Below are positions 1 to 64,000 of a stretch of 64,000 nt of DNA, in pieces. The position numbers and the translations under genes were made by a program. Under the pieces are notes generated by a model, which was not told the origin of the DNA, made no database searches, and was given only the letters and a program-made list of their open reading frames with translations. The stretch spans positions 806,001 through 870,000 of the forward strand of contig NZ_CP126269.1 in the NCBI RefSeq assembly GCF_003234445.2, written 5' to 3'. The stretch is from Curtobacterium sp. MCLR17_036 (GTDB lineage Bacteria > Actinomycetota > Actinomycetes > Actinomycetales > Microbacteriaceae). The number at the start of each line of letters is the position of its first letter. Positions within the stretch are counted from its first letter, which is position 1.

Positions 1-1001
1 TGCTCGCGGCCGGGGCCTCGTCGATCGGCGTGACGAGCATCGACGAGGCGCTCACCGTGCGGGCGGCCGGCGTCACGGCACCGGTGCTCAGCTGGCTCAA
101 CGGGCCGGACGCGGACCTCGAGGGGGCCCTGCGCGCCGACGTCGGGCTCGCCGTGTCCGACACCGGGATGCTCGGTGCGGTCTCGGCCGCCGCGCACCGG
201 GCCGGACGCGTCGCCCGCCTGCACCTGCACGTCGACGTGGGGATGGCGCGTGACGGGTGCCCGGTCCCCGCCTGGCCCGCGCTCTGCCGGACCGCCCGCC
301 TGCTCGAGCACGCCGGCACCGTCGCGGTGGTCGGCGTGATGGGCCACATGTCGAGCGCCGACCGTCCGACCGATCCCTGGAACGCCCGGGAGCGGCTGGT
401 CTTCGCGAACGCCGTGCGCACTGCGCGACGTGCCGGGCTCGCACCGCGGGTGACGCACCTCGCGGCCACCGCGGCCACGATCACGGGTGTCGGCGGCGCC
501 TTCGGACCGCACCGTGTCGGCGCGGGTCTCTTCGGCATCGACCCGTCCGGCACGACCGACCGGCTCCGCCCGGCGCTCACCCTGCGGACCCGGGTCGTCG
601 GCACGCGGACGGCGGCGGCCGGCACCGGCGTCGGGTACGGCCGCGAACACGTCACCACCCGGTCGACCAACCTGGCGCTGCTGCCGATCGGCTACGGCGA
701 CGGGGTGCCGCGCGCGGCGTCGCACCGGGCCGAGGTGCTCGTGCGCGGGTGCCGGCGGCCCGTCGTCGGGCGCGTCTCGATGGACAGCGTCGTCGTCGAC
801 ACCGGCGACGACGCCCTGGCGCCCGGCGAGGTCGTGACCGTTTTCGGCCCCGGCGACGGGGGCGAACCCACCGTCGCCGAGTGGGCCGCGTGGTCGGACA
901 CCATCCCGCACGAGATCGTCACCCGCATCGGCAGCCGCGTCGCCCGGGTCCACCGGACGACCACCGACACCACGAGCACCCAGGAGCACGACCATGACTG
1001 A
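1..1001 (+). CDS. alr: Alanine racemase, 5'-truncated by the window edge
   Basis: PLP-dependent racemase that makes D-alanine from L-alanine for peptidoglycan. The reading frame is open to the first base of the window (in-frame codons from position 3), so the N-terminus with the PLP lysine lies outside. A GTG at 30 is internal, because the residues before it (AAGASSIG) continue the usual alanine racemase barrel sequence leading into VTSIDEAL. Visible C-terminal hallmarks are VGYG, which carries the catalytic tyrosine of the second domain, GYGDG, and GRVSMD. The stop codon overlaps the start of the next gene by 8 bases, so racemase and D-Ala-D-Ala ligase are probably one operon. Family assignment is firm; whether this is the only copy in the genome cannot be seen. 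Confidence 0.93.
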   Translation, partial: LAAGASSIGVTSIDEALTVRAAGVTAPVLSWLNGPDADLEGALRADVGLAVSDTGMLGAVSAAAHRAGRVARLHLHVDVGMARDGCPVPAWPALCRTARLLEHAGTVAVVGVMGHMSSADRPTDPWNARERLVFANAVRTARRAGLAPRVTHLAATAATITGVGGAFGPHRVGAGLFGIDPSGTTDRLRPALTLRTRVVGTRTAAAGTGVGYGREHVTTRSTNLALLPIGYGDGVPRAASHRAEVLVRGCRRPVVGRVSMDSVVVDTGDDALAPGEVVTVFGPGDGGEPTVAEWAAWSDTIPHEIVTRIGSRVARVHRTTTDTTSTQEHDHD

Positions 1002-1977
1002 CCGGACCCCTCGACGGATCGCCGTCATCGGCGGCGGCGTGAACGACGAGCACGACGTCTCGCTGGCCTCGGCAGCGGCGGTCGCCGACGCCCTCCGTGC
1101 ACAGGGCGAGGACGTCGTCGCGCTCACCGTCGACACGGACGGGCGATGGCGCACGACGGCCGGCGACCCCCTGTCGGCCGTCGACGCGGTGGCCGTCCTG
1201 GTCACCTGCGACGTCGCCTTCCCGCTGCTGCACGGCGAGCACGGCGAGGACGGCACGGTGGCGGGTCTGCTCGACCTGGTCGGCGTGCCGATCGTCGGGT
1301 CGCCGGTCCGCGCCGGCGCGGTGGGGATGGACAAGTGGGTGACGAAGCTCGTCGCCGGGGCCGTCGGGATCGCCACCGCCCCCGGGGTCGTCGTCGCCGA
1401 CGGGGAGCAGGTCGCGCTCGAGCCGCCGCTCGTGGTGAAGCCGACGACGGGCGGGTCCAGCAACGGGGTCGGCATCGTGCGCGAGCGTTCCGAGCTCGAC
1501 GACGCGGTCCGGCTCGCGCGGTCGGCGGGCAGCGTGGTCCTGGTCGAGTCGTTCGTGTCCGGCCGCGAGGTCGACGTGGCGGTCTTCCGTGACCGGAGCG
1601 GGGCGCTGCGGGTCGGGTCGACGCTCGAGGTCGACCTGGCGGAGCGCGCGGTGTTCGACCGCGACCAGAAGTACGACGGCAGCGCGCGGTTCGTCGTGCC
1701 CGCGCGGGTCACGACGGCCGAACACGCCGCGGTCGTCGGCTCGGCGGTGCGGCTCTACGAGGTCCTGGGGTGCGCCGGGGTGGCACGGTTCGACTTCTTC
1801 GTCACCGGGACGGGCGTCGTGCTGAACGAGGTGAACACCACTCCGGGCTTCACCGAGCGGTCGCAGGTGCCCCGCATGTACGCCGCGGTCGGTCTCGGGT
1901 ACGGGGACCTGGTCACGGCGCTCGTCGACGCCGCCCTCGCGGTGCCGCGGCCGGCCGGGCGCGGGGCCGTCAGCTGA
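994..1977 (+). CDS. ddl: D-alanine--D-alanine ligase
   Basis: ATP-grasp ligase joining two D-alanines for the peptidoglycan stem peptide, in the cytoplasm. At 327 residues it has normal length. Signatures are EHDVSLAS near residue 19 (N-terminal substrate site), LLHGEHGEDGT at 78-88, VVKPTTGGSSNGVG at 147-160 (ATP-binding loop), and EVNTTPGFTERS at 279-290 (magnesium site). The omega-loop region reads FDRDQKYDG at 221-229 and keeps the tyrosine typical of D-Ala-D-Ala ligases; in D-lactate ligases this position is usually phenylalanine, so a depsipeptide ligase is less likely. It overlaps alr by 8 bases, giving a D-Ala supply and use unit. Its end overlaps the convergent lipoprotein gene by 8 bases, with no terminator hairpin between them. 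Confidence 0.93.
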   Translation: MTDRTPRRIAVIGGGVNDEHDVSLASAAAVADALRAQGEDVVALTVDTDGRWRTTAGDPLSAVDAVAVLVTCDVAFPLLHGEHGEDGTVAGLLDLVGVPIVGSPVRAGAVGMDKWVTKLVAGAVGIATAPGVVVADGEQVALEPPLVVKPTTGGSSNGVGIVRERSELDDAVRLARSAGSVVLVESFVSGREVDVAVFRDRSGALRVGSTLEVDLAERAVFDRDQKYDGSARFVVPARVTTAEHAAVVGSAVRLYEVLGCAGVARFDFFVTGTGVVLNEVNTTPGFTERSQVPRMYAAVGLGYGDLVTALVDAALAVPRPAGRGAVS

Positions 1978-3040
1978 CCGGCGCGATCCGGTCCGACAGG
2001 TCGAGCGACCAGACGGCCACGCCGGTCAGGCCGAGCCGCTGCGCGAGCGCGACCCGCACCTCGAGCGACCGGGCGTCGGACCACCAGAGCACCTCGCCGT
2101 TCCGCAGCGTCGCGGTCCACTCGCCGGCGGCGTCGTCCCACCGCGGGGTCGCGTCCGCCGCGCGCACGCGACGTCGTGCCTGGGCGTCGGACACCTGCGC
2201 CGAGGGCCGCGGGCCCTTCCACGTGTAGCCGTACCCGGCGACGCCGAGCACGATCTGGTCGGCCGGCGCCAGGCGGGCGAGTGCACGGACGGCCTTCGTG
2301 GCCCACGGCAACGAGCCGACCGGCCCCGGCGCGTCCGGCTCCCACGGTCCGTGCTGGTCGTACGCCATCAGGGTCAGGTGGTCGAGCGGCGCTCGCAGGG
2401 CCCGGACGTCGTAGCCGAGCCGGGCGTAGCCCGCGACCGTCGTCGACGCGGAGAGCGCGATGTCGAGGCGGACGTCGTCACCGACCCGTGCCCGGAGCTC
2501 GCGGGCGAAGGCGGTGAGTCCGGGTCGGTCCGCCGCCGTGAGCGCCTCGAGGTCGATCATTACCGAGTCCCAGCCGCCCCGCTCGAGGTGGGTGGCGAGC
2601 GAGCGGACCACCCGGGCACGGTTCGTCGGCGACCGCAGCAGCCTGCGGGCGATCGGTTCGCTGAAGTCGCCGTCGGCGAAGTTGCTCACCAGGAGCTGCG
2701 CGTCGAGCCCTCGGGCGTGCGCCCGGTTGCGCTGCGCCTTCGCGGCGCGGCTCGGCGCGGAGACCCGTGTGCCCGCCCGGTTCAGCAGGAGCCCGTCGAC
2801 GCCGACGACGGTCATCGCCGCCGCGTCGGCGTCGATGAGGGCGGGGTCGGCGTTCTCCGGCTGGAAGCCGGTGACGTCGAAGCGGTCCGAGCCGACGGCC
2901 GCCGCGTCGGTCGAGGGCGCGGTCGGGACCGTGCACGCGGTGAGGACGAGCCCCGCGGTGACGACGACGGCGGCGACCGCCGCGGATCGGCGACGACGGG
3001 AGACGGAGGTCCGGGGTGAGGTGCGCATCGACGCCATCAT
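1970..3040 (-). CDS. Lipoprotein, glycoside hydrolase family 18-like
   Basis: Predicted secreted, lipid-anchored TIM-barrel protein of the GH18 group (chitinase or spore-coat/YaaH-like hydrolases). An Arg-rich N-terminus and hydrophobic stretch end in the lipobox LTAC (Cys36). The GH18 strand-4 signature is recognisable as WDSVMIDLE at 157-165, with Glu165 in the place of the catalytic acid. The first aspartate of the canonical DxDxE is replaced by Met161. LMAYDQHGPW is the usual strand-6 motif with substrate tyrosine and aspartate. Three in-frame ATGs lie close together (3040, 3037, 3028), so the start is uncertain by a few residues; all precede the signal sequence. The substrate is unknown; peptidoglycan or chitin fragments are possible. 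It is not clearly part of an operon. Confidence 0.8.
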   Translation of the reverse strand: MMASMRTSPRTSVSRRRRSAAVAAVVVTAGLVLTACTVPTAPSTDAAAVGSDRFDVTGFQPENADPALIDADAAAMTVVGVDGLLLNRAGTRVSAPSRAAKAQRNRAHARGLDAQLLVSNFADGDFSEPIARRLLRSPTNRARVVRSLATHLERGGWDSVMIDLEALTAADRPGLTAFARELRARVGDDVRLDIALSASTTVAGYARLGYDVRALRAPLDHLTLMAYDQHGPWEPDAPGPVGSLPWATKAVRALARLAPADQIVLGVAGYGYTWKGPRPSAQVSDAQARRRVRAADATPRWDDAAGEWTATLRNGEVLWWSDARSLEVRVALAQRLGLTGVAVWSLDLSDRIAPVS

Positions 3041-3053
3041 GGCAGGAGTCCGG

Positions 3054-3365
3054 TCAGGCCTGGCCCGCGATCTCGCGGAGCGCCGCCAGGTGTGCCTGCC
3101 AGGCGGTGCGCCCGGACCGCGTCAGGGTCAGCGCGGTGCGCGGGAGCTTGCCGACGAAGGACTTCCGGACCGACACCCACCCGGCTGCCTCGAGCAGGGC
3201 GACCTGTTTGCTCAGGGCGGAGTCGGTCACCTCGACGGCGTCGCGGACCTCGCGGAACCCGAGCGTGCCGGCGCGGTCGAGCGCCGCGACGATCGAGAAC
3301 CGGACCGGGTTCTGCAGGCGGTCGTCGAGCCGGTGGCGGGGGTGCGACTGCTCGGTCACGGTCAC
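3054..3365 (-). CDS. Small winged-helix transcriptional regulator
   Basis: A 103-residue DNA-binding protein resembling the compact winged-helix family often annotated as MarR/ArsR-like transcriptional regulator. It starts with LDDRLQNPVRFSIVAAL, then the recognition helix region DSALSKQVALLEAAGWV and a wing ending in RTALTLTRSG. I place the start at GTG 3365, which overlaps the stop of the upstream membrane gene by four bases (GTGA); the longer upstream frame on this strand runs through that membrane gene and is not plausible. Family knowledge: this class commonly sits beside a small multi-pass membrane protein and controls it. Ligand and target are unknown. Confidence 0.82.
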   Translation of the reverse strand: MTVTEQSHPRHRLDDRLQNPVRFSIVAALDRAGTLGFREVRDAVEVTDSALSKQVALLEAAGWVSVRKSFVGKLPRTALTLTRSGRTAWQAHLAALREIAGQA

Positions 3366-3793
3366 CGCCGTGCCTCGTACGCCGCGCAGGCCGTGGTCAC
3401 GGCGAGGACCGCTCCGGACGTGACCCCGGACCACAGGACCGATCCGTGCACCCAGGCGACGACGACGATCGCCGCGGCGTACGTGACGAACCAGGCTGCG
3501 ATGTAGACCGTCCAACGACGACTGCGCGCGAAGGCGGACCGGCCGCGGATCGACACCGCGAAGAAGACGATCAGGGCGAAGAAGGCGGACAGCGTGGCGA
3601 CGTACGTCAGCCCGAACGCGGAGCCGGTGGTCAGGCCCATCGCGAGGGTGCCGAACGAGGTCACCGTGCCGAGCGCGAGGATGAAGGTGACGTACGGCCA
3701 CCGCGTCCGTTCGTGCGCCTGTCGGCTGATCCGACCGGCGCGGTCGAGCAGGCGGCGGGCTTCGGCCGGAGTGACGTCGGTGTGGTGCTGCAT
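3362..3793 (-). CDS. Four-helix membrane protein of unknown function
   Basis: A 143-residue predicted inner-membrane protein. A polar N-terminal helix (residues 1-32, rich in Arg) precedes four hydrophobic segments at about 33-53, 61-81, 94-115 and 119-137. The ATG at 3793 is supported by an AGAGGGG ribosome-binding site about 6-12 bases upstream, whereas the longer open frame upstream has Arg/Pro-rich shadow composition. It is translationally coupled to the winged-helix regulator downstream. I recognise no catalytic motif. The layout suggests a regulator plus membrane protein pair that may respond to envelope or membrane state; that is inference from arrangement only. Confidence 0.78.
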   Translation of the reverse strand: MQHHTDVTPAEARRLLDRAGRISRQAHERTRWPYVTFILALGTVTSFGTLAMGLTTGSAFGLTYVATLSAFFALIVFFAVSIRGRSAFARSRRWTVYIAAWFVTYAAAIVVVAWVHGSVLWSGVTSGAVLAVTTACAAYEARR

Positions 3794-3875
3794 GGTGGTT
3801 CCCCTCTGTTGCCTCCATGCTGGCATGTACTTGCCACGGCGGCAAGTGGTTTCTGCTCGTGCTCGTGCTCGTGCG

Positions 3876-4361
3876 TCAGTCCGCCGACAGCTGCCGCTCG
3901 AGCACCACGAGGGTGCCGCGTCGGCCCGTCTCGGTGAACCCGTTCTTCTCGAGCACCCGGCGCGACGCGGTGTTGGCGGCCTCGGTGTCCGCGACGGCGG
4001 TGCGGGCGCCACGACGGGCGGCGTGCGCGAGCGCGAGTCCCACCGCGGCGGTCGCGATCCCCGCACCCCGTGCCGCGGCCACCAGTCCGTAGCCGAACTC
4101 CACGCGCCCCTCGCTGTCGGGCGGGCCGGAGAAGCCGAGTCCGCCGACGGCGACCCCGTCGACCGCGCGGCGCACGACGTACATCGTGAAGTCCGGGTCG
4201 GGCGAGGACGAACCGGCCAGGGTCCGGAGCGGGTCGAGTTCGTCGGCCAGCGGGTACTCCGCGTGCCACGCGTCGTCCGGCCGTTCGTCACGGACGAGGA
4301 TCCGCCGTGCGAGCGCGGGCGTGATCCGTTCGAGGACGACGGTGTCGTTCTGCAGGGTCAT
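3876..4361 (-). CDS. GNAT-family N-acetyltransferase
   Basis: A 161-residue acetyl-CoA-dependent transferase of the RimJ/RimL-like GNAT type. Typical elements are the central strands VEFGYGLV, the acetyl-CoA loop AARGAGIATAAVGLALAHA at about 93-111, and the C-terminal NTASRRVLEKNGF, which packs over the cofactor and is highly characteristic. The substrate (protein N-terminus, antibiotic or small amine) cannot be told. GAGGAT lies exactly six bases before the ATG, so the transcript may be leaderless; no Shine-Dalgarno sequence is visible. It is separated from its neighbours and probably monocistronic. Confidence 0.9.
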   Translation of the reverse strand: MTLQNDTVVLERITPALARRILVRDERPDDAWHAEYPLADELDPLRTLAGSSSPDPDFTMYVVRRAVDGVAVGGLGFSGPPDSEGRVEFGYGLVAAARGAGIATAAVGLALAHAARRGARTAVADTEAANTASRRVLEKNGFTETGRRGTLVVLERQLSAD

Positions 4362-4392
4362 CCGCCGATCCTCGCAGACCGTCGGTGGCGGC

Positions 4393-5247
4393 TCAGGAGC
4401 CGGCGGCGGCGTGTGCGGTCACCTGGGCCTGGGTCAACACCGTGCTGTACACGGCTGCGTACCGCATCGAGCCGGTGAACGAGTAGTTGGCGGGTGCTCC
4501 CGGCCAGCCGCTGATCGTGTCGTAACCGATGCGCCAGTAGCCCGTGTAGTTCTCCGGGGCGGTGAAGGCCGCGTTCGAGGCGACGAGGGTGCCGTCGGCG
4601 TACAACCGCATGCCGGTGCTCGCGGACATCGTCGCGACGACGTGGTGCCAGGCGCCGTCGTTGTACGCCTTCGGCGAGGTGACGACCTGCGTCGTCCCGC
4701 TGTACGTCCCGAACACCAGCTGCCCGCTCGTGTTGAGGTACACCTGCCGGTCGTGCTGGCCGGAGGTGGCGACCTGGTTGCTGCCGAAGCCGATGAGCAG
4801 GCCCCCGGCGACCGTCGTGCGGAACCAGACCTCTTCGCTGAACGTCGTCGGGTTCCGGACCGAGGCCGGCGTCGAGACGAAGCTCGTCGAACCGTTCAGC
4901 TGGTAGGAGCTGCCGGGGTCGCGCGGGCAGGCGTTGGGGGACGGGGTGGTCGCGGTCATGGCGCCCTGGTAGCTGCCGTTCGCGCCCTTGCCGGACCAGT
5001 CCACCGCGGTCGTGGCGTTCGACGCCTCGGTCAGCCGGTAGGCGAAGACGGCGTTGGTGGTGTCGGCGCCGACCGCGCCGGTGCAGGTGAAGTAGGTCGC
5101 GGTCGCCGCGGTGTTGCCGGAGTTCGTGACCTTGGCGGAGAACGCGGACCGCGTCGGGGCGGAGCCGACCGCGAACACGAGGGCGACGAGTGCGAGGACG
5201 AGGACGAGGGCGACGAGCCGGCCGTCGCGCAGACGCAGGGGCCTCAT
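4393..5247 (-). CDS. LamG/concanavalin-like secreted protein, likely SipW substrate
   Basis: A 284-residue exported protein. An Arg-rich start and a long hydrophobic segment (11-30) are followed by SAFSAKVTNSGNTA at 34-47. This motif recurs, slightly changed, right after the signal in the first gene of this operon (SGFAASITNTSNTA), as expected for substrates of one dedicated peptidase. The rest (about 85-284) is a jelly-roll of the LamG/concanavalin type: SYQLNGSTSFVSTP, FSEEVWFRT, GAWHHVVATM, MRLYADGTLVAS and YWRIGYD are characteristic strands. Such domains bind glycans or surface proteins. The ATG at 5247 overlaps the stop of the signal-peptidase gene (ATGA). A minor surface subunit or adhesin is my inference. 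Confidence 0.85.
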   Translation of the reverse strand: MRPLRLRDGRLVALVLVLALVALVFAVGSAPTRSAFSAKVTNSGNTAATATYFTCTGAVGADTTNAVFAYRLTEASNATTAVDWSGKGANGSYQGAMTATTPSPNACPRDPGSSYQLNGSTSFVSTPASVRNPTTFSEEVWFRTTVAGGLLIGFGSNQVATSGQHDRQVYLNTSGQLVFGTYSGTTQVVTSPKAYNDGAWHHVVATMSASTGMRLYADGTLVASNAAFTAPENYTGYWRIGYDTISGWPGAPANYSFTGSMRYAAVYSTVLTQAQVTAHAAAGS

Positions 5248-6128
5248 GCGGACTGCACCGTCTGGACGCGCCCGATCGACAGGCAGAGCACGAGCGGGAC
5301 CAGGCAGGCGGCGATGAGCAGCGCCCACCCGGCCGGACCGAGGTCGATCGTCGAGTGCAGCTGGTAGTGCCCGTTCGCGGTGAGCTGGTCGATGTGCACG
5401 CGTCCGACCTGGCCGTCCACCAGGTGCACGCTCGTGCCGCCGTGCGCGTCGACGCGGACGGGGAAGATGCCGGAGGAGACCACCGTGGCCGTGACCGAGT
5501 GCGGGGTGGCGGTGTTCGTGATGGTCGTGACGTTCACGAAGGGCTTGAGGACGAAGGCCGCGTAGGCGACGGTCAGCGCGCTGCCCGCGATCCGGAGCGA
5601 GCCGCGCGTGACGCGGTCGGTGAAGGGGCTCGTCAGCAGCCAGATGAGCAGGGTGCCGATCACCAGGATCGGTGCGGCGCGGAACAGCCAGCCGAGGTGC
5701 GGGACGAGGAGCATCGGCGCACCGACGACGTTGTCCTGCGTGAGCGTCCACGGGTCGGTCGCGCCGTTGACGTCACCGCGGGTGTGCAGGCCGCCGTCCG
5801 GGTCGATCGAGACGACGCGGTGCGTGTAGGTCACGTCCGGGTTCGCGGGGACCTGGAACGACACGACGTCGCCGACCCGCAGGGTGGAGGCGTCCACCGG
5901 CAGGTCGAGGACGAGGGTGCCGACCGGGGCGGCCTCGCCCATCGAGGGGGTCTCGACGACGAACCAGCGACCGCCGCTCGTCAGGAAGAGCGCGGCGCCG
6001 GCGAGCAGGAGTGCGGCGACGAGGGCGACCAGCCAGGCGATCCCGGACTCGAAGCGCGTGGCCGACGGTTCGCCGAGGAGCGGGCGGGTGAGCGTTCCGC
6101 TCAGCGGCACGACCGTTGCCTGGCTCAT
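5244..6128 (-). CDS. sipW: SipW-type (S26B) signal peptidase I
   Basis: Membrane serine protease that removes signal peptides from a small set of substrates. The N-terminal segment (about 30-50) is followed by VETPSMGE with the nucleophile Ser62. LRVGDVVSF at 83-91 and YTHRVV at 101-106 follow; the latter places His103 where SipW and the eukaryotic signal-peptidase subunit have histidine instead of the usual lysine. HTRGDVNGATDPW is the conserved box E-like region. At 294 residues it is longer than Bacillus SipW. After two more hydrophobic segments (about 149-167, 178-196) there is an unusual 70-residue extracytoplasmic domain and a last membrane helix (267-287). Gene order subunit, peptidase, LamG protein indicates a dedicated export and assembly locus. 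A GAG-rich stretch is present, but no strong ribosome-binding site. Confidence 0.92.
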   Translation of the reverse strand: MSQATVVPLSGTLTRPLLGEPSATRFESGIAWLVALVAALLLAGAALFLTSGGRWFVVETPSMGEAAPVGTLVLDLPVDASTLRVGDVVSFQVPANPDVTYTHRVVSIDPDGGLHTRGDVNGATDPWTLTQDNVVGAPMLLVPHLGWLFRAAPILVIGTLLIWLLTSPFTDRVTRGSLRIAGSALTVAYAAFVLKPFVNVTTITNTATPHSVTATVVSSGIFPVRVDAHGGTSVHLVDGQVGRVHIDQLTANGHYQLHSTIDLGPAGWALLIAACLVPLVLCLSIGRVQTVQSA

Positions 6129-6180
6129 CTGCTGCTCCTGCTGCTGGGGGGTGACGTGTCGGGGTGACGTGGGGGGGGGT

Positions 6181-6219
6181 GGGTGGTGCTCGGCCGTCGG
6201 GTCCGGCCGGGCACCACCC
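6181..6219 (-). promoter_or_regulatory. Stem-loop between fibre-subunit gene and sipW
   Basis: Arms at 6181-6195 (GGGTGGTGCTCGGCC) and 6205-6219 pair over 15 positions with one G-U pair and a 9-base loop. There is no U-run. It lies in the 122-base gap after the first gene of the operon. It could stabilise the upstream message or partly terminate transcription, so that the structural subunit is made in excess over its peptidase. The role is inferred. Confidence 0.7.
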
Positions 6220-6250
6220 GGTGTGGGGGTGGGGTGGTGGTGCTCGCGGA

Positions 6251-6904
6251 CTAGGCGGTGAAGGTCCAGGTCATCGGGACCGAGGCCGCCAGGCCCTGGT
6301 AGGCGTTGCCGGCGCTCGGGTCGAGCGTCACGGCGAAGTTGAACGGGGTGCTCGCACCGGCGGCGGGGGCGGCGGGCATCGTGAAGGCCGATGCGGCGGC
6401 GCCCTTGAAGCTGGCGAGCGTGCCGGAGAAGACCGTGGTCGAGCCCGACGTGATGACGAGGTTCATCTTCGCGCAGAGGTCGGTCGCGGAGCCGTTCGAG
6501 GGGCCGTTGTTCGTCTGGGTGCAGGTGGCGCCCGGGGTGAGCGTGAAGGTGCTCGCAGCGGCGGTGCCGGTGTTCTTGATCGTGATCGCGGTGTTGACCG
6601 TGTTGCCCGGCGTCATCGTGGTGCTGCCGCCGAACTTGTTGATGGTCGAGCAGGACGCCGAGTTCGTCGAGACGGAACCGCTGTCGGTGCTGAGGCAGGT
6701 GACGGTCGCGCCGGCGTTCTGCTCCTGCATGATCAGCGTGCCGCTGCCGGCCGTGTTGCTGGTGTTCGTGATGCTCGCCGCGAACCCGGACAGGGTGCCG
6801 GTGAGCGAGAGGGAGAGCAGGAGTGCTGCGAAGACGCCGGCGACGAGCGCCACGGGAGCGAAGCGGAGGCGCTTCAGCGGGGAGATGCGGTGCGGGTTCG
6901 ACAC
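6251..6904 (-). CDS. TasA/camelysin-like exported subunit with SipW-type signal
   Basis: A 217-residue secreted protein of the alternate-signal (SipW-cognate) class found in actinobacteria and Bacillus. The signal segment covers about 15-38 and runs straight into SGFAASITNTSNTA without a normal signal-peptidase AxA site. The mature part is rich in Thr, Ser, Ala and Asn, with strand-like repeats such as NTVNTAITIKNTGTAAAS, and has four cysteines (in VTCLS, SCST, TCTQ, LCAK) that may form two disulfides. Related proteins in Bacillus polymerise into amyloid-like biofilm fibres. The start is GTG 6904 with GAGG about nine bases upstream. It heads the operon and faces a MarR gene across an AT-rich promoter. 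Fibre formation here is inferred from family and layout. Confidence 0.82.
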   Translation of the reverse strand: MSNPHRISPLKRLRFAPVALVAGVFAALLLSLSLTGTLSGFAASITNTSNTAGSGTLIMQEQNAGATVTCLSTDSGSVSTNSASCSTINKFGGSTTMTPGNTVNTAITIKNTGTAAASTFTLTPGATCTQTNNGPSNGSATDLCAKMNLVITSGSTTVFSGTLASFKGAAASAFTMPAAPAAGASTPFNFAVTLDPSAGNAYQGLAASVPMTWTFTA

Positions 6905-6957
6905 GGGGTACCTCGATGTTCGTGGGTTGATGGTTCACCATTTCGCGGTGGTGATTG

Positions 6958-6979
6958 CTTAGTCATTAAGATAACGAAG
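6958..6979. promoter_or_regulatory. Imperfect palindrome, candidate MarR operator
   Basis: In the most AT-rich stretch of the neighbourhood, a 22-base near-palindrome has half-sites CTTAGTCAT and ATAACGAAG around a four-base centre, matching as CTT-n-GT-n-AT. It is 54 bases before the GTG of the subunit gene and 110 bases before the MarR ATG. Position and symmetry fit an operator for the divergent MarR regulator. Confidence 0.55.
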
Positions 6980-7088
6980 CACTGACGTACTTGGTACCCC
7001 GCGGTTGTCCCCAATGAGGGGGACCAGGGGGGACACGGCCCGTTGCCGGTACTCTCGTGCGGACGAACGCGACCGGAGGGACGCAGCG

Positions 7089-7547
7089 ATGACGGGTGCC
7101 GGGGACGACGAACTGGTCGCTGCCTTCGACGCGGTCGTCCGCGCGCAGGCGACCCTCGCGGCCGAGCTCAGCGCCCGCACCGGCGTCCACGAGCGGGCAC
7201 TGCAGGCCCTCACGCTCATCAGCGACACCGGGTACTCGACGCCCACCGAGGTCGCCGGTTACCTGCGCCTGACGTCGGGCGCGGTCACGAACATGGTCGA
7301 CCGGCTCACCACGGCCGGGCTGATCGAGCGGCTGCCGAACCCGGCGGACCGTCGCGGCTCGCTGCTCCGGCTGACGGACGCCGGCACCGAGGTCGTGGCG
7401 GACCTCCGGCGCCGCTACACCGACGCGCTGCGGGCGGTCGCCGGCGAGGACCCGGGAACGCTGCAGGCCACGCTCGCCGGTCTCGCGAACGCGCTGCTCG
7501 AGAGCGCCGTCGCGTCGCACACGACCGCGCAGGACGGGGCCGAGTAG
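7089..7547 (+). CDS. MarR-family transcriptional regulator
   Basis: A 152-residue dimeric winged-helix regulator. Recognisable parts are the N-terminal dimer helix, then VHERALQALTLI, the recognition-helix region SGAVTNMVDRLTTAGLIERLP (residues about 69-89), the wing NPADRRGSLLRLTDAG, and a C-terminal dimer helix. ATG 7089 has GGAGGG eight bases upstream; a longer upstream extension (from 7005) has no ribosome-binding site and unlike composition. A TACTCT -10-like hexamer is at 7050-7055. Divergent placement from the SipW operon makes that operon its most likely target, besides itself. MarR proteins usually respond to phenolic ligands or oxidation; the signal here is unknown. Confidence 0.9.
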   Translation: MTGAGDDELVAAFDAVVRAQATLAAELSARTGVHERALQALTLISDTGYSTPTEVAGYLRLTSGAVTNMVDRLTTAGLIERLPNPADRRGSLLRLTDAGTEVVADLRRRYTDALRAVAGEDPGTLQATLAGLANALLESAVASHTTAQDGAE

Positions 7548-7569
7548 TCAGCTGCCGGTGCGCCGCACG

Positions 7570-8208
7570 TCAGGCGCGGACGAGCAACGGGACGAGGTCG
7601 GTCAGCGAATCGACACGCAGGTCCGCGAGGGCCGTCTCCGCACGGTCCGCGTGCAGGTGGCCCCACGGTCCGCGGCGCAGGAACGCGGTGCGCATGCCGA
7701 CGGACCGCGCGGGCAGGACGTCGTTGTCGAGCCGGTCGCCGACGTACAACAGCGCTCGAGCGTCGAGGCCCGACGCGTCGACGACCCGCTCGAAGAACCG
7801 GCGATCGGGCTTCGCGACGCCCCAGGCCGCCGACGACGCAGTGAAGTCGGCCGCGAGACCGACGTCCCGGAGCCGCTCCTCGACACCGGTCGGCTGGTTG
7901 CCGGCGATCCCGACGATCCAGCCCGCGTCGCGGAGCGCCTGGAGGCAGGGCAGCGCGTCGGGGTAGAGCTCGGTCGGCATGATCGTGCCGGCGCTGCGAC
8001 CGACGGTCGGGTCGTCGACCCCGAGCAGCGACCAGACACCTCGGTGGTCTTCGTTCCGCGCGATGAGCGCGCCGAGGGCGGCCATCAGCGTGAAGGGGGT
8101 GACCCCCGCGACCAGTGCGTGACGGGTCCAGGTCGCGGTCTCGTCGACGAGGGTCTCGCCGACGTCGAACACGACACCGCGGATCCCCGAGAGCGGTTCG
8201 TTCGGCAC
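7570..8208 (-). CDS. HAD-superfamily hydrolase
   Basis: A 212-residue haloacid-dehalogenase-like hydrolase, probably a small-molecule phosphatase. Motif I is VVFDVGETL with nucleophile Asp15; the second aspartate of DxD is a glycine, a common variant. Motif II is the VGIAGNQP strand near residue 100, motif III Lys133 in GVAKPDRRFFE, and motif IV YVGDRLDNDVLPAR at about 155-168, with the acidic metal ligands. A helical cap lies at about 20-90. The start is GTG 8208; CAGGCT lies exactly six bases before it, consistent with a leaderless message. The substrate is not predictable. The gene lies alone between MarR and a divergent small gene. Confidence 0.88.
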   Translation of the reverse strand: MPNEPLSGIRGVVFDVGETLVDETATWTRHALVAGVTPFTLMAALGALIARNEDHRGVWSLLGVDDPTVGRSAGTIMPTELYPDALPCLQALRDAGWIVGIAGNQPTGVEERLRDVGLAADFTASSAAWGVAKPDRRFFERVVDASGLDARALLYVGDRLDNDVLPARSVGMRTAFLRRGPWGHLHADRAETALADLRVDSLTDLVPLLVRA

Positions 8209-8253
8209 GCCACGAGCCTGCCACGACGCTGTGCGGACCGGTAGCGTGCCGGC

Positions 8254-8634
8254 ATGACGACGCCCGGTCCCGGAACCCCCTCGCCCCCTGCCGCCGTGCA
8301 CGACGCCCTGCTGGCGCTGCACCGGTCGACGGAGCACCCGTTCGACGTGTCGGTCGACGCTGACGGCCGCTACGTCGCGACCTACGTCCTGCAGGCGGAC
8401 TCGCAGCGGACGACGTACCGGTACGTCGTCCGGCTGCTCCCCGAGACCGCCGAGTACACGCGGATCATGAAGTCGACGAGCGTGACGTCCGTCGTCCCCG
8501 GCGCGACGAGCTGGCGCTTCAGCACCGGGTACATCACCCGTCCGGTGAACGAGACGCTCGCCGCCCACGGGTGGCGGCCGCGGCGGACCGCGTTCGGCAA
8601 GCTGTTCCGCAGGGTGCTCGGCCGCCCCGCCTGA
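8254..8634 (+). CDS. Hypothetical small protein
   Basis: A 126-residue soluble protein that I do not recognise. It has a Pro-rich N-terminus, a strand-like middle (FDVSVDADGRYVATYVLQ, TYRYVVRLLP) and a basic C-terminus ending in KLFRRVLGR. There are no membrane segments or catalytic motifs. Codon usage is like its neighbours and the frame is intact, so it is very likely a real gene. TAGCGT at 8242-8247 ends six bases before the ATG, the leaderless pattern seen many times in this window. It lies between a divergent HAD hydrolase and a convergent esterase, so context gives no functional clue. Confidence 0.75.
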   Translation: MTTPGPGTPSPPAAVHDALLALHRSTEHPFDVSVDADGRYVATYVLQADSQRTTYRYVVRLLPETAEYTRIMKSTSVTSVVPGATSWRFSTGYITRPVNETLAAHGWRPRRTAFGKLFRRVLGRPA

Positions 8635-8641
8635 GCGCCGG

Positions 8642-9628
8642 TCAGCCGCGCTCGCGGAGGAAGGCCACCTGCCGCTCCCAGTGCCGGAAGCCGCCGCCCT
8701 CGTGGCCGTTGTACGGGTACACCGCGATCTCGCGGTCGTCGGAGCCGAGGGCGTTGTACGCGGCGAACGTCGTGCGCGGCGGGACGACGTCGTCCATCAG
8801 CGCCACCGAGAACAGCGCGGGAGCGGTGATCCCCGGGGCGTGGTTCACGCCGTCCAGGTACGCGGCGGTCTCCCACACGGTGTCGGCGGCGTCGCGGTGC
8901 ACGGCGAGGTACTGCGCGAGCTCCAGGTACGGACCACCGACCGCGACGTCGGTGCCGTTCCGCCAGTCGGCCAGGAACGCGACGTCCGGCATGACCGCGG
9001 TGAGCGGGCCGACGTGCGCCTCGACCAGTGCCGCCGCCGCGATCGTGATGCCGCCGCCCTGGCTCCCACCGGTCAGGGCGACGCGCTCCGGGTCCACGCC
9101 GGGCAGCGTCCGTACCGCCTCGACGAGCCGCACGGCGTCGGTGTAGACGCGGCGGTAGTAGTGGTCGGCGGGCGATCCGATCCCGTTCGTCATCCACCCG
9201 CTGGCGTGCGGGCCCGACCCGTGCGGGTCCGGGGTGTCGCCGCCGGCCCACCCGCTGCCCTGGCCGCGGGTGTCCATGACGACGTGCACGAACCCGGCCA
9301 GCGCCCAGCCGACGCGCTCGCCGGGTCGACCGCGACCGCCGCCGTACCCGAGGAACTCGACGACGACGGGCAGTCGAGCGTCCGCGGGGCTGAGCGGGCG
9401 CGTGACCCAGGCGCGGACCGGGTCGCCGGCGAACCCGGGGAACGTCAGGTCCTCGACGACGAGCCCGGTCACCGGGGTCTCGGCCGGCACGAGGGTCGTC
9501 TCGACCCCGTCACCAGCGGTCCGGGCGGCGGCGATCGTGTCCGCCCAGAAGGCGTCGAAGTCGGCGGGGCGACGGACGTCCGAGCGGTGGGCGCGGAGCG
9601 CGTCGAGGGGCAGGTCGGTCAGTGGCAC
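8642..9628 (-). CDS. Acetylxylan esterase / cephalosporin-C deacetylase (CE7)
   Basis: A 328-residue alpha/beta hydrolase of carbohydrate esterase family 7, which removes acetyl groups from xylo-oligosaccharides and similar small esters. Seen in sequence: the oxyanion region EFLGYGGGRG, the CE7 hallmark DTRGQG at 119-124, the nucleophile elbow TGGSQGGG with Ser189, the acid LMDDVVPP (Asp279/280), and His309 in NGHEGGG. There is no signal peptide, so it acts on imported oligosaccharides, as is usual for CE7. The start is GTG 9628, chosen because AGGAGGA precedes it by seven to ten bases. Its neighbour downstream of the same strand order is the xylB-xylA pair, supporting a role in acetylated xylan use. 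Confidence 0.92.
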   Translation of the reverse strand: MPLTDLPLDALRAHRSDVRRPADFDAFWADTIAAARTAGDGVETTLVPAETPVTGLVVEDLTFPGFAGDPVRAWVTRPLSPADARLPVVVEFLGYGGGRGRPGERVGWALAGFVHVVMDTRGQGSGWAGGDTPDPHGSGPHASGWMTNGIGSPADHYYRRVYTDAVRLVEAVRTLPGVDPERVALTGGSQGGGITIAAAALVEAHVGPLTAVMPDVAFLADWRNGTDVAVGGPYLELAQYLAVHRDAADTVWETAAYLDGVNHAPGITAPALFSVALMDDVVPPRTTFAAYNALGSDDREIAVYPYNGHEGGGFRHWERQVAFLRERG

Positions 9629-9705
9629 GGGGTCCTCCTGGGACGGTGATGCCCCCGGCGCCCTCGTCGAGGGTGCCGGGGGCGGGTGTCGGTCCGCTGC
9701 GTCGG

Positions 9706-11277
9706 TCAGCGCGCCACGGCGCGGTACTGCTCGAGCACATCGGGGTGCGGGTCGGACGGCACGGTGGTCGTCGCGGTGTCCCACGTCGGCAGGGCACCGG
9801 TGAGCGCCCACGCGGCCTGCTTCGCAGCCCCTGCGGCGACGTACTCGCCGGGCTCCGGCACCAGGACGTCACGGCCGAACACCTGCGCGGCGACGGTCCG
9901 GACCGCCGGGTTCCGAGCAGCGCCGCCGATGAGCAGCAGCCGCTCGACGGTCACCCCGGTGTCCTGCACCGCGGCCAGTCCGTCGGCGAGGGCGCAGAGC
10001 ATCCCCTCGACGGCCGCCCGGGCCAGGTGCGCCCGGTCGGTGGTCGCCGGCGTCATGCCGAGCAGCGATGCGGTCGCGTCCGGCCGGTTGGGCGTGCGCT
10101 CGCCGACGAAGTACGGCACCAGGACGAGGCCGTCGGCCCCGGCCGGCGCCTGCAGCGCCAGCTCGCCGAGCTCGCCGTGGTCGACGCCGAGCAGGCCGCC
10201 GATCACCTCGAGCACGCGGGCCGCGTTGAGCGTCGTGACGATCGGGAGGCGCGACCCGGTCCCGTCGGCGAAGCCCGCCACGGTCCCGCTCGGGTCGCGC
10301 ACCTCGGCGTCGCTGACCCCGAAGACCGTGCCGCTCGTGCCGAGGGACACCGCGACGTCGCCCGGGCCGAGACCCAGGCCGAGCGCTGCCCCCGCGTTGT
10401 CGCCGAGTCCGGCGCCGACGACGAGGCCCGACCGCGCGACCGCGCCGCCGGGCAGCTCCACGTCGGTGGACAGGGTGCCCATCGCCTCGTCGGGAGCGAC
10501 CACGCGGGGCACGACCACGGCGTCCGACGAGCCCGCGGAACCAGGTTCCGGACTCTGCACCGCGCTCTTCCGCGGTTCTCCGTCCGGAACCTGGTTCCGG
10601 ACGGACGACTGGGCGGACGACGCGCCCGACACACCGTCGCTGGCGACGCGCATCGGCCGCCCGAGCGCGAGCTCGAACAGCTCCGGGTCGTACTCGCGGC
10701 GCACCGGGTCCCAGTGCGCCGTGCCGCTGGCGTCGGACGCGTCCGTCGCCAGGGCGTCGAGGTCGGGGCCGAGCGGACTCTCGTCCGCCGGGCCGTGGCC
10801 GCGGAGCCGCCACGACAGCCAGTCGTGCGGCAGCGCGACGGCCGCCACGCTGGCTGCGTTCTCGGGCTCCGCGTCGCGGAGCCACCGCAGCTTGGTGCCG
10901 GTGAACGACGCGACCGGCACCAGCCCCGTCCGGGCGACCCACGCCTCCCGGCCGAGCTCCTCGACCATCTGCGCGGCCGCATCCGCACTGCGCACGTCGT
11001 TCCAGAGCAGGGCGTCGCGGACCACGCGGCCGTCGGCGTCGAGCGCCACCAAGCCGTGCTGCTGCCCGGCGATGGCGACGGCATCGACGTCGTCGAGGCC
11101 GCCGGCGTCGGCGACGGCGGCACCGAGGGCGTCCCACCAGTGGCGGGGGTCGACCGAGGTGCCGTCCGGGTGGGACGCGCGTCCCTCGCGGACGACCGCA
11201 CCGGTCGCGGCGTCACGGATGGTGACCTTGCAGGACTGGGTCGACGAGTCGACCCCGGCGACGAGCTGCTGGCTCAA
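9706..11277 (-). CDS. xylB: Xylulokinase with an internal insertion
   Basis: FGGY-family sugar kinase phosphorylating D-xylulose to xylulose 5-phosphate. [12 protein letters not shown] at the N-terminus is the phosphate-1 motif, [10 protein letters not shown] and LLWNDVR the sugar site, [11 protein letters not shown] the phosphate-2/FGGY region, [10 protein letters not shown] the adenosine motif. The start is TTG 11277, which overlaps the xylA stop by four bases (TTGA), so translation is coupled. At 523 residues it is longer than usual. Between ALGRPM and [11 protein letters not shown] (about residues 208-254) is a low-complexity Ser/Pro/Gln-rich insert, whose DNA contains an inverted pair of 16-base palindromes (10537-10552 and 10583-10598). 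The frame stays open and the kinase motifs are intact, so the protein is probably active with a surface loop. Confidence 0.95.
10537..10598. repeat. Palindromic element inserted in frame in xylB
   Basis: GGAACCAGGTTCCGGA at 10537-10552 and its exact reverse complement TCCGGAACCTGGTTCC at 10583-10598 are separated by 30 bases; each arm is itself a palindrome around one base. The element sits inside a Ser/Pro-rich segment that other xylulokinases lack. It looks like a small mobile palindromic insertion in frame. I found no second copy in the window. Confidence 0.75.
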
Positions 11278-12464
11278 CGAGCGCCCATGAGGTGCTCGAT
11301 GGCGAGCTGCTGCAGGCGGACGAAGCCGAAGCCCTTGCCGCCGAAGTAGGCGTCGGCGTCGAAGTCCTCGTAGGCGGAGCGGTCGGCGAGGAACGTGTCG
11401 TACGACTCGCCGTCGTCCAGCGTCGGCGTCGACAGCTCGCCGACCTTCGAGGCCTCGAGTGCCGCCTGCACCTCGGGGTCCGCGCGGAACGCCTGCGCAC
11501 GCTCCTTGAGGAGCAGGTACATGCGCATGTTGGCCGACGCGGAGTCCCAGACGCCGGTGATGTCCTCGGTGCGGCTCGGCTTGTAGTCGAAGTGGCGCGG
11601 GCCGTCGTACGCCGGGCCGCCCTGCGGGGCGCCGTGCTCGAGCAGGTCGACGAGCGAGAACGCGTTCTGCAGGTCGCCGTGACCGAACACCAGGTCCTGG
11701 TCGTACTTGATGCCGCGCTGGCCGTTCAGGTCGATGTGGAAGAGCTTGCCCTGGTAGAGCGCCTGGGCGATGCCCGCCGTGAAGTTCAGGCCCGCCATCT
11801 GCTCGTGGCCGACCTCGGGGTTGATGCCGAACATCTCCGGACGCTCGAGCGTCTCGGTGAAGGCGATCGCGTGGCCGAGGGTCGGCAGCAGGATGTCGCC
11901 GCGGGGCTCGTTCGGCTTCGGCTCGATGGCGAAGCGGATGCCGTAGCCCTTGTCGGTGACGTACTGCGCGAGCAGGTTGACGGCCTCGCGGTAGCGCTCG
12001 AGCGCGGCCTGCACGTCCTTCGCGCTGTCGTACTCGGCGCCCTCGCGGCCGCCCCACATCACGAACGTCGACGCGCCGAGCTCGGCGGCGAGGTCGATGT
12101 TGCGCAGGACCTTGCGGAGCGCGAAGCGGCGGACCTGCCGGTCGTTCGAGGTGAAGCCGCCGTCCTTGAACACGGGGGCGGAGAACAGGTTCGTCGTGAC
12201 CATCGGCACGACGATCCCGGTCGACTCGAGCGCGCCCTTGAGGCGGTCGATCTGGGTCTGGCGCTCGGCGTCGGTCGAACCGAACGCGAACAGGTCGTCG
12301 TCGTGGAAGGTCAGGCCGTAGGCCCCGAGCTCGTCGAGCTTCTCGACCGCCTCGACCACGTCGAGGGCGGGGCGGGTCGGCCCGCCGAAGGGGTCCGAGC
12401 CGTTGTAGCCGATGGTCCAGAGACCGAAGGAGAACTTGTCTGCACGGGTGGGCGTCGTTGCCAT
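11274..12464 (-). CDS. xylA: Xylose isomerase
   Basis: Interconverts D-xylose and D-xylulose (and D-glucose and fructose), the first step of the isomerase pathway. It is a TIM barrel of 396 residues, the length of the actinobacterial class I enzymes. Motifs are GLTFHDDDL with the ring-opening His54, [23 protein letters not shown] with metal ligands and catalytic lysine, and [18 protein letters not shown] with the second metal site. ATG 12464 matches the usual N-terminus ([15 protein letters not shown]). The ribosome-binding site is weak. It is transcribed first in a xylA-xylB operon from a good promoter (TTGCCA, 17 bases, TATGTT, reverse strand), whose -10 is covered by an ATGTTG-N7-CAACAT palindrome, so xylose-type repression is likely. 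Confidence 0.97.
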
Positions 12465-12492
12465 GGTGGTCACCGTTCGTCGTCGAAACAAA

Positions 12493-12511
12493 ATGTTGCC
12501 GCGCCCAACAT
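12493..12511. promoter_or_regulatory. Palindromic operator ATGTTG-N7-CAACAT
   Basis: A perfect inverted repeat, ATGTTG (12493-12498), seven bases, CAACAT (12506-12511). It covers the xylA -10 and the -35 of the divergent dehydrogenase gene. A weaker match (GTGTTG, seven bases, CAAGGA) is at 12520-12538. ROK-type XylR repressors bind sites of this general kind; the ROK gene at 16828 is the obvious candidate. Confidence 0.7.
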
Positions 12512-12523
12512 AAGCGGTAGTGT
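12496..12523 (+). promoter_or_regulatory. Divergent promoter for the Gfo/ThuA gene set
   Basis: On the forward strand, -35-like TTGCCG (12496-12501), a 16-base spacer and -10-like TAGTGT (12518-12523). It overlaps the xylA promoter face to face, so one bound repressor would shut both. It is a weaker match than the xylA promoter. Confidence 0.5.
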
Positions 12524-12535
12524 TGGCTGTGGCAA
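12507..12535 (-). promoter_or_regulatory. xylA promoter
   Basis: On the reverse strand, -35 TTGCCA (12535-12530), a 17-base spacer and -10 TATGTT (12512-12507). This is close to the vegetative sigma consensus and directed toward xylA, about 40 bases ahead of its ATG. Confidence 0.65.
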
Positions 12536-12561
12536 GGACGTGATCGCAAAGGAGCGAGCGG

Positions 12562-13758
12562 ATGGCAAGTGTGTCGACGGCACAGCAACGACTGCGGGTC
12601 GCCATGGTCGGGCACGGCTTCATGGGAGCCGCGCACTCACAGGCGTGGCGGACCGCTCCCCGGTTCTTCGACCTCGGCGCCGAACCCGAGATGGCGGTGA
12701 TCGTCGGGCGTGATGCCGGACGCACCGAGGCCGCCCGGCAGCAGTACGGCTGGCAGGCAGCGTCCACCGACTGGCGTGCCGTCGTCGCCGACCCGGACGT
12801 CGACGTGGTCGACGTCGTGTCCCCGGGGTCGTCGCACGTCGAGATCGCGATCGCCGCGCTCGAGGCCGGCAAGCACGTCCTGTGCGAGAAACCGCTCGCC
12901 AACACCGTCGCCGAGGCCGAGGCGATGACCGCCGCCGCCGACGCAGCACGTGCGCGGGGTGTCCGGGCGATGGTCGGGTTCAGCTACCGCCGGGTGCCGG
13001 CCATCGCGTTCGCCCGGCAGCTCGTGCAGGACGGCCGGATCGGCACCGTCCGCCAGGTCCGCGCGCTCTACCTGCAGGACTGGCTCGCCGACGCCGACGG
13101 CCCGATGACCTGGCGGCTCGACAAGTCGCTCGCCGGTTCCGGCGCACTCGGCGACATCGGTGCGCACGCGATCGACCTCGTCGAGCACGTCACCGGCGGT
13201 TCGCTCGCCACGGTGTCCGGCACGCTCGAGACCTTCGTCACCGAGCGGCCGCTCATGGCCGAGGGCGTCGGGCTGTCCGGCACCGCCTCCGAGGAGCGCG
13301 GCCAGGTCACGGTCGACGACGCCGCGTTCTTCACCGCACGGCTGACCGGCGGCGCGGCGGACGGTGCGATCGGCACGTTCGAGGCGACGCGCTACGCGCC
13401 CGGCCGGAAGAACGGCCTGACGCTCGAGATCAGCGGGTCCGAAGGCGCGATCCAGTTCGACCTCGAGGCGATGAACGAACTCCGGCTGTACGAGTCGAAC
13501 GCCCCTGCGGGGGAGCAGGGCTTCCGCCGGATCCTGGTCACCGAACCCGAGCACCCCTACATGGCCGCGTGGTGGCCGACCGGGCACCTCATCGGCTACG
13601 AGCACACCTTCAGCCACCAGGTGAAGGACTTCGTCGACGCCATCGTCGCCGGCACCGACCCGTCGCCGTCGTTCGCCGACGGCCTGCACGTGCAGCGGGT
13701 CCTCGACGCCGTCGAGCGCAGCGCCGCCGCCGGCAGCAGCTGGACGGTGACCTCGTGA
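12562..13758 (+). CDS. Gfo/Idh/MocA-family oxidoreductase
   Basis: A 398-residue NAD(P)-dependent sugar dehydrogenase. The Rossmann start is [17 protein letters not shown] at 13-29; the family motif [11 protein letters not shown] is at about 106-116 with the cofactor/catalytic lysine; GFSYRRVPA and [15 protein letters not shown] carry the substrate-side His and Asp. ATG 12562 has AAAGGAG at a proper distance. It is the first gene of a set in which every following gene but one overlaps its predecessor by four bases. It stands opposite xylA under a shared operator. Substrate unknown; genes of this kind next to ThuA and a TIM-barrel isomerase often act on 3-keto sugars or glycosides, which is an inference here. 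Confidence 0.92.
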
Positions 13759-14462
13759 GCGCCGCCGACGGCACACGCCAGGCCCTGGTCGTCCGCGGGG
13801 GCTGGGACGGCCACCAGCCCGTCGAGACCACCGACCTGTTCGTGCCGTTCCTGCGTGACAAAGGCTTCGCGGTCCGGGTGTCCGACTCGACGGCCGTCTA
13901 CGCCGACGAGTCCGTCATGGCCGAGGTCGACCTGATCGTCCAGGTCGTCACGATGTCGACCATCGCCGACGACGAGTTCGCCGGGCTGCAACGCGCCGTG
14001 CTGGGCGGTGCGGGTCTGGCCGGGTGGCACGGCGGCATCGCCGACGCGTTCCGGAACACCGCCGACTACCTGCACATGATCGGCGGCCAGTTCGCGCACC
14101 ACGCGGGCAAGCACCCCGACGAACGGGCCGGCGAGCAGTCGGACAACTACATCCCGTACACGGTGCACGTCACCGACCTCGGGCACGAGCACCCGATCAC
14201 GCAGGGCATCGAGGACTTCGACCTCGTCACCGAGCAGTACTGGGTGCTGTCCGACGAGTACAACGACGTCCTCGCGACCACCACGCAGGAGGCCCGCGAC
14301 TTCGACGCGTGGAACCGGCCGGTGACCGCACCGGCGATCTGGACCCGACAGTGGGGCGAGGGCCGCGTGTTCGTGTCGGCTCCCGGGCACCGACTCGAGG
14401 TCGTCGAGTCGCAACCGCTCCGCACCATCATCGAACGGGGGCTGCTGTGGGCAGCACGGTGA
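13755..14462 (+). CDS. ThuA-like (trehalose utilisation) protein
   Basis: A 235-residue protein of the ThuA family, which has a class I glutamine-amidotransferase-like fold. Visible hallmarks: ALVVRGGWDGHQPVET at the N-terminus, LAGWHGGIADAFRNTADYLHMIGGQF in the middle, YTVHVTDLGHEHPITQGIEDF, and WTRQWGEGRVFVSAPGH near the C-terminus. GTG 13755 overlaps the stop of the preceding dehydrogenase (GTGA). Family knowledge: ThuA supports disaccharide use in rhizobia through 3-keto intermediates, but the reaction is still poorly defined. Sandwiched between two Gfo-type dehydrogenases and followed by a sugar isomerase, it probably belongs to a keto-sugar pathway. Confidence 0.88.
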   Translation: MSAADGTRQALVVRGGWDGHQPVETTDLFVPFLRDKGFAVRVSDSTAVYADESVMAEVDLIVQVVTMSTIADDEFAGLQRAVLGGAGLAGWHGGIADAFRNTADYLHMIGGQFAHHAGKHPDERAGEQSDNYIPYTVHVTDLGHEHPITQGIEDFDLVTEQYWVLSDEYNDVLATTTQEARDFDAWNRPVTAPAIWTRQWGEGRVFVSAPGHRLEVVESQPLRTIIERGLLWAAR

Positions 14463-15559
14463 ACGAAGGGGTGCTCCGGGTCGGCGTGGTCGGCGTGGGC
14501 GTGATCAGCCAGCAGTACTTCGAGCACTTCCCGGCCCTGCCCGGCCTCGAGCTCGCCGCGGTCGCCGACCTCGACGTCGCCCGGGCCGAGGCCGTCGGTA
14601 CGGCACAGGGCGTGCGGGGCACGAGCGTCGACGACCTGCTCGCCGCCGACGACGTCGACGTGGTGCTCAACCTGACGATCCCGGCCGCGCACGCCGACGT
14701 CGCCACCCGCGCGCTCGCCGCCGGCAAGCACGTCTACGGCGAGAAGCCGCTGGCGATGTCGACGGCCGAGGCCGCCCCGGTGCTCGAGGCCGCCCGCGCC
14801 GCCGGCCTGCGCGTCGGCAGCGCCCCGGACACCGTCCTCGGCACCGGCATCCAGACCGCGCGGGCCGCCCTCGACGACGGCCTGGTCGGCACCCCGGTCG
14901 GGGCCGCCGTCTCGTGGAGTGCTCCCGGTCACGAGCTCTGGCACCCGGCGCCGGCGTTCTACTACCAGCCGGGCGGCGGACCGCTCCTCGACATGGGGCC
15001 GTACTACCTGACGAGCCTCGTCACGTTCTTCGGGCCGGTCGTCCGGGTCAGCGGCAGTGCCACCCGCTCCACCCGGGAACGCACCGTCGCGACCGGGCCG
15101 AACGCCGGCACGCCGATCCCGGTCGACATCGACACGCACATCGTCGCGATCCTCGAGCACGAGAACGGCGTGGTCTCCACCGTCACCGTCTCGTTCGAGG
15201 TCTGGGCCACCCGCGCACCGCTCTTCGAGGTGTACGGCACCGCCGGCACCCTGGGCGTCCCGGACCCGAACCGGTTCTCGGACACCGTGTCGATCGCCAC
15301 CGCGGACGACCGCACCTGGCGCGACCTGCCGGTCGCCGCCGGGTACGCCGACGCCGGCCGCGGCTACGGGCTCGCCGACATGGCGCACGCGCTCGCGACG
15401 GAGCGGCCGCACCGGGCCTCCGGCGACCTGGCGTTCCACGTGCTCGAGGTCATGGAGGCGGTCTCGGCCGCCGCCCGTGACCACGCGGTCGTCGACGTGC
15501 ACTCGCGCGTCGAGCGACCCGCCACCGTCCCCGCCGGGTCCGCACCCGGATCCTGGTGA
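14459..15559 (+). CDS. Gfo/Idh/MocA-family oxidoreductase
   Basis: A second NAD(P)-dependent dehydrogenase of the family, 366 residues. The Rossmann motif [17 protein letters not shown] is at the N-terminus; [12 protein letters not shown] holds the conserved lysine; [21 protein letters not shown] is the substrate-site helix of the subgroup that includes putative oxidoreductases of sugar operons. Several in-frame GTGs exist (14447, 14459, 14471); I choose 14459 because it overlaps the ThuA stop by four bases, like the other junctions here. It is only distantly similar to the first dehydrogenase in this set, so the two probably handle different steps or substrates. Confidence 0.9.
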
Positions 15560-15590
15560 CGGTACCCGACCACCGCGAGGAAGGACGACG

Positions 15591-16643
15591 ATGACGACGA
15601 CGACGGACGCGAGCGACACGACGGAGACGACCCGGGCCTCCCGGCCGGTCACCCTGTTCACCGGACAGTGGGCCGACCTGCCCTTCGAGGAGGTCGCCCG
15701 GCTCGCCGGCGAGTGGGGCTACGACGGACTCGAGATCGCCTGCTGGGGCGACCACCTGGACGTCCGGCGCGCCGCGACGGACCCTTCGTACGTCGCCGAG
15801 CGCAAGGCGATCCTGGAACGCAACGGGCTGCAGGTCTGGACCATCGCGAACCACCTGACCGGCCAGGCCGTGTGCGACGACCCCATCGACCAGCGGCACG
15901 AGGACATCCTCGCCCCGCACGTGTGGGGCGACGGCGACCCCGAGGGCGTGCGGCAGCGCGCCGCCGAGGAACTGCAGTGGACGGCCCGTGCCGCCGCGGC
16001 GCTCGGTGTCGACACCGTCACCGGCTTCTCCGGCTCGTCGATCTGGAAGACCGTCGCCGGGTTCCCGCCCGTACCGCCGTCGATGATCGACGCCGGGTAC
16101 CAGGACTTCCACGACCGCTGGTCGCCGATCCTCGACGTCTTCGAGGAGGTCGGGGTCCGGTTCGCGCTCGAGGTGCACCCGTCCGAGATCGCGTACGACT
16201 ACTGGACCGCTCGTCGGGCGTTGGACGTCTTCGCGGACCGGCCGGCGTTCGGGTTCAACTTCGACCCGTCGCACTTCGTCTGGCAGGACCTCGACCCCGC
16301 CGCGTTCCTGCTCGACTTCGCCGACCGGGTGTACCACGTGCACTGCAAGGAGTCGGTGAAGCAGCTCGACGGCCGCAACGGGCGACTGGGCTCACACCTG
16401 CCGTGGGGCGACCCCCGGCGCGGGTGGGACTTCGTCACCGCCGGCCACGGGGACGTGCCGTGGGAGCGGGTCTTCCGCGTGCTCAACCACATCGGCTACG
16501 CCGGCCCGACCAGCGTCGAATGGGAGGACGCCGGCATGGACCGACTCGTCGGCGGGCCCGAAGCGCTGGCGTTCGTCCGGCGGCTCGGCACCATCGCGCC
16601 GCCCGAGGCCGCCTTCGACGCCGCGTTCAGCCGCTCACGCTGA
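15591..16643 (+). CDS. Sugar phosphate isomerase/epimerase (AP endonuclease 2-like TIM barrel)
   Basis: A 350-residue xylose-isomerase-like TIM barrel. [28 protein letters not shown] is the usual first strand and helix; [16 protein letters not shown] and [13 protein letters not shown] supply Glu, His and Asp metal ligands; VYHVHCKES and [11 protein letters not shown] complete the site. ATG 15591 has GAGGAAGG upstream. It lies 31 bases after the second dehydrogenase, the only non-overlapping junction in this set apart from the following gap. Related proteins epimerise or isomerise sugars or inositols, or act as hydratases on 3-keto sugars. It probably works with the two dehydrogenases and ThuA. 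Confidence 0.9.
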
Positions 16644-16692
16644 GCGGGCCGGGCCGGGCCGGGGCGGGGCTGCGCGTCCACGGGACCGGGCG

Positions 16693-16770
16693 GGTCACCG
16701 CCGCGGGTCGGACCCGGGACCCCGAACCCGGACCCCGAACGCCGGACCCCGGACCCCGGACCCCGGGCGC
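16693..16770. repeat. Degenerate GGACCCC tract in the gap before the ROK gene
   Basis: The 184-base gap 16644-16827 has no gene. It starts with CGGGCC-type runs and continues as a degenerate seven-base tandem (CGGACCC, GGACCCC variants) up to about 16770. No clear stem-loop or promoter is visible. GAGGGAC before 16828 is the ribosome-binding site of the next gene. Confidence 0.6.
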
Positions 16771-16827
16771 AGACCGTGGGCTCCGGGCCTCCATCCACCA
16801 TCCACCACCGACCACGACGAGGGACCG

Positions 16828-18147
16828 ATGACGAGCACGACCGCCGCGACACCGGGCGCCGCATCCGGGCCCGTGCCCGCCCCCTCGCCTTCACCCGCGC
16901 CCTCGCCCGCGCCGAGCAACGCCGCGCGGGTGCTCCGGCTCGTGCACGAGGAAGGTCCGATCACCCGCGCCGAGGTCACCCGACGGACCGGCCTCAACCG
17001 CTCCACCACCCTCGCGCTCGTCGGTGAACTGGTCGACCGCGGGCTCCTGCACGAGGACCTGCCCGCCGCCGGTGCGCCGGGCACCGGCGTGGGGCGGCCG
17101 AGTCCCGTCGTGCGGGCCGCCCCGGACGTCGTCGCAGCCGCGGTCACGGTCGAGGTCGACGCCGTGTCGGTCGCCCTCGTCGGGCTCGACGGCACCGTGC
17201 GGAGCCGCTCGGTCGAACCGCAACACCGCCCGCCCACGCCGGACGAGGCGGTCGAGACCGTCGCCGCGCTGCTCGACCGGCTGCGCCCGACCGGTCCCGG
17301 TGCACCCGGAGCGTCCGCTCCGGCAGGGCTCCGGCTCGTCGGCGTCGGCGTCGCCGTCCCCGGCACCGTCCGGGTCGAGGACGGCACCGTGCAGGACGCC
17401 CCGCACCTCGGCTGGACCGACGCGCCGCTCGCCGGACCCCTCGCCGAACGGACCGGGCTGCCGGTCCGGGCCGCGAACGACGCCAACCTCGGGGCGTGGG
17501 CGGAACGGCTGGCCGGCAGCGGCCGGGGCGTCGACGACCTCGTGTACCTCAACGGCGGTGCGAGCGGCATCGGCGGCGGGGTGATCACCGCCGGCCGACC
17601 GCTCAGCGGCGCCGACGGCTACGCGGGCGAACTCGGCCACACCTTCGTCGCGGCCAACGGCATCCGGTGCCACTGCGGCGCGGTCGGCTGCCTGGAGACC
17701 GAGGCATCCCGCGACGACCTGGCGACCGCGGCCGGGACCGCTCCGGACGACCTCGTCGCCCTCGCCGCCGCGCTCGCCGAGGGCCGGCCCGACGTCGAAC
17801 GGGTCGTCGACCGGCAGGTGGCCGCCCTGGCCACGGCGCTCCGCAACGCGATCCACACCGTGAACCCCACGATGGTCGTGCTCGGCGGGTTCCTCGGCGT
17901 GCTGCTCGACCACGTCGGGGACCGCATCCTCGACGACGTGCGCGCCCAGTCGATGACCGGGACCGCAGACCGACTCCGCATCGTGCCGGCCGCGCTCGGG
18001 CCCGACGTGCTCGTGCACGGAGCCGCCGAGATCGCGTTCGGCGACCTGCTGCGCGACCCGGACCGGATCGCCCTCGCGGTACCGGCCACCCCCACCACCC
18101 GAACGTCCGACCGCGTCGACGCGGTCGGGGAAACGAGGACCGCATGA
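16828..18147 (+). CDS. ROK-family transcriptional regulator
   Basis: A 439-residue repressor of the ROK/NagC/XylR type. After an unusual Pro/Ser-rich leader (residues 16-30, PAPSPSPAPSPAPS) comes a winged helix: RVLRLVHEEGPITRAEV, then TGLNRSTTLALVGELVDRGL. The sugar-kinase-like domain contains GVGVAVPGTV, the ANDANLGAW active-site motif and EREL-equivalent GYAGELGHTFV. CHCGAVGCLE is the ROK zinc motif. It is followed by the polyol dehydrogenase gene with an ATGA overlap. The ATGTTG-N7-CAACAT site between xylA and the first dehydrogenase is its best candidate target, making it a likely XylR-type regulator. The effector sugar is inferred, not proven. Confidence 0.9.
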   Translation: MTSTTAATPGAASGPVPAPSPSPAPSPAPSNAARVLRLVHEEGPITRAEVTRRTGLNRSTTLALVGELVDRGLLHEDLPAAGAPGTGVGRPSPVVRAAPDVVAAAVTVEVDAVSVALVGLDGTVRSRSVEPQHRPPTPDEAVETVAALLDRLRPTGPGAPGASAPAGLRLVGVGVAVPGTVRVEDGTVQDAPHLGWTDAPLAGPLAERTGLPVRAANDANLGAWAERLAGSGRGVDDLVYLNGGASGIGGGVITAGRPLSGADGYAGELGHTFVAANGIRCHCGAVGCLETEASRDDLATAAGTAPDDLVALAAALAEGRPDVERVVDRQVAALATALRNAIHTVNPTMVVLGGFLGVLLDHVGDRILDDVRAQSMTGTADRLRIVPAALGPDVLVHGAAEIAFGDLLRDPDRIALAVPATPTTRTSDRVDAVGETRTA

Positions 18148-19181
18148 CCTCCATCCAGCGTCAGCGCGTGAGCGTGCTGCTCGGCACCCAGGACCTGACC
18201 GTCGAGGACCGCCCCGTCCCCGAGGTCGCCCCCGGCGACGTGCTCGTCCGCGTCGCCGCCGTCGGCGTGTGCGGTTCCGACGTGCACTACTACCGGCACG
18301 GGAAGATCGGCGACTTCGTCGTCGAGGAACCCCTCGTGCTCGGCCACGAGCTCTCCGGCACGATCACCGCGGTCGGCGACGGTGTCGACCCGGCCCGTGT
18401 GGGGGAGCGCGTCGCCATCGAGCCGCAGCGCCCCTGCCACCGCTGCGCGCAGTGCCTGGCGGGTCGGTATAACCTCTGCCCGCACATGCGCTTCTACGCG
18501 ACGCCGCCGGTCGACGGCGCCTTCACCGACTTCGTCACCATCGAGGCCGAGTTCGCGCACGTCCTGCCCGACACCGTCTCGTTCGAGGCCGGCGCGCTCC
18601 TCGAGCCCCTGTCCGTCGGCATCGCCGCCGTGCGCAAGGCCGGCATCGTCCCCGGGTCGTCGGTGCTCATCGCCGGTGCCGGTCCGATCGGCATCATCTG
18701 CGCGCAGGTGGCGAAGGCCTTCGGCGCCTCGCGCATCGTCGTCAGCGACCTCGTGCCGGAGCGCCGTGAGCGTGCGCTGTCGTACGGCGCGACCGAGGTC
18801 GTCGACCCGACCGCCGTGTCCGTCGCGTCCGACATCGTCCCCGTGGACGCGTTCATCGACGCCAGCGGTGCACCCCGCGCGGTGTCGGACGGCATCAAGG
18901 CGGTGGGCCCGGCAGGAGCCGCGGTGCTGGTCGGGCTCGGCAACTCCGAGATGACGCTGCCGGTCGAGCACATCCAGAACCTCGAGGTCACGGTCACCGG
19001 GATCTTCCGGTACACGAACACCTGGCCGGTCGCGATCGAGCTCGTCGCGTCCGGGCAGGTCGACCTCGACTCGCTCGTCACCGGCCGCTTCGGGCTCGAC
19101 GACGTCCGCGACGCCCTCGAGAGCGACACCGACCCGGAGTCGCTCAAGTCCGTCGTCTACCCCGGCGGCGTCCCCGCCTGA
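18144..19181 (+). CDS. Zinc-dependent polyol dehydrogenase (sorbitol/xylitol dehydrogenase type)
   Basis: A 345-residue medium-chain dehydrogenase oxidising a polyol such as sorbitol or xylitol to a ketose with NAD. The catalytic zinc site is VGVCGSDVHYYRHG and GHELSG; CHRCAQCLAGRYNLCPHM supplies cysteines of the structural zinc lobe; LLEPLSVG is the conserved segment of the sorbitol dehydrogenase group; VLIAGAGPIGIICAQVA is the nucleotide fold. ATG 18144 overlaps the ROK stop by four bases. Product xylulose would feed xylB across the operator region, which makes xylitol an attractive substrate, but sorbitol or another polyol is equally compatible. A strong terminator hairpin follows. Confidence 0.9.
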   Translation: MTSIQRQRVSVLLGTQDLTVEDRPVPEVAPGDVLVRVAAVGVCGSDVHYYRHGKIGDFVVEEPLVLGHELSGTITAVGDGVDPARVGERVAIEPQRPCHRCAQCLAGRYNLCPHMRFYATPPVDGAFTDFVTIEAEFAHVLPDTVSFEAGALLEPLSVGIAAVRKAGIVPGSSVLIAGAGPIGIICAQVAKAFGASRIVVSDLVPERRERALSYGATEVVDPTAVSVASDIVPVDAFIDASGAPRAVSDGIKAVGPAGAAVLVGLGNSEMTLPVEHIQNLEVTVTGIFRYTNTWPVAIELVASGQVDLDSLVTGRFGLDDVRDALESDTDPESLKSVVYPGGVPA

Positions 19182-19212
19182 GCGGGCGGCTCCCGACGTG
19201 CCCACGAGACGG

Positions 19213-19250
19213 ACGGGAGGCCCGTGGCCAGGCCGCCACGGGCCTCCCGT
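19213..19250 (+). terminator. Hairpin terminator, GACGGGAGGC family
   Basis: A perfect 16-base stem (arm ACGGGAGGCCCGTGGC at 19213-19228, its complement 19235-19250) with loop CAGGCC, 31 bases after the dehydrogenase stop. There is no U-tract. Near-identical hairpins end other transcription units at 38.7, 47.1 and 54.4 kb. Confidence 0.85.
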
Positions 19251-19311
19251 TCCGACACGTGACCCGGAACGGGGCCACCGGCGCGTCACGAGGACGCGCT
19301 ACGGTTCGCGC

Positions 19312-20682
19312 ATGACCGCTTCACCGGCCGCCGTCGCACCGTCGCGCACCGACCGCCGCGCACTCGTGTCCTGGGCGCTCTGGGACTGGGGCTCGGCGGC
19401 GTTCAACGCGGTCGTGACCACCTTCGTGTTCAGCACGTACCTGGCGAGCCGGGCGTTCGTCGACCCGGCGCTCGTCGGCGACACGTCCGCGGCGGGCAAG
19501 GCGGTCGTCGAGCGGGAGCTCGCGCACAACGCCGCCGTCGTCTCGACCGCGCTGACCGTCGCCGGCATCGTCGTCGCGCTCGTCGCGCCCGCGGTCGGAC
19601 GCCTCGCGGACTCGTCCGGTCACCGCCGGCGCTCGGTCCTCATCGCGACGATCGGCATCGCGCTGTCCATCGGCGGCATGGTCTTCGTCGCCCCGAGCCA
19701 GCCGTACCTGCTGCTCGGCGCAGCCCTGCTCGGCATCGGCACCGTGGCGTTCGAGATCGCGAGCGTGGGCTACAACGCGATGCTCGGGCAGATCGCGTCC
19801 GGCGGCCGCACGGGGCGGGTCTCGGCCATCGGGTGGGCCGCCGGGTACTTCGGCGGCATCGTCCTGCTCGTGCTGCTGCTCGTGCTGTGCATCCAGGACT
19901 TCCGCGGCGACGGGGTCGTCGGCGGGCTGCTGCAGCTCCCCGCCACCGTCGCGACCGGCCAGTGGGACGTCCGCGTCGCGATCGGCATCGCCGCGGTGTG
20001 GCTCGCCGTGAGCTCGATCCCGCTCTTCGTGGTCGTGCCCGAGGCCGCGCCCGGCCCCGCACGGTCCGGCGGGCTGTTCGGCGCCTACGCGGACCTCGGC
20101 CGTGACGTCGCCCGGCTGTGGCGGGAGCGGCGGAACGTGCTGGCGTTCCTGCTCGCGAGCGCCGTCTTCCGCGACGGCGTCGGTGCGGTCTTCACCTTCG
20201 GCGGGATCGTCGCCGCGCAGGTCTTCGGGTTCAGCGCGTCGCAGGTCATCCTCTTCGCCATCGCCGCGAACGTCGTCGCCGGCGTCGCCACCTTCGTCTC
20301 GGGGCGCCTCGACGACCGGTTCGGCTCGCGGGCGATCATCACGGTCTCCCTCGTCGGGCTCGCGGCCTGCGGCATCGGGGTCTTCGCCGCCGGCGACCGC
20401 ACCGAGCTCTTCTGGGTGCTCGGCCTGACGCTCGCGCTCTTCGTCGGGCCGGTGCAGGCGTCCTCGCGGGCGTACCTGGCGCGGCTGACGACGCCCGGCC
20501 GCGAGGGCGAGCTCTTCGGCCTCTACGCCACCACCGGCCGTGCGGCCTCGTTCCTGGCACCGGCCCTGTTCGGCGTCGCGGTCACGATCGGCGGCTCGAC
20601 GCGCTTCGGCATCCTCGGCATCGTCGTGGTCCTGCTCGCCGGACTCGTGCTCATGGCGGTCGTGCGCCGCGAGCGGGCGTAG
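19312..20682 (+). CDS. MFS transporter, UMF1/Atg22-like
   Basis: A 456-residue transporter with about twelve membrane segments. The start ALVSWALWDWGSAAFNAVVTTFVFSTYL is characteristic of the UMF1/Atg22-like MFS group, as are FEIASVGYNAMLGQIAS and IGWAAGYFGGIV. RLADSSGHRRRSVL is the loop 2-3 MFS signature. Members occur widely in actinobacteria and their substrates are mostly unknown; vacuolar relatives in fungi export amino acids. TACGGT at 19300-19305 lies exactly six bases before the ATG and no Shine-Dalgarno is present, so a leaderless message is likely. The gene stands alone between a terminator and the glmU promoter region. Confidence 0.88.
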   Translation: MTASPAAVAPSRTDRRALVSWALWDWGSAAFNAVVTTFVFSTYLASRAFVDPALVGDTSAAGKAVVERELAHNAAVVSTALTVAGIVVALVAPAVGRLADSSGHRRRSVLIATIGIALSIGGMVFVAPSQPYLLLGAALLGIGTVAFEIASVGYNAMLGQIASGGRTGRVSAIGWAAGYFGGIVLLVLLLVLCIQDFRGDGVVGGLLQLPATVATGQWDVRVAIGIAAVWLAVSSIPLFVVVPEAAPGPARSGGLFGAYADLGRDVARLWRERRNVLAFLLASAVFRDGVGAVFTFGGIVAAQVFGFSASQVILFAIAANVVAGVATFVSGRLDDRFGSRAIITVSLVGLAACGIGVFAAGDRTELFWVLGLTLALFVGPVQASSRAYLARLTTPGREGELFGLYATTGRAASFLAPALFGVAVTIGGSTRFGILGIVVVLLAGLVLMAVVRRERA

Positions 20683-20742
20683 GGGGCGCTGGGGCGCGGG
20701 GGTGCGGGGGCGCGGGGTGGGGGTGCTGTCCGCGGGGGTGCT

Positions 20743-20860
20743 GTTTCGCGCGTCGGGTGCTGTTCCGCGCGTGGTGAGTCGTTCCGCGCGTAGGAGGCCG
20801 TTCCTTCCGACCACCCACGCGCGATCCCGCTTCCCATCCCACGTGCAATGGGACGGAACG
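20743..20860 (+). repeat. Dispersed intergenic repeat, family A, copy 1
   Basis: This fills most of the 290-base gap 20683-20972, which holds no gene; 20683-20742 is only G-rich. The unit GTTCCGCGCGT (first copy GTTTCGCGCGT) occurs three times, each followed by an 8-base spacer, then GTTCCTTCCG and a tail ending ATGGGACGGAACG. An inverted 118-base copy lies at 45305-45422; I count 21 mismatches and no gaps between them. Confidence 0.85.
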
Positions 20861-20972
20861 TCGGCGGGGAACGGCCGCAGGGACTCCTCCACAGGTGCCC
20901 GATCGGCGGGCACTGTCCACGGGTGACCGTGCTCGTCAGGCGTCGCGGCTCGCGGTGCGCCAGGATGGACCC

Positions 20973-22400
20973 ATGACCGACCAGCGCATCGCCGTCGTCG
21001 TCCTCGCCGCCGGGCAGGGCACGCGCATGAAGTCGTCCACGCCCAAGGTGCTGCACCGGCTCGCCGGGCTGCCCCTCATCGGGCATGTACTGCGCACGGC
21101 GTCGTCGCTCAGCCCCGAGCACGTCGCCGTCGTCGTTCGGCACGAGCGTGACCGAGTGGCCGCCGAGGTCGTCGAGCGTGCACCCGACGCGATCGTGGTC
21201 GACCAGGACGACGTTCCCGGTACCGGCCGCGCGGTCGAGGTGGCGCTGGGAGGCCTGCCGGCCGACTTCGACGGAGCCGTCGTGGTCCTGTCCGGCGACG
21301 TCCCGCTGCTCGACGCGGCGTCGCTCCGTCTGCTCGTCGACGCCCACGTCGGTGCCGCGAACGCCGTGACCCTCGTCAGCGCGATCGCTCCCGACCCGAC
21401 GGGTCTCGGCCGTGTCGTGCGTGACGACTCCGGCGCCTTCGTCGGGGTGGTCGAGCACAAGGACGCCTCGGCCGAACAGCTCACGATCACCGAGACGAAC
21501 GCCGGCATCTACGCCTTCGACGCCGCGCACCTGCGGGCCGTGCTGCCCGCACTCACCACCGCCAACGCCCAGGGCGAGAAGTACATCACCGACGCGCCGA
21601 CGCTCATCGCCGGTCGGGGCGGCATCATCGACGTCGTCACGCTCACCGACCAGTGGCTCGTCGCCGGCATCAACGACCGCGTGCAGCTCTCCGTCGCCGC
21701 GCGCGAGCTCAACGCCCGCATCGTCCGCCGGCACCAGCTCGCCGGCGTCAGCGTGCAGGACCCCGCGACGACATGGATCGACCTCGACGTCACCATCGAG
21801 CCCGACGCCGAGGTCCTGCCGGGCACCCAGCTCATCGGTGCCACCGCGATCGCGGCCGGTGCCGTCGTCGGACCCGACACCACGCTCCGCGACACCGAGG
21901 TCGGCGCCCGCGCCACCGTGAACCGCGTCGACGCCACCCTCGCGGTGATCGGGGACGGTGCCTCGGTCGGCCCGTTCGCCTACCTGCGCCCGGGCACGGT
22001 CCTCGGCGACGACGGCAAGATCGGCACGTTCGTCGAGACGAAGAACGCGACGATCGGCCGGGGCAGCAAGGTCCCGCACCTGTCCTACATCGGCGACGCC
22101 GAGGTGGGCGAGGACTCGAACATCGGCGCGAACACGATCACCGCGAACTACGACGGCGTGCACAAGCACCGCACCGAGGTGGGCTCGAACGTCCGCACCG
22201 GCTCGCACAACGTGTTCGTCGCCCCGGTTAGGATTGGTGACGGCGCGTACACGGGTGCCGGAACGACCGTTCGCAAGGACGTCCCGGCCGGATCGCTCGC
22301 GATCAGCTACGCCCCGCAGCGCAACACCGACGGATGGGTCGCGGAACACCGGCCCGGCACACCGGCGGCCGAGGCAGCTCGGCTCGCGAACGGCGAATAG
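20973..22400 (+). CDS. glmU: Bifunctional GlmU: GlcN-1-P acetyltransferase / GlcNAc-1-P uridylyltransferase
   Basis: Makes UDP-GlcNAc, the precursor of peptidoglycan, in two steps. The N-terminal uridylyltransferase has LAAGQGTRMKSSTPKVLH at about 11-28 and GDVPLL near 105. The C-terminal half is a left-handed beta-helix acetyltransferase with hexapeptide repeats (IEPDAEV, IAAGAVVGPDTTL, IGDGASVGPFAYLRP) and the catalytic region KNATIGRGSKVPHLSYIGDAEVG plus NYDGVHKHRTEVG. The length, 475, is normal. CAGGAT six bases before the ATG suggests leaderless transcription. With prs 61 bases downstream it forms the glmU-prs pair conserved across actinobacteria. Confidence 0.97.
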   Translation: MTDQRIAVVVLAAGQGTRMKSSTPKVLHRLAGLPLIGHVLRTASSLSPEHVAVVVRHERDRVAAEVVERAPDAIVVDQDDVPGTGRAVEVALGGLPADFDGAVVVLSGDVPLLDAASLRLLVDAHVGAANAVTLVSAIAPDPTGLGRVVRDDSGAFVGVVEHKDASAEQLTITETNAGIYAFDAAHLRAVLPALTTANAQGEKYITDAPTLIAGRGGIIDVVTLTDQWLVAGINDRVQLSVAARELNARIVRRHQLAGVSVQDPATTWIDLDVTIEPDAEVLPGTQLIGATAIAAGAVVGPDTTLRDTEVGARATVNRVDATLAVIGDGASVGPFAYLRPGTVLGDDGKIGTFVETKNATIGRGSKVPHLSYIGDAEVGEDSNIGANTITANYDGVHKHRTEVGSNVRTGSHNVFVAPVRIGDGAYTGAGTTVRKDVPAGSLAISYAPQRNTDGWVAEHRPGTPAAEAARLANGE

Positions 22401-22461
22401 ATCCTGGCGACCACCGGTCGTCGACATCGACCCCACGCGGGTCAGGGAGTGAGCACCGCAC

Positions 22462-23439
22462 TTGTCCGGAATCAAGACAACCGGCCAGAAACGACTCGTC
22501 CTCGTCTCAGGGCGAGCACACCCGGCGCTCTCTGCCGAGATCGCGGACGAGCTCGGCGTCGAGCTCGTCCCGACGGACGCCCGCACCTTCGCGAACGGCG
22601 AGCTGTACGCGCGCTTCGACGAGTCGGTGCGCGGCTGTGACGCCTTCGTCATCCAGTCGCACACGGCGCCCATCAACGAGTGGCTCATGGAGCAGCTCAT
22701 CATGGTCGACGCCCTGAAGCGTGCCTCGGCGAAGCGCATCACGGTCGTCGCGCCGTTCTACCCGTACGCCCGACAGGACAAGAAGGGCCGCGGCCGCGAG
22801 CCGATCTCGGCCCGACTCGTCGCCGACCTGTTCAAGGCGGCCGGAGCCCACCGGATCATGAGCGTCGACCTGCACGCCGCACAGATCCAGGGCTTCTTCG
22901 ACGGCCCGGTCGACCACCTCTTCGCCATGCCGGTGCTGCTCGAGCGCTTCCGCGAGACGCTCGACCCGGAGACCCTGACCGTCGTCTCGCCGGACATGGG
23001 TCGTGTCCGCGTCGCCGACATCTGGTCGGAGAAGCTCGGCGCACCGCTCGCCATCATCCACAAGCGTCGCGACCCGCTCGTGCCGAACCAGGTGTCGGTG
23101 CACGAGATCGTCGGTGACGTCAGCGGGCGCGTCTGCCTGCTCGTCGACGACCTCATCGACACCGGTCGCACGATCGCCAAGGCCGCCGAGGCCCTCAAGG
23201 CCGCCGGTGCCACGGGCGTCGTCGTCGCGGCGACCCACGCGGTCTTCTCCGACCCGGCCACCGAGCTGCTGCAGAGCGAGTTCATCGACCGGGTGGTCGT
23301 GACGGACACCCTGCCCCTGCCTGAGGAGAAGCGCTGGGACCGCCTCGAGGTCCTGCCGATCGCTCCGCTCATCGCCCGGGCCATCCACGAGGTCTTCGAC
23401 GACGGTTCGGTCACGTCGATGTTCGACGGCGCCGCTTGA
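22462..23439 (+). CDS. prs: Ribose-phosphate pyrophosphokinase
   Basis: Makes PRPP from ribose 5-phosphate and ATP for nucleotides, histidine and tryptophan. It has 325 residues, normal for class I. Motifs: SGRAHPALSAEIA at the N-terminus, YARQDKKGRGREPISARLVADL (flexible loop and catalytic region), SVDLHAAQIQGFFDGPVDHL, the PRPP loop LLVDDLIDTGRTI, and KRRDPLVPNQVSVHEIVGDV. The start is TTG 22462, preceded by GGGAGTGAG; no ATG or GTG gives a better N-terminus. The DxDH region reads SPDMGRVRVAD, which is normal for the actinobacterial enzyme. The end overlaps the next gene by four bases (TTGA). Confidence 0.96.
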   Translation: MSGIKTTGQKRLVLVSGRAHPALSAEIADELGVELVPTDARTFANGELYARFDESVRGCDAFVIQSHTAPINEWLMEQLIMVDALKRASAKRITVVAPFYPYARQDKKGRGREPISARLVADLFKAAGAHRIMSVDLHAAQIQGFFDGPVDHLFAMPVLLERFRETLDPETLTVVSPDMGRVRVADIWSEKLGAPLAIIHKRRDPLVPNQVSVHEIVGDVSGRVCLLVDDLIDTGRTIAKAAEALKAAGATGVVVAATHAVFSDPATELLQSEFIDRVVVTDTLPLPEEKRWDRLEVLPIAPLIARAIHEVFDDGSVTSMFDGAA

Positions 23440-24215
23440 CCTCACCGGCGCGCGACGCCCTCGCGACCCGGCTCCGGGCTGCGGGGAGCGTCTTCGCCGA
23501 GGACGAAGCCGACCTGCTGCTCGAGGCCGGCGACGGCGAGCCGACGCGACTCCGTGCCCTCGTGCAACGCCGGCTCGCCGGTGAGCCGCTCGAGTACGTG
23601 CTCGGATGGGCCGCCTTCGACGGCCACCGCATCCGCGTGACGCCCGGTGTGTTCGTCCCGCGGGCGCGCACGGCCGTCGTGGTCGAGCAAGCCGCTCGTC
23701 GTCTGCAGCGCTACGACCGCGTGGTCGACCTGTGCTGCGGCTCGGGTGCGATCGCCGTGGCGCTGTTCGGCCGGGTCGGAGCGCTCGACCTCGTCGCGAC
23801 GGACATCGACCCGGACGCCGTCGACGTGGCGGCCGAGAACGTCGGTGACCGGGGCATCGTCGTCCGGGGCGACCTGTTCGCACCGCTGCCCGACCGGTTC
23901 CGCGGCGCGGTCGACGTGATCGCAGTCAACGCGCCCTACGTGCCCTCGGCGTCGATCGCCACGATGCCCGTCGAGGCGCGCGACCACGAGCACCGCGTCG
24001 CGCTGGACGGCGGCGCGGACGGGCTCGACCTGCACCGCCGCATCGCCGCGGGTGCGGGGGAGTGGCTCCGTCTCGGGGGCCCGGTCGTCATCGAGGTCTC
24101 GGAGGCACAGTCGTCGGCGTCCGCGGCGGTGTTCGCCGACGCCGGGTTCGCCGTCACGATCGAGCACGACGACGAGGTCGACGGCACCTGCGTCGTCGCG
24201 ACCCTGCCCGCCTGA
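23436..24215 (+). CDS. PrmC/HemK-related protein N5-glutamine methyltransferase paralogue
   Basis: A 259-residue SAM-dependent methyltransferase of the PrmC-related group. The N-terminal helical part includes RRLAGEPLEYVLGWAAFDGHRIRVTPGVFVPR, as in PrmC; VVDLCCGSGAIAVALF is the SAM motif I; VAVN-type catalytic loop reads AVNAPYVPS, with NAPY in place of the NPPY of true glutamine methyltransferases. This change, typical of the paralogous group, makes the substrate uncertain. The TTG start at 23436 overlaps the prs stop. Cotranscription with glmU-prs is likely. It is the last gene before the accessory region that separates prs from rplY. Confidence 0.85.
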   Translation: MTSPARDALATRLRAAGSVFAEDEADLLLEAGDGEPTRLRALVQRRLAGEPLEYVLGWAAFDGHRIRVTPGVFVPRARTAVVVEQAARRLQRYDRVVDLCCGSGAIAVALFGRVGALDLVATDIDPDAVDVAAENVGDRGIVVRGDLFAPLPDRFRGAVDVIAVNAPYVPSASIATMPVEARDHEHRVALDGGADGLDLHRRIAAGAGEWLRLGGPVVIEVSEAQSSASAAVFADAGFAVTIEHDDEVDGTCVVATLPA

Positions 24216-24309
24216 CGTCCCGACGGAGCCCGACGCCCGACGCCCGACGGAGCCTGACGCCCCGGCGCAGACCGGCTGCTCAGCGGCCGGTCGCGGCGAG
24301 GCCCGACAA

Positions 24310-24399
24310 GGTCGCACGACCCGCCGCTCGCGTCCGCCGAGGTCGCACGAACGGCCGCTTCGACGCCATCGGAAGCGCACATCCCGCGACCTCGACCGC
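24310..24399 (+). repeat. Dispersed foldable repeat, family B, copy 1
   Basis: The 251-base gap 24216-24466 has no gene; 24220-24275 is CCCGACGGAGCC-like low complexity. The repeat starts GGTCGCACGACCCGCCG and contains GGTCGCACGAACGGCCGCTT. The outer arms CGAGGTCGC (24338-24346) and GCGACCTCG (24386-24394) can pair, as can CGCTTC and GAAGCG inside. Two further copies lie in tandem at 59880-60103. Confidence 0.8.
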
Positions 24400-24466
24400 A
24401 CCGCACGCACACACACGCCGCACGGACCGCGGGCCGCGGGCCGCGCCCGCGCTGCCGCGCCGCCCC

Positions 24467-26047
24467 CTACCGCGCCGAGACCTCCACCGAGTGCCACCCC
24501 GTCGCCCCGTTCGGTGCCGGCGGCCGCTCCACGCTCGTCTGCACCTCACCGTCGGCGCTCGTCGCCCGCACCTCGATGCGGTGCGACCCGGAGTCGGGCG
24601 TCCAGCGCAGCACCCACTGCCGCCAGGTGTCCGCCGAGGCCGAGTCGGCGAGCGTCGCCTGCTGCCAGTCGCCGCCGTCGACCCGCACCTGCACGCCCTT
24701 CACGCCGGTGTGCGGCTGCCACGCCACACCCGCGATGGCGACCGGCTTGCCGGCCGTGACCGTCGCGCCGGCTCGCGGGGTGTCGATCCGGCTCTCGAGC
24801 TTGACCGGCCCGCGCTCGGACCAGCCGCGCGGCGTCCAGTACCCCTGGGCGTCGGCGAAGCGGGTGACCTCGAGCTCGGTGACCCACTTCGTCGCCGACA
24901 CGTAGCCGTAGAGCCCGGGGACGACCATCCGCACCGGGAACCCGTGCTCGGTCGGCAGGGGTTCGCCGTTCATGCCGACGGCGAGCAGCGCCGCGGTGCC
25001 GTCGTCCTGCAGCACGTCGAGCGGGGTGCCGGCCGAGAAGCCGTCGATGCTGCGGGAGAGCACCATGTCGGCGTCTCCCGTCGGCCGGGCCCGGGCGAGC
25101 AGCTCCCGGATCGGGTAGCCGAGCCACCGTGCGGTGCCGATGAGGTCGCCGCCGACCTCGTTCGACACGCAGCTCAGGGTGGCGACGTGCTCCTCGAGCG
25201 GGAGCGCGAGCAGCTCGTCCCAGGTGAGCGTGACCTCGCGTTCCACCGCCCCGTGGACGCGCAGCGACCAGTTGGCGGGATCGACGTTCGGCACCCGCAG
25301 CGCGGTGTCGATGCGGTAGAAGTCAGCGTTCGGCGTGATGTAAGGCGAGATGCCGTCGACGTCGAGCGAGGCCCCCGCCGGCACCGCCGGTGCGGCGGTG
25401 GCCGCAGCGGGCAGTCGGATGGCCCGTCGGGCAGCGGCGGCCGCCTGCATGGCGGAGGACCCCAGCCGGGAGGCCCCGCCCACGACCACCGCGACCGCTG
25501 CGGTCGCGACACCCCAGACCAGGAACGCGCGGCGCTCCGTCGACGCCGGTCGCGGTGCCGCGGAGGGGACCTGCGCGGCGGCTTCCCACTTCCGCAGGCG
25601 CTGGAGCAGCAGCCGGAGCACGATGACCGCCGCGGCCACGCCGACGACCGTCGGGGCGCCGTCGAGGGTGCCGCTGCCGGAGCGCGTGGTCACCGCGAGG
25701 AGCGCCAGGACCCCGCCGGCCGCGAACACGAGCGCGCCGAACGGTGGTCTGGCGCGCTCGAGGACGCCGGCGCCGGCACTCACCGCCGCGACGATGACGG
25801 TCATCAGGGCGAACAGCGCGACCTTGTCGCCGGTGCCGAACAGCGTGACCATCAGGTCCTTCGCCCCGGCCGGTGCCAGGTCGATCACGGCCGAACCGAC
25901 CGCGACGAGCGGGCTGCCGGCACCGCCCAGGAGCAGTGCGCCGAACTCCGCGATGCCCAGGAAGGCCGCGGCGGACACGAGCCCGACCCCGGCTGCGGAC
26001 AGGACAGGGCGGCGCGTCGTGCTGGCGGACGTCGGTTGCGAGCTCAC
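24467..26047 (-). CDS. Membrane-bound molybdopterin-dependent oxidoreductase, sulfite oxidase family
   Basis: A 526-residue protein with five N-terminal membrane segments (about 15-40, 76-96, 103-120, 130-148, 174-192) and an extracytoplasmic molybdopterin domain. ATLSCVSNEVGGDLIG carries Cys293, the molybdenum ligand; YITPNADFYRIDTALRVP and PVRMVVPGLYGYVSATKWVTELEVT are the usual cofactor-binding segments of the YedY/sulfite-oxidase family. The C-terminal 120 residues are the Ig-like Mo-co dimerisation domain. The physiological substrate is unknown; related proteins reduce methionine sulfoxide or oxidise sulfite, and actinobacterial members of this layout are uncharacterised to my knowledge. 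The GTG start (26047) has TACGCT exactly six bases upstream, the leaderless pattern. Confidence 0.9.
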   Translation of the reverse strand: MSSQPTSASTTRRPVLSAAGVGLVSAAAFLGIAEFGALLLGGAGSPLVAVGSAVIDLAPAGAKDLMVTLFGTGDKVALFALMTVIVAAVSAGAGVLERARPPFGALVFAAGGVLALLAVTTRSGSGTLDGAPTVVGVAAAVIVLRLLLQRLRKWEAAAQVPSAAPRPASTERRAFLVWGVATAAVAVVVGGASRLGSSAMQAAAAARRAIRLPAAATAAPAVPAGASLDVDGISPYITPNADFYRIDTALRVPNVDPANWSLRVHGAVEREVTLTWDELLALPLEEHVATLSCVSNEVGGDLIGTARWLGYPIRELLARARPTGDADMVLSRSIDGFSAGTPLDVLQDDGTAALLAVGMNGEPLPTEHGFPVRMVVPGLYGYVSATKWVTELEVTRFADAQGYWTPRGWSERGPVKLESRIDTPRAGATVTAGKPVAIAGVAWQPHTGVKGVQVRVDGGDWQQATLADSASADTWRQWVLRWTPDSGSHRIEVRATSADGEVQTSVERPPAPNGATGWHSVEVSAR

Positions 26048-26154
26048 CGGAGGAGCGTAGGTCGCCAGGCCGCTGGTGCGCTGTGCGTCCGGTTCCCCGG
26101 TCGTTCACCGGCGCCCGCCAGCGGCCCCGCGTCGGGTCGTGCGAGGATCGACCT

Positions 26155-26850
26155 GTGCCGAGGTCTCCCGAACGTGTCCCGCGCTTCGGACCTGCCCGCC
26201 GCCACGACCGCTCGCCGATGTCGGCCGCGCGTCGGCTGATGACCCTGCGGTGGACGATCGTCGGGGTGTGGGCGGCACTGCTCGTCACGCGGGTCGTCGT
26301 CATCGCGGCCGCGCCCCACGCCGACCTGTCGTGGTTCGGTTTCGTCGAGCTCGCGGCGATCGCACTCGGCGTCACGGTCATCGTGGTCGCGGTGTTCCGG
26401 GCTGCGGCGCTGCGACGGCGGCAGGCGGACGACTCGCTCGCACTCGCCGTGCGCCGCATCGACCCGACGGTGTGGCTCGTCCCGGCGGCACCGACCGCGG
26501 AACTCCGCGAGGCCGTCGCCGAGGTGCGCCCAGAGGTCACCCTGAGCGAGCACGTGACCTGGGCCTTCGGCGCGACCGAGGCGTCCCTGTGGGAACTCGA
26601 GGGACGCCGGGCGACCCGACTGCTGGTGGTGCGGTGGAGCCGCGTGGTGCACATCGCGCTCGAGGACGTGCACGGACCCCGGGGGCACGGCGCCTGCGCG
26701 GTCGCGATCCACTACGTCCGGCCGGACGACGCCCCGGCGGTGGCGACGTTCCTGGTCCGATCGGCTCCGGGGTCCCGCCGTTTCCTCGGCCGCGGGCCTC
26801 GGCTGGACCGGCTCGTCGCCGACCTGGCGCGCGAGCGCATCGTCGCCTGA
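26155..26850 (+). CDS. Membrane protein of unknown function
   Basis: A 231-residue protein with a basic N-terminus, two hydrophobic segments (about 30-51 and 61-82) and a soluble C-terminal domain of about 145 residues rich in Val, Ala and charged residues. I recognise no family. GTG 26155 is chosen because GAGGAT ends six bases before it, the spacing shared with many genes here; ATG 26218 would remove 21 residues and still keep both membrane segments. It is divergent from the molybdopterin oxidoreductase with a 107-base shared gap, which could mean common regulation. Function unknown. Confidence 0.7.
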   Translation: MPRSPERVPRFGPARRHDRSPMSAARRLMTLRWTIVGVWAALLVTRVVVIAAAPHADLSWFGFVELAAIALGVTVIVVAVFRAAALRRRQADDSLALAVRRIDPTVWLVPAAPTAELREAVAEVRPEVTLSEHVTWAFGATEASLWELEGRRATRLLVVRWSRVVHIALEDVHGPRGHGACAVAIHYVRPDDAPAVATFLVRSAPGSRRFLGRGPRLDRLVADLARERIVA

Positions 26851-26901
26851 TCGACGGCCGCACGCATCACGGGTTCCGGACCTGACCAGCCGGATGAGCA
26901 G

Positions 26902-27124
26902 ACGACCCAGCCCAGCCGGACGACCCAGCCCAGCCGGACGACCCCGCCCTGCCGGACGACCCCACCCTGCCGGACGACCCCACCCTGCCGGGCGACCCGG
27001 CCTGCCGGACGAGCCGACGACCGAGCCCGACCGAACGACCCGACGACCCGGCCGGCCCGTCGGACGAGCCGACGACCCGGCCGGCCCGTCGGACGAGCCG
27101 ACGACCGAGCCCGACCGGACGAGC
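26902..27124. repeat. Compound minisatellite
   Basis: The 340-base gap 26851-27190 has no credible gene; a long forward frame through it has only repeat composition and continues antisense to gnd. Five 18-base units (ACGACCC..CCC.GCCGG) start at 26902, 26920, 26938, 26956 and 26974, followed by a 17-base unit at 26992. Then a 29-base unit starting CGACGACCCGGCCGG repeats at 27041 and 27070 with a partial third at 27099, flanked by duplicated GACGAGCCGACGACCGAGCC. Repeat-number variation between strains is likely. Confidence 0.85.
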
Positions 27125-27190
27125 AGGAGACGCCGGATCACGCGACCCGGCGCCTCCTGCTCCGAGACGCCCTCGACGAGCGCAGCTCGC

Positions 27191-28663
27191 TCAGTGCGTC
27201 GACGGCTCCTGCTCGACCTCGCGCCGGTCGTCGTCGGACCAGAGCGTGTGGAACGTGCCGTCCTTGTCGACGCGCTGGTAGGTGTGCGCGCCGAAGAAGT
27301 CGCGCAGTCCCTGGATCAGCGCGGCGGGCAGCCGCTCGGACGCGAGCGAGTCGAAGTACGCCAGCGCCGACGAGAACCCGGGCGCCGGGATCCCCGAAGC
27401 GGCCGCGATGCCGACGATGCGACGCCACGCGGCCTCGCCCTCCTTCACGGCGTCGGCGAAGTACGGGTCGACGAGCAGGCTCTCGAGCTCCGGGTTCTTG
27501 TCGTAGGCCTCGACGATGCGGTTGAGGAACTGCGCACGGATGATGCAGCCGCCGCGCCAGATCTTCGCCATGTCACCGAGGTCGATGTCCCAGTCGTACT
27601 CCTTCGCACCGGCGATGATGAGGTCGAACCCCTGCGCGTAGGCGACGACCTTCGACGCGTACAGGGCGGCGCGGACGTCGTCCTCGAACCCGTCGGGGAC
27701 CGCTGCGATCTCGGGGCGGTCGGGGAACGCGCGCTGGACGGCCGAGCGCTGCGCCGGCTTCGACGACACGGCTCGGGCGAACACGGCCTCGCCGATGCCG
27801 GAGACGGGGACGCCGAGTCCGACCGCGTTCTGCACGGTCCACACGCCGGTGCCCTTCGACCCGGCCTCGTCGCGGATGACGTCGACCAGCGCCGTGCCGG
27901 TCTCCGGGTCGTGCTGCTTGAGCACCTCACCGGTGATCTCGATCAGGTACGACTCGAGGTCGCCCTCGTTCCACTGCTGGAAGACCTGCACGAGGTCCTC
28001 GACGGAGTGGCCTCCGACGCGGCGGAGCAGGTCGTAGGACTCGGCGATGAGCTGCATGTCGGCGTACTCGATGCCGTTGTGCACCATCTTGACGAAGTGG
28101 CCGGCGCCGTCGGTGCCGACGTGCGTCACGCAGGGTTCGCCCTCGGCCACGGCGGCGATCGACTTCAGGATCGGGCCGAGCGTCTCCCAGGCTTCGTCGG
28201 ACCCACCGGGCATGATCGACGGGCCCTTGAGCGCCCCTTCTTCGCCGCCGGAGATGCCGGTGCCGACGAAGTTGAGGCCCTTCTCGCGCAGCTCGCGCTC
28301 GCGGCGGATGGTGTCGTGGAAGTTGGCGTTGCCGCCGTCCACGATGATGTCGCCCTCCTCGAAGCGCTCGGCGAGCTGCTCGATGACGGCGTCGGTGCCC
28401 TTGCCGGCCTGCACCATGATGATCGCGGTGCGGGGCTTCGTCAGGGAGGCGACGAAGCCGTCGATGTCCTCGGACGCGATGAAGCCGGCGTCGCCGTGCT
28501 CCTGCATGAGTTCCTCGGTGCGGGCGTAGGTGCGGTTGTAGACCGCGACCGTGTTGCCCTCGCGCGAGGCGAGGTTCCGCGCGAGGTTCGAACCCATCAC
28601 CGCGAGACCGATCACCCCGATGTTGGCCTTCGGGTCCTGCTCGGTTGCGTCGTTGTCTGCCAC
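27191..28663 (-). CDS. gnd: 6-phosphogluconate dehydrogenase, decarboxylating
   Basis: Oxidises 6-phosphogluconate to ribulose 5-phosphate and CO2 with NADP in the pentose phosphate pathway. At 490 residues it is the long, dimeric form. IGVIGLAVMGSNLARN is the cofactor fold, VDGGNANFHDTIRR the NADP-side motif, GTGISGGEEGALKGPSIMPGG the catalytic serine-glycine segment, and KMVHNGIEYADMQLI contains the catalytic lysine, His and Asn of the family signature. GTG 28663 is preceded by GGAGACGAC. A TAGGTT -10-like box lies on the reverse strand near 28700. The divergent gluconokinase produces its substrate, so the two genes form a gluconate module. Confidence 0.97.
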   Translation of the reverse strand: MADNDATEQDPKANIGVIGLAVMGSNLARNLASREGNTVAVYNRTYARTEELMQEHGDAGFIASEDIDGFVASLTKPRTAIIMVQAGKGTDAVIEQLAERFEEGDIIVDGGNANFHDTIRRERELREKGLNFVGTGISGGEEGALKGPSIMPGGSDEAWETLGPILKSIAAVAEGEPCVTHVGTDGAGHFVKMVHNGIEYADMQLIAESYDLLRRVGGHSVEDLVQVFQQWNEGDLESYLIEITGEVLKQHDPETGTALVDVIRDEAGSKGTGVWTVQNAVGLGVPVSGIGEAVFARAVSSKPAQRSAVQRAFPDRPEIAAVPDGFEDDVRAALYASKVVAYAQGFDLIIAGAKEYDWDIDLGDMAKIWRGGCIIRAQFLNRIVEAYDKNPELESLLVDPYFADAVKEGEAAWRRIVGIAAASGIPAPGFSSALAYFDSLASERLPAALIQGLRDFFGAHTYQRVDKDGTFHTLWSDDDRREVEQEPSTH

Positions 28664-28775
28664 GTCGTCTCCTTCGTCCGGACGTCTCGGCCCCAACCTA
28701 CGATCCCGGTCCTGGGTCCGCACAGGAGCGACGGCAACTGGGGACGGCCGGACGGCCGGTCAATACTGTGGAGGG

Positions 28776-29315
28776 ATGAACGAGCGCGCTGTCCTCCCGC
28801 CGGTCCTCGTGATGGGTGTCTCCGGTTCCGGCAAGTCGACCATCGGGCAGGCCGTCGCCGACGCCCTGGCGGAGCGCGGCGAGCCGAGCGTCTTCGTGGA
28901 CGCCGACGACCTGCACCCGGCCGCGAACAAGGAGAAGATGCGGCAGGGCATCCCGCTCACCGACGAGGACCGCTGGCCGTGGCTGGACGCCTGCGCCGAG
29001 CGCATCGCGGCCGTCGAGGCCGACGGCTCGCGCTGCGTGATGGCGAACTCGGCCCTGAAGCGCGTGTACCGCGACCGTCTGCGGCGCTCGGCGCCCGGCC
29101 TGGTCATCGCGTTCCTCGACGGGTCGCGAGACCTCATCGCGGACCGGCAGGCGCACCGGCACCACGAGTACATGCCGGCGTCGCTGCTCGACTCGCAGTT
29201 CGCGACGCTCGAACGGCCCGAGGCCGACGAGCACGCCGTCGCCGTGCCGATCGACGGGTCGGTCGACGACACGGTCCGGGCGATCACCGCCGCGCTCGCG
29301 GTCACTTCCGGCTGA
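28776..29315 (+). CDS. gntK: Gluconokinase
   Basis: Phosphorylates D-gluconate to 6-phosphogluconate. A 179-residue P-loop kinase: LVMGVSGSGKSTIGQAVADAL is the Walker A region, FVDADDLHPAANKEKMRQGIPLTDEDRWPWL the gluconate-binding motif strongly conserved in GntK, and RHHEYMPASLLDSQFATLERP the lid and C-terminal signature. TACTGT ends six bases before ATG; GGAGGG lies directly against the start codon, too close to act as a Shine-Dalgarno, so leaderless initiation is more likely. It is divergent from gnd, which uses its product. Its end overlaps the convergent SHOCT gene by 14 bases. Confidence 0.95.
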   Translation: MNERAVLPPVLVMGVSGSGKSTIGQAVADALAERGEPSVFVDADDLHPAANKEKMRQGIPLTDEDRWPWLDACAERIAAVEADGSRCVMANSALKRVYRDRLRRSAPGLVIAFLDGSRDLIADRQAHRHHEYMPASLLDSQFATLERPEADEHAVAVPIDGSVDDTVRAITAALAVTSG

Positions 29316-29565
29316 GCTCGGACAGTCGGGAGCGGTACTCCTCGGCGTCGATGTCCCCGCGGGCGAACCGATCGGCGAGCACGCCGCGGGCGTCGGAGCG
29401 TGCGCGCCAGCTGCCCCGACGGAGCACCCCGAACACGAGGAACACGACGAGGAACGTCAGGACGACGAACCCCGGGAACAGGAAGAAGGGGAACCCGCCG
29501 CCCTGCCAGTGCGGCCCGTGGGCCGCTGCCGAGGTGAGTGCGGTTGCCGTGATGGTGCTGAACAT
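29302..29565 (-). CDS. Small SHOCT-domain membrane protein
   Basis: An 87-residue protein: a short His/Gly-containing N-terminus, one hydrophobic segment (about 25-47) and a C-terminal SHOCT motif, LADRFARGDIDAEEYRSRLSELSRK, a short helical module that mediates oligomerisation. ATG 29565 has GGAGG six bases upstream. It is divergent from the histidine-kinase gene with a 216-base gap that contains two related ten-base sites, so it may be a target of that two-component system; small SHOCT membrane proteins often lie beside such systems. Function unknown. Confidence 0.82.
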   Translation of the reverse strand: MFSTITATALTSAAAHGPHWQGGGFPFFLFPGFVVLTFLVVFLVFGVLRRGSWRARSDARGVLADRFARGDIDAEEYRSRLSELSRK

Positions 29566-29702
29566 GGTGACCTCCGTGGTCGGTTCCGGTGCCGCGGTCG
29601 CGACACGACGAGCCTGCCGGTCGGGAGGCCCGTCCCGCGTCCGTCCCTGAGCCGCAGTCCGGTGTCCTCCCGCAGTCGTGCACGGGGGACTCTTCCTGCA
29701 CC

Positions 29703-29726
29703 GGAGTACTCCCGACGGAGTAGTCC
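29703..29726. promoter_or_regulatory. Paired GGAGTAsTCC sites
   Basis: GGAGTACTCC (29703-29712), itself a palindrome, and GGAGTAGTCC (29717-29726) are spaced 14 bases start to start, between the divergent SHOCT gene and the two-component operon, 44 bases before the TAGGCT -10 box at 29770. They are a candidate binding site of the response regulator encoded nearby. Confidence 0.45.
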
Positions 29727-29781
29727 ACAGGTGCTCATCGGGCCGGACGACCGCGCCGGCGGTCGACCCTAGGCTCGGAGC

Positions 29782-31344
29782 ATGACCACCGGACAGCGCA
29801 CCGACCACCGCGACCGGGCACCAGCCCGGCCGACGGGTCGAGTGCGCTTCGCCCGCACCGGGCGCGTGCTGCCGGTCGCCGTCGTGCAGGTCCTCGGCAC
29901 CCTCGTGGCGTCCCGCATCCCGTTCGGCGGACGGGGCGGTCCGCCCTGGACCCGGCACGACGACCTGGTGCCGGTCGACCCGGTGGCGCTCGGCCCCCTC
30001 GCGCTCGCCCTGCTCGTCGGCGGTGTCGTCGTGCTGCCGTGGCGCTGGCGGTGGCCGCGGGCGGTCCTGCTCGTGGTCCTCGTCACGACGGTCGGGTACG
30101 CCGTCGTGGTCTCGCCGCGTGGTCCGTTCGTCGCCGCGCTGACGATGGCGATCGCGAACGCGTGGGTGCGCGGTCACCGCCGCACCGTCTGGGTCGTCGC
30201 CGGGGTCGCCCTCGTGACGCTGCCGACCGCCGACGTCGTGCTCGGTCGTTCCCCCGTGCTCGACCTCGCGACGGTCCTACTCGCCCTCTCGTGGTTGACG
30301 GTGACGATCGCGGTGTCCGAACTCGTCCGCGTGCGCACGGAACGGGTCGCCGACCGACGCCGCGCCCGAGCCGAGGCCGAACGCCGCCGTGCGGGCGAGG
30401 AACGGGTGCGCATCGCCCGCGAGCTGCACGACTCCGTGGCCCACAGCATGTCCCTCATCAACCTGCGGGCGGGGGTGGCCCTGCACCTCGGTACCGAGCT
30501 CCCGACGGCCACGCGTGACGCCCTGACCGACATCCGTGACTCGAGCCGTCAGGCGCTCGTCGAGCTGCGCACGGTCCTCGGGGTGCTCCGGTCGGTCGAC
30601 GGCGATCCCGACGACCCTGACCGTGATCCGGTGCCGGGTCTCGACCGTCTGCCCGACCTGGTGGCCCGGGCGCGGGCAGCGGGGATCGAGATCGTCCTGC
30701 ACCTCGACGGCGACCCGTCGACGGTCCGGGGCACCAGCGGCCGGAGTGCATTCCGCATCGTGCAGGAGTCCGTCACGAACGTCATGAAGCACGCACCGGG
30801 GCACGCCGTCCGCGTCGAGGTGGTCGTCGGGCCGGACGTCGTCGACCTCGTGGTCGAAGACCGTCCGCGTGCCGGCGATGCGGCCGTGGCACCGGACCCG
30901 TCCGGTGCCGCGGGGTCGGTCGCCGAAGGGTCGGTCGCTGAAGGGTCAGTTGCGCAAGGGTCGGTCGCCGGGGGTTCGTTCGGTACGGGGTCGGTCGGTA
31001 CGGGGCCGTTCGGTACGGGGACGGTCGGCACAGGTTCGGTCGGCACAGGTTCGGTCGGCACGGGGTCCAGGGGCACCGGGTCGCCCGGCATCGGGTCGAC
31101 CGGCAACGGCATCATCGGCATGCGCGAGCGGGCCTCCGCCGTCGGCGGTGACCTGCGTGCCGGCCCGATGCGGGAGGGCGGCTGGCGGGTCGCCGCTCGG
31201 CTGCCGGCGCAGACCGACGGGCCGCCCGACCCGGACCGCAGACCCGACCAGGACCGCGGACCCGACCCGGACCGCGGACCCGACCCGGACCGCGGGCCCG
31301 ACACGGGACGCACGCCCGACGTGCTGACGGAGGACCCCCGATGA
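29782..31344 (+). CDS. Sensor histidine kinase, NarL-partner type, with repeat insertion
   Basis: A 520-residue membrane kinase. Four or five hydrophobic segments (about 30-45, 70-88, 93-110, 136-155, 160-180) lead to a dimerisation helix; RIARELHDSVAHSMSLI contains the phospho-accepting His216. The ATPase domain shows SAFRIVQESVTNVMKHAPG (N box) and GNGIIGMRERASAVGGDL (G2 region). Two oddities: the expected DxGxG box reads EDRPRAG, and 65 residues of GSVGT-like pentapeptides (376-440) replace the short ATP lid. The tail (about 480-515) is PDPDRG repeats. TAGGCT lies six bases before the ATG. The downstream response regulator overlaps by four bases. Ligand unknown; kinase activity may be altered. 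Confidence 0.88.
   Translation: MTTGQRTDHRDRAPARPTGRVRFARTGRVLPVAVVQVLGTLVASRIPFGGRGGPPWTRHDDLVPVDPVALGPLALALLVGGVVVLPWRWRWPRAVLLVVLVTTVGYAVVVSPRGPFVAALTMAIANAWVRGHRRTVWVVAGVALVTLPTADVVLGRSPVLDLATVLLALSWLTVTIAVSELVRVRTERVADRRRARAEAERRRAGEERVRIARELHDSVAHSMSLINLRAGVALHLGTELPTATRDALTDIRDSSRQALVELRTVLGVLRSVDGDPDDPDRDPVPGLDRLPDLVARARAAGIEIVLHLDGDPSTVRGTSGRSAFRIVQESVTNVMKHAPGHAVRVEVVVGPDVVDLVVEDRPRAGDAAVAPDPSGAAGSVAEGSVAEGSVAQGSVAGGSFGTGSVGTGPFGTGTVGTGSVGTGSVGTGSRGTGSPGIGSTGNGIIGMRERASAVGGDLRAGPMREGGWRVAARLPAQTDGPPDPDRRPDQDRGPDPDRGPDPDRGPDTGRTPDVLTEDPR
30907..31101 (+). repeat. Fifteen-base coding minisatellite in the kinase ATP lid
   Basis: About thirteen degenerate 15-base units (for example GGTTCGGTCGGCACA) encode GSVAE, GSVGT and related pentapeptides between the N box and G2 box of the histidine kinase. 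The whole-codon unit length keeps the frame open when copy number changes. Confidence 0.85.
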
Positions 31345-32012
31345 CCGACATCCGTGTCCTGCTCGTCGACGACCAGGTGCTCGTCCGAGCGGGGCTCCGC
31401 GCGCTCGTCGACGCCGAGCCGGGGATGGCCGTGGTCGGCGAGGCGGGTGACGGTGACGCGGCGGTGGCGCTCGCCCGGAGCCTCCGCCCCGACGTCGTCC
31501 TCATGGACGTCCGGATGCCGGGGACCGACGGCCTGACCGCGACCCGGCTGATCGGCGAGGACCCCGAGCTCGACGCCCTGCACGTCGTGATCCTGACGAC
31601 CTTCGAGCAGGACGACTACGTCTTCGAGGCGATCCGGGCCGGTGCCGCGGGGTTCCTCGTCAAGGACACCGAGCCCGCGGAGCTCCTGCGTGCCGTCCGC
31701 ACCGTCGTCGCCGGCGACTCCCTGCTCTCACCGCGCGCCACCCGCTCCCTCGTCGAGGCGTACGCGACGCACGCGAAGCCGGCGTCGCTCGCGCCGGAGC
31801 TCGGGGTGCTCACCGACCGCGAGCGCGAGGTCATGCAGCTCGTCGGGGTCGGCATGACGAACGCCGAGATCGCCGCGCGCCTGTTCATCAGCCCGCTCAC
31901 CACGAAGACGCACGTGTCCCGCGCGATGATCAAGCTCGGCGCGCGGGACCGGGCCCAGCTGGTGGTCTTCGCCTACGAGACCGGCCTCGTCACCCGCGGG
32001 TGGCAGCCGTGA
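31341..32012 (+). CDS. NarL/LuxR-type response regulator
   Basis: A 223-residue regulator. The receiver domain has acidic DD at 10-11, the phosphorylation site Asp56 in VVLMDVRMPGTDG, a Thr in VVILTTFEQ, and the lysine in GFLVKDTEP. The C-terminal GerE helix-turn-helix is LTDREREVMQLVGVGMTNAEIAARLFISPLTTKTHVSRAMIKLGARDRAQLVVFAYE. ATG 31341 overlaps the kinase stop by four bases (ATGA), so the two are a coupled pair. The divergent SHOCT gene and this operon itself are plausible targets. Its last 23 bases overlap the convergent methyltransferase gene. Confidence 0.95.
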   Translation: MTDIRVLLVDDQVLVRAGLRALVDAEPGMAVVGEAGDGDAAVALARSLRPDVVLMDVRMPGTDGLTATRLIGEDPELDALHVVILTTFEQDDYVFEAIRAGAAGFLVKDTEPAELLRAVRTVVAGDSLLSPRATRSLVEAYATHAKPASLAPELGVLTDREREVMQLVGVGMTNAEIAARLFISPLTTKTHVSRAMIKLGARDRAQLVVFAYETGLVTRGWQP

Positions 32013-32610
32013 CGGCGGCGTGCGGGCGCTGACCGTCGTCCGTCCGGGTGCGGGTGTCGTGCACGTCGAACCCCTGGTCGACGAGCACCTCCACCATCGC
32101 CGGCACCGACCACCGGTGCGCGCCGACCACCGCGTGGTCGAAGGGCTCGACCGTCGGGCCCTCGAAGAACCCGACGAGCAGGCTCCCGCCCGGGCGGAGC
32201 ACCCGACGGATCTCGGCGAGCGGGACGGCGAGGCGGTCGGGGGCGTGGTGGATCAGCGAGTACCAGGCCAGGACCCCGTCCACGGTCCGGTCCTGCAGGT
32301 CGAGCGCGTCGACGGAGCCGACCCGGAACGCGGCGCTGCCGCCGTGCGCGCCGGCACCGCCGTGGACGCGCTGCGCGTGGTCGACGAACCAGGGCACGGC
32401 GTCGATGCCGAGCACCGCGTGGCCTCGGTCCGCCAGGTGCGCGCTCCAGTGGCCGGGCCCGCACCCGGCGTCGAGGATCCGCTCGCCGGCGCCGTCGGCC
32501 CACGCCGTGACGTGCTGCCGGTCGTCGGCGTGCACGCGGTCCATCGACCCGAGGTGCTCCGCGTACTCGCTGGCCCGCGCGGCGTACGCGGCGGTGACGT
32601 CGGTGCCCAT
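31990..32610 (-). CDS. Class I SAM-dependent methyltransferase
   Basis: A 206-residue methyltransferase of the methyltransf_11/25 type. ERILDAGCGPGHWSAHLADRGHAVLGID (about 43-70) is motif I plus the acidic end of strand 2; VDGVLAWYSLIHH is motif II; LAEIRRVLRPGGSLLVGFFEG is the post-motif helix and strand. The substrate is unknown, probably a small molecule. TACGGT ends six bases before the ATG (reverse strand), the leaderless arrangement. It is a single gene convergent to the response regulator. Confidence 0.9.
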   Translation of the reverse strand: MGTDVTAAYAARASEYAEHLGSMDRVHADDRQHVTAWADGAGERILDAGCGPGHWSAHLADRGHAVLGIDAVPWFVDHAQRVHGGAGAHGGSAAFRVGSVDALDLQDRTVDGVLAWYSLIHHAPDRLAVPLAEIRRVLRPGGSLLVGFFEGPTVEPFDHAVVGAHRWSVPAMVEVLVDQGFDVHDTRTRTDDGQRPHAAVTAATRG

Positions 32611-32645
32611 CGTCCGACCGTACCGGCGATCCGGCGTCGACCGGG

Positions 32646-34064
32646 CTACAGCTTGAACGTCGCCCGCGGGATGTCGGAGACGATGCGCTGTGCAGTGCGG
32701 ACGGCGTCCTCCTCGCTGATCTCGTGCGCGACCACGAGGGACGCCAGGTACGCCGCGTCCGCACGCCGGGCCATGTCGTGCCGCGCGGGGATCGAGCAGT
32801 AGGCGCGGGTGTCGTCGATGAAGCCCGAGGTCTTCGTGAACGACGCCGAGTCGGTGACGGCCGACCGGTAGCGCGCGATCGCCGCCGGGGTGTCGATGAA
32901 CCACCAGGGTGCCCCCGCGTAGACGGCGGGGTAGAAGCCGGCGAGCGGTCCGATCTCACGCGAGAACACCGTCTCGTCGACGGTGAACAGCACGAGGTGG
33001 AACCCGGGTGCGGTGCCGAAGGCCTCGAGCAGCGGGCGCAGCGGGGTGGTGAACGCGCCGACGGCGGGCAGGTCGTGCCCGGTGTCCGGCCCGAAGCGCT
33101 CGAGCGTCGGCGTGTGGTGGTTCCGGATGATGCCGGGGTGCAGCTGCATGACGAGGCCGTCCTCGACGCTCATCTCGGCCCAGCGGTAGAGCATGTCGTG
33201 GCGGTAGGCGGTGGCCTCCGCGGTCGAGACGTCACCGCGGAGCGCGGCGGCGTGGATGCGTTCGCGCTCGGTGGCGGACAGCGGCGTGGAACCGGCGTCG
33301 AGCACGCCGGTGTCGGTGGCGGTCGCGCCGTGCTCGATGAAGTACCGGCGACGCGCGCGGAGTGCTGCCAACAGTCCTGCGTGGGTGCCCGTCTCGATGC
33401 CGGCGGCCTGTCCGACGGCCGCGACCACGTGCCTCCAGTCCGATCGCGACGGGTCGAAGACGGCGTCCGCGCGGAAGGTGGGGACCACCCGGCCGGTGAA
33501 GGTCGGGTCGGCGGCGAGCTGCGCGTGCGCGGCGAGGTCGTCGGCGGGGCCGTCGGTGGTGGCGAGGACCTCGATGCCGAAGGCGTCGAACAGTGCGCGC
33601 GGGCGGAAGGCCGGTGTCGTGAGCAGGTCGGCGAGGTGGTCGTACTGGGCGTCCGCGTTCTGCCGCGACGGCTGCTCCGTCAGCCCGAAGACGTCGTGCA
33701 GCTCCGTCTCGAACCAGTACCGCACCGGGGTGCCGAGGAAGTCGTCCCAGTGCTCGGCCAGGTGCCGCCACACCGAGCGGCCGTCGGGCTGGTGGTGCGG
33801 GTCGCGACCGAGCGCCTCGAGCGGGACGCCGTTGGCGTGCAGCAGCCGGAGCACGTAGTGGTCGGGCGTGACGAGCAGTGCCGCCGGGTCCGGGAACGGC
33901 TGGTCGGCGGCGATGGTCGCGGCGTCGACGTGCCCGTGCGGCGAGATGATCGGGGCGTCCTCGACGGCGGCGTACACCGTGCGGGCGACCCGGCGGGCCG
34001 CCGGGTCGGCGGGGAACAGCCGGTCGGCGTGCGGTGCGAGACGGGTGGCGGTGGTCTGGGTCAT
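32646..34064 (-). CDS. uxaC: Glucuronate isomerase
   Basis: Converts D-glucuronate to D-fructuronate (and galacturonate to tagaturonate), the entry step of hexuronate catabolism. A 472-residue TIM-barrel amidohydrolase-like enzyme: APIISPHGHVDAATIA carries the first metal histidines, HANGVPLEALG and VRYWFETELHDVFG are conserved, and the region LFTVDETVFSREIGPLAGFYPAVYAGAPWWFIDTP near residue 355-390 is diagnostic. ATG 34064 has AAGGAG six bases upstream. The product would be reduced by the fructuronate reductase at 41670 and dehydrated by ManD at 43004. It follows the LacI gene on the same strand across a ten-base minisatellite. Confidence 0.96.
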   Translation of the reverse strand: MTQTTATRLAPHADRLFPADPAARRVARTVYAAVEDAPIISPHGHVDAATIAADQPFPDPAALLVTPDHYVLRLLHANGVPLEALGRDPHHQPDGRSVWRHLAEHWDDFLGTPVRYWFETELHDVFGLTEQPSRQNADAQYDHLADLLTTPAFRPRALFDAFGIEVLATTDGPADDLAAHAQLAADPTFTGRVVPTFRADAVFDPSRSDWRHVVAAVGQAAGIETGTHAGLLAALRARRRYFIEHGATATDTGVLDAGSTPLSATERERIHAAALRGDVSTAEATAYRHDMLYRWAEMSVEDGLVMQLHPGIIRNHHTPTLERFGPDTGHDLPAVGAFTTPLRPLLEAFGTAPGFHLVLFTVDETVFSREIGPLAGFYPAVYAGAPWWFIDTPAAIARYRSAVTDSASFTKTSGFIDDTRAYCSIPARHDMARRADAAYLASLVVAHEISEEDAVRTAQRIVSDIPRATFKL

Positions 34065-34077
34065 CGTCGACTCCTTC

Positions 34078-34198
34078 GGGGACGAGCGGGGACGAGCGGG
34101 GACGAGCGGGGACGAGCGGGGACGAGCGGGGGACGAGCGGGGGAAGAGCGGCTAGAGCGGGACGAGCGGGGACGAGCGGGAAGCGCGGGGACGAGCGA
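34078..34198. repeat. Ten-base minisatellite between lacI-type gene and uxaC
   Basis: About twelve units of GGGGACGAGC, with 9 to 11 bases each, fill the 142-base gap between the LacI gene and uxaC. The first five are exact, the later ones degenerate. It ends just upstream of the uxaC ribosome-binding site, so changes in copy number would alter the spacing between an upstream promoter and uxaC. Confidence 0.9.
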
Positions 34199-34206
34199 GC
34201 AGTGCG

Positions 34207-35247
34207 TCAGGCCGGTGCTGGGCCGGTCGACTCCCGCACGGTCAGGTGGGTGGGCAGGGCGACGGCGCCGGACGCGTGCTCCCCGGACGGGTCGTCGGCC
34301 AGGTCCGCGCCGAGTCGGCCGAGGAGCATCCGGATCGCGACCCGTCCGGCCCGCTCGATCGGCGAGGTCATCGTGGTGAGCGGCGGGTTGCAGAAGTCGG
34401 CGCCGAAGATGTCGTCGCAGCCGACGATGCTCATGTCCTCGGGCACCCGGACGCCGCGTTCGCGCAGGCGGGCGAGCATACCGATGGCGATGAGGTCGTT
34501 GAAGGCGATGCAGGCGGTGGCTCCGGCGTGCACGGCGGCGTCTGCGGCTGCCGCTCCGGAGTCCACGAACGGTGCGTGGGGTCCGACCCGTGCGACGCGG
34601 ACGCCGAGGCGCTTCGCGACCCGCACGAGTGCCCGCCACCGGCGTTCGTTCGACCACGAGCTGTCCGGCCCGGCGACGTACAGGACGTCGCGGTGCCCCA
34701 GTGAGACGAGGTGCTGCACCGCCTGCTCGACGCCGCCGGGGGTGTCGATGAGCACGGAGGGCACCCCCTCGGGTCGGCGGTTCACGACGACGAGCGGCAG
34801 GCGTGCGGCGACCCGGGCGATCTGCGCGTCGGACAGGCGTGAGGCGGTGAGCACCACCCCGTCGGCCTTCGCGCCGATCGCGCTGAGGGCGGCCGTCTCG
34901 GCCTCGGCGGACTCCTCGGTGTCGACGAGCAGTTGCGTCCACCCGGCGGCGGCGAGCTGGTGCTGCGTGCCGCGGATGACGTCGAAGTAGAACGGGTTGG
35001 TGATGTCGGACACGAGCACGGCGACCGCCCGGGTGCGTCCGGATGTCAGTGCGCGCGCCTGCGAGTTCGCGACGTAGCCGAGGTCGCGGGCGGCCCGCTG
35101 GATGCGCTGCTGCGTGGTCGGGTTGACGCGGTCGGGCAGGGAGAGCGCACGGGACACGGTGGACGGCGCCACCCCGGTCGCGACGGCGATGTCGCGGATG
35201 GTGACGCGTCGGACCGTGCTGCCGACGTCGGTGTCGAGTTCGCTCAC
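34207..35247 (-). CDS. LacI-family transcriptional repressor
   Basis: A 346-residue repressor. RVTIRDIAVATGVAPSTVSRALSLPDRVNPTTQQRI is the helix-turn-helix and hinge entry; the rest is the periplasmic-binding-protein-like sensor (AVLVSDITNPFYFDVIRGT, ADGVVLTASR, SIVGCDDIFGADFCNPPLTT). GTG 35247 is used: TACGTT lies six bases before it and the longer upstream frame would read through the operator. It is divergent from the ABC importer, and an array of TGGCAAC half-sites covers the -35 region of both promoters. It is the probable regulator of the glucuronate regulon, and perhaps of uxaC by read-through. Confidence 0.93.
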   Translation of the reverse strand: MSELDTDVGSTVRRVTIRDIAVATGVAPSTVSRALSLPDRVNPTTQQRIQRAARDLGYVANSQARALTSGRTRAVAVLVSDITNPFYFDVIRGTQHQLAAAGWTQLLVDTEESAEAETAALSAIGAKADGVVLTASRLSDAQIARVAARLPLVVVNRRPEGVPSVLIDTPGGVEQAVQHLVSLGHRDVLYVAGPDSSWSNERRWRALVRVAKRLGVRVARVGPHAPFVDSGAAAADAAVHAGATACIAFNDLIAIGMLARLRERGVRVPEDMSIVGCDDIFGADFCNPPLTTMTSPIERAGRVAIRMLLGRLGADLADDPSGEHASGAVALPTHLTVRESTGPAPA

Positions 35248-35267
35248 GAGGCGAACGTAGGCGGCTC

Positions 35268-35303
35268 TGGCAACAAGTGGCAACCGGTTGCCGCCTGTTG
35301 CCA
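35268..35303. promoter_or_regulatory. Four-half-site operator for the LacI-type repressor
   Basis: TGGCAACA (35268-35275), then the perfect palindrome GGCAACCGGTTGCC (35279-35292), then TGTTGCCA (35296-35303). Both palindromes share one centre, between 35285 and 35286, and half-sites repeat every ten bases. It overlaps -35 elements of both directions: TTGCCG (35288-35293), 17 bases to GACAGT for the importer, and TTGCCA on the other strand, 18 bases to TACGTT for lacI. Confidence 0.8.
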
Positions 35304-35366
35304 CCACCGGGACAGTGGTGTCACCGGGCAGTGCCGCCCGGAGGAGGTCTCGAGGAGGAAACCCCC

Positions 35367-36722
35367 GTGAAGACGCGAAGACTGAAGCCCCGCACCCTCG
35401 TCGGTGCCGTCGCGGTGATCGCCCTCACCGCGCTCTCCCTGCAGGGCTGCGCCGTGGTGGACGGCAGCGGCGACGACCCGGACACCCTCCGCGTGATGAT
35501 GGGCGCCGACACGACGTACCCGAAGGAACGCAAGCAGTGGCAGCAGGAGACCGCTGCCGCGTTCAAGCGGACGACCGGCGCCGACATCCAGTGGGAGACC
35601 TACTCCACCCCGCAGGAGGAACTCACCGCCATCCAGACGAGCGTCATCTCCGGGCAGGGCCCCGACGTGTACGCCATCGGCACGACCTTCACCCCGACCG
35701 CGTACGCCACCGGCGCCTTCGTCGAGATGGGTGCCGACGAGTGGGACGCCGTCGGCGGGAAGGACCAGTTCTCCCCGGCCTCCCTCGGCATCTCCGGGCC
35801 GAGCGCGAGCAAGCAGATCGGCATCCCGTTCGCCAGCCGGCCGTTCGTGATGGCCGTCAACGACGAGCTCCTCGAGCGCGCTGGCATCACCGAGCCGCCG
35901 ACCACCTGGGACCAGCTGACCGCAGATGCGAAGGCCACCACGGGCGACGGGACGTACGGCATGGCGATCGCCTACGCCGACGGCTTCGACCCCTGGAAGT
36001 TCGTCTGGGGCATGGCGCAGAACGCCGGCAACACGCTGGTCGACGGGACGACGGTCGAGATCGACACGACCGCGGTCGAGCAGGCGTACCGCACCTACTT
36101 CGACTGGGTGACGAAGGACGGCGTCGTCGACCCGGCCGCGATCGGGTGGAACAACCCGCAGGCCCTCGCGCAGTTCGCCGACGGCAAGGCGGCCTTCTTC
36201 CCGATGACCACCACGACCTCGCTCAACTCGCTGCAGGGCTCGAAGGTCGACGGGAAGTACTCCTACGCGCTGCTGCCCACCGTGCCCCCGGGGGCGACGG
36301 AGCGTCCGGCCGACGGCGTCGAGGCCGCGAGCATCCTGTCCGGCGACAACCTCGTCGTCGCCGACTACGGCACGAAGCAGGACCTGTCCTTCGCCTTCGT
36401 GCGGCAGGTCTCCGCCCCGGCCGCCCAGGAACGCTACTTCGAGCTGTTCGGCCAACTGCCGACGAACGCCGAGGCCGCCGACCGCGTCGCGACGGCGAAC
36501 CCCGACCTGGCACCCATCGTCCGCGCAGGCGAACTGTCGAAGCCGACCGCCTTCACGGGTGCCTGGTCGGACATCCAGCTCTCGCTCGTCGACGTCGTCG
36601 TGCAGTCGATCCCCTCGCTGAAGCGCGGCGAGGTCACCGACGACCAGCTCCGTGCACGACTCGCAGCGGCGCAGCGCGACGCCCAGTCCACCCTCGACCG
36701 TCAGAAGAACGGAGGTCTGTGA
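35367..36722 (+). CDS. ABC sugar importer, solute-binding lipoprotein
   Basis: A 451-residue family 1 extracellular solute-binding protein. A basic N-terminus and hydrophobic core end in the lipobox LQGC with Cys28. LRVMMGADTTYPKERKQWQQETAAAFKRTTGADIQWE, GPDVYAIGTTFTPTAYA and GIPFASRPFVMAVNDELLERAGI are typical of sugar-binding members. GTG 35367 follows GAGGAGG. It is the first gene of the operon divergent from lacI, followed by two permeases; there is no ATPase gene nearby, so a shared MsiK-type ATPase elsewhere is expected, as is usual in actinobacteria. Given the neighbouring enzymes, glucuronate or a glucuronoside/aldouronate is the likely cargo (inference). Confidence 0.93.
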   Translation: MKTRRLKPRTLVGAVAVIALTALSLQGCAVVDGSGDDPDTLRVMMGADTTYPKERKQWQQETAAAFKRTTGADIQWETYSTPQEELTAIQTSVISGQGPDVYAIGTTFTPTAYATGAFVEMGADEWDAVGGKDQFSPASLGISGPSASKQIGIPFASRPFVMAVNDELLERAGITEPPTTWDQLTADAKATTGDGTYGMAIAYADGFDPWKFVWGMAQNAGNTLVDGTTVEIDTTAVEQAYRTYFDWVTKDGVVDPAAIGWNNPQALAQFADGKAAFFPMTTTTSLNSLQGSKVDGKYSYALLPTVPPGATERPADGVEAASILSGDNLVVADYGTKQDLSFAFVRQVSAPAAQERYFELFGQLPTNAEAADRVATANPDLAPIVRAGELSKPTAFTGAWSDIQLSLVDVVVQSIPSLKRGEVTDDQLRARLAAAQRDAQSTLDRQKNGGL

Positions 36723-37750
36723 TGACCAGCACGCAGACCCGGCCGCGCACCGACCGCACGCCGGCCCCGCAGGTGCGGCCGCACGGCACGACGCCGCTGT
36801 ACAAGAAGGAGCGTCCGCTCTGGATGCTCCTGCCCGGCGGCGTCCTCATGCTCGCCGTGATCGTGGTGCCGCTCCTGGTGGGCCTGTTCATCGCGATGCT
36901 CGACCTCGACCAGTACACGCTGCGGCAGTGGTTCAGCGCCCCGTTCGTCGGCTTCGCCAACTTCGCCGAGGCCTTCACCGACTCACCGCTGCTCCACTCG
37001 ATCTGGATCTCGGTGTCCCTGTCGGTGCTCGTCACCGTCGTCACCGTGCCGATCGGCGTCGCCGCCGCGATCTCCACCCAGAACCGGTTCCCCGGTCGCG
37101 GGCTGGTCCGCTCGGTCTACCTCATCCCGTACGTGCTCCCCGCGTTCGTCGTCGGCACCTTCTTCCGCACGATGCTGCAACCGCAGGGCGTGGTGAACGC
37201 CACGCTGCACACCGACGTCCTCTGGCTGAACGGGTCCGCGTCGTACTGGGCGCTCGCCGGCGTGATGGTGTGGACGAGCTGGCCGTTCGTCTACCTGCTG
37301 TCCCTCGCCGGGCTGCAGGCCGTCGCCAACGAGGTGCACGAGGCCGCCGCCCTCGACGGGGTGACCTGGTGGGCGAAGCTGCGGTACATCGTCTTCCCGT
37401 ACCTGCGCGGCCCGTTGAGCCTGGCGGTGATCATCTCGATCCTGCACAACATCAACAACTTCACCCTGCCGTTCGTGCTCTTCGGCAACCCGCTGCCGTC
37501 GAGCGTCGAGGTGATGCCCGTCCTGACGTACATCGCGAGCTTCCAGTCGTTCCGCTTCGGCCTGTCCGCGGCCATGGCGATCTGCTCGCTCGTGATCGTC
37601 GCCATCCCGTTGTTCGTCTACCTGCGAGCCGTGCAGCTCGACACGGGCGACGACGCCGGACCCGGCCGGAAGCAACGGCGCGCCGACCGCGCCACGCTCG
37701 CGGCAGCCACCCCGGCCGCGGCCGCAGACATCGACGGAGCACGAGCATGA
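36722..37750 (+). CDS. ABC sugar importer permease, MalF type
   Basis: A 342-residue permease with six membrane segments. RPLWMLLPGGVLMLAVIVVPLLVGLFIAM is the first; the cytoplasmic EAA loop reads EVHEAAALDGVTWWAKLRYIVFPYLRGPL, which docks on the ATPase. A 30-residue basic N-terminus and a 40-residue Ala/Arg-rich C-terminus flank the core. The ATG at 36722 shares one base with the stop of the binding-protein gene (TGATG). Together with the next gene it forms the heterodimeric channel of the CUT1 class. Confidence 0.94.
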   Translation: MTSTQTRPRTDRTPAPQVRPHGTTPLYKKERPLWMLLPGGVLMLAVIVVPLLVGLFIAMLDLDQYTLRQWFSAPFVGFANFAEAFTDSPLLHSIWISVSLSVLVTVVTVPIGVAAAISTQNRFPGRGLVRSVYLIPYVLPAFVVGTFFRTMLQPQGVVNATLHTDVLWLNGSASYWALAGVMVWTSWPFVYLLSLAGLQAVANEVHEAAALDGVTWWAKLRYIVFPYLRGPLSLAVIISILHNINNFTLPFVLFGNPLPSSVEVMPVLTYIASFQSFRFGLSAAMAICSLVIVAIPLFVYLRAVQLDTGDDAGPGRKQRRADRATLAAATPAAAADIDGARA

Positions 37751-38688
37751 GCGCGTTCACGACGACCACCCGACCCACGTCCACGCTCACCGAGAGCATC
37801 ACGGCACCCGGGCGCCGCGGGAAGCGCCCCTACGACACCGACGTCACCCGCCTGCTGCCCCGGTGGCTGCTCGTCACGGTGATCGCGGTCCTCGTCGCGT
37901 TCATCGCCGTCCCGGTCCTGTACATCGTGTTCGGCTCGGTGAACTCGGACGTCGCCGTCGCCCGGGGCGAGTACTTCCCGTCCGCGTTCACGCTGTCGAA
38001 CTACGTCGACATCTGGTCGACGGTCGCCCTCGGGCAGGGCCTGGTGAACTCGATGCTCACCGCCGGGGCGGTGGCCGTCGCGAGCGCCGCGCTCGCCGTG
38101 TCCACCGCGTACGTGCTGGTCCGGTTCCGGTTCCTCGGCCGGCTCACCATCCTGCGCGGGCTGCTCGCGCTGCAGTCGATCCCGGGCACGCTCCTGCTGC
38201 TGCCGGTGTTCGTCGTCTTCTCGAACATCGCGAGCGCCACGGGCGTACAGATCATCGGCACCCGCTGGGGCCTGTTCGTCACCTACCTGACGTTCGCCCT
38301 GCCGTTCTCGACGTGGGTGATGGTCACCTACCTGCGCGGGCTGCCGAAGGAACTCGAGGAAGCGGCGCGCATCGACGGCGCCTCGAGCACGAAGATCCTG
38401 ACGAAGATCGTCCTGCCGCTGTCCTGGCCCGGCATCGTCGTCTCCGCGATCTTCGCCTTCCTGCTCGGCTGGAACGACGTCCTGTTCTCCACGATCATGA
38501 CGACCCCGAACACGCGGACCGTCGCCGTGGTCCTGCAGGTGCTCGGCACCGCGCAGGAGGGCGGCGCCGTCCCGATCTACGGCCAGATGATGGCCGCCTC
38601 GATCGTCTGCGCCGTGCCGGTCGTCGCCCTGTACCTCGTCTTCCAGCGCTACCTGGTCGGCGGCCTCACCGCCGGCTCCGTCAAGTAG
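37747..38688 (+). CDS. ABC sugar importer permease, MalG type
   Basis: A 313-residue permease, partner of the preceding gene. Its membrane segments begin at LLVTVIAVLVAFIAVPVLYIVF (about 41-62); the EAA loop is LPKELEEAARIDGASSTKILTKIVLPLSWPGIVV; FAFLLGWNDVLFSTIM is characteristic of MalG-type subunits. The start overlaps the first permease stop by four bases (ATGA). A hairpin of the GACGGGAGGC family follows 17 bases after the stop, before further genes of the same direction. Confidence 0.94.
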   Translation: MSAFTTTTRPTSTLTESITAPGRRGKRPYDTDVTRLLPRWLLVTVIAVLVAFIAVPVLYIVFGSVNSDVAVARGEYFPSAFTLSNYVDIWSTVALGQGLVNSMLTAGAVAVASAALAVSTAYVLVRFRFLGRLTILRGLLALQSIPGTLLLLPVFVVFSNIASATGVQIIGTRWGLFVTYLTFALPFSTWVMVTYLRGLPKELEEAARIDGASSTKILTKIVLPLSWPGIVVSAIFAFLLGWNDVLFSTIMTTPNTRTVAVVLQVLGTAQEGGAVPIYGQMMAASIVCAVPVVALYLVFQRYLVGGLTAGSVK

Positions 38689-38705
38689 CGAACGCAACCA
38701 TCGAT

Positions 38706-38749
38706 CGGACGGGAGGCGCGGTGCGACCCCGCCACGCGCCTCCCGTCCG
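38706..38749 (+). terminator. Hairpin within the glucuronate gene set, GACGGGAGGC family
   Basis: Arms 38706-38720 (CGGACGGGAGGCGCG) and 38735-38749 pair over 15 bases with a 14-base loop. The next gene starts only 19 bases later with a good ribosome-binding site and no visible new promoter, so this probably acts as a partial terminator that lowers enzyme expression relative to the importer. Confidence 0.75.
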
Positions 38750-38768
38750 AACCCACGAAGGGAATGCC

Positions 38769-39605
38769 ATGACCCAGCTCAGTTGGGAACTCTCCGGTTT
38801 CGGGGACGAGATCGACGCCGACCCGGTCGTCCAGGTCGCGGTCCTGCAGGCGCTCGGCGCGAGCGCCATCGAGGTCCGCAGCGCCTGGGGTGTGAACGTC
38901 GTCGACCTCGACGACGAGCAACTCGCCGGGCTGCACCGCCTGCTCGACGAGCGCGGCCAGACCGTGTCCGCCATCGCGTCGCCGATCGGCAAGGTGCCGG
39001 TCGACGAGCCGGTCGAGCACGAGGTCGGACGACTCCGCCGCGCGATCGCCGCGGCGCACGCCCTCGGCACCACGAACATCCGGATCTTCTCGTTCTACTT
39101 CGAGGGCCGGCAGCCGGGCGACGTCCGCGACGACGTCCTCGTCCGGATGCGTGCGCTCGCCGACCTGGCTTCTCGGGAAGGAGTGACGCTGCTCCACGAG
39201 AACGAGAAGGACATCTACGGCGACGTCCCGGCGCGGGTGCTCGACATCGTCGAGAGCGTCGGGTCGCCCGCGCTCCGCCTGGCCTGGGACAACGCCAACT
39301 ACGTGCAGTGCGGGGTCAAGCCGTTCACCGACGGTTGGGCGCAGCTCGCCCCGTACGTCGACTACCTGCAGGTCAAGGACGCCCTCGCCGCTGACTCGTC
39401 GGTCGTCCCGGCGGGGGAGGGCGACGGCGAACTGCTGCAGACGCTCACCGCCCTGCGCGACGCCGGGTACTCCGGCTACGCCTCGCTCGAGCCGCACCTG
39501 GCCGACGTCACCTCCCTCGGCGGGTTCTCCGGCCCCGCGGCCTTCGGTCGCGCCGGTCGCGCCTTCCGCACCCTCACCGACCAGATCGGAGTCACCCTGC
39601 GATGA
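38769..39605 (+). CDS. Sugar phosphate isomerase/epimerase (TIM barrel)
   Basis: A 278-residue xylose-isomerase-like barrel. SWELSGFGDEIDADPVVQVAVLQALGASAIEVRSAWG is the N-terminal strand and helix; VTLLHENEKDIYGD has the first metal Glu; LRLAWDNANYVQCG has Asp and the following strand; YLQVKDAL and SLEPHL complete the metal site (Glu, Asp, Lys, Glu). ATG 38769 is preceded by GAAGGGA. It is followed by a dehydrogenase with ATGA overlap. The substrate is unknown; with the Gfo-type neighbour it likely epimerises or isomerises an oxidised sugar derived from the imported glycoside. Confidence 0.9.
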   Translation: MTQLSWELSGFGDEIDADPVVQVAVLQALGASAIEVRSAWGVNVVDLDDEQLAGLHRLLDERGQTVSAIASPIGKVPVDEPVEHEVGRLRRAIAAAHALGTTNIRIFSFYFEGRQPGDVRDDVLVRMRALADLASREGVTLLHENEKDIYGDVPARVLDIVESVGSPALRLAWDNANYVQCGVKPFTDGWAQLAPYVDYLQVKDALAADSSVVPAGEGDGELLQTLTALRDAGYSGYASLEPHLADVTSLGGFSGPAAFGRAGRAFRTLTDQIGVTLR

Positions 39606-40804
39606 CCACCCCACTGAAGTTGGCAGTCGTCGGCGCCGGCGTCATCGGACGCCACCACGCGAAGGTCGCCGTGCACCACCCCGACCTGCAGGTCGTCGCC
39701 CTCGTCGACGCGATCCCCGCCGCCGCCACGAGTGCCGCCGACGAGGTCGAGGCGACGGGCGTCACCCGGCCGATCACGACGTCCACCATCGAGGACGCGA
39801 TCGCGCAGACCGACGTCGACGTCGTCGCGATCTGCTCGCCGTCCGGCATGCACGTGCAACTCGCCGAGGCCGCCCTGGCCGCCGGCAAGCACGTCGTCAT
39901 CGAGAAGCCGCTCGACACCACGATGCCCAGGGCCCGGCAGATCGCGGCGCTCGTCGCCGCCGCTCGCGACCGGGGACTCGTCACGAGCGTCATCAGCCAG
40001 CACCGGTTCGACCCGGCCTCCGCCGTCGTCGCCGGGGCAGCCCACGACGGCCGGTTCGGCACCGTGACCTCGGGTGTCGCGAGCGTCGCCTGGTACCGGT
40101 CGCAGGGCTACTACGACTCCGGCGACTGGCGCGGCACCTGGGACCTCGACGGCGGCGGCGCCGTCATGAACCAGGGCGTCCACACCGTCGACCTGCTCGT
40201 GTGGGCGCTCGGACGACCGGTTGAGATCTCCGCGCAGACCGCACTCCTGGCACACGACCGCATCGAGGTCGAGGACACCGCCGTCGCCACCGTCCGGTTC
40301 GCCGGCGGAGCGCTCGGTGTCGTCCACTGCACGACCGCCGCCTACCCGGGGCTCTCCGCGCGGTACGCCGTCTACGGCACGCAGGGGTCGGCGGTCGTCG
40401 ACGACGACCGGCTCGCCTACTTCCACGTCGCGCCGGACAGCGCCACGCTCGAGTCCGCCTCGACCACGGCGAACGCCACCGCGGTCGCCGGAGCGGTCGA
40501 CCAGAAGGACGACGTCGTCCCGCCGGAGCACGTCGTCGGCGGCCCGGCCGAACCCGACCACTTCGCCGCCGGGCACGCGCGGCAGTACACCGACATCGTC
40601 GACGCGATCCGGCAGGGCCGCGAGCCGGGCGTCACGGTCGAGACGGCCCTCGTGTCGCTCGCCACCGTCCGCGGGCTCTACGTCAGTGCGACGCTCGGCA
40701 AGCCCGTCCGGATCGACGACGTCATCGAGGGTGCGTACGACGACGTCGTCCCCGTCGTCGGCACACCGACGACCGCCCGTGCAACAGGAGGAGCCACCCG
40801 ATGA
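39602..40804 (+). CDS. Gfo/Idh/MocA-family oxidoreductase
   Basis: A 400-residue NAD(P)-dependent sugar dehydrogenase. KLAVVGAGVIGRHHAKVAVHHPDL is the Rossmann start, GKHVVIEKPLDTT carries the conserved lysine, SQHRFDPASAVV and GGGAVMNQGVHTVDLLVWALG form the sugar site with the His-x-x-x-Asp pair of the family. It overlaps both neighbours by four bases (ATGA). In this operon it may oxidise glucuronosides or a free sugar so that the flanking isomerase/epimerases can act; that is inference from layout only. It is more similar to glucose-fructose oxidoreductase relatives than to the two dehydrogenases at 12-15 kb. Confidence 0.91.
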   Translation: MTTPLKLAVVGAGVIGRHHAKVAVHHPDLQVVALVDAIPAAATSAADEVEATGVTRPITTSTIEDAIAQTDVDVVAICSPSGMHVQLAEAALAAGKHVVIEKPLDTTMPRARQIAALVAAARDRGLVTSVISQHRFDPASAVVAGAAHDGRFGTVTSGVASVAWYRSQGYYDSGDWRGTWDLDGGGAVMNQGVHTVDLLVWALGRPVEISAQTALLAHDRIEVEDTAVATVRFAGGALGVVHCTTAAYPGLSARYAVYGTQGSAVVDDDRLAYFHVAPDSATLESASTTANATAVAGAVDQKDDVVPPEHVVGGPAEPDHFAAGHARQYTDIVDAIRQGREPGVTVETALVSLATVRGLYVSATLGKPVRIDDVIEGAYDDVVPVVGTPTTARATGGATR

Positions 40805-41673
40805 AGTTCTCCGTGTTCACCGCCTCGACCCCCGACTGGACCCCGTCCGAAGCCGCGCAGACCCTCGCCGAGCAGGGCTGGGACGGCATCGAGTGGCGCA
40901 TCGTCGACGACCGCACCGAGGACGGCTCCTCCGGCTTCTGGGCCGGCAACCGGTCGACCTGGCAGTACACCGGCATCGCCGACCGGGTGGGGGAGATCGC
41001 CCGGATCACGGACGACGCCGGTCTCGGGTACTCCGGCATCGGCGGCTACCAGCCGGTGTCCGACCACGAGGGCACCGAGACGATGCTCCGTGTGACGTCC
41101 GAGCTCGGCGCCCGTCAGGTGCGGGTGACGATGCCGTGGTACCGACGCGAGCAGGAGCGCACGGGTGCGACGTACCCGCAGCTGTTCGACCGCACCCGCG
41201 CCGACCTCGAGTGGGCCGCCGGGCGCGCGGCCGAACTCGGTGTCAAGGCGCTCGTCGAGCTGCACCACATGACGATCACCCCCTCGGCGTCGGCAGCGCT
41301 CCGGCTCGTCGACGGCCTCGATCCGGAGCACGTCGGCGTCATCCACGACCTCGGCAACCTCGTCATCGAGGGGCAGGAGGACCACCTCGCCGCGTTCGAG
41401 CTCCTCGGCCCGTACCTCGCCCACGCGCACGTGAAGAACGCCCGCTGGGTCGACACCGGCGAGACCCGGGCCGACGGCAGCAGCACCTGGCGGAACGAGT
41501 GGGCACCGCTGCGCACCGGACAGGCCTCGGTGTCCGAGTACCTCGACGCCCTCCGCCAGGTCGGGTACGACGGCTGGGTCACGATCGAGGACTTCTCCAC
41601 CGACCTGCCGCTCGCAGCCCGCACCGCCGACAACCTGGCGTACCTGCGGTCCCTCGTGCCGGTGGCGGCATGA
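40801..41673 (+). CDS. Sugar phosphate isomerase/epimerase (TIM barrel)
   Basis: A second xylose-isomerase-like barrel of this operon, 290 residues. KFSVFTASTPDWTPSEAAQTLAEQGWDGIEWRIV is the N-terminus; KALVELHHMTITPSASAALRLV has Glu and His; HVGVIHDLGNLVIEG the next Asp; AHAHVKNARWVD the Lys/His strand; WVTIEDFSTD the last metal Glu. The start overlaps the dehydrogenase stop. Two such barrels flanking one dehydrogenase suggests stepwise handling of a keto-sugar intermediate. The precise reaction is not predictable. Confidence 0.9.
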   Translation: MKFSVFTASTPDWTPSEAAQTLAEQGWDGIEWRIVDDRTEDGSSGFWAGNRSTWQYTGIADRVGEIARITDDAGLGYSGIGGYQPVSDHEGTETMLRVTSELGARQVRVTMPWYRREQERTGATYPQLFDRTRADLEWAAGRAAELGVKALVELHHMTITPSASAALRLVDGLDPEHVGVIHDLGNLVIEGQEDHLAAFELLGPYLAHAHVKNARWVDTGETRADGSSTWRNEWAPLRTGQASVSEYLDALRQVGYDGWVTIEDFSTDLPLAARTADNLAYLRSLVPVAA

Positions 41674-43007
41674 CCGACCGCCGCCCGGGCATCGTCCACC
41701 TGGGGGTGGGAGCGTTCGCGCGCGCTCACCTCGCCTGGTACACCGCCCATGCCACGGGGGAGCCGTGGGGCATCACCGCCTTCACCGGCCGCTCGGCAAC
41801 GGTGGCGGACGCCCTGGGCGCCCAGGAATGCCGCTACACGCTCGTCACCCGCGCCGCCTCGGGCGACGAGGCCGAGGTGGTCGACACGATCGTGGCCGCC
41901 CACCCGGGCAGCGACGAGGCGGCCTGGAGGCACGCGGTCGCGTCCCCGGAGACGACCGTCGTCACGCTGACGGTCACCGAGCAGGGCTACCGGTCCGGGT
42001 CCGACGTCCCCGCCCGGCTGGCCGCGGGGCTCGACGCCCGGCGTGCCGCCGGGGCGGGGCGCATCGCGCTGGTCAGCCTCGACAACCTGACCCACAACGG
42101 CGACGTCCTCCGTGACGCGGTGGCGTCCGCCGTGTCCGACCCTGCGCTGCAGGACTGGATCGACGCGAACGTCGCGTTCCCCTCGTCGATGGTCGACCGG
42201 ATCACCCCGGCCACGACCGACGTCGACGTGACGGCGCTGGCGGAGCTCCCCGGTGCGCTCGACGGCGACCGGGTGCCCGTGGTGACCGAGCCGTTCGCCG
42301 AGTGGGTCCTCGAGGACGGCTTCGCAGGGCTCGACCGCCCGGCCTGGGAGACCGCCGGCGTGCGCATCGTCGACGACGTCACCCCGTTCGAGCAGCGGAA
42401 GCTCTGGCTGCTCAACGGGTCGCACTCGCTGCTCGCGTACCTCGGCCTGCTGCGCGGACACGACACCGTCGCCGCCGCGATCGACGACCCGACCTGCCGC
42501 ACCGCCGTCGAGGAGCTGTGGGACGAGGCCGCGGCCGAGCTCCCGCTGCCCGGCCCCGAGGTCGACGCGGCCCGGACGGCCCTGGTCGAGCGGTTCCGCA
42601 ACCCGCGCATCCGGCACACCCTCCGGCAGATCGCGTCCGGCGGGTCGCAGAAGCTGCCCGTCCGGGTCGTCGACGTGCTCCGCCACCGGCTCGCCCGTGA
42701 CCCGTCCGCCGGCATCGGACCCGGCGCCGCGACGGCGCTCGCCGCGTGGTGGCTCCACGTCACCACGCAGCCCGACCTCGTGGACGACGCCGGAGCGCCC
42801 GGGGCAGACTCGGACGTGCACGACGTCCTGCGCGTCGTCGCCCCCGACCTCGACACCACCCCCGTGGTCGCCGCGATCACCGCGGCGGCCGACCGCATCC
42901 GGGCCGCGGGCACCGGAGCGCGCGACCGCATCCGGGCCACGAGCACCGCATCCGCATCCGCGACCGCGACCGACCGCACGAGCACCGACGAAGGAGTCAC
43001 CGCATGA
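41670..43007 (+). CDS. uxuB: Mannitol dehydrogenase family protein, likely fructuronate reductase
   Basis: A 445-residue long-chain dehydrogenase of the mannitol dehydrogenase/UxuB/UxaB family, reducing D-fructuronate to D-mannonate with [22 protein letters not shown] is the N-terminal nucleotide-binding motif, VTEQGYR and [11 protein letters not shown] are conserved, and [16 protein letters not shown] contains the catalytic lysine and the Asn/His pair. The last 50 residues are Ala/Asp/Thr/Arg-rich and degenerate ([20 protein letters not shown]), beyond the usual end. ATGA overlaps join it to both neighbours. Assignment to fructuronate rather than mannitol rests on its placement between uxaC-type chemistry and the mannonate dehydratase. 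Confidence 0.88.
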
Positions 43008-44356
43008 CCGACACCACCACGAACCCCGCGGCCCCGGTGCCGGGCGCGACCGACGCCGGCGCCGCGACCGACCCGACCGCCGGGCGTCCGGACACGTGGG
43101 CCTCGGCGGACCGCGGGCAGCTCATCGACCGTGCCGAGGTCATCGTCACGAGCCCGAACCGCAACTTCGTGACGCTGAAGATCACCACCGCCGACGGCGT
43201 CACCGGCCTCGGCGACGCGACGCTGAACGGCCGCGAGCTCGCCGTCTCCGCGTACCTGTCCGAGCACGTCGTCCCGCTGCTCGTCGGCCGCGACGCCAGC
43301 CGCATCGAGGACGCCTGGCAGTTCCTGTACCGCTCGTCGTACTGGCGCCGCGGGCCCGTCACCATGGCGGCGATCGCCGCGGTCGACATGGCGCTCTGGG
43401 ACATCAAGGCGAAGGTCGCCGGGATGCCGCTGTACCAGCTGCTCGGTGGCGCCTCGCGCACCGGGCTGATGGCGTACGGGCACGCCTCCGGCAAGGAACT
43501 GCCCGAGCTGTTCGACTCGATCCGCGAGCACCAGGAAGAGGGCTACCACTCGATCCGCGTGCAGACCGGTGTCCCCGGCCTCGAGAGCATCTACGGCATC
43601 GCGTCGAACAAGACCACGTCGGGCAACGAGGGTGTCCGCTACGACTTCGAGCCGGCCCAGCGCGGCGCGTTCCCCGCCATGGAGGACTGGGACACCCGCG
43701 CCTACCTGCGCCACGTGCCCACCGTGTTCGAGGCCGTCCGCAACGAGTTCGGCCCCGAACTGCCGCTGCTGCACGACGGCCACCACCGGATGACCCCGCT
43801 GCAGGCCGCCAAGCTCGGCAAGTCGCTCGAGCCGTACGACCTGTTCTGGCTCGAGGACTGCACCCCGGCCGAGAACCAGGAGGCCCTCAAGCTCGTCCGG
43901 CAGCACACCACGACGCCGCTCGCGATCGGCGAGGTCTTCAACACCATCTGGGACTTCAAGGACATCATCCGCGACCAGCTCATCGACTACGTCCGCGGCG
44001 CCGTCACGCACATGGGCGGCATCTCCCCGCTGAAGAAGACCATGGACTACGCCGCGCTGTACCAGGTCAAGTCCGGGTTCCACGGTCCGACCGACATCTC
44101 ACCGGTGGGCCTCGCGGCGCAGATGCACCTCGGGCTGGCGATCCACAACTTCGGCATCCAGGAGTACATGCAGCACGGACCGCAGACGAACCAGGTGTTC
44201 CGGCAGACGTTCACCTTCACCGACGGGTTGCTGCACCCGGGCGACGAGCCGGGCCTCGGGGTCTCGCTCGACATCGACGAGGCCGGCAAGTACCCGTACG
44301 AGCAGGCGTACCTGCCGTTCAACCGCCTCGCCGACGGCACCGTCCACGACTGGTAG
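43004..44356 (+). CDS. manD: D-mannonate dehydratase, ManD/RspA type (enolase superfamily)
   Basis: Dehydrates D-mannonate to 2-keto-3-deoxygluconate, the step after fructuronate reduction. It belongs to the enolase superfamily, unrelated in fold to Uxu[74 protein letters not shown] and [12 protein letters not shown] (with the catalytic Tyr region) are close to the ManD consensus; [11 protein letters not shown] carries the His base; [24 protein letters not shown] and HFG-type [11 protein letters not shown] complete the metal and acid sites. A 35-residue Thr/Ala-rich extension precedes the domain. It is the last gene of the glucuronate operon; KDG kinase and aldolase are not in this window. 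Confidence 0.93.
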
Positions 44357-44373
44357 CGGGCAAGCTGGACCGC

Positions 44374-45303
44374 ATGGGGTTCGCGGACGAGGCGAGGGCA
44401 CTGCTCCTCGTCGCGCCCGCGGACTTCGTCGCCGAGCGGTCGGCGCGGCAGCGGTCGGTCCGCACGGAGGACCGCGACCTCGCCACGGCGATCGGCGGAC
44501 TCCGCAAGCCCGCGCCCGCCGCGTGGGTCATCGACCTGCTCGCCGCCGACGGCGCGCTCGACGACGCGGTCGACCTCGGGCCGGCGCTCCGGAAGGCGCA
44601 GGCCGACGCGGACCCCGACGTCATCCGGACGCTCCGACGGCAGCGGACCGAGGTCGTCGACGCGCTCGCCCGGGCCGGGGCGGACCTCGCCGCGGACGCC
44701 GGGCACCCCGTCACGCCGGCGGTGCTCGCCCAGGTCCGCGCGACGATCGAGGCGGCGATGGCCGACCCGCACGCGGGCGCGGCCGTCCGCTCGGGGCTGC
44801 TCATCGCGCCGCTGGAGAGCGTGGGGTTCGACGCGGTCGACCTCGACGGGGTGCTCGCGGATCCGGACGCGGTGCCGGACGCCTGGTCCGGCAGCGATGC
44901 CCCACCCATCCCGATCGCCAGCGCGAGGGGTGCGCGGAAGGGGAGTCGTGCCTCACGGCAGTCGCGGTCGGGGCAGCGGGACCGACCGGAGCCGGACGGT
45001 CCCGAGGTCGACGAGCCGCAGCCCGAGCCGGAGCGCGACCTCGCCGCGGAGCGGAAGGCTGCGCGCCGGGCGGAGACGGCGGCGCGGACCGACTCGCGCG
45101 ACGCCGACGCGGCACTCGACGCGGCGTCGGAGGAGCTCGATGCCGCCGAGGACCGCCGCGCCGAGCTGCGGCACGAACTCGAGCGGGCCGAGGCCGAGGT
45201 CGAACGCCTCGGACAGGCGCGCGACGACGCCGAGGCCGCGAGCGACCGTGCCCGCGAGGTGCTCGCGGCGGCCCAGGAGCACCGTCGGACCCTCGGCCGC
45301 TGA
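44374..45303 (+). CDS. Hypothetical protein with C-terminal coiled coil
   Basis: A 309-residue soluble protein that I do not assign to a family. The N-terminal half (1-170) is helical, Ala/Asp-rich, with GGLRKPAPAAWVIDLLA and VTPAVLAQVRATIEAAMADP. A linker (about 175-225) is rich in Pro, Glu, Ser and Arg. The C-terminal 85 residues (RDLAAERKAARRAETAARTD to the end) form a long Ala/Glu/Arg heptad region that should be a coiled coil. It begins 17 bases after manD and could be cotranscribed, but CAAGCT seven bases before the ATG may allow its own leaderless start. Function unknown. Confidence 0.75.
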   Translation: MGFADEARALLLVAPADFVAERSARQRSVRTEDRDLATAIGGLRKPAPAAWVIDLLAADGALDDAVDLGPALRKAQADADPDVIRTLRRQRTEVVDALARAGADLAADAGHPVTPAVLAQVRATIEAAMADPHAGAAVRSGLLIAPLESVGFDAVDLDGVLADPDAVPDAWSGSDAPPIPIASARGARKGSRASRQSRSGQRDRPEPDGPEVDEPQPEPERDLAAERKAARRAETAARTDSRDADAALDAASEELDAAEDRRAELRHELERAEAEVERLGQARDDAEAASDRAREVLAAAQEHRRTLGR

Positions 45304-45304
45304 C

Positions 45305-45422
45305 CGTTCCGTCCCATCGCACGCGCTGTAGGAAGCTGTTCCGCGCGTCGGCAGGCGGAAGGAACGGCTTCCGACGCGCGGAACGTCTCACCACGCGCGG
45401 AACAGCTCCGTACGCGCGGAAC
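45305..45422 (-). repeat. Dispersed intergenic repeat, family A, copy 2 (inverted)
   Basis: On the reverse strand it reads GTTCCGCGCGT three times, with 8-base spacers, then GTTCCTTCCG, a GACGCGCGGAAC segment that is an inverted copy of the unit, and the tail ATGGGACGGAACG. It is exactly 118 bases, the same length as copy 1 at 20743-20860. The remaining part of the 401-base gap 45304-45704 holds a promoter and a leader, described separately. Confidence 0.85.
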
Positions 45423-45462
45423 CGCCCCGCCCGCCCAGATCGTTACGCAACAGTTGTCGTTC

Positions 45463-45492
45463 TTGACGGACTGCGTTGGAGCGGTCTAATCT
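45463..45492 (+). promoter_or_regulatory. Promoter of the polyol-permease gene
   Basis: -35 TTGACG (45463-45468), 18-base spacer, -10 TAATCT (45487-45492); this is the best vegetative promoter in the window. GCAACAGTTG just upstream (near 45447-45456) contains the palindrome CAACAGTTG, a possible operator. Confidence 0.8.
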
Positions 45493-45498
45493 CGGGCA

Positions 45499-45704
45499 CC
45501 ATGCTTCGGGCCGGCGATGGTCCGCCGGGAGCCGCCCTCGACAGCAGCACGGGGCACCCCGGGTACAGGACTCGCATCATCGCCGACGCAACACCCTGCC
45601 CGCAGCCACTGCGCGGGCAGGGTGTTGCGAGGCGCGCGGCGCACCCCGGAGACATGCCGCGATGCCGGGTCGAGCACTCCGGGGCCCTCCAGGAGAGACG
45701 ACAC
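45499..45704 (+). promoter_or_regulatory. Structured 5' leader, about 205 bases
   Basis: Three stems follow one another: CGGCGATG (45512-45519) with CATCGCCG (45578-45585); a perfect 17-base stem, 45587-45603 with 45613-45629, loop AGCCACTGC; and CCCCGGAG (45644-45651) with CTCCGGGG (45677-45684). GCACCCCGG occurs at both the first and third stem, so CTCCGGGG has two possible partners. AGGAGA precedes the ATG. It looks like an attenuator or riboswitch-type leader; I recognise no known class. Confidence 0.6.
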
Positions 45705-47087
45705 ATGTCGGAACCCCGCACCACCCGCACCAGCACCCTCACGCCGCCGAACGGCGTGACCGCAACCGAGTCCGGCACCGCCGCGCCACCGTCAGCAGCA
45801 GCAGCACCCGCCCGCCAGGGACTCCTCGCCCGCCTCGGCATCCCGCACCCGCTGCGCTGGGGCTTCCTCGGCGTCCTCGTCTTCATGACCGGCGACGGCA
45901 TCGAGTCGAACTTCATCGCGCCGCACATCGCAGGGACCCTCGGATCCGGCGGCTCCGACAGTGCCGCGATGGTGATCGGCCTGTACGGCGTCGCGGTCCT
46001 CGTCGCGTCGTACGCCGCCGGCGTGCTGTCGGAGCTCTGGGGTCCGCGCCGGGTGATGACCGTCGGCGCCGTGCTCTGGGTCGTGTTCCAGGTCGCGTTC
46101 CTCGCGGCGCTGTCCACCGGGTCGGTCGGACTGATCGCGCTGACGTACTTCCTGCGCGGGCTCGGCTTCCCGTTGTTCGCGTTCTCGTTCCTCTGCTGGG
46201 TGAACCACACGGTCGCCCGCGAGCGGAACGCCACCGCCGTCGGTTGGTTCTACGTCGTGTTCACGGGCGGTCTGCCGACGCTCGGCTCGCTCATCGCGAT
46301 CGGCTCGATCCCGGCGTTCGGCGGCGGTCAGCGGGGCGAGACGGGCTCGATGGCGCTGTCGCTCCTGTTCGTCGCGGCCGGCTGGGCGATCGTCCGGTTC
46401 GGTGTCCACGAGCCGACCGGCCTCGGCCGGATCGCGCCGCGCTCGCTCTCCGCCGCCCGGGTGCTCGCCAGCGGCATCGAGGTCTGCGTCAAGCGACCGA
46501 AGGTCCTGCTCGCCGTGCTCATCCGGCTCGTGAACACGGCACCGGAGTTCGGCATGTTCGTGATCATGCCAACGGTGATCGGCACGGAACTCGGCTGGGG
46601 ACAGTCGAAGTGGCTCACGATGACCGTCATCGTCTACGCCGGCAACATCCTGTTCAACGCGTTCTTCGGCGCCCTCGGCGACCGCATCGGCTGGATCCGC
46701 ACCGTCAAGTGGTTCGGCATCGCGGCCTCGGCCGTCGGGCTGCTCGCCTGGTGGTACGTGCCGCACCTCGTGCCTGCCGGGTCGGAGTGGGGCTTCTGGC
46801 TCGCCACGGCGGCGGGCACCGTGTTCGGCATCATGCTCGCCGGCTTCACGCCGATGGGCGCCATCGTCCCCGCCTTCGCCGGCGAGGACCGCCGCGGCGC
46901 CGCGATGGCCATGTACGCCACGGCGGCCGGGGGAGCGACCTTCCTCGGCAACGCCGTCGTCAGCGCCGTGCTGCCGTGGGGCGGCGCCGCGGGCGTCGTG
47001 TGGACGTTCGTCGGTCTCTACGTCGTCGCCTTCGTCGTGCTGTCGTTCCTCAAGGTGCCGGAGCGGGCGGTCGCGGCCGGCCACTGA
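45705..47087 (+). CDS. MFS transporter, polyol permease (RbtT/DalT/CsbX) type
   Basis: A 460-residue transporter with about twelve membrane segments after a 40-residue Thr/Ala-rich N-terminus. PLRWGFLGVLVFMTGDGIESNFIAPHI, YAAGVLSELWGPRRVMTVGAVLWVVFQVAFL and FLRGLGFPLFAFSFLCWVNH are typical of the polyol permease family that carries ribitol or D-arabinitol; CsbX belongs to the same group. ATG 45705 has AGGAGA nine bases upstream. It has a strong own promoter, a possible operator and a long structured leader, and ends with a perfect 19-base hairpin, so it is a separate unit. A polyol substrate would fit the polyol dehydrogenase at 18144, although the genes are far apart. Confidence 0.88.
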   Translation: MSEPRTTRTSTLTPPNGVTATESGTAAPPSAAAAPARQGLLARLGIPHPLRWGFLGVLVFMTGDGIESNFIAPHIAGTLGSGGSDSAAMVIGLYGVAVLVASYAAGVLSELWGPRRVMTVGAVLWVVFQVAFLAALSTGSVGLIALTYFLRGLGFPLFAFSFLCWVNHTVARERNATAVGWFYVVFTGGLPTLGSLIAIGSIPAFGGGQRGETGSMALSLLFVAAGWAIVRFGVHEPTGLGRIAPRSLSAARVLASGIEVCVKRPKVLLAVLIRLVNTAPEFGMFVIMPTVIGTELGWGQSKWLTMTVIVYAGNILFNAFFGALGDRIGWIRTVKWFGIAASAVGLLAWWYVPHLVPAGSEWGFWLATAAGTVFGIMLAGFTPMGAIVPAFAGEDRRGAAMAMYATAAGGATFLGNAVVSAVLPWGGAAGVVWTFVGLYVVAFVVLSFLKVPERAVAAGH

Positions 47088-47111
47088 CGGATCGGGGCGG
47101 TACCGACCGAG

Positions 47112-47153
47112 GGACGGGAGGCCCGTGGCGACCCCGCCACGGGCCTCCCGTCC
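47112..47153 (+). terminator. Hairpin terminator, GACGGGAGGC family
   Basis: A perfect 19-base stem, 47112-47130 (GGACGGGAGGCCCGTGGCG) with 47135-47153, loop ACCC, 24 bases after the permease stop. No U-tract. Confidence 0.88.
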
Positions 47154-47203
47154 GTCTCCCGGTCACCGGCAGGACGCGGTGCGACACGCCCGGAGCGTCC
47201 TGC

Positions 47204-47376
47204 TAGACTCAGGGATTGACTTCGGCGAGGGCCGCGCAAGCGGCCGTGATCGACGCGGTGGGAGACCCGGCCCAGCCCAGGGAACGTTCCTCACGCGTGC
47301 ACGCGTTCGAGTTGCAACACCACAGACCCCCACGATGCCGGACCGCCGGTGTCGACCCCCGAGACCAGGAGGCACC
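47204..47376 (+). promoter_or_regulatory. Promoter and leader of rplY
   Basis: -10 TAGACT at 47204-47209, with a poor -35 (TGCGAC near 47180). The transcript would have a leader of about 160 bases. It contains GGCCGC-GCAA-GCGGCC at 47230-47245, a six-base stem with a GNRA loop, and ACGCGTGCACGCGT. Feedback control by the ribosomal protein is possible. AGGAGG precedes the ATG at 47377. Confidence 0.6.
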
Positions 47377-48006
47377 ATGGCCGACTACACCAAGCTCGCA
47401 GCGGACGTCCGCACCAAGTTCGGCAAGGGTGCTGCGCGCAAGCTCCGCGCCGCCGACAAGATCCCCGCCGTCGTCTACGGCCACGGCACCGAGCCGAAGC
47501 ACATCTCGCTGCCCGGCCACGAGACCATGCTGCTCGTCCGTACCGCGAACGCGGTCGTCGACCTCGACATCGAGGGCACCGCGCAGCTCGCCCTCGTCAA
47601 GGACGTCCAGCGTGACCCGGTGCGCCAGATCATCGAGCACATCGACCTCGTGGTCCTGCGCCGCGGCGAGAAGGTCACGGTCGACGTGCCCGTCGTGGTC
47701 GAGGGCGAGTCCTTCTCCGGCACCATCCACGTGCAGGACCTCAACACGGTCTCGCTGCTCGTGCTCGCCACGGACATCCCGGAGCACGTCACCGTGGACG
47801 TCGAGGGCCTCGAGGACGGCGCGCAGATCACCGCCGCCCAGCTCGAACTCCCCGAGGGCGCCGAGCTCGAGACCGACGGCGAGGCGCTCGTCGTCCAGAT
47901 CGTCACCCCGCGCGGCACCGCCGACGACGACGCCGCCGACGAGGCCTCGGCCGAGGCCGGCGCCGAAGCCGGTGCCGAGGGCGGCTCCGAGCCGGTCTCC
48001 GAGTAA
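47377..48006 (+). CDS. rplY: Ribosomal protein bL25, CTC form
   Basis: Large-subunit protein that binds 5S rRNA. At 209 residues it is the long CTC/TL5 form with a second beta domain. TKFGKGAARKLRAADKIPAVVYGHGTEPKHISLPG is the RNA-binding start, DVQRDPVRQIIEHIDLVVL the diagnostic middle, VTVDVPVVVEGE the C-terminal domain entry. The tail (from about 188) is acidic and Ala/Glu-rich. It is followed by pth at 45 bases, as in many actinobacteria. It resumes the glmU-prs-rplY-pth order after an interruption of some 23 kb. Confidence 0.96.
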   Translation: MADYTKLAADVRTKFGKGAARKLRAADKIPAVVYGHGTEPKHISLPGHETMLLVRTANAVVDLDIEGTAQLALVKDVQRDPVRQIIEHIDLVVLRRGEKVTVDVPVVVEGESFSGTIHVQDLNTVSLLVLATDIPEHVTVDVEGLEDGAQITAAQLELPEGAELETDGEALVVQIVTPRGTADDDAADEASAEAGAEAGAEGGSEPVSE

Positions 48007-48051
48007 CACCCACCTCGTGGGCATCTGGTCGACGCTGATGGCGCAGAGCTG

Positions 48052-48636
48052 ATGACGGGCGAGACGCTCGTCGTGGTCGGGCTCGGGAACCCTGGGCCCG
48101 GCTACGCCGGCAACCGCCACAACGTCGGCCAGATGGTCCTCGACGAACTCGCGTCCCGCATGGGAGCGACGTTCAAGAAGCACAAGACGCCGAACCAGGT
48201 CGCCGAGGGGCGCCTGGTGCCCGGCGGCACGCGACTCGTGCTGGCGAAGCCAGCGTCGTTCATGAACACCTCGGGCGGTCCGGTCTCCTCGGTGCTCGGG
48301 TTCTACAGCGCCACCCCGGCCGACCTCGTCGTCGTGCACGACGAGCTCGACCTGCCGTTCGACACCGTCCGTCTCAAGGGCAGCGGCGGGCACGGCGGGC
48401 ACAACGGCCTGCGGGACATCATCAAGGCCACCGGCACGAACGAGTTCACCCGCGTGCGGGTCGGCATCGGTCGGCCGCCCGGTCGGCAGGACCCCGCCGA
48501 CTACGTGCTGCGCGACTTCGCCGCAGCCGAGAAGAAGACCCTGCCGATCCTGCTGGCGGACGCCGCGGACGCGGTCGAGGCGATCGCCGAGGTCGGCCTG
48601 CTCGCCGCGCAGCAGCGCGTGCACGCTCCGTCCTGA
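48052..48636 (+). CDS. pth: Peptidyl-tRNA hydrolase
   Basis: Releases tRNA from prematurely dropped peptidyl-tRNA. A 194-residue protein with VVGLGNPGPGYAGNRHNVGQMVLDELA containing the catalytic His of NRHNVG, KPASFMNTSGGPVSSVLGFY, VVVHDELDLPFDTVRLKGSGGHGGHNGLRDI with the conserved Asp and His, and RVRVGIGRPPGRQDPADYVL. The ATG at 48052 directly follows a short untranslatable stretch with a TGA, so no longer start is possible close by. Its stop shares one base with the next small gene (TGATG). Confidence 0.96.
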   Translation: MTGETLVVVGLGNPGPGYAGNRHNVGQMVLDELASRMGATFKKHKTPNQVAEGRLVPGGTRLVLAKPASFMNTSGGPVSSVLGFYSATPADLVVVHDELDLPFDTVRLKGSGGHGGHNGLRDIIKATGTNEFTRVRVGIGRPPGRQDPADYVLRDFAAAEKKTLPILLADAADAVEAIAEVGLLAAQQRVHAPS

Positions 48637-48827
48637 TGCCCGGCGTGGGCGCCGTCCTGCTGGCCGCCACCACCCCGGTGCAGGCGATCGCGCTCGTCGT
48701 CGTGGTCGTCATCGGGATGACGTTCGCCGTCGGGGTGCGCCTCCTGGTGTGGCGGTCCCGGCGACAGCAGGACGACCACACCACCACGCCCCAGCAGCCG
48801 GACGACCTCGAGCCCGGCGACCGCTGA
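48636..48827 (+). CDS. Small single-span membrane protein
   Basis: A 63-residue protein with one strongly hydrophobic segment (about 12-36) and a polar, Gln/Asp/Thr-rich C-terminal tail starting with WRSRRQQ, so the tail is likely cytoplasmic by the positive-inside rule. It is joined to pth by a TGATG overlap, which supports its being translated. No family recognised. Confidence 0.7.
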   Translation: MPGVGAVLLAATTPVQAIALVVVVVIGMTFAVGVRLLVWRSRRQQDDHTTTPQQPDDLEPGDR

Positions 48828-48947
48828 CCGCTGACCCGCTCGCGCGACGGTCCTGGTCCGTCCCCGAACTGGGGGACCACCGGCGTACCCCGCGCCGGTA
48901 GGTTCGCCGTCGGGGCGGTCGCCCCGCGACGAGGACCGGGGGTACCG

Positions 48948-50684
48948 ATGGCAGGGCGAGCACCACGACCGGACGTCCTGCCGATCGCGATCGGGGCAGT
49001 CGTGGCCGCGTTGGTCGCCGTCGGCGTGGTCGGCGGCGTGACCACGTCGGCCGCCGTCGCCGGTCCACCGGTGTGGCTCCCGCAGCGCGCCGACACCGCG
49101 GCACCGCCCGTCGCCGAGGCCTTCGTCGCCCCGAACGACGTCGAGCACGACGCCGCCGGTCGACTCGTCGTGGCGGACCTCGCAGCGAACGGAGTGCTCC
49201 GCCGCGGTGCGGACGGCACGTGGGAGACCATCGCACCCTTCGGCACCGAAGCCCGCGCCATGTGGAACCCGTCGGCCGTCCAGGCGCTGCCCGACGGCCG
49301 CTTCGTCGTCGCCGAGGCCGGGCGCCGCACGGTCGCCGTCCTCGACGCCGGCGCGATCAGCCGGATCCCGGCCCCGCCCACACGGCGAGCGGTCTCCGAA
49401 CTGGCGGTCGTCGGCTCGACGGTGTGGGCGGCTGCCCCGGGCAGCGGCGCCCTCTGGACCGCCGACGTCCGCACCGGGGACTGGAGCGCCGTCGACGGGC
49501 CGTGGACCGACCCGGGCGGTGTCGCCGTGACCCCGGACGGCGGCGCGCTCGTCGTGAGCGACGCCCAGGCCGACGACGTCTGGCGCGTCGACCGTGCCGG
49601 CGGCGTCCCGACGTCCCTCGGCTTCCCGCAGACCGCGCCGGTCCGGTTGCTCGGCGTCGCCGTGGGGGACGACGGCTCGGTCTTCGTCGTCGACAACACC
49701 GGTGGCCGGGTGTGGGCGCTCGAAGGATCCGACTGGTCGGTGGCGCTCGACGCGGCACCGGACGGCTCGTCGCTGGCGAACCCGACCGCGGTCTCCGTGC
49801 ACGCGGGGACCGAGATGGCCATCGCGGACTACAACCGGCGCCGGGTGGTCACGGCGACCCGCGAGGGGGCGGTCGCGCCCACGCCGGTGCCGGTGCCGAG
49901 CGCGTCCGACACGTCGGTGCCCACGGCTGCGCCGACCTCCCAGCCGGAGCCGGAGCCGACCACGGCGCCCACCACCGCACCGGCACCGGCACCGGATCCG
50001 ACGACGGCGCCGGAGCCCACGACGGCGCCGGAACCGACGACGGTACCGGAACCGGAACCGGAACCGGAACCGGAACCGGAACCGGAACCGGAACCGGAGC
50101 CGACGACGGCGCCGGAGCCGACGACGGCGCCGGAGCCGACGACGGCGCCGGAGCCGACGACGGCGCCGGAACCGACGACGGCGCCGGAACCGACGTCGGC
50201 GCCGGAACCGACCACCGACCCGGAACCGACGGCCGGACCGGGCCCCGACCAGGGACCCGCACCGACCACGGCGCCGGAGCCGACGACGGCGCCGGGACCG
50301 ACGACGGCGCCGGAGCCGACGACGGCGCCGGGACCGACGACGGCACCGGTCCCGCAGCCGACGACGGCGCCGACCACGCCCCCGGTGCCCGGGCCGACCA
50401 CGCTGCCGGAACCGACGGCGACGGCGACCGCGAGCGCACCGATCTCCCCCACCGCACCGACCGCACCGGCAGCCCCGTCGGCGACCCCGACACCGACCCC
50501 GACCCCGTTCGCGACGCCCCCGGACGCACCCACACCGGGCGGCCTCCTCGCGGCGACCGGAGCGTCGGTGGCCCTGCCGATCGTCGCGGCGCTCGTCGCC
50601 CTCGCGCTCGGCAGCGTGCTGCTGCTCCGAGCGAGCCGGACGAGCCGGACGAGCCGGACGAGGCGTACGAGCCGCACGAACTGA
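48948..50684 (+). CDS. Surface protein: beta-propeller, Pro/Thr/Glu repeats, LAATG wall-sorting signal
   Basis: A 578-residue exported protein. The signal/anchor segment is at about 11-38. Residues 55-325 look like an NHL/SMP-30-type propeller with repeated blades (VEHDAAGRLVVADLAANGVLR, VQALPDGRFVVAEAGRR, VAVTPDGGALVVSDAQADDVWR, VAVGDDGSVFVVDNTGGRVW). Residues 330-530 are a stalk of PEPTTA and PEPEPE repeats. The end has the layout of a sorting signal: GLLAATGASV, a 23-residue hydrophobic helix and a basic tail (RASRTSRTSRT). LAxTG is the type used by class E sortases of actinobacteria. No sortase gene is in the window. The stalk length should vary between strains because its DNA is an 18-base tandem repeat. 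Confidence 0.82.
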   Translation: MAGRAPRPDVLPIAIGAVVAALVAVGVVGGVTTSAAVAGPPVWLPQRADTAAPPVAEAFVAPNDVEHDAAGRLVVADLAANGVLRRGADGTWETIAPFGTEARAMWNPSAVQALPDGRFVVAEAGRRTVAVLDAGAISRIPAPPTRRAVSELAVVGSTVWAAAPGSGALWTADVRTGDWSAVDGPWTDPGGVAVTPDGGALVVSDAQADDVWRVDRAGGVPTSLGFPQTAPVRLLGVAVGDDGSVFVVDNTGGRVWALEGSDWSVALDAAPDGSSLANPTAVSVHAGTEMAIADYNRRRVVTATREGAVAPTPVPVPSASDTSVPTAAPTSQPEPEPTTAPTTAPAPAPDPTTAPEPTTAPEPTTVPEPEPEPEPEPEPEPEPEPTTAPEPTTAPEPTTAPEPTTAPEPTTAPEPTSAPEPTTDPEPTAGPGPDQGPAPTTAPEPTTAPGPTTAPEPTTAPGPTTAPVPQPTTAPTTPPVPGPTTLPEPTATATASAPISPTAPTAPAAPSATPTPTPTPFATPPDAPTPGGLLAATGASVALPIVAALVALALGSVLLLRASRTSRTSRTRRTSRTN

Positions 50685-50797
50685 GCGCAGCACGGCGACG
50701 GCGCGGGAGCGGCCGACCAACGGCCGACCCGCTGACCGGTGTTCGCCCGCTGCGCACACCGCGACCGCTGTCGGACCTCCCCGGTACCATGTCCTGA

Positions 50798-53700
50798 GTG
50801 ACGATCTCGGGCATCATCCCTGCGCTCTCGCGCGCCTCCGCGTTCGATCGCGTGCTCCGCGCCGCGCCTCGTGACGCCGACTTCTCGGTCGTCGACGGGT
50901 TGCGCGTCCCCCTGCTCGGCGCCCTGATCGCCGAGCGCACCGGTCCGCAGTGCGTCCTCGTGATCACCGCCACGGGGCGCGAGGCCGAGGCCGTCCGCGA
51001 CGCCCTCGCCGCCTACGTGCCCGACGCCGACGTCCTCGAGTTCCCGGCGTGGGAGACCCTGCCGCACGAGCGCCTCAGCCCGAGCGCGCAGACCGTGGGG
51101 ACGCGCATCGCGACGCTCCGCAGGCTCGCCGCGTGGTCCGACGCGAGCGCGGCCGACCGGCGCACCACGGTCGTCGTGGCGAGCGTCCGCGCGGCCCTCC
51201 AGCCGATCGCCGGCAACCTGACCTCGCTCGCCCCGGTCGTCCTCCGGACGGACTCGCGCGGCAACGACCTGGCCGCCATCGCGGCACAGCTCGTGGACAT
51301 GGCGTACGCGCGGGTCGACCTCGTCACCCGCCGCGGTGAGTTCGCGGTCCGCGGTGGCATCCTCGACGTCTTCCCGCCGACGGCCGACCACCCGGTGCGC
51401 GTCGACTTCTTCGGCGACGAGATCGAGGCCATCAAGGCGTTCTCCGTGGCCGACCAGCGCACGACCGAGGACGACCTCGGCTCGGTCGAGCTGACCGCGT
51501 CCCGCGAGCTCCTGCTCAGCGACGACGTCAAGCAGCGCGCCCGCGAGATGCTGCACGAGTTCCCGAACCTGTCGCAGATGCTCGCGAAGATCGCCGAGGG
51601 CATCCCGGTCGAGGGCATGGAGTCCCTCGCCCCCGCACTCGTGCAGGACCTGGTGCCGATGACCTCCTACCTGCCGGAGGACGCCACCATCGCGGTGTTC
51701 TCGCCCGAGCGGGTGAACGGTCGCGCGAACAGCCTGGCCGAGACGAACACCGAGTTCCTGCAGGCCGCGTGGACCGCCGCGGTCGCCGGCGCCCAGGCCC
51801 CGATCGACCTCGACGCGGGCAACTTCCTGACGGTGCAGCAGCTCAAGAACACCCGCGGGCAGCGCACCTGGTGGACCGTGTCGCCGTTCGACTCCGGGCT
51901 CGACGAGGGCGACCGCGACCGGGTCCTCACCGACGCCGAAGCCGCGGACGAGGCCGGCGAGTACATCCGCGTCCGGGCCGAGTCCGTGCCGAGCTTCGCG
52001 GGCAGCGCCGACGGTGCGGTCTCGCACGTCAAGGCGCTGACCGACGACGGGTGGGCGGTCGTGGTGACAGCGCAGGGCCAGGGCCTGGTCGAGCGGGCGG
52101 TGCAGGTCCTCGCCGACGCGGGGGTCGCCGCGCGTGCTGAAGCCGTGACGGCGCCGCCGGAGCCCGGCGTCGCCGTCGTGACGACCGCCGCGGTCGAGCA
52201 CGGGTTCGCCGTCCCGGACCCGCGCATCGTGGTGCTCAGCGAGGCCGAGTTCTACGGCCGCAGCGTCCAGCAGGGCGCCCGCACCGTCAAGAAGCTCGCG
52301 AGCCGGCGCAAGAACGTCGTCGACCCGCTGCAGCTCAAGCCGGGCGACGTCGTCGTGCACGCGACGCACGGCATCGGCAAGTTCGTCGAGCTCGTCAGCC
52401 GCGAGGTCAGTTCGGGCGGCCGCAACGCCGTGAAGACGCAGCGCGAGTACCTCGTGCTCGAGTACGCGCCGTCGAAGCGCAACTACCCGGGCGACAAGCT
52501 CTTCGTGCCGACCGACCAGCTCGACCAGCTGTCACGGTACGTCGGCGGCGAGTCCCCGACCCTGTCGAAGATGGGCGGCTCGGACTGGTCCGCCGCCAAG
52601 TCGAAGGCGCGCAAGGCGGTCCGCGACATCGCCGTCGACCTCGTCAAGCTGTACTCGGCGCGGATGGCGTCGAAGGGGCACGCGTTCGGCCCGGACACCC
52701 CGTGGCAGCGCGAGCTGGAAGAGGCGTTCCCGTTCGCCGAGACCGCCGACCAGCTCACGACGATCGACGAGATCAAGCGCGACATGGAGCGGCCGATCCC
52801 GATGGACCGCCTGCTGTCCGGCGACGTCGGCTACGGCAAGACCGAGGTCGCGATCCGTGCAGCGTTCAAGGCGGTGCAGGACGGCAAGCAGGTCGTCATG
52901 CTCGTGCCGACGACGCTGCTCGTCCGCCAGCACATGGAGACGTTCCAGGAGCGCTTCGCCGGGTTCCCCGTGCACCTGCGCGCGCTGAGCCGGTTCCAGA
53001 CCGAGAAGGAGTCGAAGGAGACCATCGCCGGCCTCGCCGACGGCACGGTCGACATCGTCATCGCGACCCACCGGATCCTGTCGCAGGGCATCACCTTCAA
53101 GGACGTCGGGCTCGTCATCATCGACGAGGAACAGCGGTTCGGCGTCGAGCACAAGGACCAGCTCAAGAAGTTCAAGACGAACGTCGACGTCCTGGCGATG
53201 TCGGCGACCCCGATCCCGCGCTCGCTCGAGATGGCGGTCACGGGCATCCGCGAGATGTCGACGCTCGCCACTCCGCCGGAGGACCGCCACCCGATCCTGA
53301 CCTTCGTCGGACCGCAGTCCGACCTGCAGGTGGCGGCGGCGATCCGCCGCGAGCTGCTGCGCGAGGGCCAGGTGTTCTACGTGCACAACCGCGTGAAGGA
53401 CATCCAGTCGGTCGCCGCGCACCTGGCCGAGATCGTGCCGGACGCCCGCATCGCCGTGGCGCACGGGCAGATGTCGGAGAGCACCCTCGAGCAGGTCATG
53501 GTCGACTTCTGGGAGCGCCGCTTCGACGTCCTCGTCTCGACGACGATCATCGAGACCGGCCTCGACATCGCGAACGCGAACACGCTCATCATCGACAAGG
53601 CGGACAAGTACGGCCTGTCCCAGCTCCACCAGCTGCGCGGTCGTGTCGGCCGTGGGCGGGAGCGCGGGTACGCGTACTTCCTCTACGACTCCGAGAAGCC

Positions 53701-54406
53701 GCTGTCCGAGACCGCGCAGGACCGCCTCGAGACCATCGCCGCGAACAACGAGCTCGGTGCGGGCATGCAGGTCGCCATGAAGGACCTCGAGATCCGCGGC
53801 GCCGGCAACCTGCTCGGCGGGGAGCAGTCCGGCCACATCGCGGGCGTCGGGTTCGACCTGTACCTGCGGATGATCGGCGAGGCGGTGTCGCAGTTCCGCG
53901 GCGACGTCGCCGAGGGGCAGACCGAGCTCCGGCTCGAGATCCCCGTCGACGCGCACATCCCCGAGGACTACGTCGAGTCCGAGCGGCTCCGGCTCGAGGC
54001 GTACCAGAAGCTCTCGGCGGCCTCGGCCCCGACGGCGCAGCCGGACGCGATCGACATGGTGCTCGACGAGCTCACCGACCGCTACGGGCAGCCGCCGCAG
54101 GCCGTGCAGACCCTGGTCGAGGTCTCCCGCCTCCGCCGGATGGCGCAGCAGGTCGGTCTGTCCGACGTCGTCGTGATGGGCTCAAACCTGCGGGTCGCCG
54201 GCAAGGAGCTCGCCGACTCGTCACAGGTGCGCCTCAAGCGCATGTTCCCGGGTGCGCGCTGGTTCCCGCAGCAGAACGCGACGAGCATCCCGATGCCGCG
54301 CCCGCACGACCAGGCACTGCCGGACGACGCCCTCATCCGGTGGGTGGAGAGCATCCTCACCGCCGTGTACGGGGCGACGACCCCGGCAGAGGCGCCGGCC
54401 GCGTAG
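50798..54406 (+). CDS. mfd: Transcription-repair coupling factor
   Basis: Removes stalled RNA polymerase at DNA lesions and recruits UvrA. It has 1202 residues, full length. The UvrB-homology part is at 1-330 (EFPAWETLPHERLSP, RRGEFAVRGGILDVFPP); the RNA-polymerase-interacting domain at about 505-570 begins LKPGDVVVHATHGIGKF; the RecG-like motor at about 640-1010 has GDVGYGKTEVAIRAAF (Walker A, near 676), DEEQRFGVEHK (near 776), SATPIPRSLEM and QLRGRVGRGRERGYAYF; the C-terminal TRCF domain follows. The GTG start at 50798 has TACCAT eight bases upstream and no Shine-Dalgarno, so a leaderless start is possible. A perfect 22-base hairpin follows. Confidence 0.98.
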   Translation: MTISGIIPALSRASAFDRVLRAAPRDADFSVVDGLRVPLLGALIAERTGPQCVLVITATGREAEAVRDALAAYVPDADVLEFPAWETLPHERLSPSAQTVGTRIATLRRLAAWSDASAADRRTTVVVASVRAALQPIAGNLTSLAPVVLRTDSRGNDLAAIAAQLVDMAYARVDLVTRRGEFAVRGGILDVFPPTADHPVRVDFFGDEIEAIKAFSVADQRTTEDDLGSVELTASRELLLSDDVKQRAREMLHEFPNLSQMLAKIAEGIPVEGMESLAPALVQDLVPMTSYLPEDATIAVFSPERVNGRANSLAETNTEFLQAAWTAAVAGAQAPIDLDAGNFLTVQQLKNTRGQRTWWTVSPFDSGLDEGDRDRVLTDAEAADEAGEYIRVRAESVPSFAGSADGAVSHVKALTDDGWAVVVTAQGQGLVERAVQVLADAGVAARAEAVTAPPEPGVAVVTTAAVEHGFAVPDPRIVVLSEAEFYGRSVQQGARTVKKLASRRKNVVDPLQLKPGDVVVHATHGIGKFVELVSREVSSGGRNAVKTQREYLVLEYAPSKRNYPGDKLFVPTDQLDQLSRYVGGESPTLSKMGGSDWSAAKSKARKAVRDIAVDLVKLYSARMASKGHAFGPDTPWQRELEEAFPFAETADQLTTIDEIKRDMERPIPMDRLLSGDVGYGKTEVAIRAAFKAVQDGKQVVMLVPTTLLVRQHMETFQERFAGFPVHLRALSRFQTEKESKETIAGLADGTVDIVIATHRILSQGITFKDVGLVIIDEEQRFGVEHKDQLKKFKTNVDVLAMSATPIPRSLEMAVTGIREMSTLATPPEDRHPILTFVGPQSDLQVAAAIRRELLREGQVFYVHNRVKDIQSVAAHLAEIVPDARIAVAHGQMSESTLEQVMVDFWERRFDVLVSTTIIETGLDIANANTLIIDKADKYGLSQLHQLRGRVGRGRERGYAYFLYDSEKPLSETAQDRLETIAANNELGAGMQVAMKDLEIRGAGNLLGGEQSGHIAGVGFDLYLRMIGEAVSQFRGDVAEGQTELRLEIPVDAHIPEDYVESERLRLEAYQKLSAASAPTAQPDAIDMVLDELTDRYGQPPQAVQTLVEVSRLRRMAQQVGLSDVVVMGSNLRVAGKELADSSQVRLKRMFPGARWFPQQNATSIPMPRPHDQALPDDALIRWVESILTAVYGATTPAEAPAA

Positions 54407-54418
54407 ACGCGAGCGGTC

Positions 54419-54466
54419 GACGGACGGGAGGCACGGTGCCAGCTGGCACCGTGCCTCCCGTCCGTC
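54419..54466 (+). terminator. Hairpin terminator, GACGGGAGGC family
   Basis: A perfect 22-base stem, 54419-54440 with 54445-54466, loop AGCT, 12 bases after the mfd stop; arms contain GACGGACGGGAGGCACGG. It also stands opposite the convergent nhaA and may serve both directions. Confidence 0.9.
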
Positions 54467-54530
54467 CGTGGCCACGTCCGCAGCGCGCACGCCGTCCGCG
54501 ACGGACCACGTGTCGGACGACGCGGACCGG

Positions 54531-55709
54531 CTACTCGGTCGCCTCGGCCTCGGACAGCTCCCGACGGCCGCGGTACGCCCGCGCCCGCAGCGTGACCACG
54601 ACCGCCGAAGCGACGATCGCGATCCCCGAACCGACGAGCACGGCCAGGACGCCCTCGTCGAGCACCTCCGGGTCGCGGGCGAAGGCGAGCTCGTTCATGA
54701 GCAGCGAGACCGTGAAGCCGATGCCGCCGAGCACGCCGACGGTGATGATCGAGAAGAACGACAGCGACGAGCGGCCGGGCGACCGGAAGATCCGCGTGGC
54801 GACCACGCCGAACAGCGTGATGCCGACCACCTTGCCGACCGGCAGGGCGAGGACGACCGCCCAGAACGTGGGGGAGAGCTCGCTGATGCCGACCGCGGGG
54901 ATGACGACCGCGGCCGAGGCGAAGGCGAACAGCGGCAGCACGATGGCGTTCGACCACGGCTCGACGTTCTCGTGCAGGGTGTGACCTGGGCGGCGGGGGA
55001 GCACGAGGCCGAGCGCGACGCCGGCGATCGTGGCGTGCACGCCGGAGTGGTACACGAGCCACCACGTGACGAGGCTCACCAGGACCATCGCCACGATGAT
55101 CAGCGTCTGCCCGCTCCGCCCCGGACGGAGCATGCGGCCGAGCAGCCAGAACGCCGCGAGCGCGACCACAGCACCCGCGAGGGCCAGGAAGTCGGTGTCG
55201 TGGGCGAACACGACGGCGATGATGACGATCGCGATGAGGTCGTCGAGCACGGCCAGCGCGAGCAGGAACACCCGGATGCCGGACGGCAGCCCGCGGCCGA
55301 ACATCGCCAGGACACCGAGCGCGAACGCGATGTCCGTCGCCGTGGGGATCGGCCAGCCGTGGGTGAACGGCGTGCCCGCGGTGACGAGCAGGAACACCCC
55401 CGCCGGCACGAGCACCCCGCCGACCGCCGCGATGGCGGGGACGATCGCGGTCTTGGGGTTCGACAGCTCGCCGTCGACGAGCTCCTGCTTGAGCTCGATG
55501 GCGACGAGCAGGAAGAACACCGCGAGCAGCCCGTCGCTGATCCAGTGCGCGATCGACAGGTCGAGGCCGAGCGCACCCAGCGGCAGGTGCGCGTCGAGCA
55601 GCCGTTCGAGGCCGGGACCGACGGGGGAGTTCGCCACCACCAGGCCGAGCACGGCGGCGGTGAGGAGCGCGACGGCGCTGAAGCGGGGGGAGCGGACGAG
55701 GGACGACAT
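54531..55709 (-). CDS. nhaA: Na+/H+ antiporter NhaA
   Basis: Electrogenic antiporter for pH and sodium homeostasis, 392 residues and about twelve membrane segments. The signature LALAVLDDLIAIVIIAVVF carries the two adjacent aspartates of the ion-binding site; ELKQELVDGELSNPKTAIVPAIAAVGGVLVPAG and GWPIPTATDIAFALGVLAMFG are strongly conserved NhaA segments. ATG 55709 has GGAG about nine bases upstream; the longer upstream frame would run into the mazG promoter. It stands between mfd and mazG, which are adjacent in many actinobacteria, so it is probably an insertion into that order. Confidence 0.95.
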   Translation of the reverse strand: MSSLVRSPRFSAVALLTAAVLGLVVANSPVGPGLERLLDAHLPLGALGLDLSIAHWISDGLLAVFFLLVAIELKQELVDGELSNPKTAIVPAIAAVGGVLVPAGVFLLVTAGTPFTHGWPIPTATDIAFALGVLAMFGRGLPSGIRVFLLALAVLDDLIAIVIIAVVFAHDTDFLALAGAVVALAAFWLLGRMLRPGRSGQTLIIVAMVLVSLVTWWLVYHSGVHATIAGVALGLVLPRRPGHTLHENVEPWSNAIVLPLFAFASAAVVIPAVGISELSPTFWAVVLALPVGKVVGITLFGVVATRIFRSPGRSSLSFFSIITVGVLGGIGFTVSLLMNELAFARDPEVLDEGVLAVLVGSGIAIVASAVVVTLRARAYRGRRELSEAEATE

Positions 55710-55800
55710 GGATCTCCGTCTCGAGGGGTCGGGTGAGTGTCCGTCGACCAGACTTCCCGACACACCAGCGACCAGCCTACGCGAGTGCGACGATGGCGGC

Positions 55801-56544
55801 ATGACCGCCGTACCGGACCTCGTCACCGTCGTCGACCGCCTGCTCGCCGAGGACGGAGGCTGCGTCTGGAACCGCGCGCAGACCCACGCGTCGCTCGCCC
55901 GCTACGCCGTCGAGGAGTCGTACGAACTCGTCGACGCGATCGACGACGGCGACCCCGAGGACGTCCGCGAGGAACTCGGCGACCTGCTGTACCAGGTGGT
56001 GCTCCACGCCGGCATCGCCGCCCGCGCCGGTGACTTCACCCTCGAGGACGTCGCCGCCGGCGTCCGCGACAAGATGACCCGACGACACCCGCACGTGTTC
56101 GGCGACGAGACGGCGGACACCGTCGACGAGGTCGTCCGCGTCTGGCGCGCGGCCAAGGCCGCCGAGAAGTCCGCGCGACGGAGCGCCTTCGACGGGGTGC
56201 CGCGGGCGATGCCGCCCCTCGAGCGGGCGGTGAAGCTGCTCGAACGGCTCGACGAGCGCGGTGACGCCGACGCCGTGGTCGCGTCGGTCACGTCGGTCGA
56301 CCCGGTTGCGCCGGTTGCGCCGGTCGCGCCGGTCGCGCCGGTTGCGCCGGTTGCGCCGCTCGGCCGGGAGGCCCGGGGCGCGTCGGCCTCGTCGGTCGCG
56401 TCGGACGCGGGTGCGGTCGACACCGCGTGGGGGAGTGCCGTGCTCGGACAGGTCGCGTCCGCGGTGCGGGACGGCATCGACCCGGTCGCCAGCCTGCGCT
56501 CGGCTGTGGCGGCGCTCGAGGAAGCGGGCCGCCGGGCGGAGTGA
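55801..56544 (+). CDS. mazG: MazG-family nucleoside triphosphate pyrophosphohydrolase
   Basis: Hydrolyses non-canonical or excess NTPs to NMP and PPi. GGCVWNRAQTHASLARYAVEESYELVDAID (about 19-48) is the start of the domain and gives the EExxE metal site; DVREELGDLLYQVVLHAGIAA supplies the ExxD half; RRHPHVFGDE is the conserved follow-on. The length is 247. Between the MazG domain and a short helical C-terminus lies a PVAPVAPVAP repeat (about 168-186) coded by nine-base units, as an extended linker. GACGAT lies six bases before the ATG. It normally lies next to mfd; here nhaA intervenes. Confidence 0.93.
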   Translation: MTAVPDLVTVVDRLLAEDGGCVWNRAQTHASLARYAVEESYELVDAIDDGDPEDVREELGDLLYQVVLHAGIAARAGDFTLEDVAAGVRDKMTRRHPHVFGDETADTVDEVVRVWRAAKAAEKSARRSAFDGVPRAMPPLERAVKLLERLDERGDADAVVASVTSVDPVAPVAPVAPVAPVAPVAPLGREARGASASSVASDAGAVDTAWGSAVLGQVASAVRDGIDPVASLRSAVAALEEAGRRAE

Positions 56545-56613
56545 GGCGCCGGGCGTCGGGTGCCGCGGAGCAGGGGCGCGGCGATGACGAGGCTCCGGGG
56601 GGACCGGGATGTC

Positions 56614-56860
56614 GGGCCGCCAGGCTGCTGGCTGCCGGGGAACCGAGGTGTCGGCGAGTGGGCCGCCGGGCTGCTGGCTGCCGAGGGACCGAGGTGTCGG
56701 CGGGTGGGCCGCCGGGCTGCCGGGGAACCGAGGTTTCGGTGAGTGGGCCGCCGTGCTACCGGGGGACCGAGGTGTCGGCGGGTGGGCCGCCGGGCTGTTG
56801 GCTGCCGGGGAACCGAGGTGTCGGCGAGTGGGTCGCCGGGCTGCCGGGGCGTCGGGCGTC
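56614..56860. repeat. Minisatellite of 46- and 39-base units
   Basis: Units starting GGGCCGCC begin at 56614, 56660, 56706, 56745 and 56784, with a partial unit at 56830. Lengths are 46, 46, 39, 39 and 46; the short ones lack seven bases of the CTGCTGGCTGCC segment. Each carries CCGAGGTGTCGG or a close variant. The gap 56545-57166 (622 bases) has no credible gene: frames through it have only repeat composition. Confidence 0.85.
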
Positions 56861-56933
56861 GGGTGCTGGGTGCCGGGTGCCGGGTGCCGAGATGCCCGGG
56901 CGAGGGGGACGCCCGAGTGTGGGGACGAGGAAC

Positions 56934-56968
56934 GGGCGCCCTCCCAACCCGAAAAAAGGAGGGCGCCC
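56934..56968 (+). terminator. Terminator-like hairpin downstream of mazG
   Basis: A perfect 11-base stem, GGGCGCCCTCC (56934-56944) with GGAGGGCGCCC (56958-56968), and a 13-base loop that contains AAAAAA. It ends transcription from mazG or from the reverse direction; no U-tract on the forward strand. Confidence 0.75.
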
Positions 56969-57166
56969 GTGAGCGGGCGGCCGCACCCCCAGGGAGAGGT
57001 GCCGCCTTGGAAACCCGCTCGAACCGCGGGGCACACTGCAGCACGATGCCCTCGCGATCGGTCCGGGGAGCGGATCAGGCACTCTCCGGACCGACGTTCT
57101 GGATGCAGAATACCAGTGGTTCGGTTTCGGCGTAAGCGCGGCGGTCCCGTCTGCCAGAATTGCCGC
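56969..57166 (+). other. Structured region upstream of hisS
   Basis: Two more hairpins: a bulged stem of GGCGGC and CACC with GGTGCCGCC within 56976-57006, and an 11-base stem with one G-U pair, 57060-57070 (GGTCCGGGGAG) with 57082-57092. Then comes an AT-richer stretch, and CAGAAT at 57155-57160, six bases before the hisS ATG. If hisS is leaderless these hairpins are outside its message; if a promoter lies near 56970 they form a leader. Confidence 0.45.
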
Positions 57167-58411
57167 ATGGCGACCTCCGTGACGGCTCCTCGTGGCATGC
57201 GTGACTTCCTCCCGGCCGACAAGGCGCGGCGTGAGCACGTGCTCGGCGTGGTGCGCGACGTCTACGCGCGGCACGGCTTCGACGAGATCGAGACGCCGGT
57301 GGTAGAGGACGCCGACCGCCTGCACTCCGGGCTCGGCGGCGACAACGAGAAGCTCGCGTTCGCGGTGATGAAGCGCGGCCTCGGTGTCGAGGACCTCCGT
57401 GCCGCCGAGGCGCCCCTCGACCTCGCCGACCTGGGCCTGCGCTTCGACCTCACCGTGCCGCTCGCGCGGTTCTACGCGTCGCACCGGGCCGAGCTGCCGA
57501 GCGTGTTCCGCTCGGTCCAGATCGCCCCTGTGTGGCGCGCCGAGCGGCCGCAGAAGGGTCGCTACCGCCAGTTCGTGCAGTGCGACATCGACGTCCTCGG
57601 CGAGCCCGGGCAGCTCGCCGAGATCGAGCTCATCGGCGCGACGACGGCCGCCCTCGACGCACTCGGCGTCACCGGGACGACGATCCGGATCAACGACCGA
57701 CGCATCCTGCTCTCGCTGCTCGCCTCGTGGGGCATCACCGAGCCGCAGGCCGCCGACCGCGCCCTCATCACGATCGACAAGCTCGACAAGATCGGTCCCG
57801 ACGGCGTCGCTGCGGAACTCCGCGGCACCGTGGGGCAGGAACTGCCGGGGCTCGAGGACACCATCCGCGCACTCGAAGCCGCCGACTGGTCCTCGGTCGA
57901 GGGCGCGACGTGGCTCGACGCCGACGCGTACGCCGACCTGCTGCGCCTGCGCACCGCACTGCCCGGCGTCGACCTGCGGTTCGACCCGACGCTCGTGCGT
58001 GGCATGGGCTACTACACGGGGACCATCTTCGAGGTGGCGCACCCCGACTTCGGCTACAGCCTGGGCGGTGGCGGTCGGTACGACGGCATGATCGGCCGGT
58101 TCCTCGGCCAGGACGTCCCGGCGGTCGGTTTCTCGCTCGGCTTCGAGCGGCTCGTCGACCTCGTCACCCTGCCCGAGTCGGCGGAGTCCGACGCGGTCGT
58201 GCTCGTCCACGACAAGGACGTCGACCCGGTCCGGCTCGCCGCGCTGAAGACCGAGGCCCTCGCCTCCCACCGACGCGTGCGGCTCGAACGGCGCACCAAG
58301 AACATGAAGAACCTGCTCGCCGGGCTCTCCGCGCAGGGGTTCTCGGCGTTCGCGACGATCGGTGCCGACACCGACTCGCTGCAGGGCGTCGAGTTCCGCC
58401 CGCTCGACTGA
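57167..58411 (+). CDS. hisS: Histidyl-tRNA synthetase
   Basis: Class II aminoacyl-tRNA synthetase charging tRNA-His, 414 residues. APRGMRDFLPADKARREHV is the usual N-terminus; motif 2 is QIAPVWRAERPQKGRYRQFVQCDIDVLGEPG; the histidine-specific signature is LRFDPTLVRGMGYYTGTIFEV and the glycine-rich GGGGRYDGMIGRFLG; motif 3 is PAVGFSLGFERL. A C-terminal anticodon domain follows from about residue 330. ATG 57167 fits the family start; the open frame upstream is repeat-derived. CAGAAT with six-base spacing suggests leaderless transcription. HisS is not usually between mazG and eno, so its position is unusual. Confidence 0.97.
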   Translation: MATSVTAPRGMRDFLPADKARREHVLGVVRDVYARHGFDEIETPVVEDADRLHSGLGGDNEKLAFAVMKRGLGVEDLRAAEAPLDLADLGLRFDLTVPLARFYASHRAELPSVFRSVQIAPVWRAERPQKGRYRQFVQCDIDVLGEPGQLAEIELIGATTAALDALGVTGTTIRINDRRILLSLLASWGITEPQAADRALITIDKLDKIGPDGVAAELRGTVGQELPGLEDTIRALEAADWSSVEGATWLDADAYADLLRLRTALPGVDLRFDPTLVRGMGYYTGTIFEVAHPDFGYSLGGGGRYDGMIGRFLGQDVPAVGFSLGFERLVDLVTLPESAESDAVVLVHDKDVDPVRLAALKTEALASHRRVRLERRTKNMKNLLAGLSAQGFSAFATIGADTDSLQGVEFRPLD

Positions 58412-59791
<1,380 letters not shown>

Positions 59792-59808
59792 GCAGCGCCT
59801 TCCACGAG

Positions 59809-59836
59809 ACGCCGTCCTCCTCCGGGAGGGCGGCGT
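59809..59836 (+). terminator. Terminator of eno
   Basis: ACGCCGTCCTCC (59809-59820) pairs with 59825-59836 over 12 positions with one G-U pair, loop TCCG, followed by TTCGTCGTCT. Confidence 0.85.
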
Positions 59837-59879
59837 TTCGTCGTCTCGGCAGTCCCGCCCGCGAAGGCCCCGCGGTCCT

Positions 59880-60103
59880 GGTCGCACGACCCGCCGTGCG
59901 TCGGACGTCGAGGTCGCACGAACGGCCGCTTCGACCGGGCGGAAGCGACCGATACTGCGACCTCGGCCGCCCGCGGCGGTCCCGCCGTCCCGGTCGCACG
60001 ACCTGCCGTGCGTCGGACGTCGAGGTCGTACGAACGGCCGCTTCGACCGGGCGGAAGCGACCGGTACTGCGCCCTCGGCCGCCCTCGGCCGCCCGCGGCG
60101 ACC
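59880..60103 (+). repeat. Tandem pair of family B repeats, copies 2 and 3
   Basis: Two 112-base units start GGTCGCACGACC at 59880 and 59992; about the first 94 bases differ at only four positions. In the first unit CGAGGTCGCA (59909-59918) pairs with TGCGACCTCG (59956-59965), enclosing CGCTTC (59927-59932) and GAAGCG (59942-59947). The second unit has a decayed outer stem. They fill much of the gap 59792-60259 (468 bases); 60104-60259 shows nothing but the divIC -10 box TATCGT at 60248. Confidence 0.9.
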
Positions 60104-60259
60104 TCGGCGCAGCGCGCCGACCTGGCCGACCCGGCCACGGGGCGGGCGGGGGTCACGTACCGGGGGCGAGCCGTGCCTCCCGGGTCAGCGACGCTGAGAG
60201 GGCACCGAACGGCCGCGTGCCGACCACGCGCCGACCCGCCGGCGGGTTATCGTCGGACG

Positions 60260-60805
60260 GTGCCCAGCCAGAAACCCCGTGTGCGCCGCGTCCCCGTGGC
60301 GATGCCCGACGGCGGCACCACCGAGCAGCCGTGGTACCGCTCGATCCACTTCTCCGGCTTCAGCCTGCTGATGCTGGCGATCATCGTGCTGTTCGTCGTC
60401 GTGCTCGCGCCCTCCCTGCGCACGCTGATCCAGCAGCAGGAGCAGATCGCCCAGCAGCAGCACGACGTGGCGGCCCAGAAGGCCGACGTCGCACAGAAGA
60501 AGAAGGACGTCGCGCGCTGGGACGACCCTGCGTACATCGAGGCCCAGGCCCGCGACCGGTTGCTCTACGTCTACCCCGGCGAGGAGAGCTACCTCGTCAT
60601 GGGCGCCGAGGGCCGCAGCTCGTCCCGCAGCGCGGCGACGACACCGACGACCGACTCCGGGACGCCGGTGAGCGCGAAGGTCCAGACGCCGAAGGTGGAC
60701 TGGGTGCAGGCCATGCTGTCCTCCGTGCTGCAGTCCGGGCTGAGCGACGAGACCGCGGCGGACCTCGTCGCGCCGGACGTGTCCGGCACCGGCGAGAGCA
60801 AGTAG
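60260..60805 (+). CDS. divIC: Septum formation initiator, DivIC/FtsB family
   Basis: A 181-residue bitopic division protein. A short cytoplasmic N-terminus, one membrane helix (about 34-53, SLLMLAIIVLFVVVLAPSL), an extracytoplasmic coiled coil rich in Gln and Lys (RTLIQQQEQIAQQQHDVAAQ onward, to about 86), then WDDPAYIEAQARDRLLYVYPGE, the conserved FtsB/DivIC motif. The tail after residue 118 is Ser/Thr-rich. It stabilises the FtsQ-FtsL-type complex at the septum. GTG 60260 has TATCGT exactly six bases upstream; the longer frame would read through repeat DNA. The eno-divIC-DUF501 order is conserved in actinobacteria. Confidence 0.9.
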   Translation: MPSQKPRVRRVPVAMPDGGTTEQPWYRSIHFSGFSLLMLAIIVLFVVVLAPSLRTLIQQQEQIAQQQHDVAAQKADVAQKKKDVARWDDPAYIEAQARDRLLYVYPGEESYLVMGAEGRSSSRSAATTPTTDSGTPVSAKVQTPKVDWVQAMLSSVLQSGLSDETAADLVAPDVSGTGESK

Positions 60806-60859
60806 CCGTCCGACGGGACGGTGCGCGCGGCTGCGCGACTCCGGTAGGCTCACGTTCCC

Positions 60860-61408
60860 GTGACGACCCCTCCCTTCGACCCGCCCTCCGACCGCGACGT
60901 CCGGGTCGTGTCGGCGCAGCTCGGCCGACCGGCGCGTGACGTCATCGGGATCGCGGCGCGGTGCGTCTGCGGCAACCCGACCGTCGTCTCGACGAAGCCC
61001 CGGCTGTCGAACGGCACGCCGTTCCCGACGTTCTACTACCTCTGCCACCCGGCGGCGACCGCCGCGGTGAGCACCCTCGAGGCCAACCAGGTGATGCCCG
61101 AGCTGGCAGCCCTGCTCGAGGACCCCGACGTCGCTGCGCAGTACCGCGCAGCACACGAGTCCTACCTGGCCGATCGTGAGTCGATCGAGCACGTCGACGA
61201 GATCGTCGGCATCAGCGCCGGTGGCATGCCCACCCGCGTGAAGTGCCTGCACGCCCTCGTCGGTCACGCCCTCGCCGCCGGTCCCGGCGTCAACCCCATC
61301 GGCGACCTCGCGCTCGAGCGCGCGGACTGGTCGCCCGCCCGGTGTGAGTGCCGGGCGTATGATGACGGTGCAGACGCTGGAGTCGGGGCGGGTGGCGGCG
61401 AAGTCTGA
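60860..61408 (+). CDS. DUF501 family protein
   Basis: A 182-residue soluble protein of the actinobacterial DUF501 family. Its hallmarks are VSAQLGRPARDVIGIAARCVCGNPTVVSTKPRLSNGTPFPTFYYLCHPA, with two conserved Cys near residues 35-37 and one in LCHP, and GMPTRVKCLHALVGHALAAGPGVNP with a further Cys and His, followed by CEC near the end. The Cys/His set suggests a metal site. The biochemical role is unknown, yet the gene almost always follows divIC. GTG 60860 has TAGGCT nine bases upstream. Confidence 0.93.
   Translation: MTTPPFDPPSDRDVRVVSAQLGRPARDVIGIAARCVCGNPTVVSTKPRLSNGTPFPTFYYLCHPAATAAVSTLEANQVMPELAALLEDPDVAAQYRAAHESYLADRESIEHVDEIVGISAGGMPTRVKCLHALVGHALAAGPGVNPIGDLALERADWSPARCECRAYDDGADAGVGAGGGEV
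61358..61363 (+). promoter_or_regulatory. -10 element of ndh, inside the end of the DUF501 gene
   Basis: TATGAT at 61358-61363, 83 bases before the ndh start, within the last codons of the preceding gene. The -35 is not clear. A separate promoter is plausible because of this near-consensus -10. Confidence 0.5.
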
Positions 61409-61446
61409 CTCGACTCCCGCACACCCACCCAAGGAGAACATTCCCC

Positions 61447-62916
61447 GTGCCCAAGATCCTCGTCGTCGGCGGCGGTTACGCCGGCTTCTACACCGCATGG
61501 AAGCTCGAGAAGCACCTTCGCCAGGGCGAAGCCGAGGTCGTGATGGTGGACCCGCTGCCGTACATGACGTACCAGCCGTTCCTGCCCGAGGTCGCCGCCG
61601 GTTCCATCGAGCCCCGTCACGCCGTGGTCTCGCACCGCCGCCACCTCAAGAACACGCGCGTCGTCACCGCGAAGGTCACCGGGGTCGACCACGCGACGAA
61701 GACGGCGACCATCACGCCGACCGAGGGCGCTGCGTGGGAAGAGTCCTACGACCAGATCGTCATGACGGCCGGCGCCGTGTCGCGCACGTTCCCGATCCCG
61801 GGCGTCGCGGACGAGGCCATCGGCCTCAAGACCATCGAGGAAGCCGCGGCGATCCGCGACAAGATCCTCACCAACTTCCACAAGGCCGCGAACCTGCCGG
61901 CCGGCCCCGAGCGGGAGCGCCTGCTGACAGTCGTCGTCGTGGGTGGCGGCTTCGCCGGCATCGAGGTCTTCGCCGAGCTCCGCTCGTTCGCCTCGGACCT
62001 GCTGAAGAGCTACCCCGAGCTGTCCTTCGACGAGACGCACTTCCACCTGGTCGAGGCCATGGGGCGCATCATGCCCGAGGTCTCCCTCGAGACGTCGCAC
62101 TGGGTGCTCGAGAACCTCGCGTCGCGCGGTGCCGTCGTGCACCTCGACACGCAGCTCGCCTCGGCCGAGGGCGGCGTCTGCCAGCTCAAGGCCAAGGACG
62201 ACTCGATCGAGACCATCGAGTCCGACCTCATCATCTGGACCGCCGGTGTCATGGCGAACCCGATGGTCAAGGGCACCGACTTCCCGCTCGAGCAGCGCGG
62301 CCGCATCCGCGTGCAGCCCGACCTCCGGGTCGTCGACGACAACGGCGTGATCGCCGACGCGTGGGCCTGCGGTGACGTCGCGGCCGTACCGGACCTGACC
62401 GGTGGCGGTGTCGGCGGCTTCTGCGTGCCGAACGCCCAGCACGCGGTCCGCCAGGCGAAGCAGCTCGCGAAGAACCTCGTCGCGACCATCCGCGGCGAGG
62501 CGACGACCGACTACAAGCACGAGAACCTCGGCGCCGTCGCGGGCCTCGGACTCGGCACCGGTGTGTTCCAGTCCGGCAAGTTCGCGATGAAGGGCTTCCT
62601 GGCCTGGGGTGCCCACCGCGGCTACCACGGCCTGGCCATGCCGTCGTGGGAGCGCAAGTGGCGCGTCATCGGCGACTGGGTGGGTGGCTTCTTCCTCGGC
62701 CGCGACACCGTGTCGCTCGACGACCGCGAGACCCCGCGTGCCGCGTTCGAGACGTTCGCGTCGCGACCGAAGCCCGCTGCGGACGCCGCTGCGCCGGCCG
62801 CCGCTGCTCCGGCCGCTCCGGAGGGCCAGCCCGCCGGTGCCGCCGGTCCCGCGTACGGCGAGCCCGCGAAGGACGTCTCCAACGAGGCCGAGCCCGTGAA
62901 GGCCGACGTCAAGTAG
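61447..62916 (+). CDS. ndh: Type II NADH dehydrogenase
   Basis: Membrane-associated flavoprotein that passes electrons from NADH to quinone without pumping protons. A 489-residue protein: ILVVGGGYAGFYTAWKLE is the FAD site, VVVVGGGFAGIEVFAEL (about 157-173) the NADH site, AWACGDVAAVPDLTGGGVGGFCVPNAQHAVRQAKQLAKN the conserved flavin/quinone segment, and the region from about 380 to 425 (FLAWGAHRGYHGLAMPSWERK) the membrane-anchoring amphipathic part. The last 60 residues are an Ala/Pro-rich tail. GTG 61447 has AAGGAG upstream. Terminator follows. Confidence 0.95.
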   Translation: MPKILVVGGGYAGFYTAWKLEKHLRQGEAEVVMVDPLPYMTYQPFLPEVAAGSIEPRHAVVSHRRHLKNTRVVTAKVTGVDHATKTATITPTEGAAWEESYDQIVMTAGAVSRTFPIPGVADEAIGLKTIEEAAAIRDKILTNFHKAANLPAGPERERLLTVVVVGGGFAGIEVFAELRSFASDLLKSYPELSFDETHFHLVEAMGRIMPEVSLETSHWVLENLASRGAVVHLDTQLASAEGGVCQLKAKDDSIETIESDLIIWTAGVMANPMVKGTDFPLEQRGRIRVQPDLRVVDDNGVIADAWACGDVAAVPDLTGGGVGGFCVPNAQHAVRQAKQLAKNLVATIRGEATTDYKHENLGAVAGLGLGTGVFQSGKFAMKGFLAWGAHRGYHGLAMPSWERKWRVIGDWVGGFFLGRDTVSLDDRETPRAAFETFASRPKPAADAAAPAAAAPAAPEGQPAGAAGPAYGEPAKDVSNEAEPVKADVK

Positions 62917-62932
62917 CAGCACGCCCCCGCTC

Positions 62933-62969
62933 CGAGAGGCGGTCGTCCCTCTGGGACGGCCGCCTCTCG
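62933..62969 (+). terminator. Terminator of ndh
   Basis: CGAGAGGCGGTCGTCC (62933-62948) pairs with 62954-62969 over 16 positions with one G-U pair, loop CTCTG, followed by TCGTCTC. Confidence 0.88.
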
Positions 62970-62994
62970 TCGTCTCGGTAGGCTGGTCCGGCCC

Positions 62995-63068
62995 GCCCCC
63001 GTGGCCCAATCGGTAGAGGCATGCGACTTAAAATCGTCGAGTTGTGGGTTCGAGTCCCACCGGGGGTA
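62995..63068 (+). tRNA. tRNA with UAA anticodon (tRNA-Leu-like) and short variable loop
   Basis: Acceptor stem GCCCCCG (62995-63001) pairs with CGGGGGT (63061-63067; first pair G-U), discriminator A. The D arm is of the leucine type with a three-base GCC/GGC stem and AATCGGTAGA in the loop. The anticodon loop is CTTAAAA, anticodon UAA. T arm GTGGG-TTCGAGT-CCCAC is perfect. The variable region is only five bases (GAGTT), whereas bacterial leucine tRNAs have a long variable arm; total 74 bases. The anticodon stem has a U-C mismatch and a G-U pair, and an alternative CGAC/GTCG pairing gives an eight-base loop. CCA is not encoded. Leucine identity is thus uncertain. TAGGCT at 62979-62984 may be its -10. 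Confidence 0.8.
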
Positions 63069-63137
63069 CGACCGGTTGGTCGCAGAGCGCGTACGACGCC
63101 GTGACCGACGTCACGCCGTGCAGGGAGGGGCATCGCC

Positions 63138-63617
63138 GTGGAGGGTTGGCAGAAGTTCGTCTACTGGGCACAGTGGGTACCCGTCGTCGCGATCCCGATC
63201 TGGTGGGTGCGGGCCCCCGGTGCCGGCGACCCGGGGTGGAACGCCCTCGGCATGATGCTGTTCGGGAGCCTGGCTGCCGTCGCGGTGGCGATCACCGCGC
63301 TGATCTCGGCCCGGAACCGGGTGAACCGGCAGGCGCTCGCGGTGTCCCGCGCGTCGGCGTGGGCGGTCCCGCTCCTGTGGGTCGTCGCGTGGCTGCCGCC
63401 GGTGTTCCTCGACGGCAGCGGCGACGTGTGGTCCTCCGCGTCCTACGCCACGAAGTGGTGGGGCCTCCCCGGGTGGGCCGGCAGCGGGCCGCTCTTCGTC
63501 ACCAGCCTGCTCGTCTTCGCCGCAGCCTGGGTCGCGGCACTGGTGGCATCCGGCAAGGACACCGACGTGCGCGCGGTGTCCGACGGTGATGACGACGAGA
63601 GCCCCCGGTACCGCTAG
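63138..63617 (+). CDS. Membrane protein of unknown function
   Basis: A 159-residue protein with four hydrophobic segments (about 10-25, 35-57, 73-93, 117-137) and an acidic C-terminus (DGDDDESPRYR). It is rich in Trp. GTG 63138 has GGGAGGGG upstream. I recognise no family. It lies 70 bases after the tRNA and 39 bases before a ThrE-like gene. Function unknown. Confidence 0.75.
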   Translation: MEGWQKFVYWAQWVPVVAIPIWWVRAPGAGDPGWNALGMMLFGSLAAVAVAITALISARNRVNRQALAVSRASAWAVPLLWVVAWLPPVFLDGSGDVWSSASYATKWWGLPGWAGSGPLFVTSLLVFAAAWVAALVASGKDTDVRAVSDGDDDESPRYR

Positions 63618-63656
63618 CCTCGCTCGTGCCGTCGCGCGCGCCAGTACGATGCTCGG

Positions 63657-64000
63657 GTGGTCGGACTCGGAAGCGCGCTCGCGAACCTGCGGAACGCCCT
63701 CCGCGGGCCCGAGGCGCACGTCGAGGTCGTCGACGGCGAGACCGTCCCCGTCGGGATGCTGCTCGGCACGCTCGGCGCCCTGCTCCTCGATGCCGGCAGT
63801 TCCGTCACCGACGTCCGCTCGGCCCTCGAGAAGGCCCGCGATGCAGCGGGGGTCGGACCGACGCTGGCCGTCGGGGTGCTCCCGGCGCTCGTCATGGTCA
63901 GCGAGACCGCGACGGGCGCCGCCACGATCGTCAACGCCGAGGGTGTCGAACTCTCGAGCCGGCAGGCGGCCCGCGCGAACCGGCTCGTCCTCGGACTGGA
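63657..64000 (+). CDS. Threonine/serine exporter ThrE-like protein, 3'-truncated
   Basis: The open frame runs from GTG 63657 to the window end (114 codons) without a stop. The segment VGMLLGTLGALLLDAGSSVTDVRSALEKARDAAGV resembles the N-terminal soluble domain of the ThrE family (LGxxLLxxGAxTxRVExAL pattern), which exports threonine and serine; the following LAVGVLPALVMVSE fits its next strand. The membrane part would lie beyond the window. TACGAT at 63645-63650 is exactly six bases before the GTG, supporting this start and leaderless transcription. Family assignment is moderate because only the first quarter is visible. Confidence 0.6.
   Translation, partial: MVGLGSALANLRNALRGPEAHVEVVDGETVPVGMLLGTLGALLLDAGSSVTDVRSALEKARDAAGVGPTLAVGVLPALVMVSETATGAATIVNAEGVELSSRQAARANRLVLGL

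Follow-up and report, generated by a model that had tools for sequence, protein, structure and literature searches.

A class I leucine-type tRNA with anticodon UAA in Curtobacterium sp. MCLR17_036: structure, distribution and probable function

Leucine tRNAs of bacteria belong, by the textbook account, to class II, the tRNAs with a long variable arm. The closest described systems are cited here from the accessible parts of the papers concerned. In six Streptomyces genomes the single tRNA gene for the codon UUA is bldA (PMC4932002), which has been described as a regulatory switch (PMC4932002, PMC12772374). Some tRNAs of M. tuberculosis, "especially" Leu-2, 3 and 5, have Ser-like long loops (PMC11541572), and some genomes of the Mycobacterium mucogenicum clade carry a short-loop tRNA-Leu(TAG) in a tRNA cluster (PMC6582537). 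The known leucine determinants are A73, A15-U48, G18G19 and A20a for the leucyl-tRNA synthetase (LeuRS) of E. coli and U8-A14 for that of A. aeolicus; E. coli tRNA-Leu variants without the long arm are reported to be active, the arm being dispensable for leucylation in that species (PMC9976931). Our literature search, which covered few subscription journals, gave in the accessible texts no class I tRNA-Leu(UAA) as a resident bacterial form, the nearest being that of PMC6582537; since this coverage is incomplete, the absence of a description does not show that the form is unpublished.

The stretch of DNA analysed here, 64,000 nucleotides of Curtobacterium sp. MCLR17_036, is referred to as the window. 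Near its right end a sequence-only reading had pointed to a UAA tRNA of class I shape. By comparison of sequences, we conclude with a probability of about 0.88 that this gene encodes a working elongator tRNA that inserts leucine and has a class I shape at odds with the textbook. The features of the locus are collected in Table 1.

Table 1. Features of the class I tRNA-Leu(UAA) locus in the window
Feature	Position	Strand	Remark
ndh-like gene	61447..62916	+	Pfam Pyr_redox_2
GC-rich hairpin between ndh-like gene and tRNA	62934..62968	+	likely terminator
TAGGCT, -10-like (TANNNT), inside TCGGTAGGCTG	62979..62984	+	putative promoter element
class I tRNA-Leu(UAA) gene	62995..63068	+	74 nt including discriminator A73
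D arm with leucine-type loop	63004..63020	+	A14 A15, G18 G19, then Y-A-G-A and three paired bases
anticodon arm, loop CTTAAAA (CUUAAAA)	63022..63038	+	anticodon TAA at 63029-63031
variable loop GAGTT	63039..63043	+	5 nt, ends in U48, the partner of A15
T arm	63044..63060	+	five perfect pairs
ORF downstream of tRNA	63138-63617	+	no Pfam or NCBIfam match

The tRNA gene and its immediate surroundings

A tRNA-Leu(TAA) gene was called by ARAGORN at 62995-63069(+), and the Rfam covariance model RF00005 matched 62995-63068 over its full length with 56 bits, above the gathering cut-off of 29 (E 2.2e-9), which places the gene among the cloverleaf tRNAs. The proposed class I shape was confirmed, as was the view of a real and undecayed gene; the window sequence holds a variable loop of 5 nt and no long arm. 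The leucine-type D loop, the anticodon loop, the perfect T arm and the G-U first pair are all as the sequence-only reading had described them. The acceptor stem is GCCCCCG/CGGGGGU, with G-U at 1-72 followed by A73; CCA is not encoded, CGA coming after A73. The D arm reads GCCC-AATCGGTAG-AGGC and carries two marks of the class I form, C12-G23 and C13.A22. The window has a single occurrence of the 13-base string CGACTTAAAATCG, which none of 100 shuffles contained. By folding energy alone the sequence does not stand out (z -1.78; 8 of 200 shuffles fold equally well or better); the evidence for the gene is its covariance score, its conservation and the compensatory changes.

For the analysis of pairing, 141 distinct copies with a 5-nt loop, called by ARAGORN on bacterial chromosomes, contigs and plasmids, were parsed. 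Stem positions were paired in 139 to 141 of them, except for 27-43 (128) and 13-22 (0, always C.A); these counts are partly built in by the parser filter (at least six of seven acceptor pairs) and by the preselection of cloverleaves by ARAGORN, so that the argument lies in compensation among intact copies and not in the intact share. Highly variable columns showed pairing well above shuffles, 28-42 for instance being paired in 141 copies against a shuffle mean of 59.6, and compensatory changes were detected at most stem pairs. G-U at 1-72 was present in 35 of the 141 bacterial copies and, among the viral matches listed, in 65 of 109 distinct copies.

The anticodon stem, which had been called faulty, indeed has one non-pair at 27-43 (U.C) and one G-U at 28-42 in the window copy. 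The apposition at 27.43 is pyrimidine-pyrimidine at all 24 genus loci and is thus inherited, not a sign of decay; the G-U at 28-42 (U42) is found at 2 of the 24. The alternative of an eight-base anticodon loop with a shifted anticodon was ruled out and is not needed, because 31-39 is paired in 140 of the 141 bacterial copies.

The element TCGGTAGGCTG, including TAGGCT, lies upstream of the tRNA at 24 of 24 genus loci, 10-11 bases off in 21 and 28 bases off in 3; a scan for sigma-70 consensus promoters found nothing near the window tRNA. Farther upstream, the hairpin in Table 1 has no T run and a terminator scan made no call on it; similar hairpins with other letters are present in the genus flanks, and the hairpin probably ends the ndh-like gene. 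The product of this gene, which we take to be a type II NADH dehydrogenase, gave no NCBIfam model at cut-off. The downstream ORF adjoins the tRNA only in this genome among the 90 loci compared, indicating that the downstream side varies.

Distribution and genomic place of the class I form

The genome of the strain, a single contig of 3.6 Mb, was searched for tRNAs, and all 47 tRNA places obtained at E <= 0.001 were typed with ARAGORN. The window gene was the only UAA tRNA among them; a second, normal class II tRNA-Leu(UAA) was not found at any of these places. The other leucine tRNAs, CAG, GAG, TAG and CAA, are class II, with 83-87 nt and a variable region of 12-17 nt. One LeuRS locus scored above the family cut-off; no second locus did so in this genome, although weaker hits exist.

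In a search of 39 genomes, this one included, 37 had a match to the tRNA. Absence from relatives had been named in the sequence-only reading as evidence against the gene; instead, it is present in all 23 same-genus genomes, where 71-74 bases match at 89-100% identity. In other families, some of the weaker matches were to other tRNAs or parts of tRNAs, and the 30 loci fetched from this search all read as Leu-TAA.

Of 296 genomes sampled across the class, 163 contained an exact class I UAA pattern (none with the reversed-pattern control) and 49 contained a class II UAA pattern; one of these 49 (G086) has a single match that is not tRNA-like. No genome matched both patterns, while about 27 would be expected if the two were independent, a figure uncorrected for kinship. 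All 14 sampled genomes of the own family have the class I form. The premise that bacterial tRNA-Leu is class II was therefore too strong, and the observation is more general than the sequence-only reading supposed. Neither pattern matched 84 genomes (85 with G086 moved), at least partly because the patterns are too strict. A looser pattern matched 28 of 36 chosen genomes, not all of them from this unmatched set; the loci read included class II genes with other D arms and UAA tRNAs with 6-, 8- or 9-nt loops. A still looser pattern matched 8 of ten further chosen genomes, none of the matches being tRNA-like by eye. One of these ten, G074, has a class I UAA tRNA with C33, missed because all patterns exclude C33. 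A two-mismatch pattern (185 of 296) was dropped in favour of the exact one, as it also caught CAA and UAG anticodons; in a phylum sample 45 of 198 genomes matched this two-mismatch pattern, which there too admits CAA and UAG.

A scan of named contigs gave at least 119 stretches. Among the matches listed, 108 are Actinomycetota by record lineage, with titles that include Mycobacterium, Nocardia, Rhodococcus, Gordonia, Corynebacterium, Arthrobacter, Microbacterium and Streptosporangium; one is titled Rhodococcus with a cyanobacterial lineage and one has no lineage. The nine others listed are, by record lineage only, Planctomycetota (2), Myxococcota (2), Acidobacteriota (2), Rokuibacteriota, Pseudomonadota and Terryibacteriota.

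Lists of tRNAs were made for three genomes, G000 (the genome of the window), G062 (a relative of another family) and G074; in all three the short form was the sole UAA tRNA. In G074 (family f33, 7.5 Mb; loci L465-L508), class I tRNA-Leu genes exist for both UAA and CAA, and the UAA loop is CCUAAAA, with C33 in place of the near-universal U33. Class I leucine tRNAs with UAG (CTTAGGA) or CAA (CTCAAAC) loops were seen in, for example, G048, G050, G090, G122, G166 and G057. Genomes with such UAG or CAA tRNAs match the class II UAA pattern, indicating that different isoacceptors are class I in different families. Two UAA tRNAs (L276 and L292), near-identical in G213 and G081 from two families, combine a variable loop of 9 nt with an unusual D arm.

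The class I copies differ from 36 distinct class II copies in the core as well: A9 in 129 of 141 against G9 in 36 of 36, and C12-G23 and C13.A22 in all 141 against G12-C23 in 36 of 36 and G13.A22 in 26 of 36. The class I form is thus a subfamily of its own rather than simply a class II gene made shorter. A73, U8 and A14 are present in all 141 bacterial copies, and the pair 15-48 is A-U in 140 copies, the remaining one having G-C. For copies found by pattern, conservation of the D loop and anticodon loop is partly built in, the search patterns covering positions 18-26, the anticodon loop and part of the T loop; positions 9, 12, 13, 15, 48 and 73 lay outside the patterns. Among the viral matches listed, 109 distinct copies (including the attP-like stretch of phage REQ2, described below, and one copy like the host genus's own) have A-U at 15-48 in 80 cases and G-C in 23, which is a compensatory change in a tertiary pair.

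The genomic place was compared for 363 Leu-TAA loci, 119 of them viral, a neighbour being scored as an ndh-like piece of at least 350 aa. Such a gene was within the stretch for 103 loci and outside it for 260. Where it was within, it lay upstream on the same strand for 86 of the 90 class I loci and for 12 of the 13 class II loci, or 74 of 78 and 11 of 12 without repeats of the same place. The distance from tRNA to ndh-like gene is 78 bases in the window and 5.6-5.9 kb in two Streptomyces-like genomes of family f34, in which the UAA tRNA is class II; the assignment of f34 to Streptomycetaceae is weak, as the eight matches listed, all Streptomyces or Kitasatospora, concern an ABC transporter gene only and most of the 1390 records matching the f34 DNA are other genera. 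Since both forms lie downstream of the ndh-like gene, including in these two genomes, and since bldA is the single UUA tRNA gene in the accessible account of Streptomyces (PMC4932002), the window gene probably corresponds in position to bldA. This shared place is not general to class I genes, as the 260 loci with no neighbour in the stretch show; these include all 38 named Mycobacteriales contigs (among the matches listed), which have no ndh-like gene within up to 8 kb. For Mycobacteriales this leaves two options, a different location of the class I gene or a greater distance to the neighbour.

A tree of the ndh-like proteins (77 rows, with the own locus twice; 65 class I and 12 class II) gave six changes of tRNA class, three of them forced by well-supported branches. 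These changes indicate that the class switch probably happened more than once, or back, or that the ndh-like gene tree departs from the species tree.

Phage copies and the origin of the form

Phages carry the same form. The window tRNA was matched by 19 phage records, and several of the phage loci hold complete class I leucine tRNAs with anticodons UAA, CAA or UAG, some in tRNA arrays. In a viral collection the exact pattern matched at least 120 stretches, 119 of which hold a class I TAA tRNA by ARAGORN; among the matches listed, it is the sole tRNA of the stretch in 29 of these 119. In Gordonia phage GodonK (L079 301-376, 1497-1571, 2857-2938) the leucine tRNAs for CUA and UUG are class I and that for UUA is class II.

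Two other phages match the 3' half of the tRNA only, in each case beside integrase genes: Arthrobacter phage Karkharias (L083 2001-2044) over tRNA positions 31-74 and Rhodococcus phage REQ2 (L084 2001-2043) over positions 30-72, both at 90.9%. These stretches are probably attP sites for integration into this tRNA. Within the genus, G004 and G007 (L040, L048) have a 3'-half copy of the tRNA shortly after the intact gene, as tRNA integration would leave.

These observations bear on the origin of the gene, as distinct from its function. The class I form may have come from phages or integrating elements and displaced a class II gene, possibly through integrase exchange of the 3' half (from the anticodon loop to the 3' end, including the variable region). 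We regard this as possible though doubtful. The abundance of viral stretches with the pattern, the attP-like sequences beside integrase genes, the 3'-half copies that closely follow the tRNA in G004 and G007 and the six class changes on the ndh-like tree are in agreement with it. The class I core in the 5' half (A9, C12-G23, C13.A22), however, also differs from that of class II, so that a 3' swap alone would not be enough; moreover, the tree is that of one gene and not of species, and the phage-to-host direction is only presumed. A wider conjecture, to which we give still less credence, is that class I leucine tRNAs form a separate lineage (C12-G23, C13.A22, A15-U48 and mostly A9; anticodons UAA, CAA and UAG) that travels between phages and bacteria and has taken the place of class II isoacceptors repeatedly, most often for UAA and in many lineages at the bldA locus. 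Its shape might be selected for escape from toxins that cut or modify tRNAs on recognising a long variable arm, and integrases might switch the class by swapping 3' halves.

Decoding, identity and comparison with known systems

The codon UUA had been described as extremely rare in such genomes, and this was borne out: in the window and ten 20-kb stretches of the own genome, UUA accounts for 2 of 59,305 codons, both in one ORF, among 160 heuristically predicted genes. The workload of the tRNA in this GC-rich genome looks tiny. As this rarity ruled out a check of decoding in the own genome, we used G062, which has its own class I copy and a GC content of 48% in the 300 kb sampled. Its 37 tRNAs include class I UAA and CAA and class II GAG and TAG. 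In 34 ORFs homologous to sampled own-genome ORFs, UUA of G062 stood opposite leucine in 60 of 111 cases (54%), against 50-60% for the five other leucine codons; by contrast, AUU stood opposite leucine in 51 of 343. This codon alignment gives the strongest indication that leucine would be inserted by a class I UAA tRNA, although it comes from a relative of another family.

A regulatory role had also been suggested. In a bldA-like switch, slow or timed maturation of the rare tRNA would delay translation of a few UUA genes. Relative to the ndh-like gene, the tRNA lies on the side where the two Streptomyces-like genomes have their UAA tRNA, and the two UUA codons sampled fall in a single ORF; what speaks for the suggestion is this probable positional likeness to bldA and the rarity of UUA. 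In G062 the class I form serves an ordinary codon, with 111 aligned UUA, indicating that the class I shape itself is not regulatory. We consider such a switch rather improbable for the window gene; it is compatible with, and not exclusive of, the preferred reading as a leucine elongator.

Another amino-acid identity, by reassignment of UUA or by charging with a non-leucine synthetase, is very unlikely. The class I shape is unusual for bacterial leucine, and six features (U8, A14, A15, U48, the third base after G18 and A73) are shared by Arg(CCT) and Lys(CTT) of the own genome, the Phe row not being scorable, so that this score alone does not separate leucine. The D-loop motif Y-A-G-A-N-N-C after G18G19, however, does so, being present in all 5 leucine tRNAs and in 0 of 41 other tRNA rows of the own genome, one of these 41 probably being a false ARAGORN call. 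The window tRNA has A73, A15-U48, U8-A14, G18G19, A20a and an anticodon for a leucine codon, and lacks the long variable arm. These conserved determinants, the reading of UUA in G062 at the same rate as other leucine codons and the place shared with class II UAA tRNA-Leu leave another identity, as raised in the sequence-only reading, unsupported; its further proposal of a use outside translation is not needed as an explanation. A decaying tRNA or pseudogene that has lost its variable arm, to which the irregular pairs 27-43 and 28-42 might have pointed, has a negligible probability given the compensatory changes in the 141 bacterial copies, retention in 23 of 23 relatives with no loss of pairing or conservation, the -10-like element at all genus loci and the lack of another UAA tRNA among those found in the own genome.

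As a leucine elongator, the tRNA would read UUA and possibly UUG. The resident LeuRS would charge it through A73, A15-U48, U8-A14, G18G19 and A20a; charging without the long arm is plausible because none of these determinants needs it. EF-Tu and the ribosome would then use it as an ordinary elongator tRNA. Since its workload is very small in this GC-rich genome, the tRNA would be retained to serve the few UUA codons, most of which perhaps arrive with phage and plasmid genes.

Judged by pattern, 163 of the 296 class genomes have the short form in place of the class II one. Surprising features are how widespread it is, the mutual exclusion of the two forms, its probable bldA locus in the own family and its presence in phages. 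The class switch is placed at the probable locus of a well-studied regulatory tRNA, and the independence of LeuRS from the arm becomes a natural experiment. Tools that demand a long arm for leucine, such as the tRNA-seq rules in the accessible part of PMC6297222, would misjudge this form.

Compared with class II tRNA-Leu(UAA), including bldA, the window gene has the same anticodon UAA, A73, A15-U48, U8, A14 and leucine-type D loop, and lies likewise downstream of an ndh-like gene on the same strand; like bldA it is the sole UAA tRNA found in its genome. It differs in not being class II, with a variable region of 5 nt against 13-17 nt. With tRNA-Leu(TAG) of the M. mucogenicum clade it shares a short variable loop in a bacterial leucine tRNA; that gene, by the accessible account, has another anticodon and is an extra one in a cluster beside a normal class II TAG gene, so that its codon has a second reader, unlike that of the window gene. 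Human mitochondrial tRNA-Leu(UUR) also lacks a long variable arm, and its determinants are A73 and A14 in the accessible part of PMC9976931; it is, however, organellar, is charged by a mitochondrial LeuRS and has a partly unfolded anticodon branch, and we claim no homology. The tRNA-Leu(UAA) of phages has the same class I form, with identities over the matched part of 79.7% for Mx1 (Myxococcus), 80.0% for Phosso (Sinorhizobium) and 80.3% for Cyanophage P-RSM6, and differs in sitting among phage genes, in some cases in tRNA arrays.
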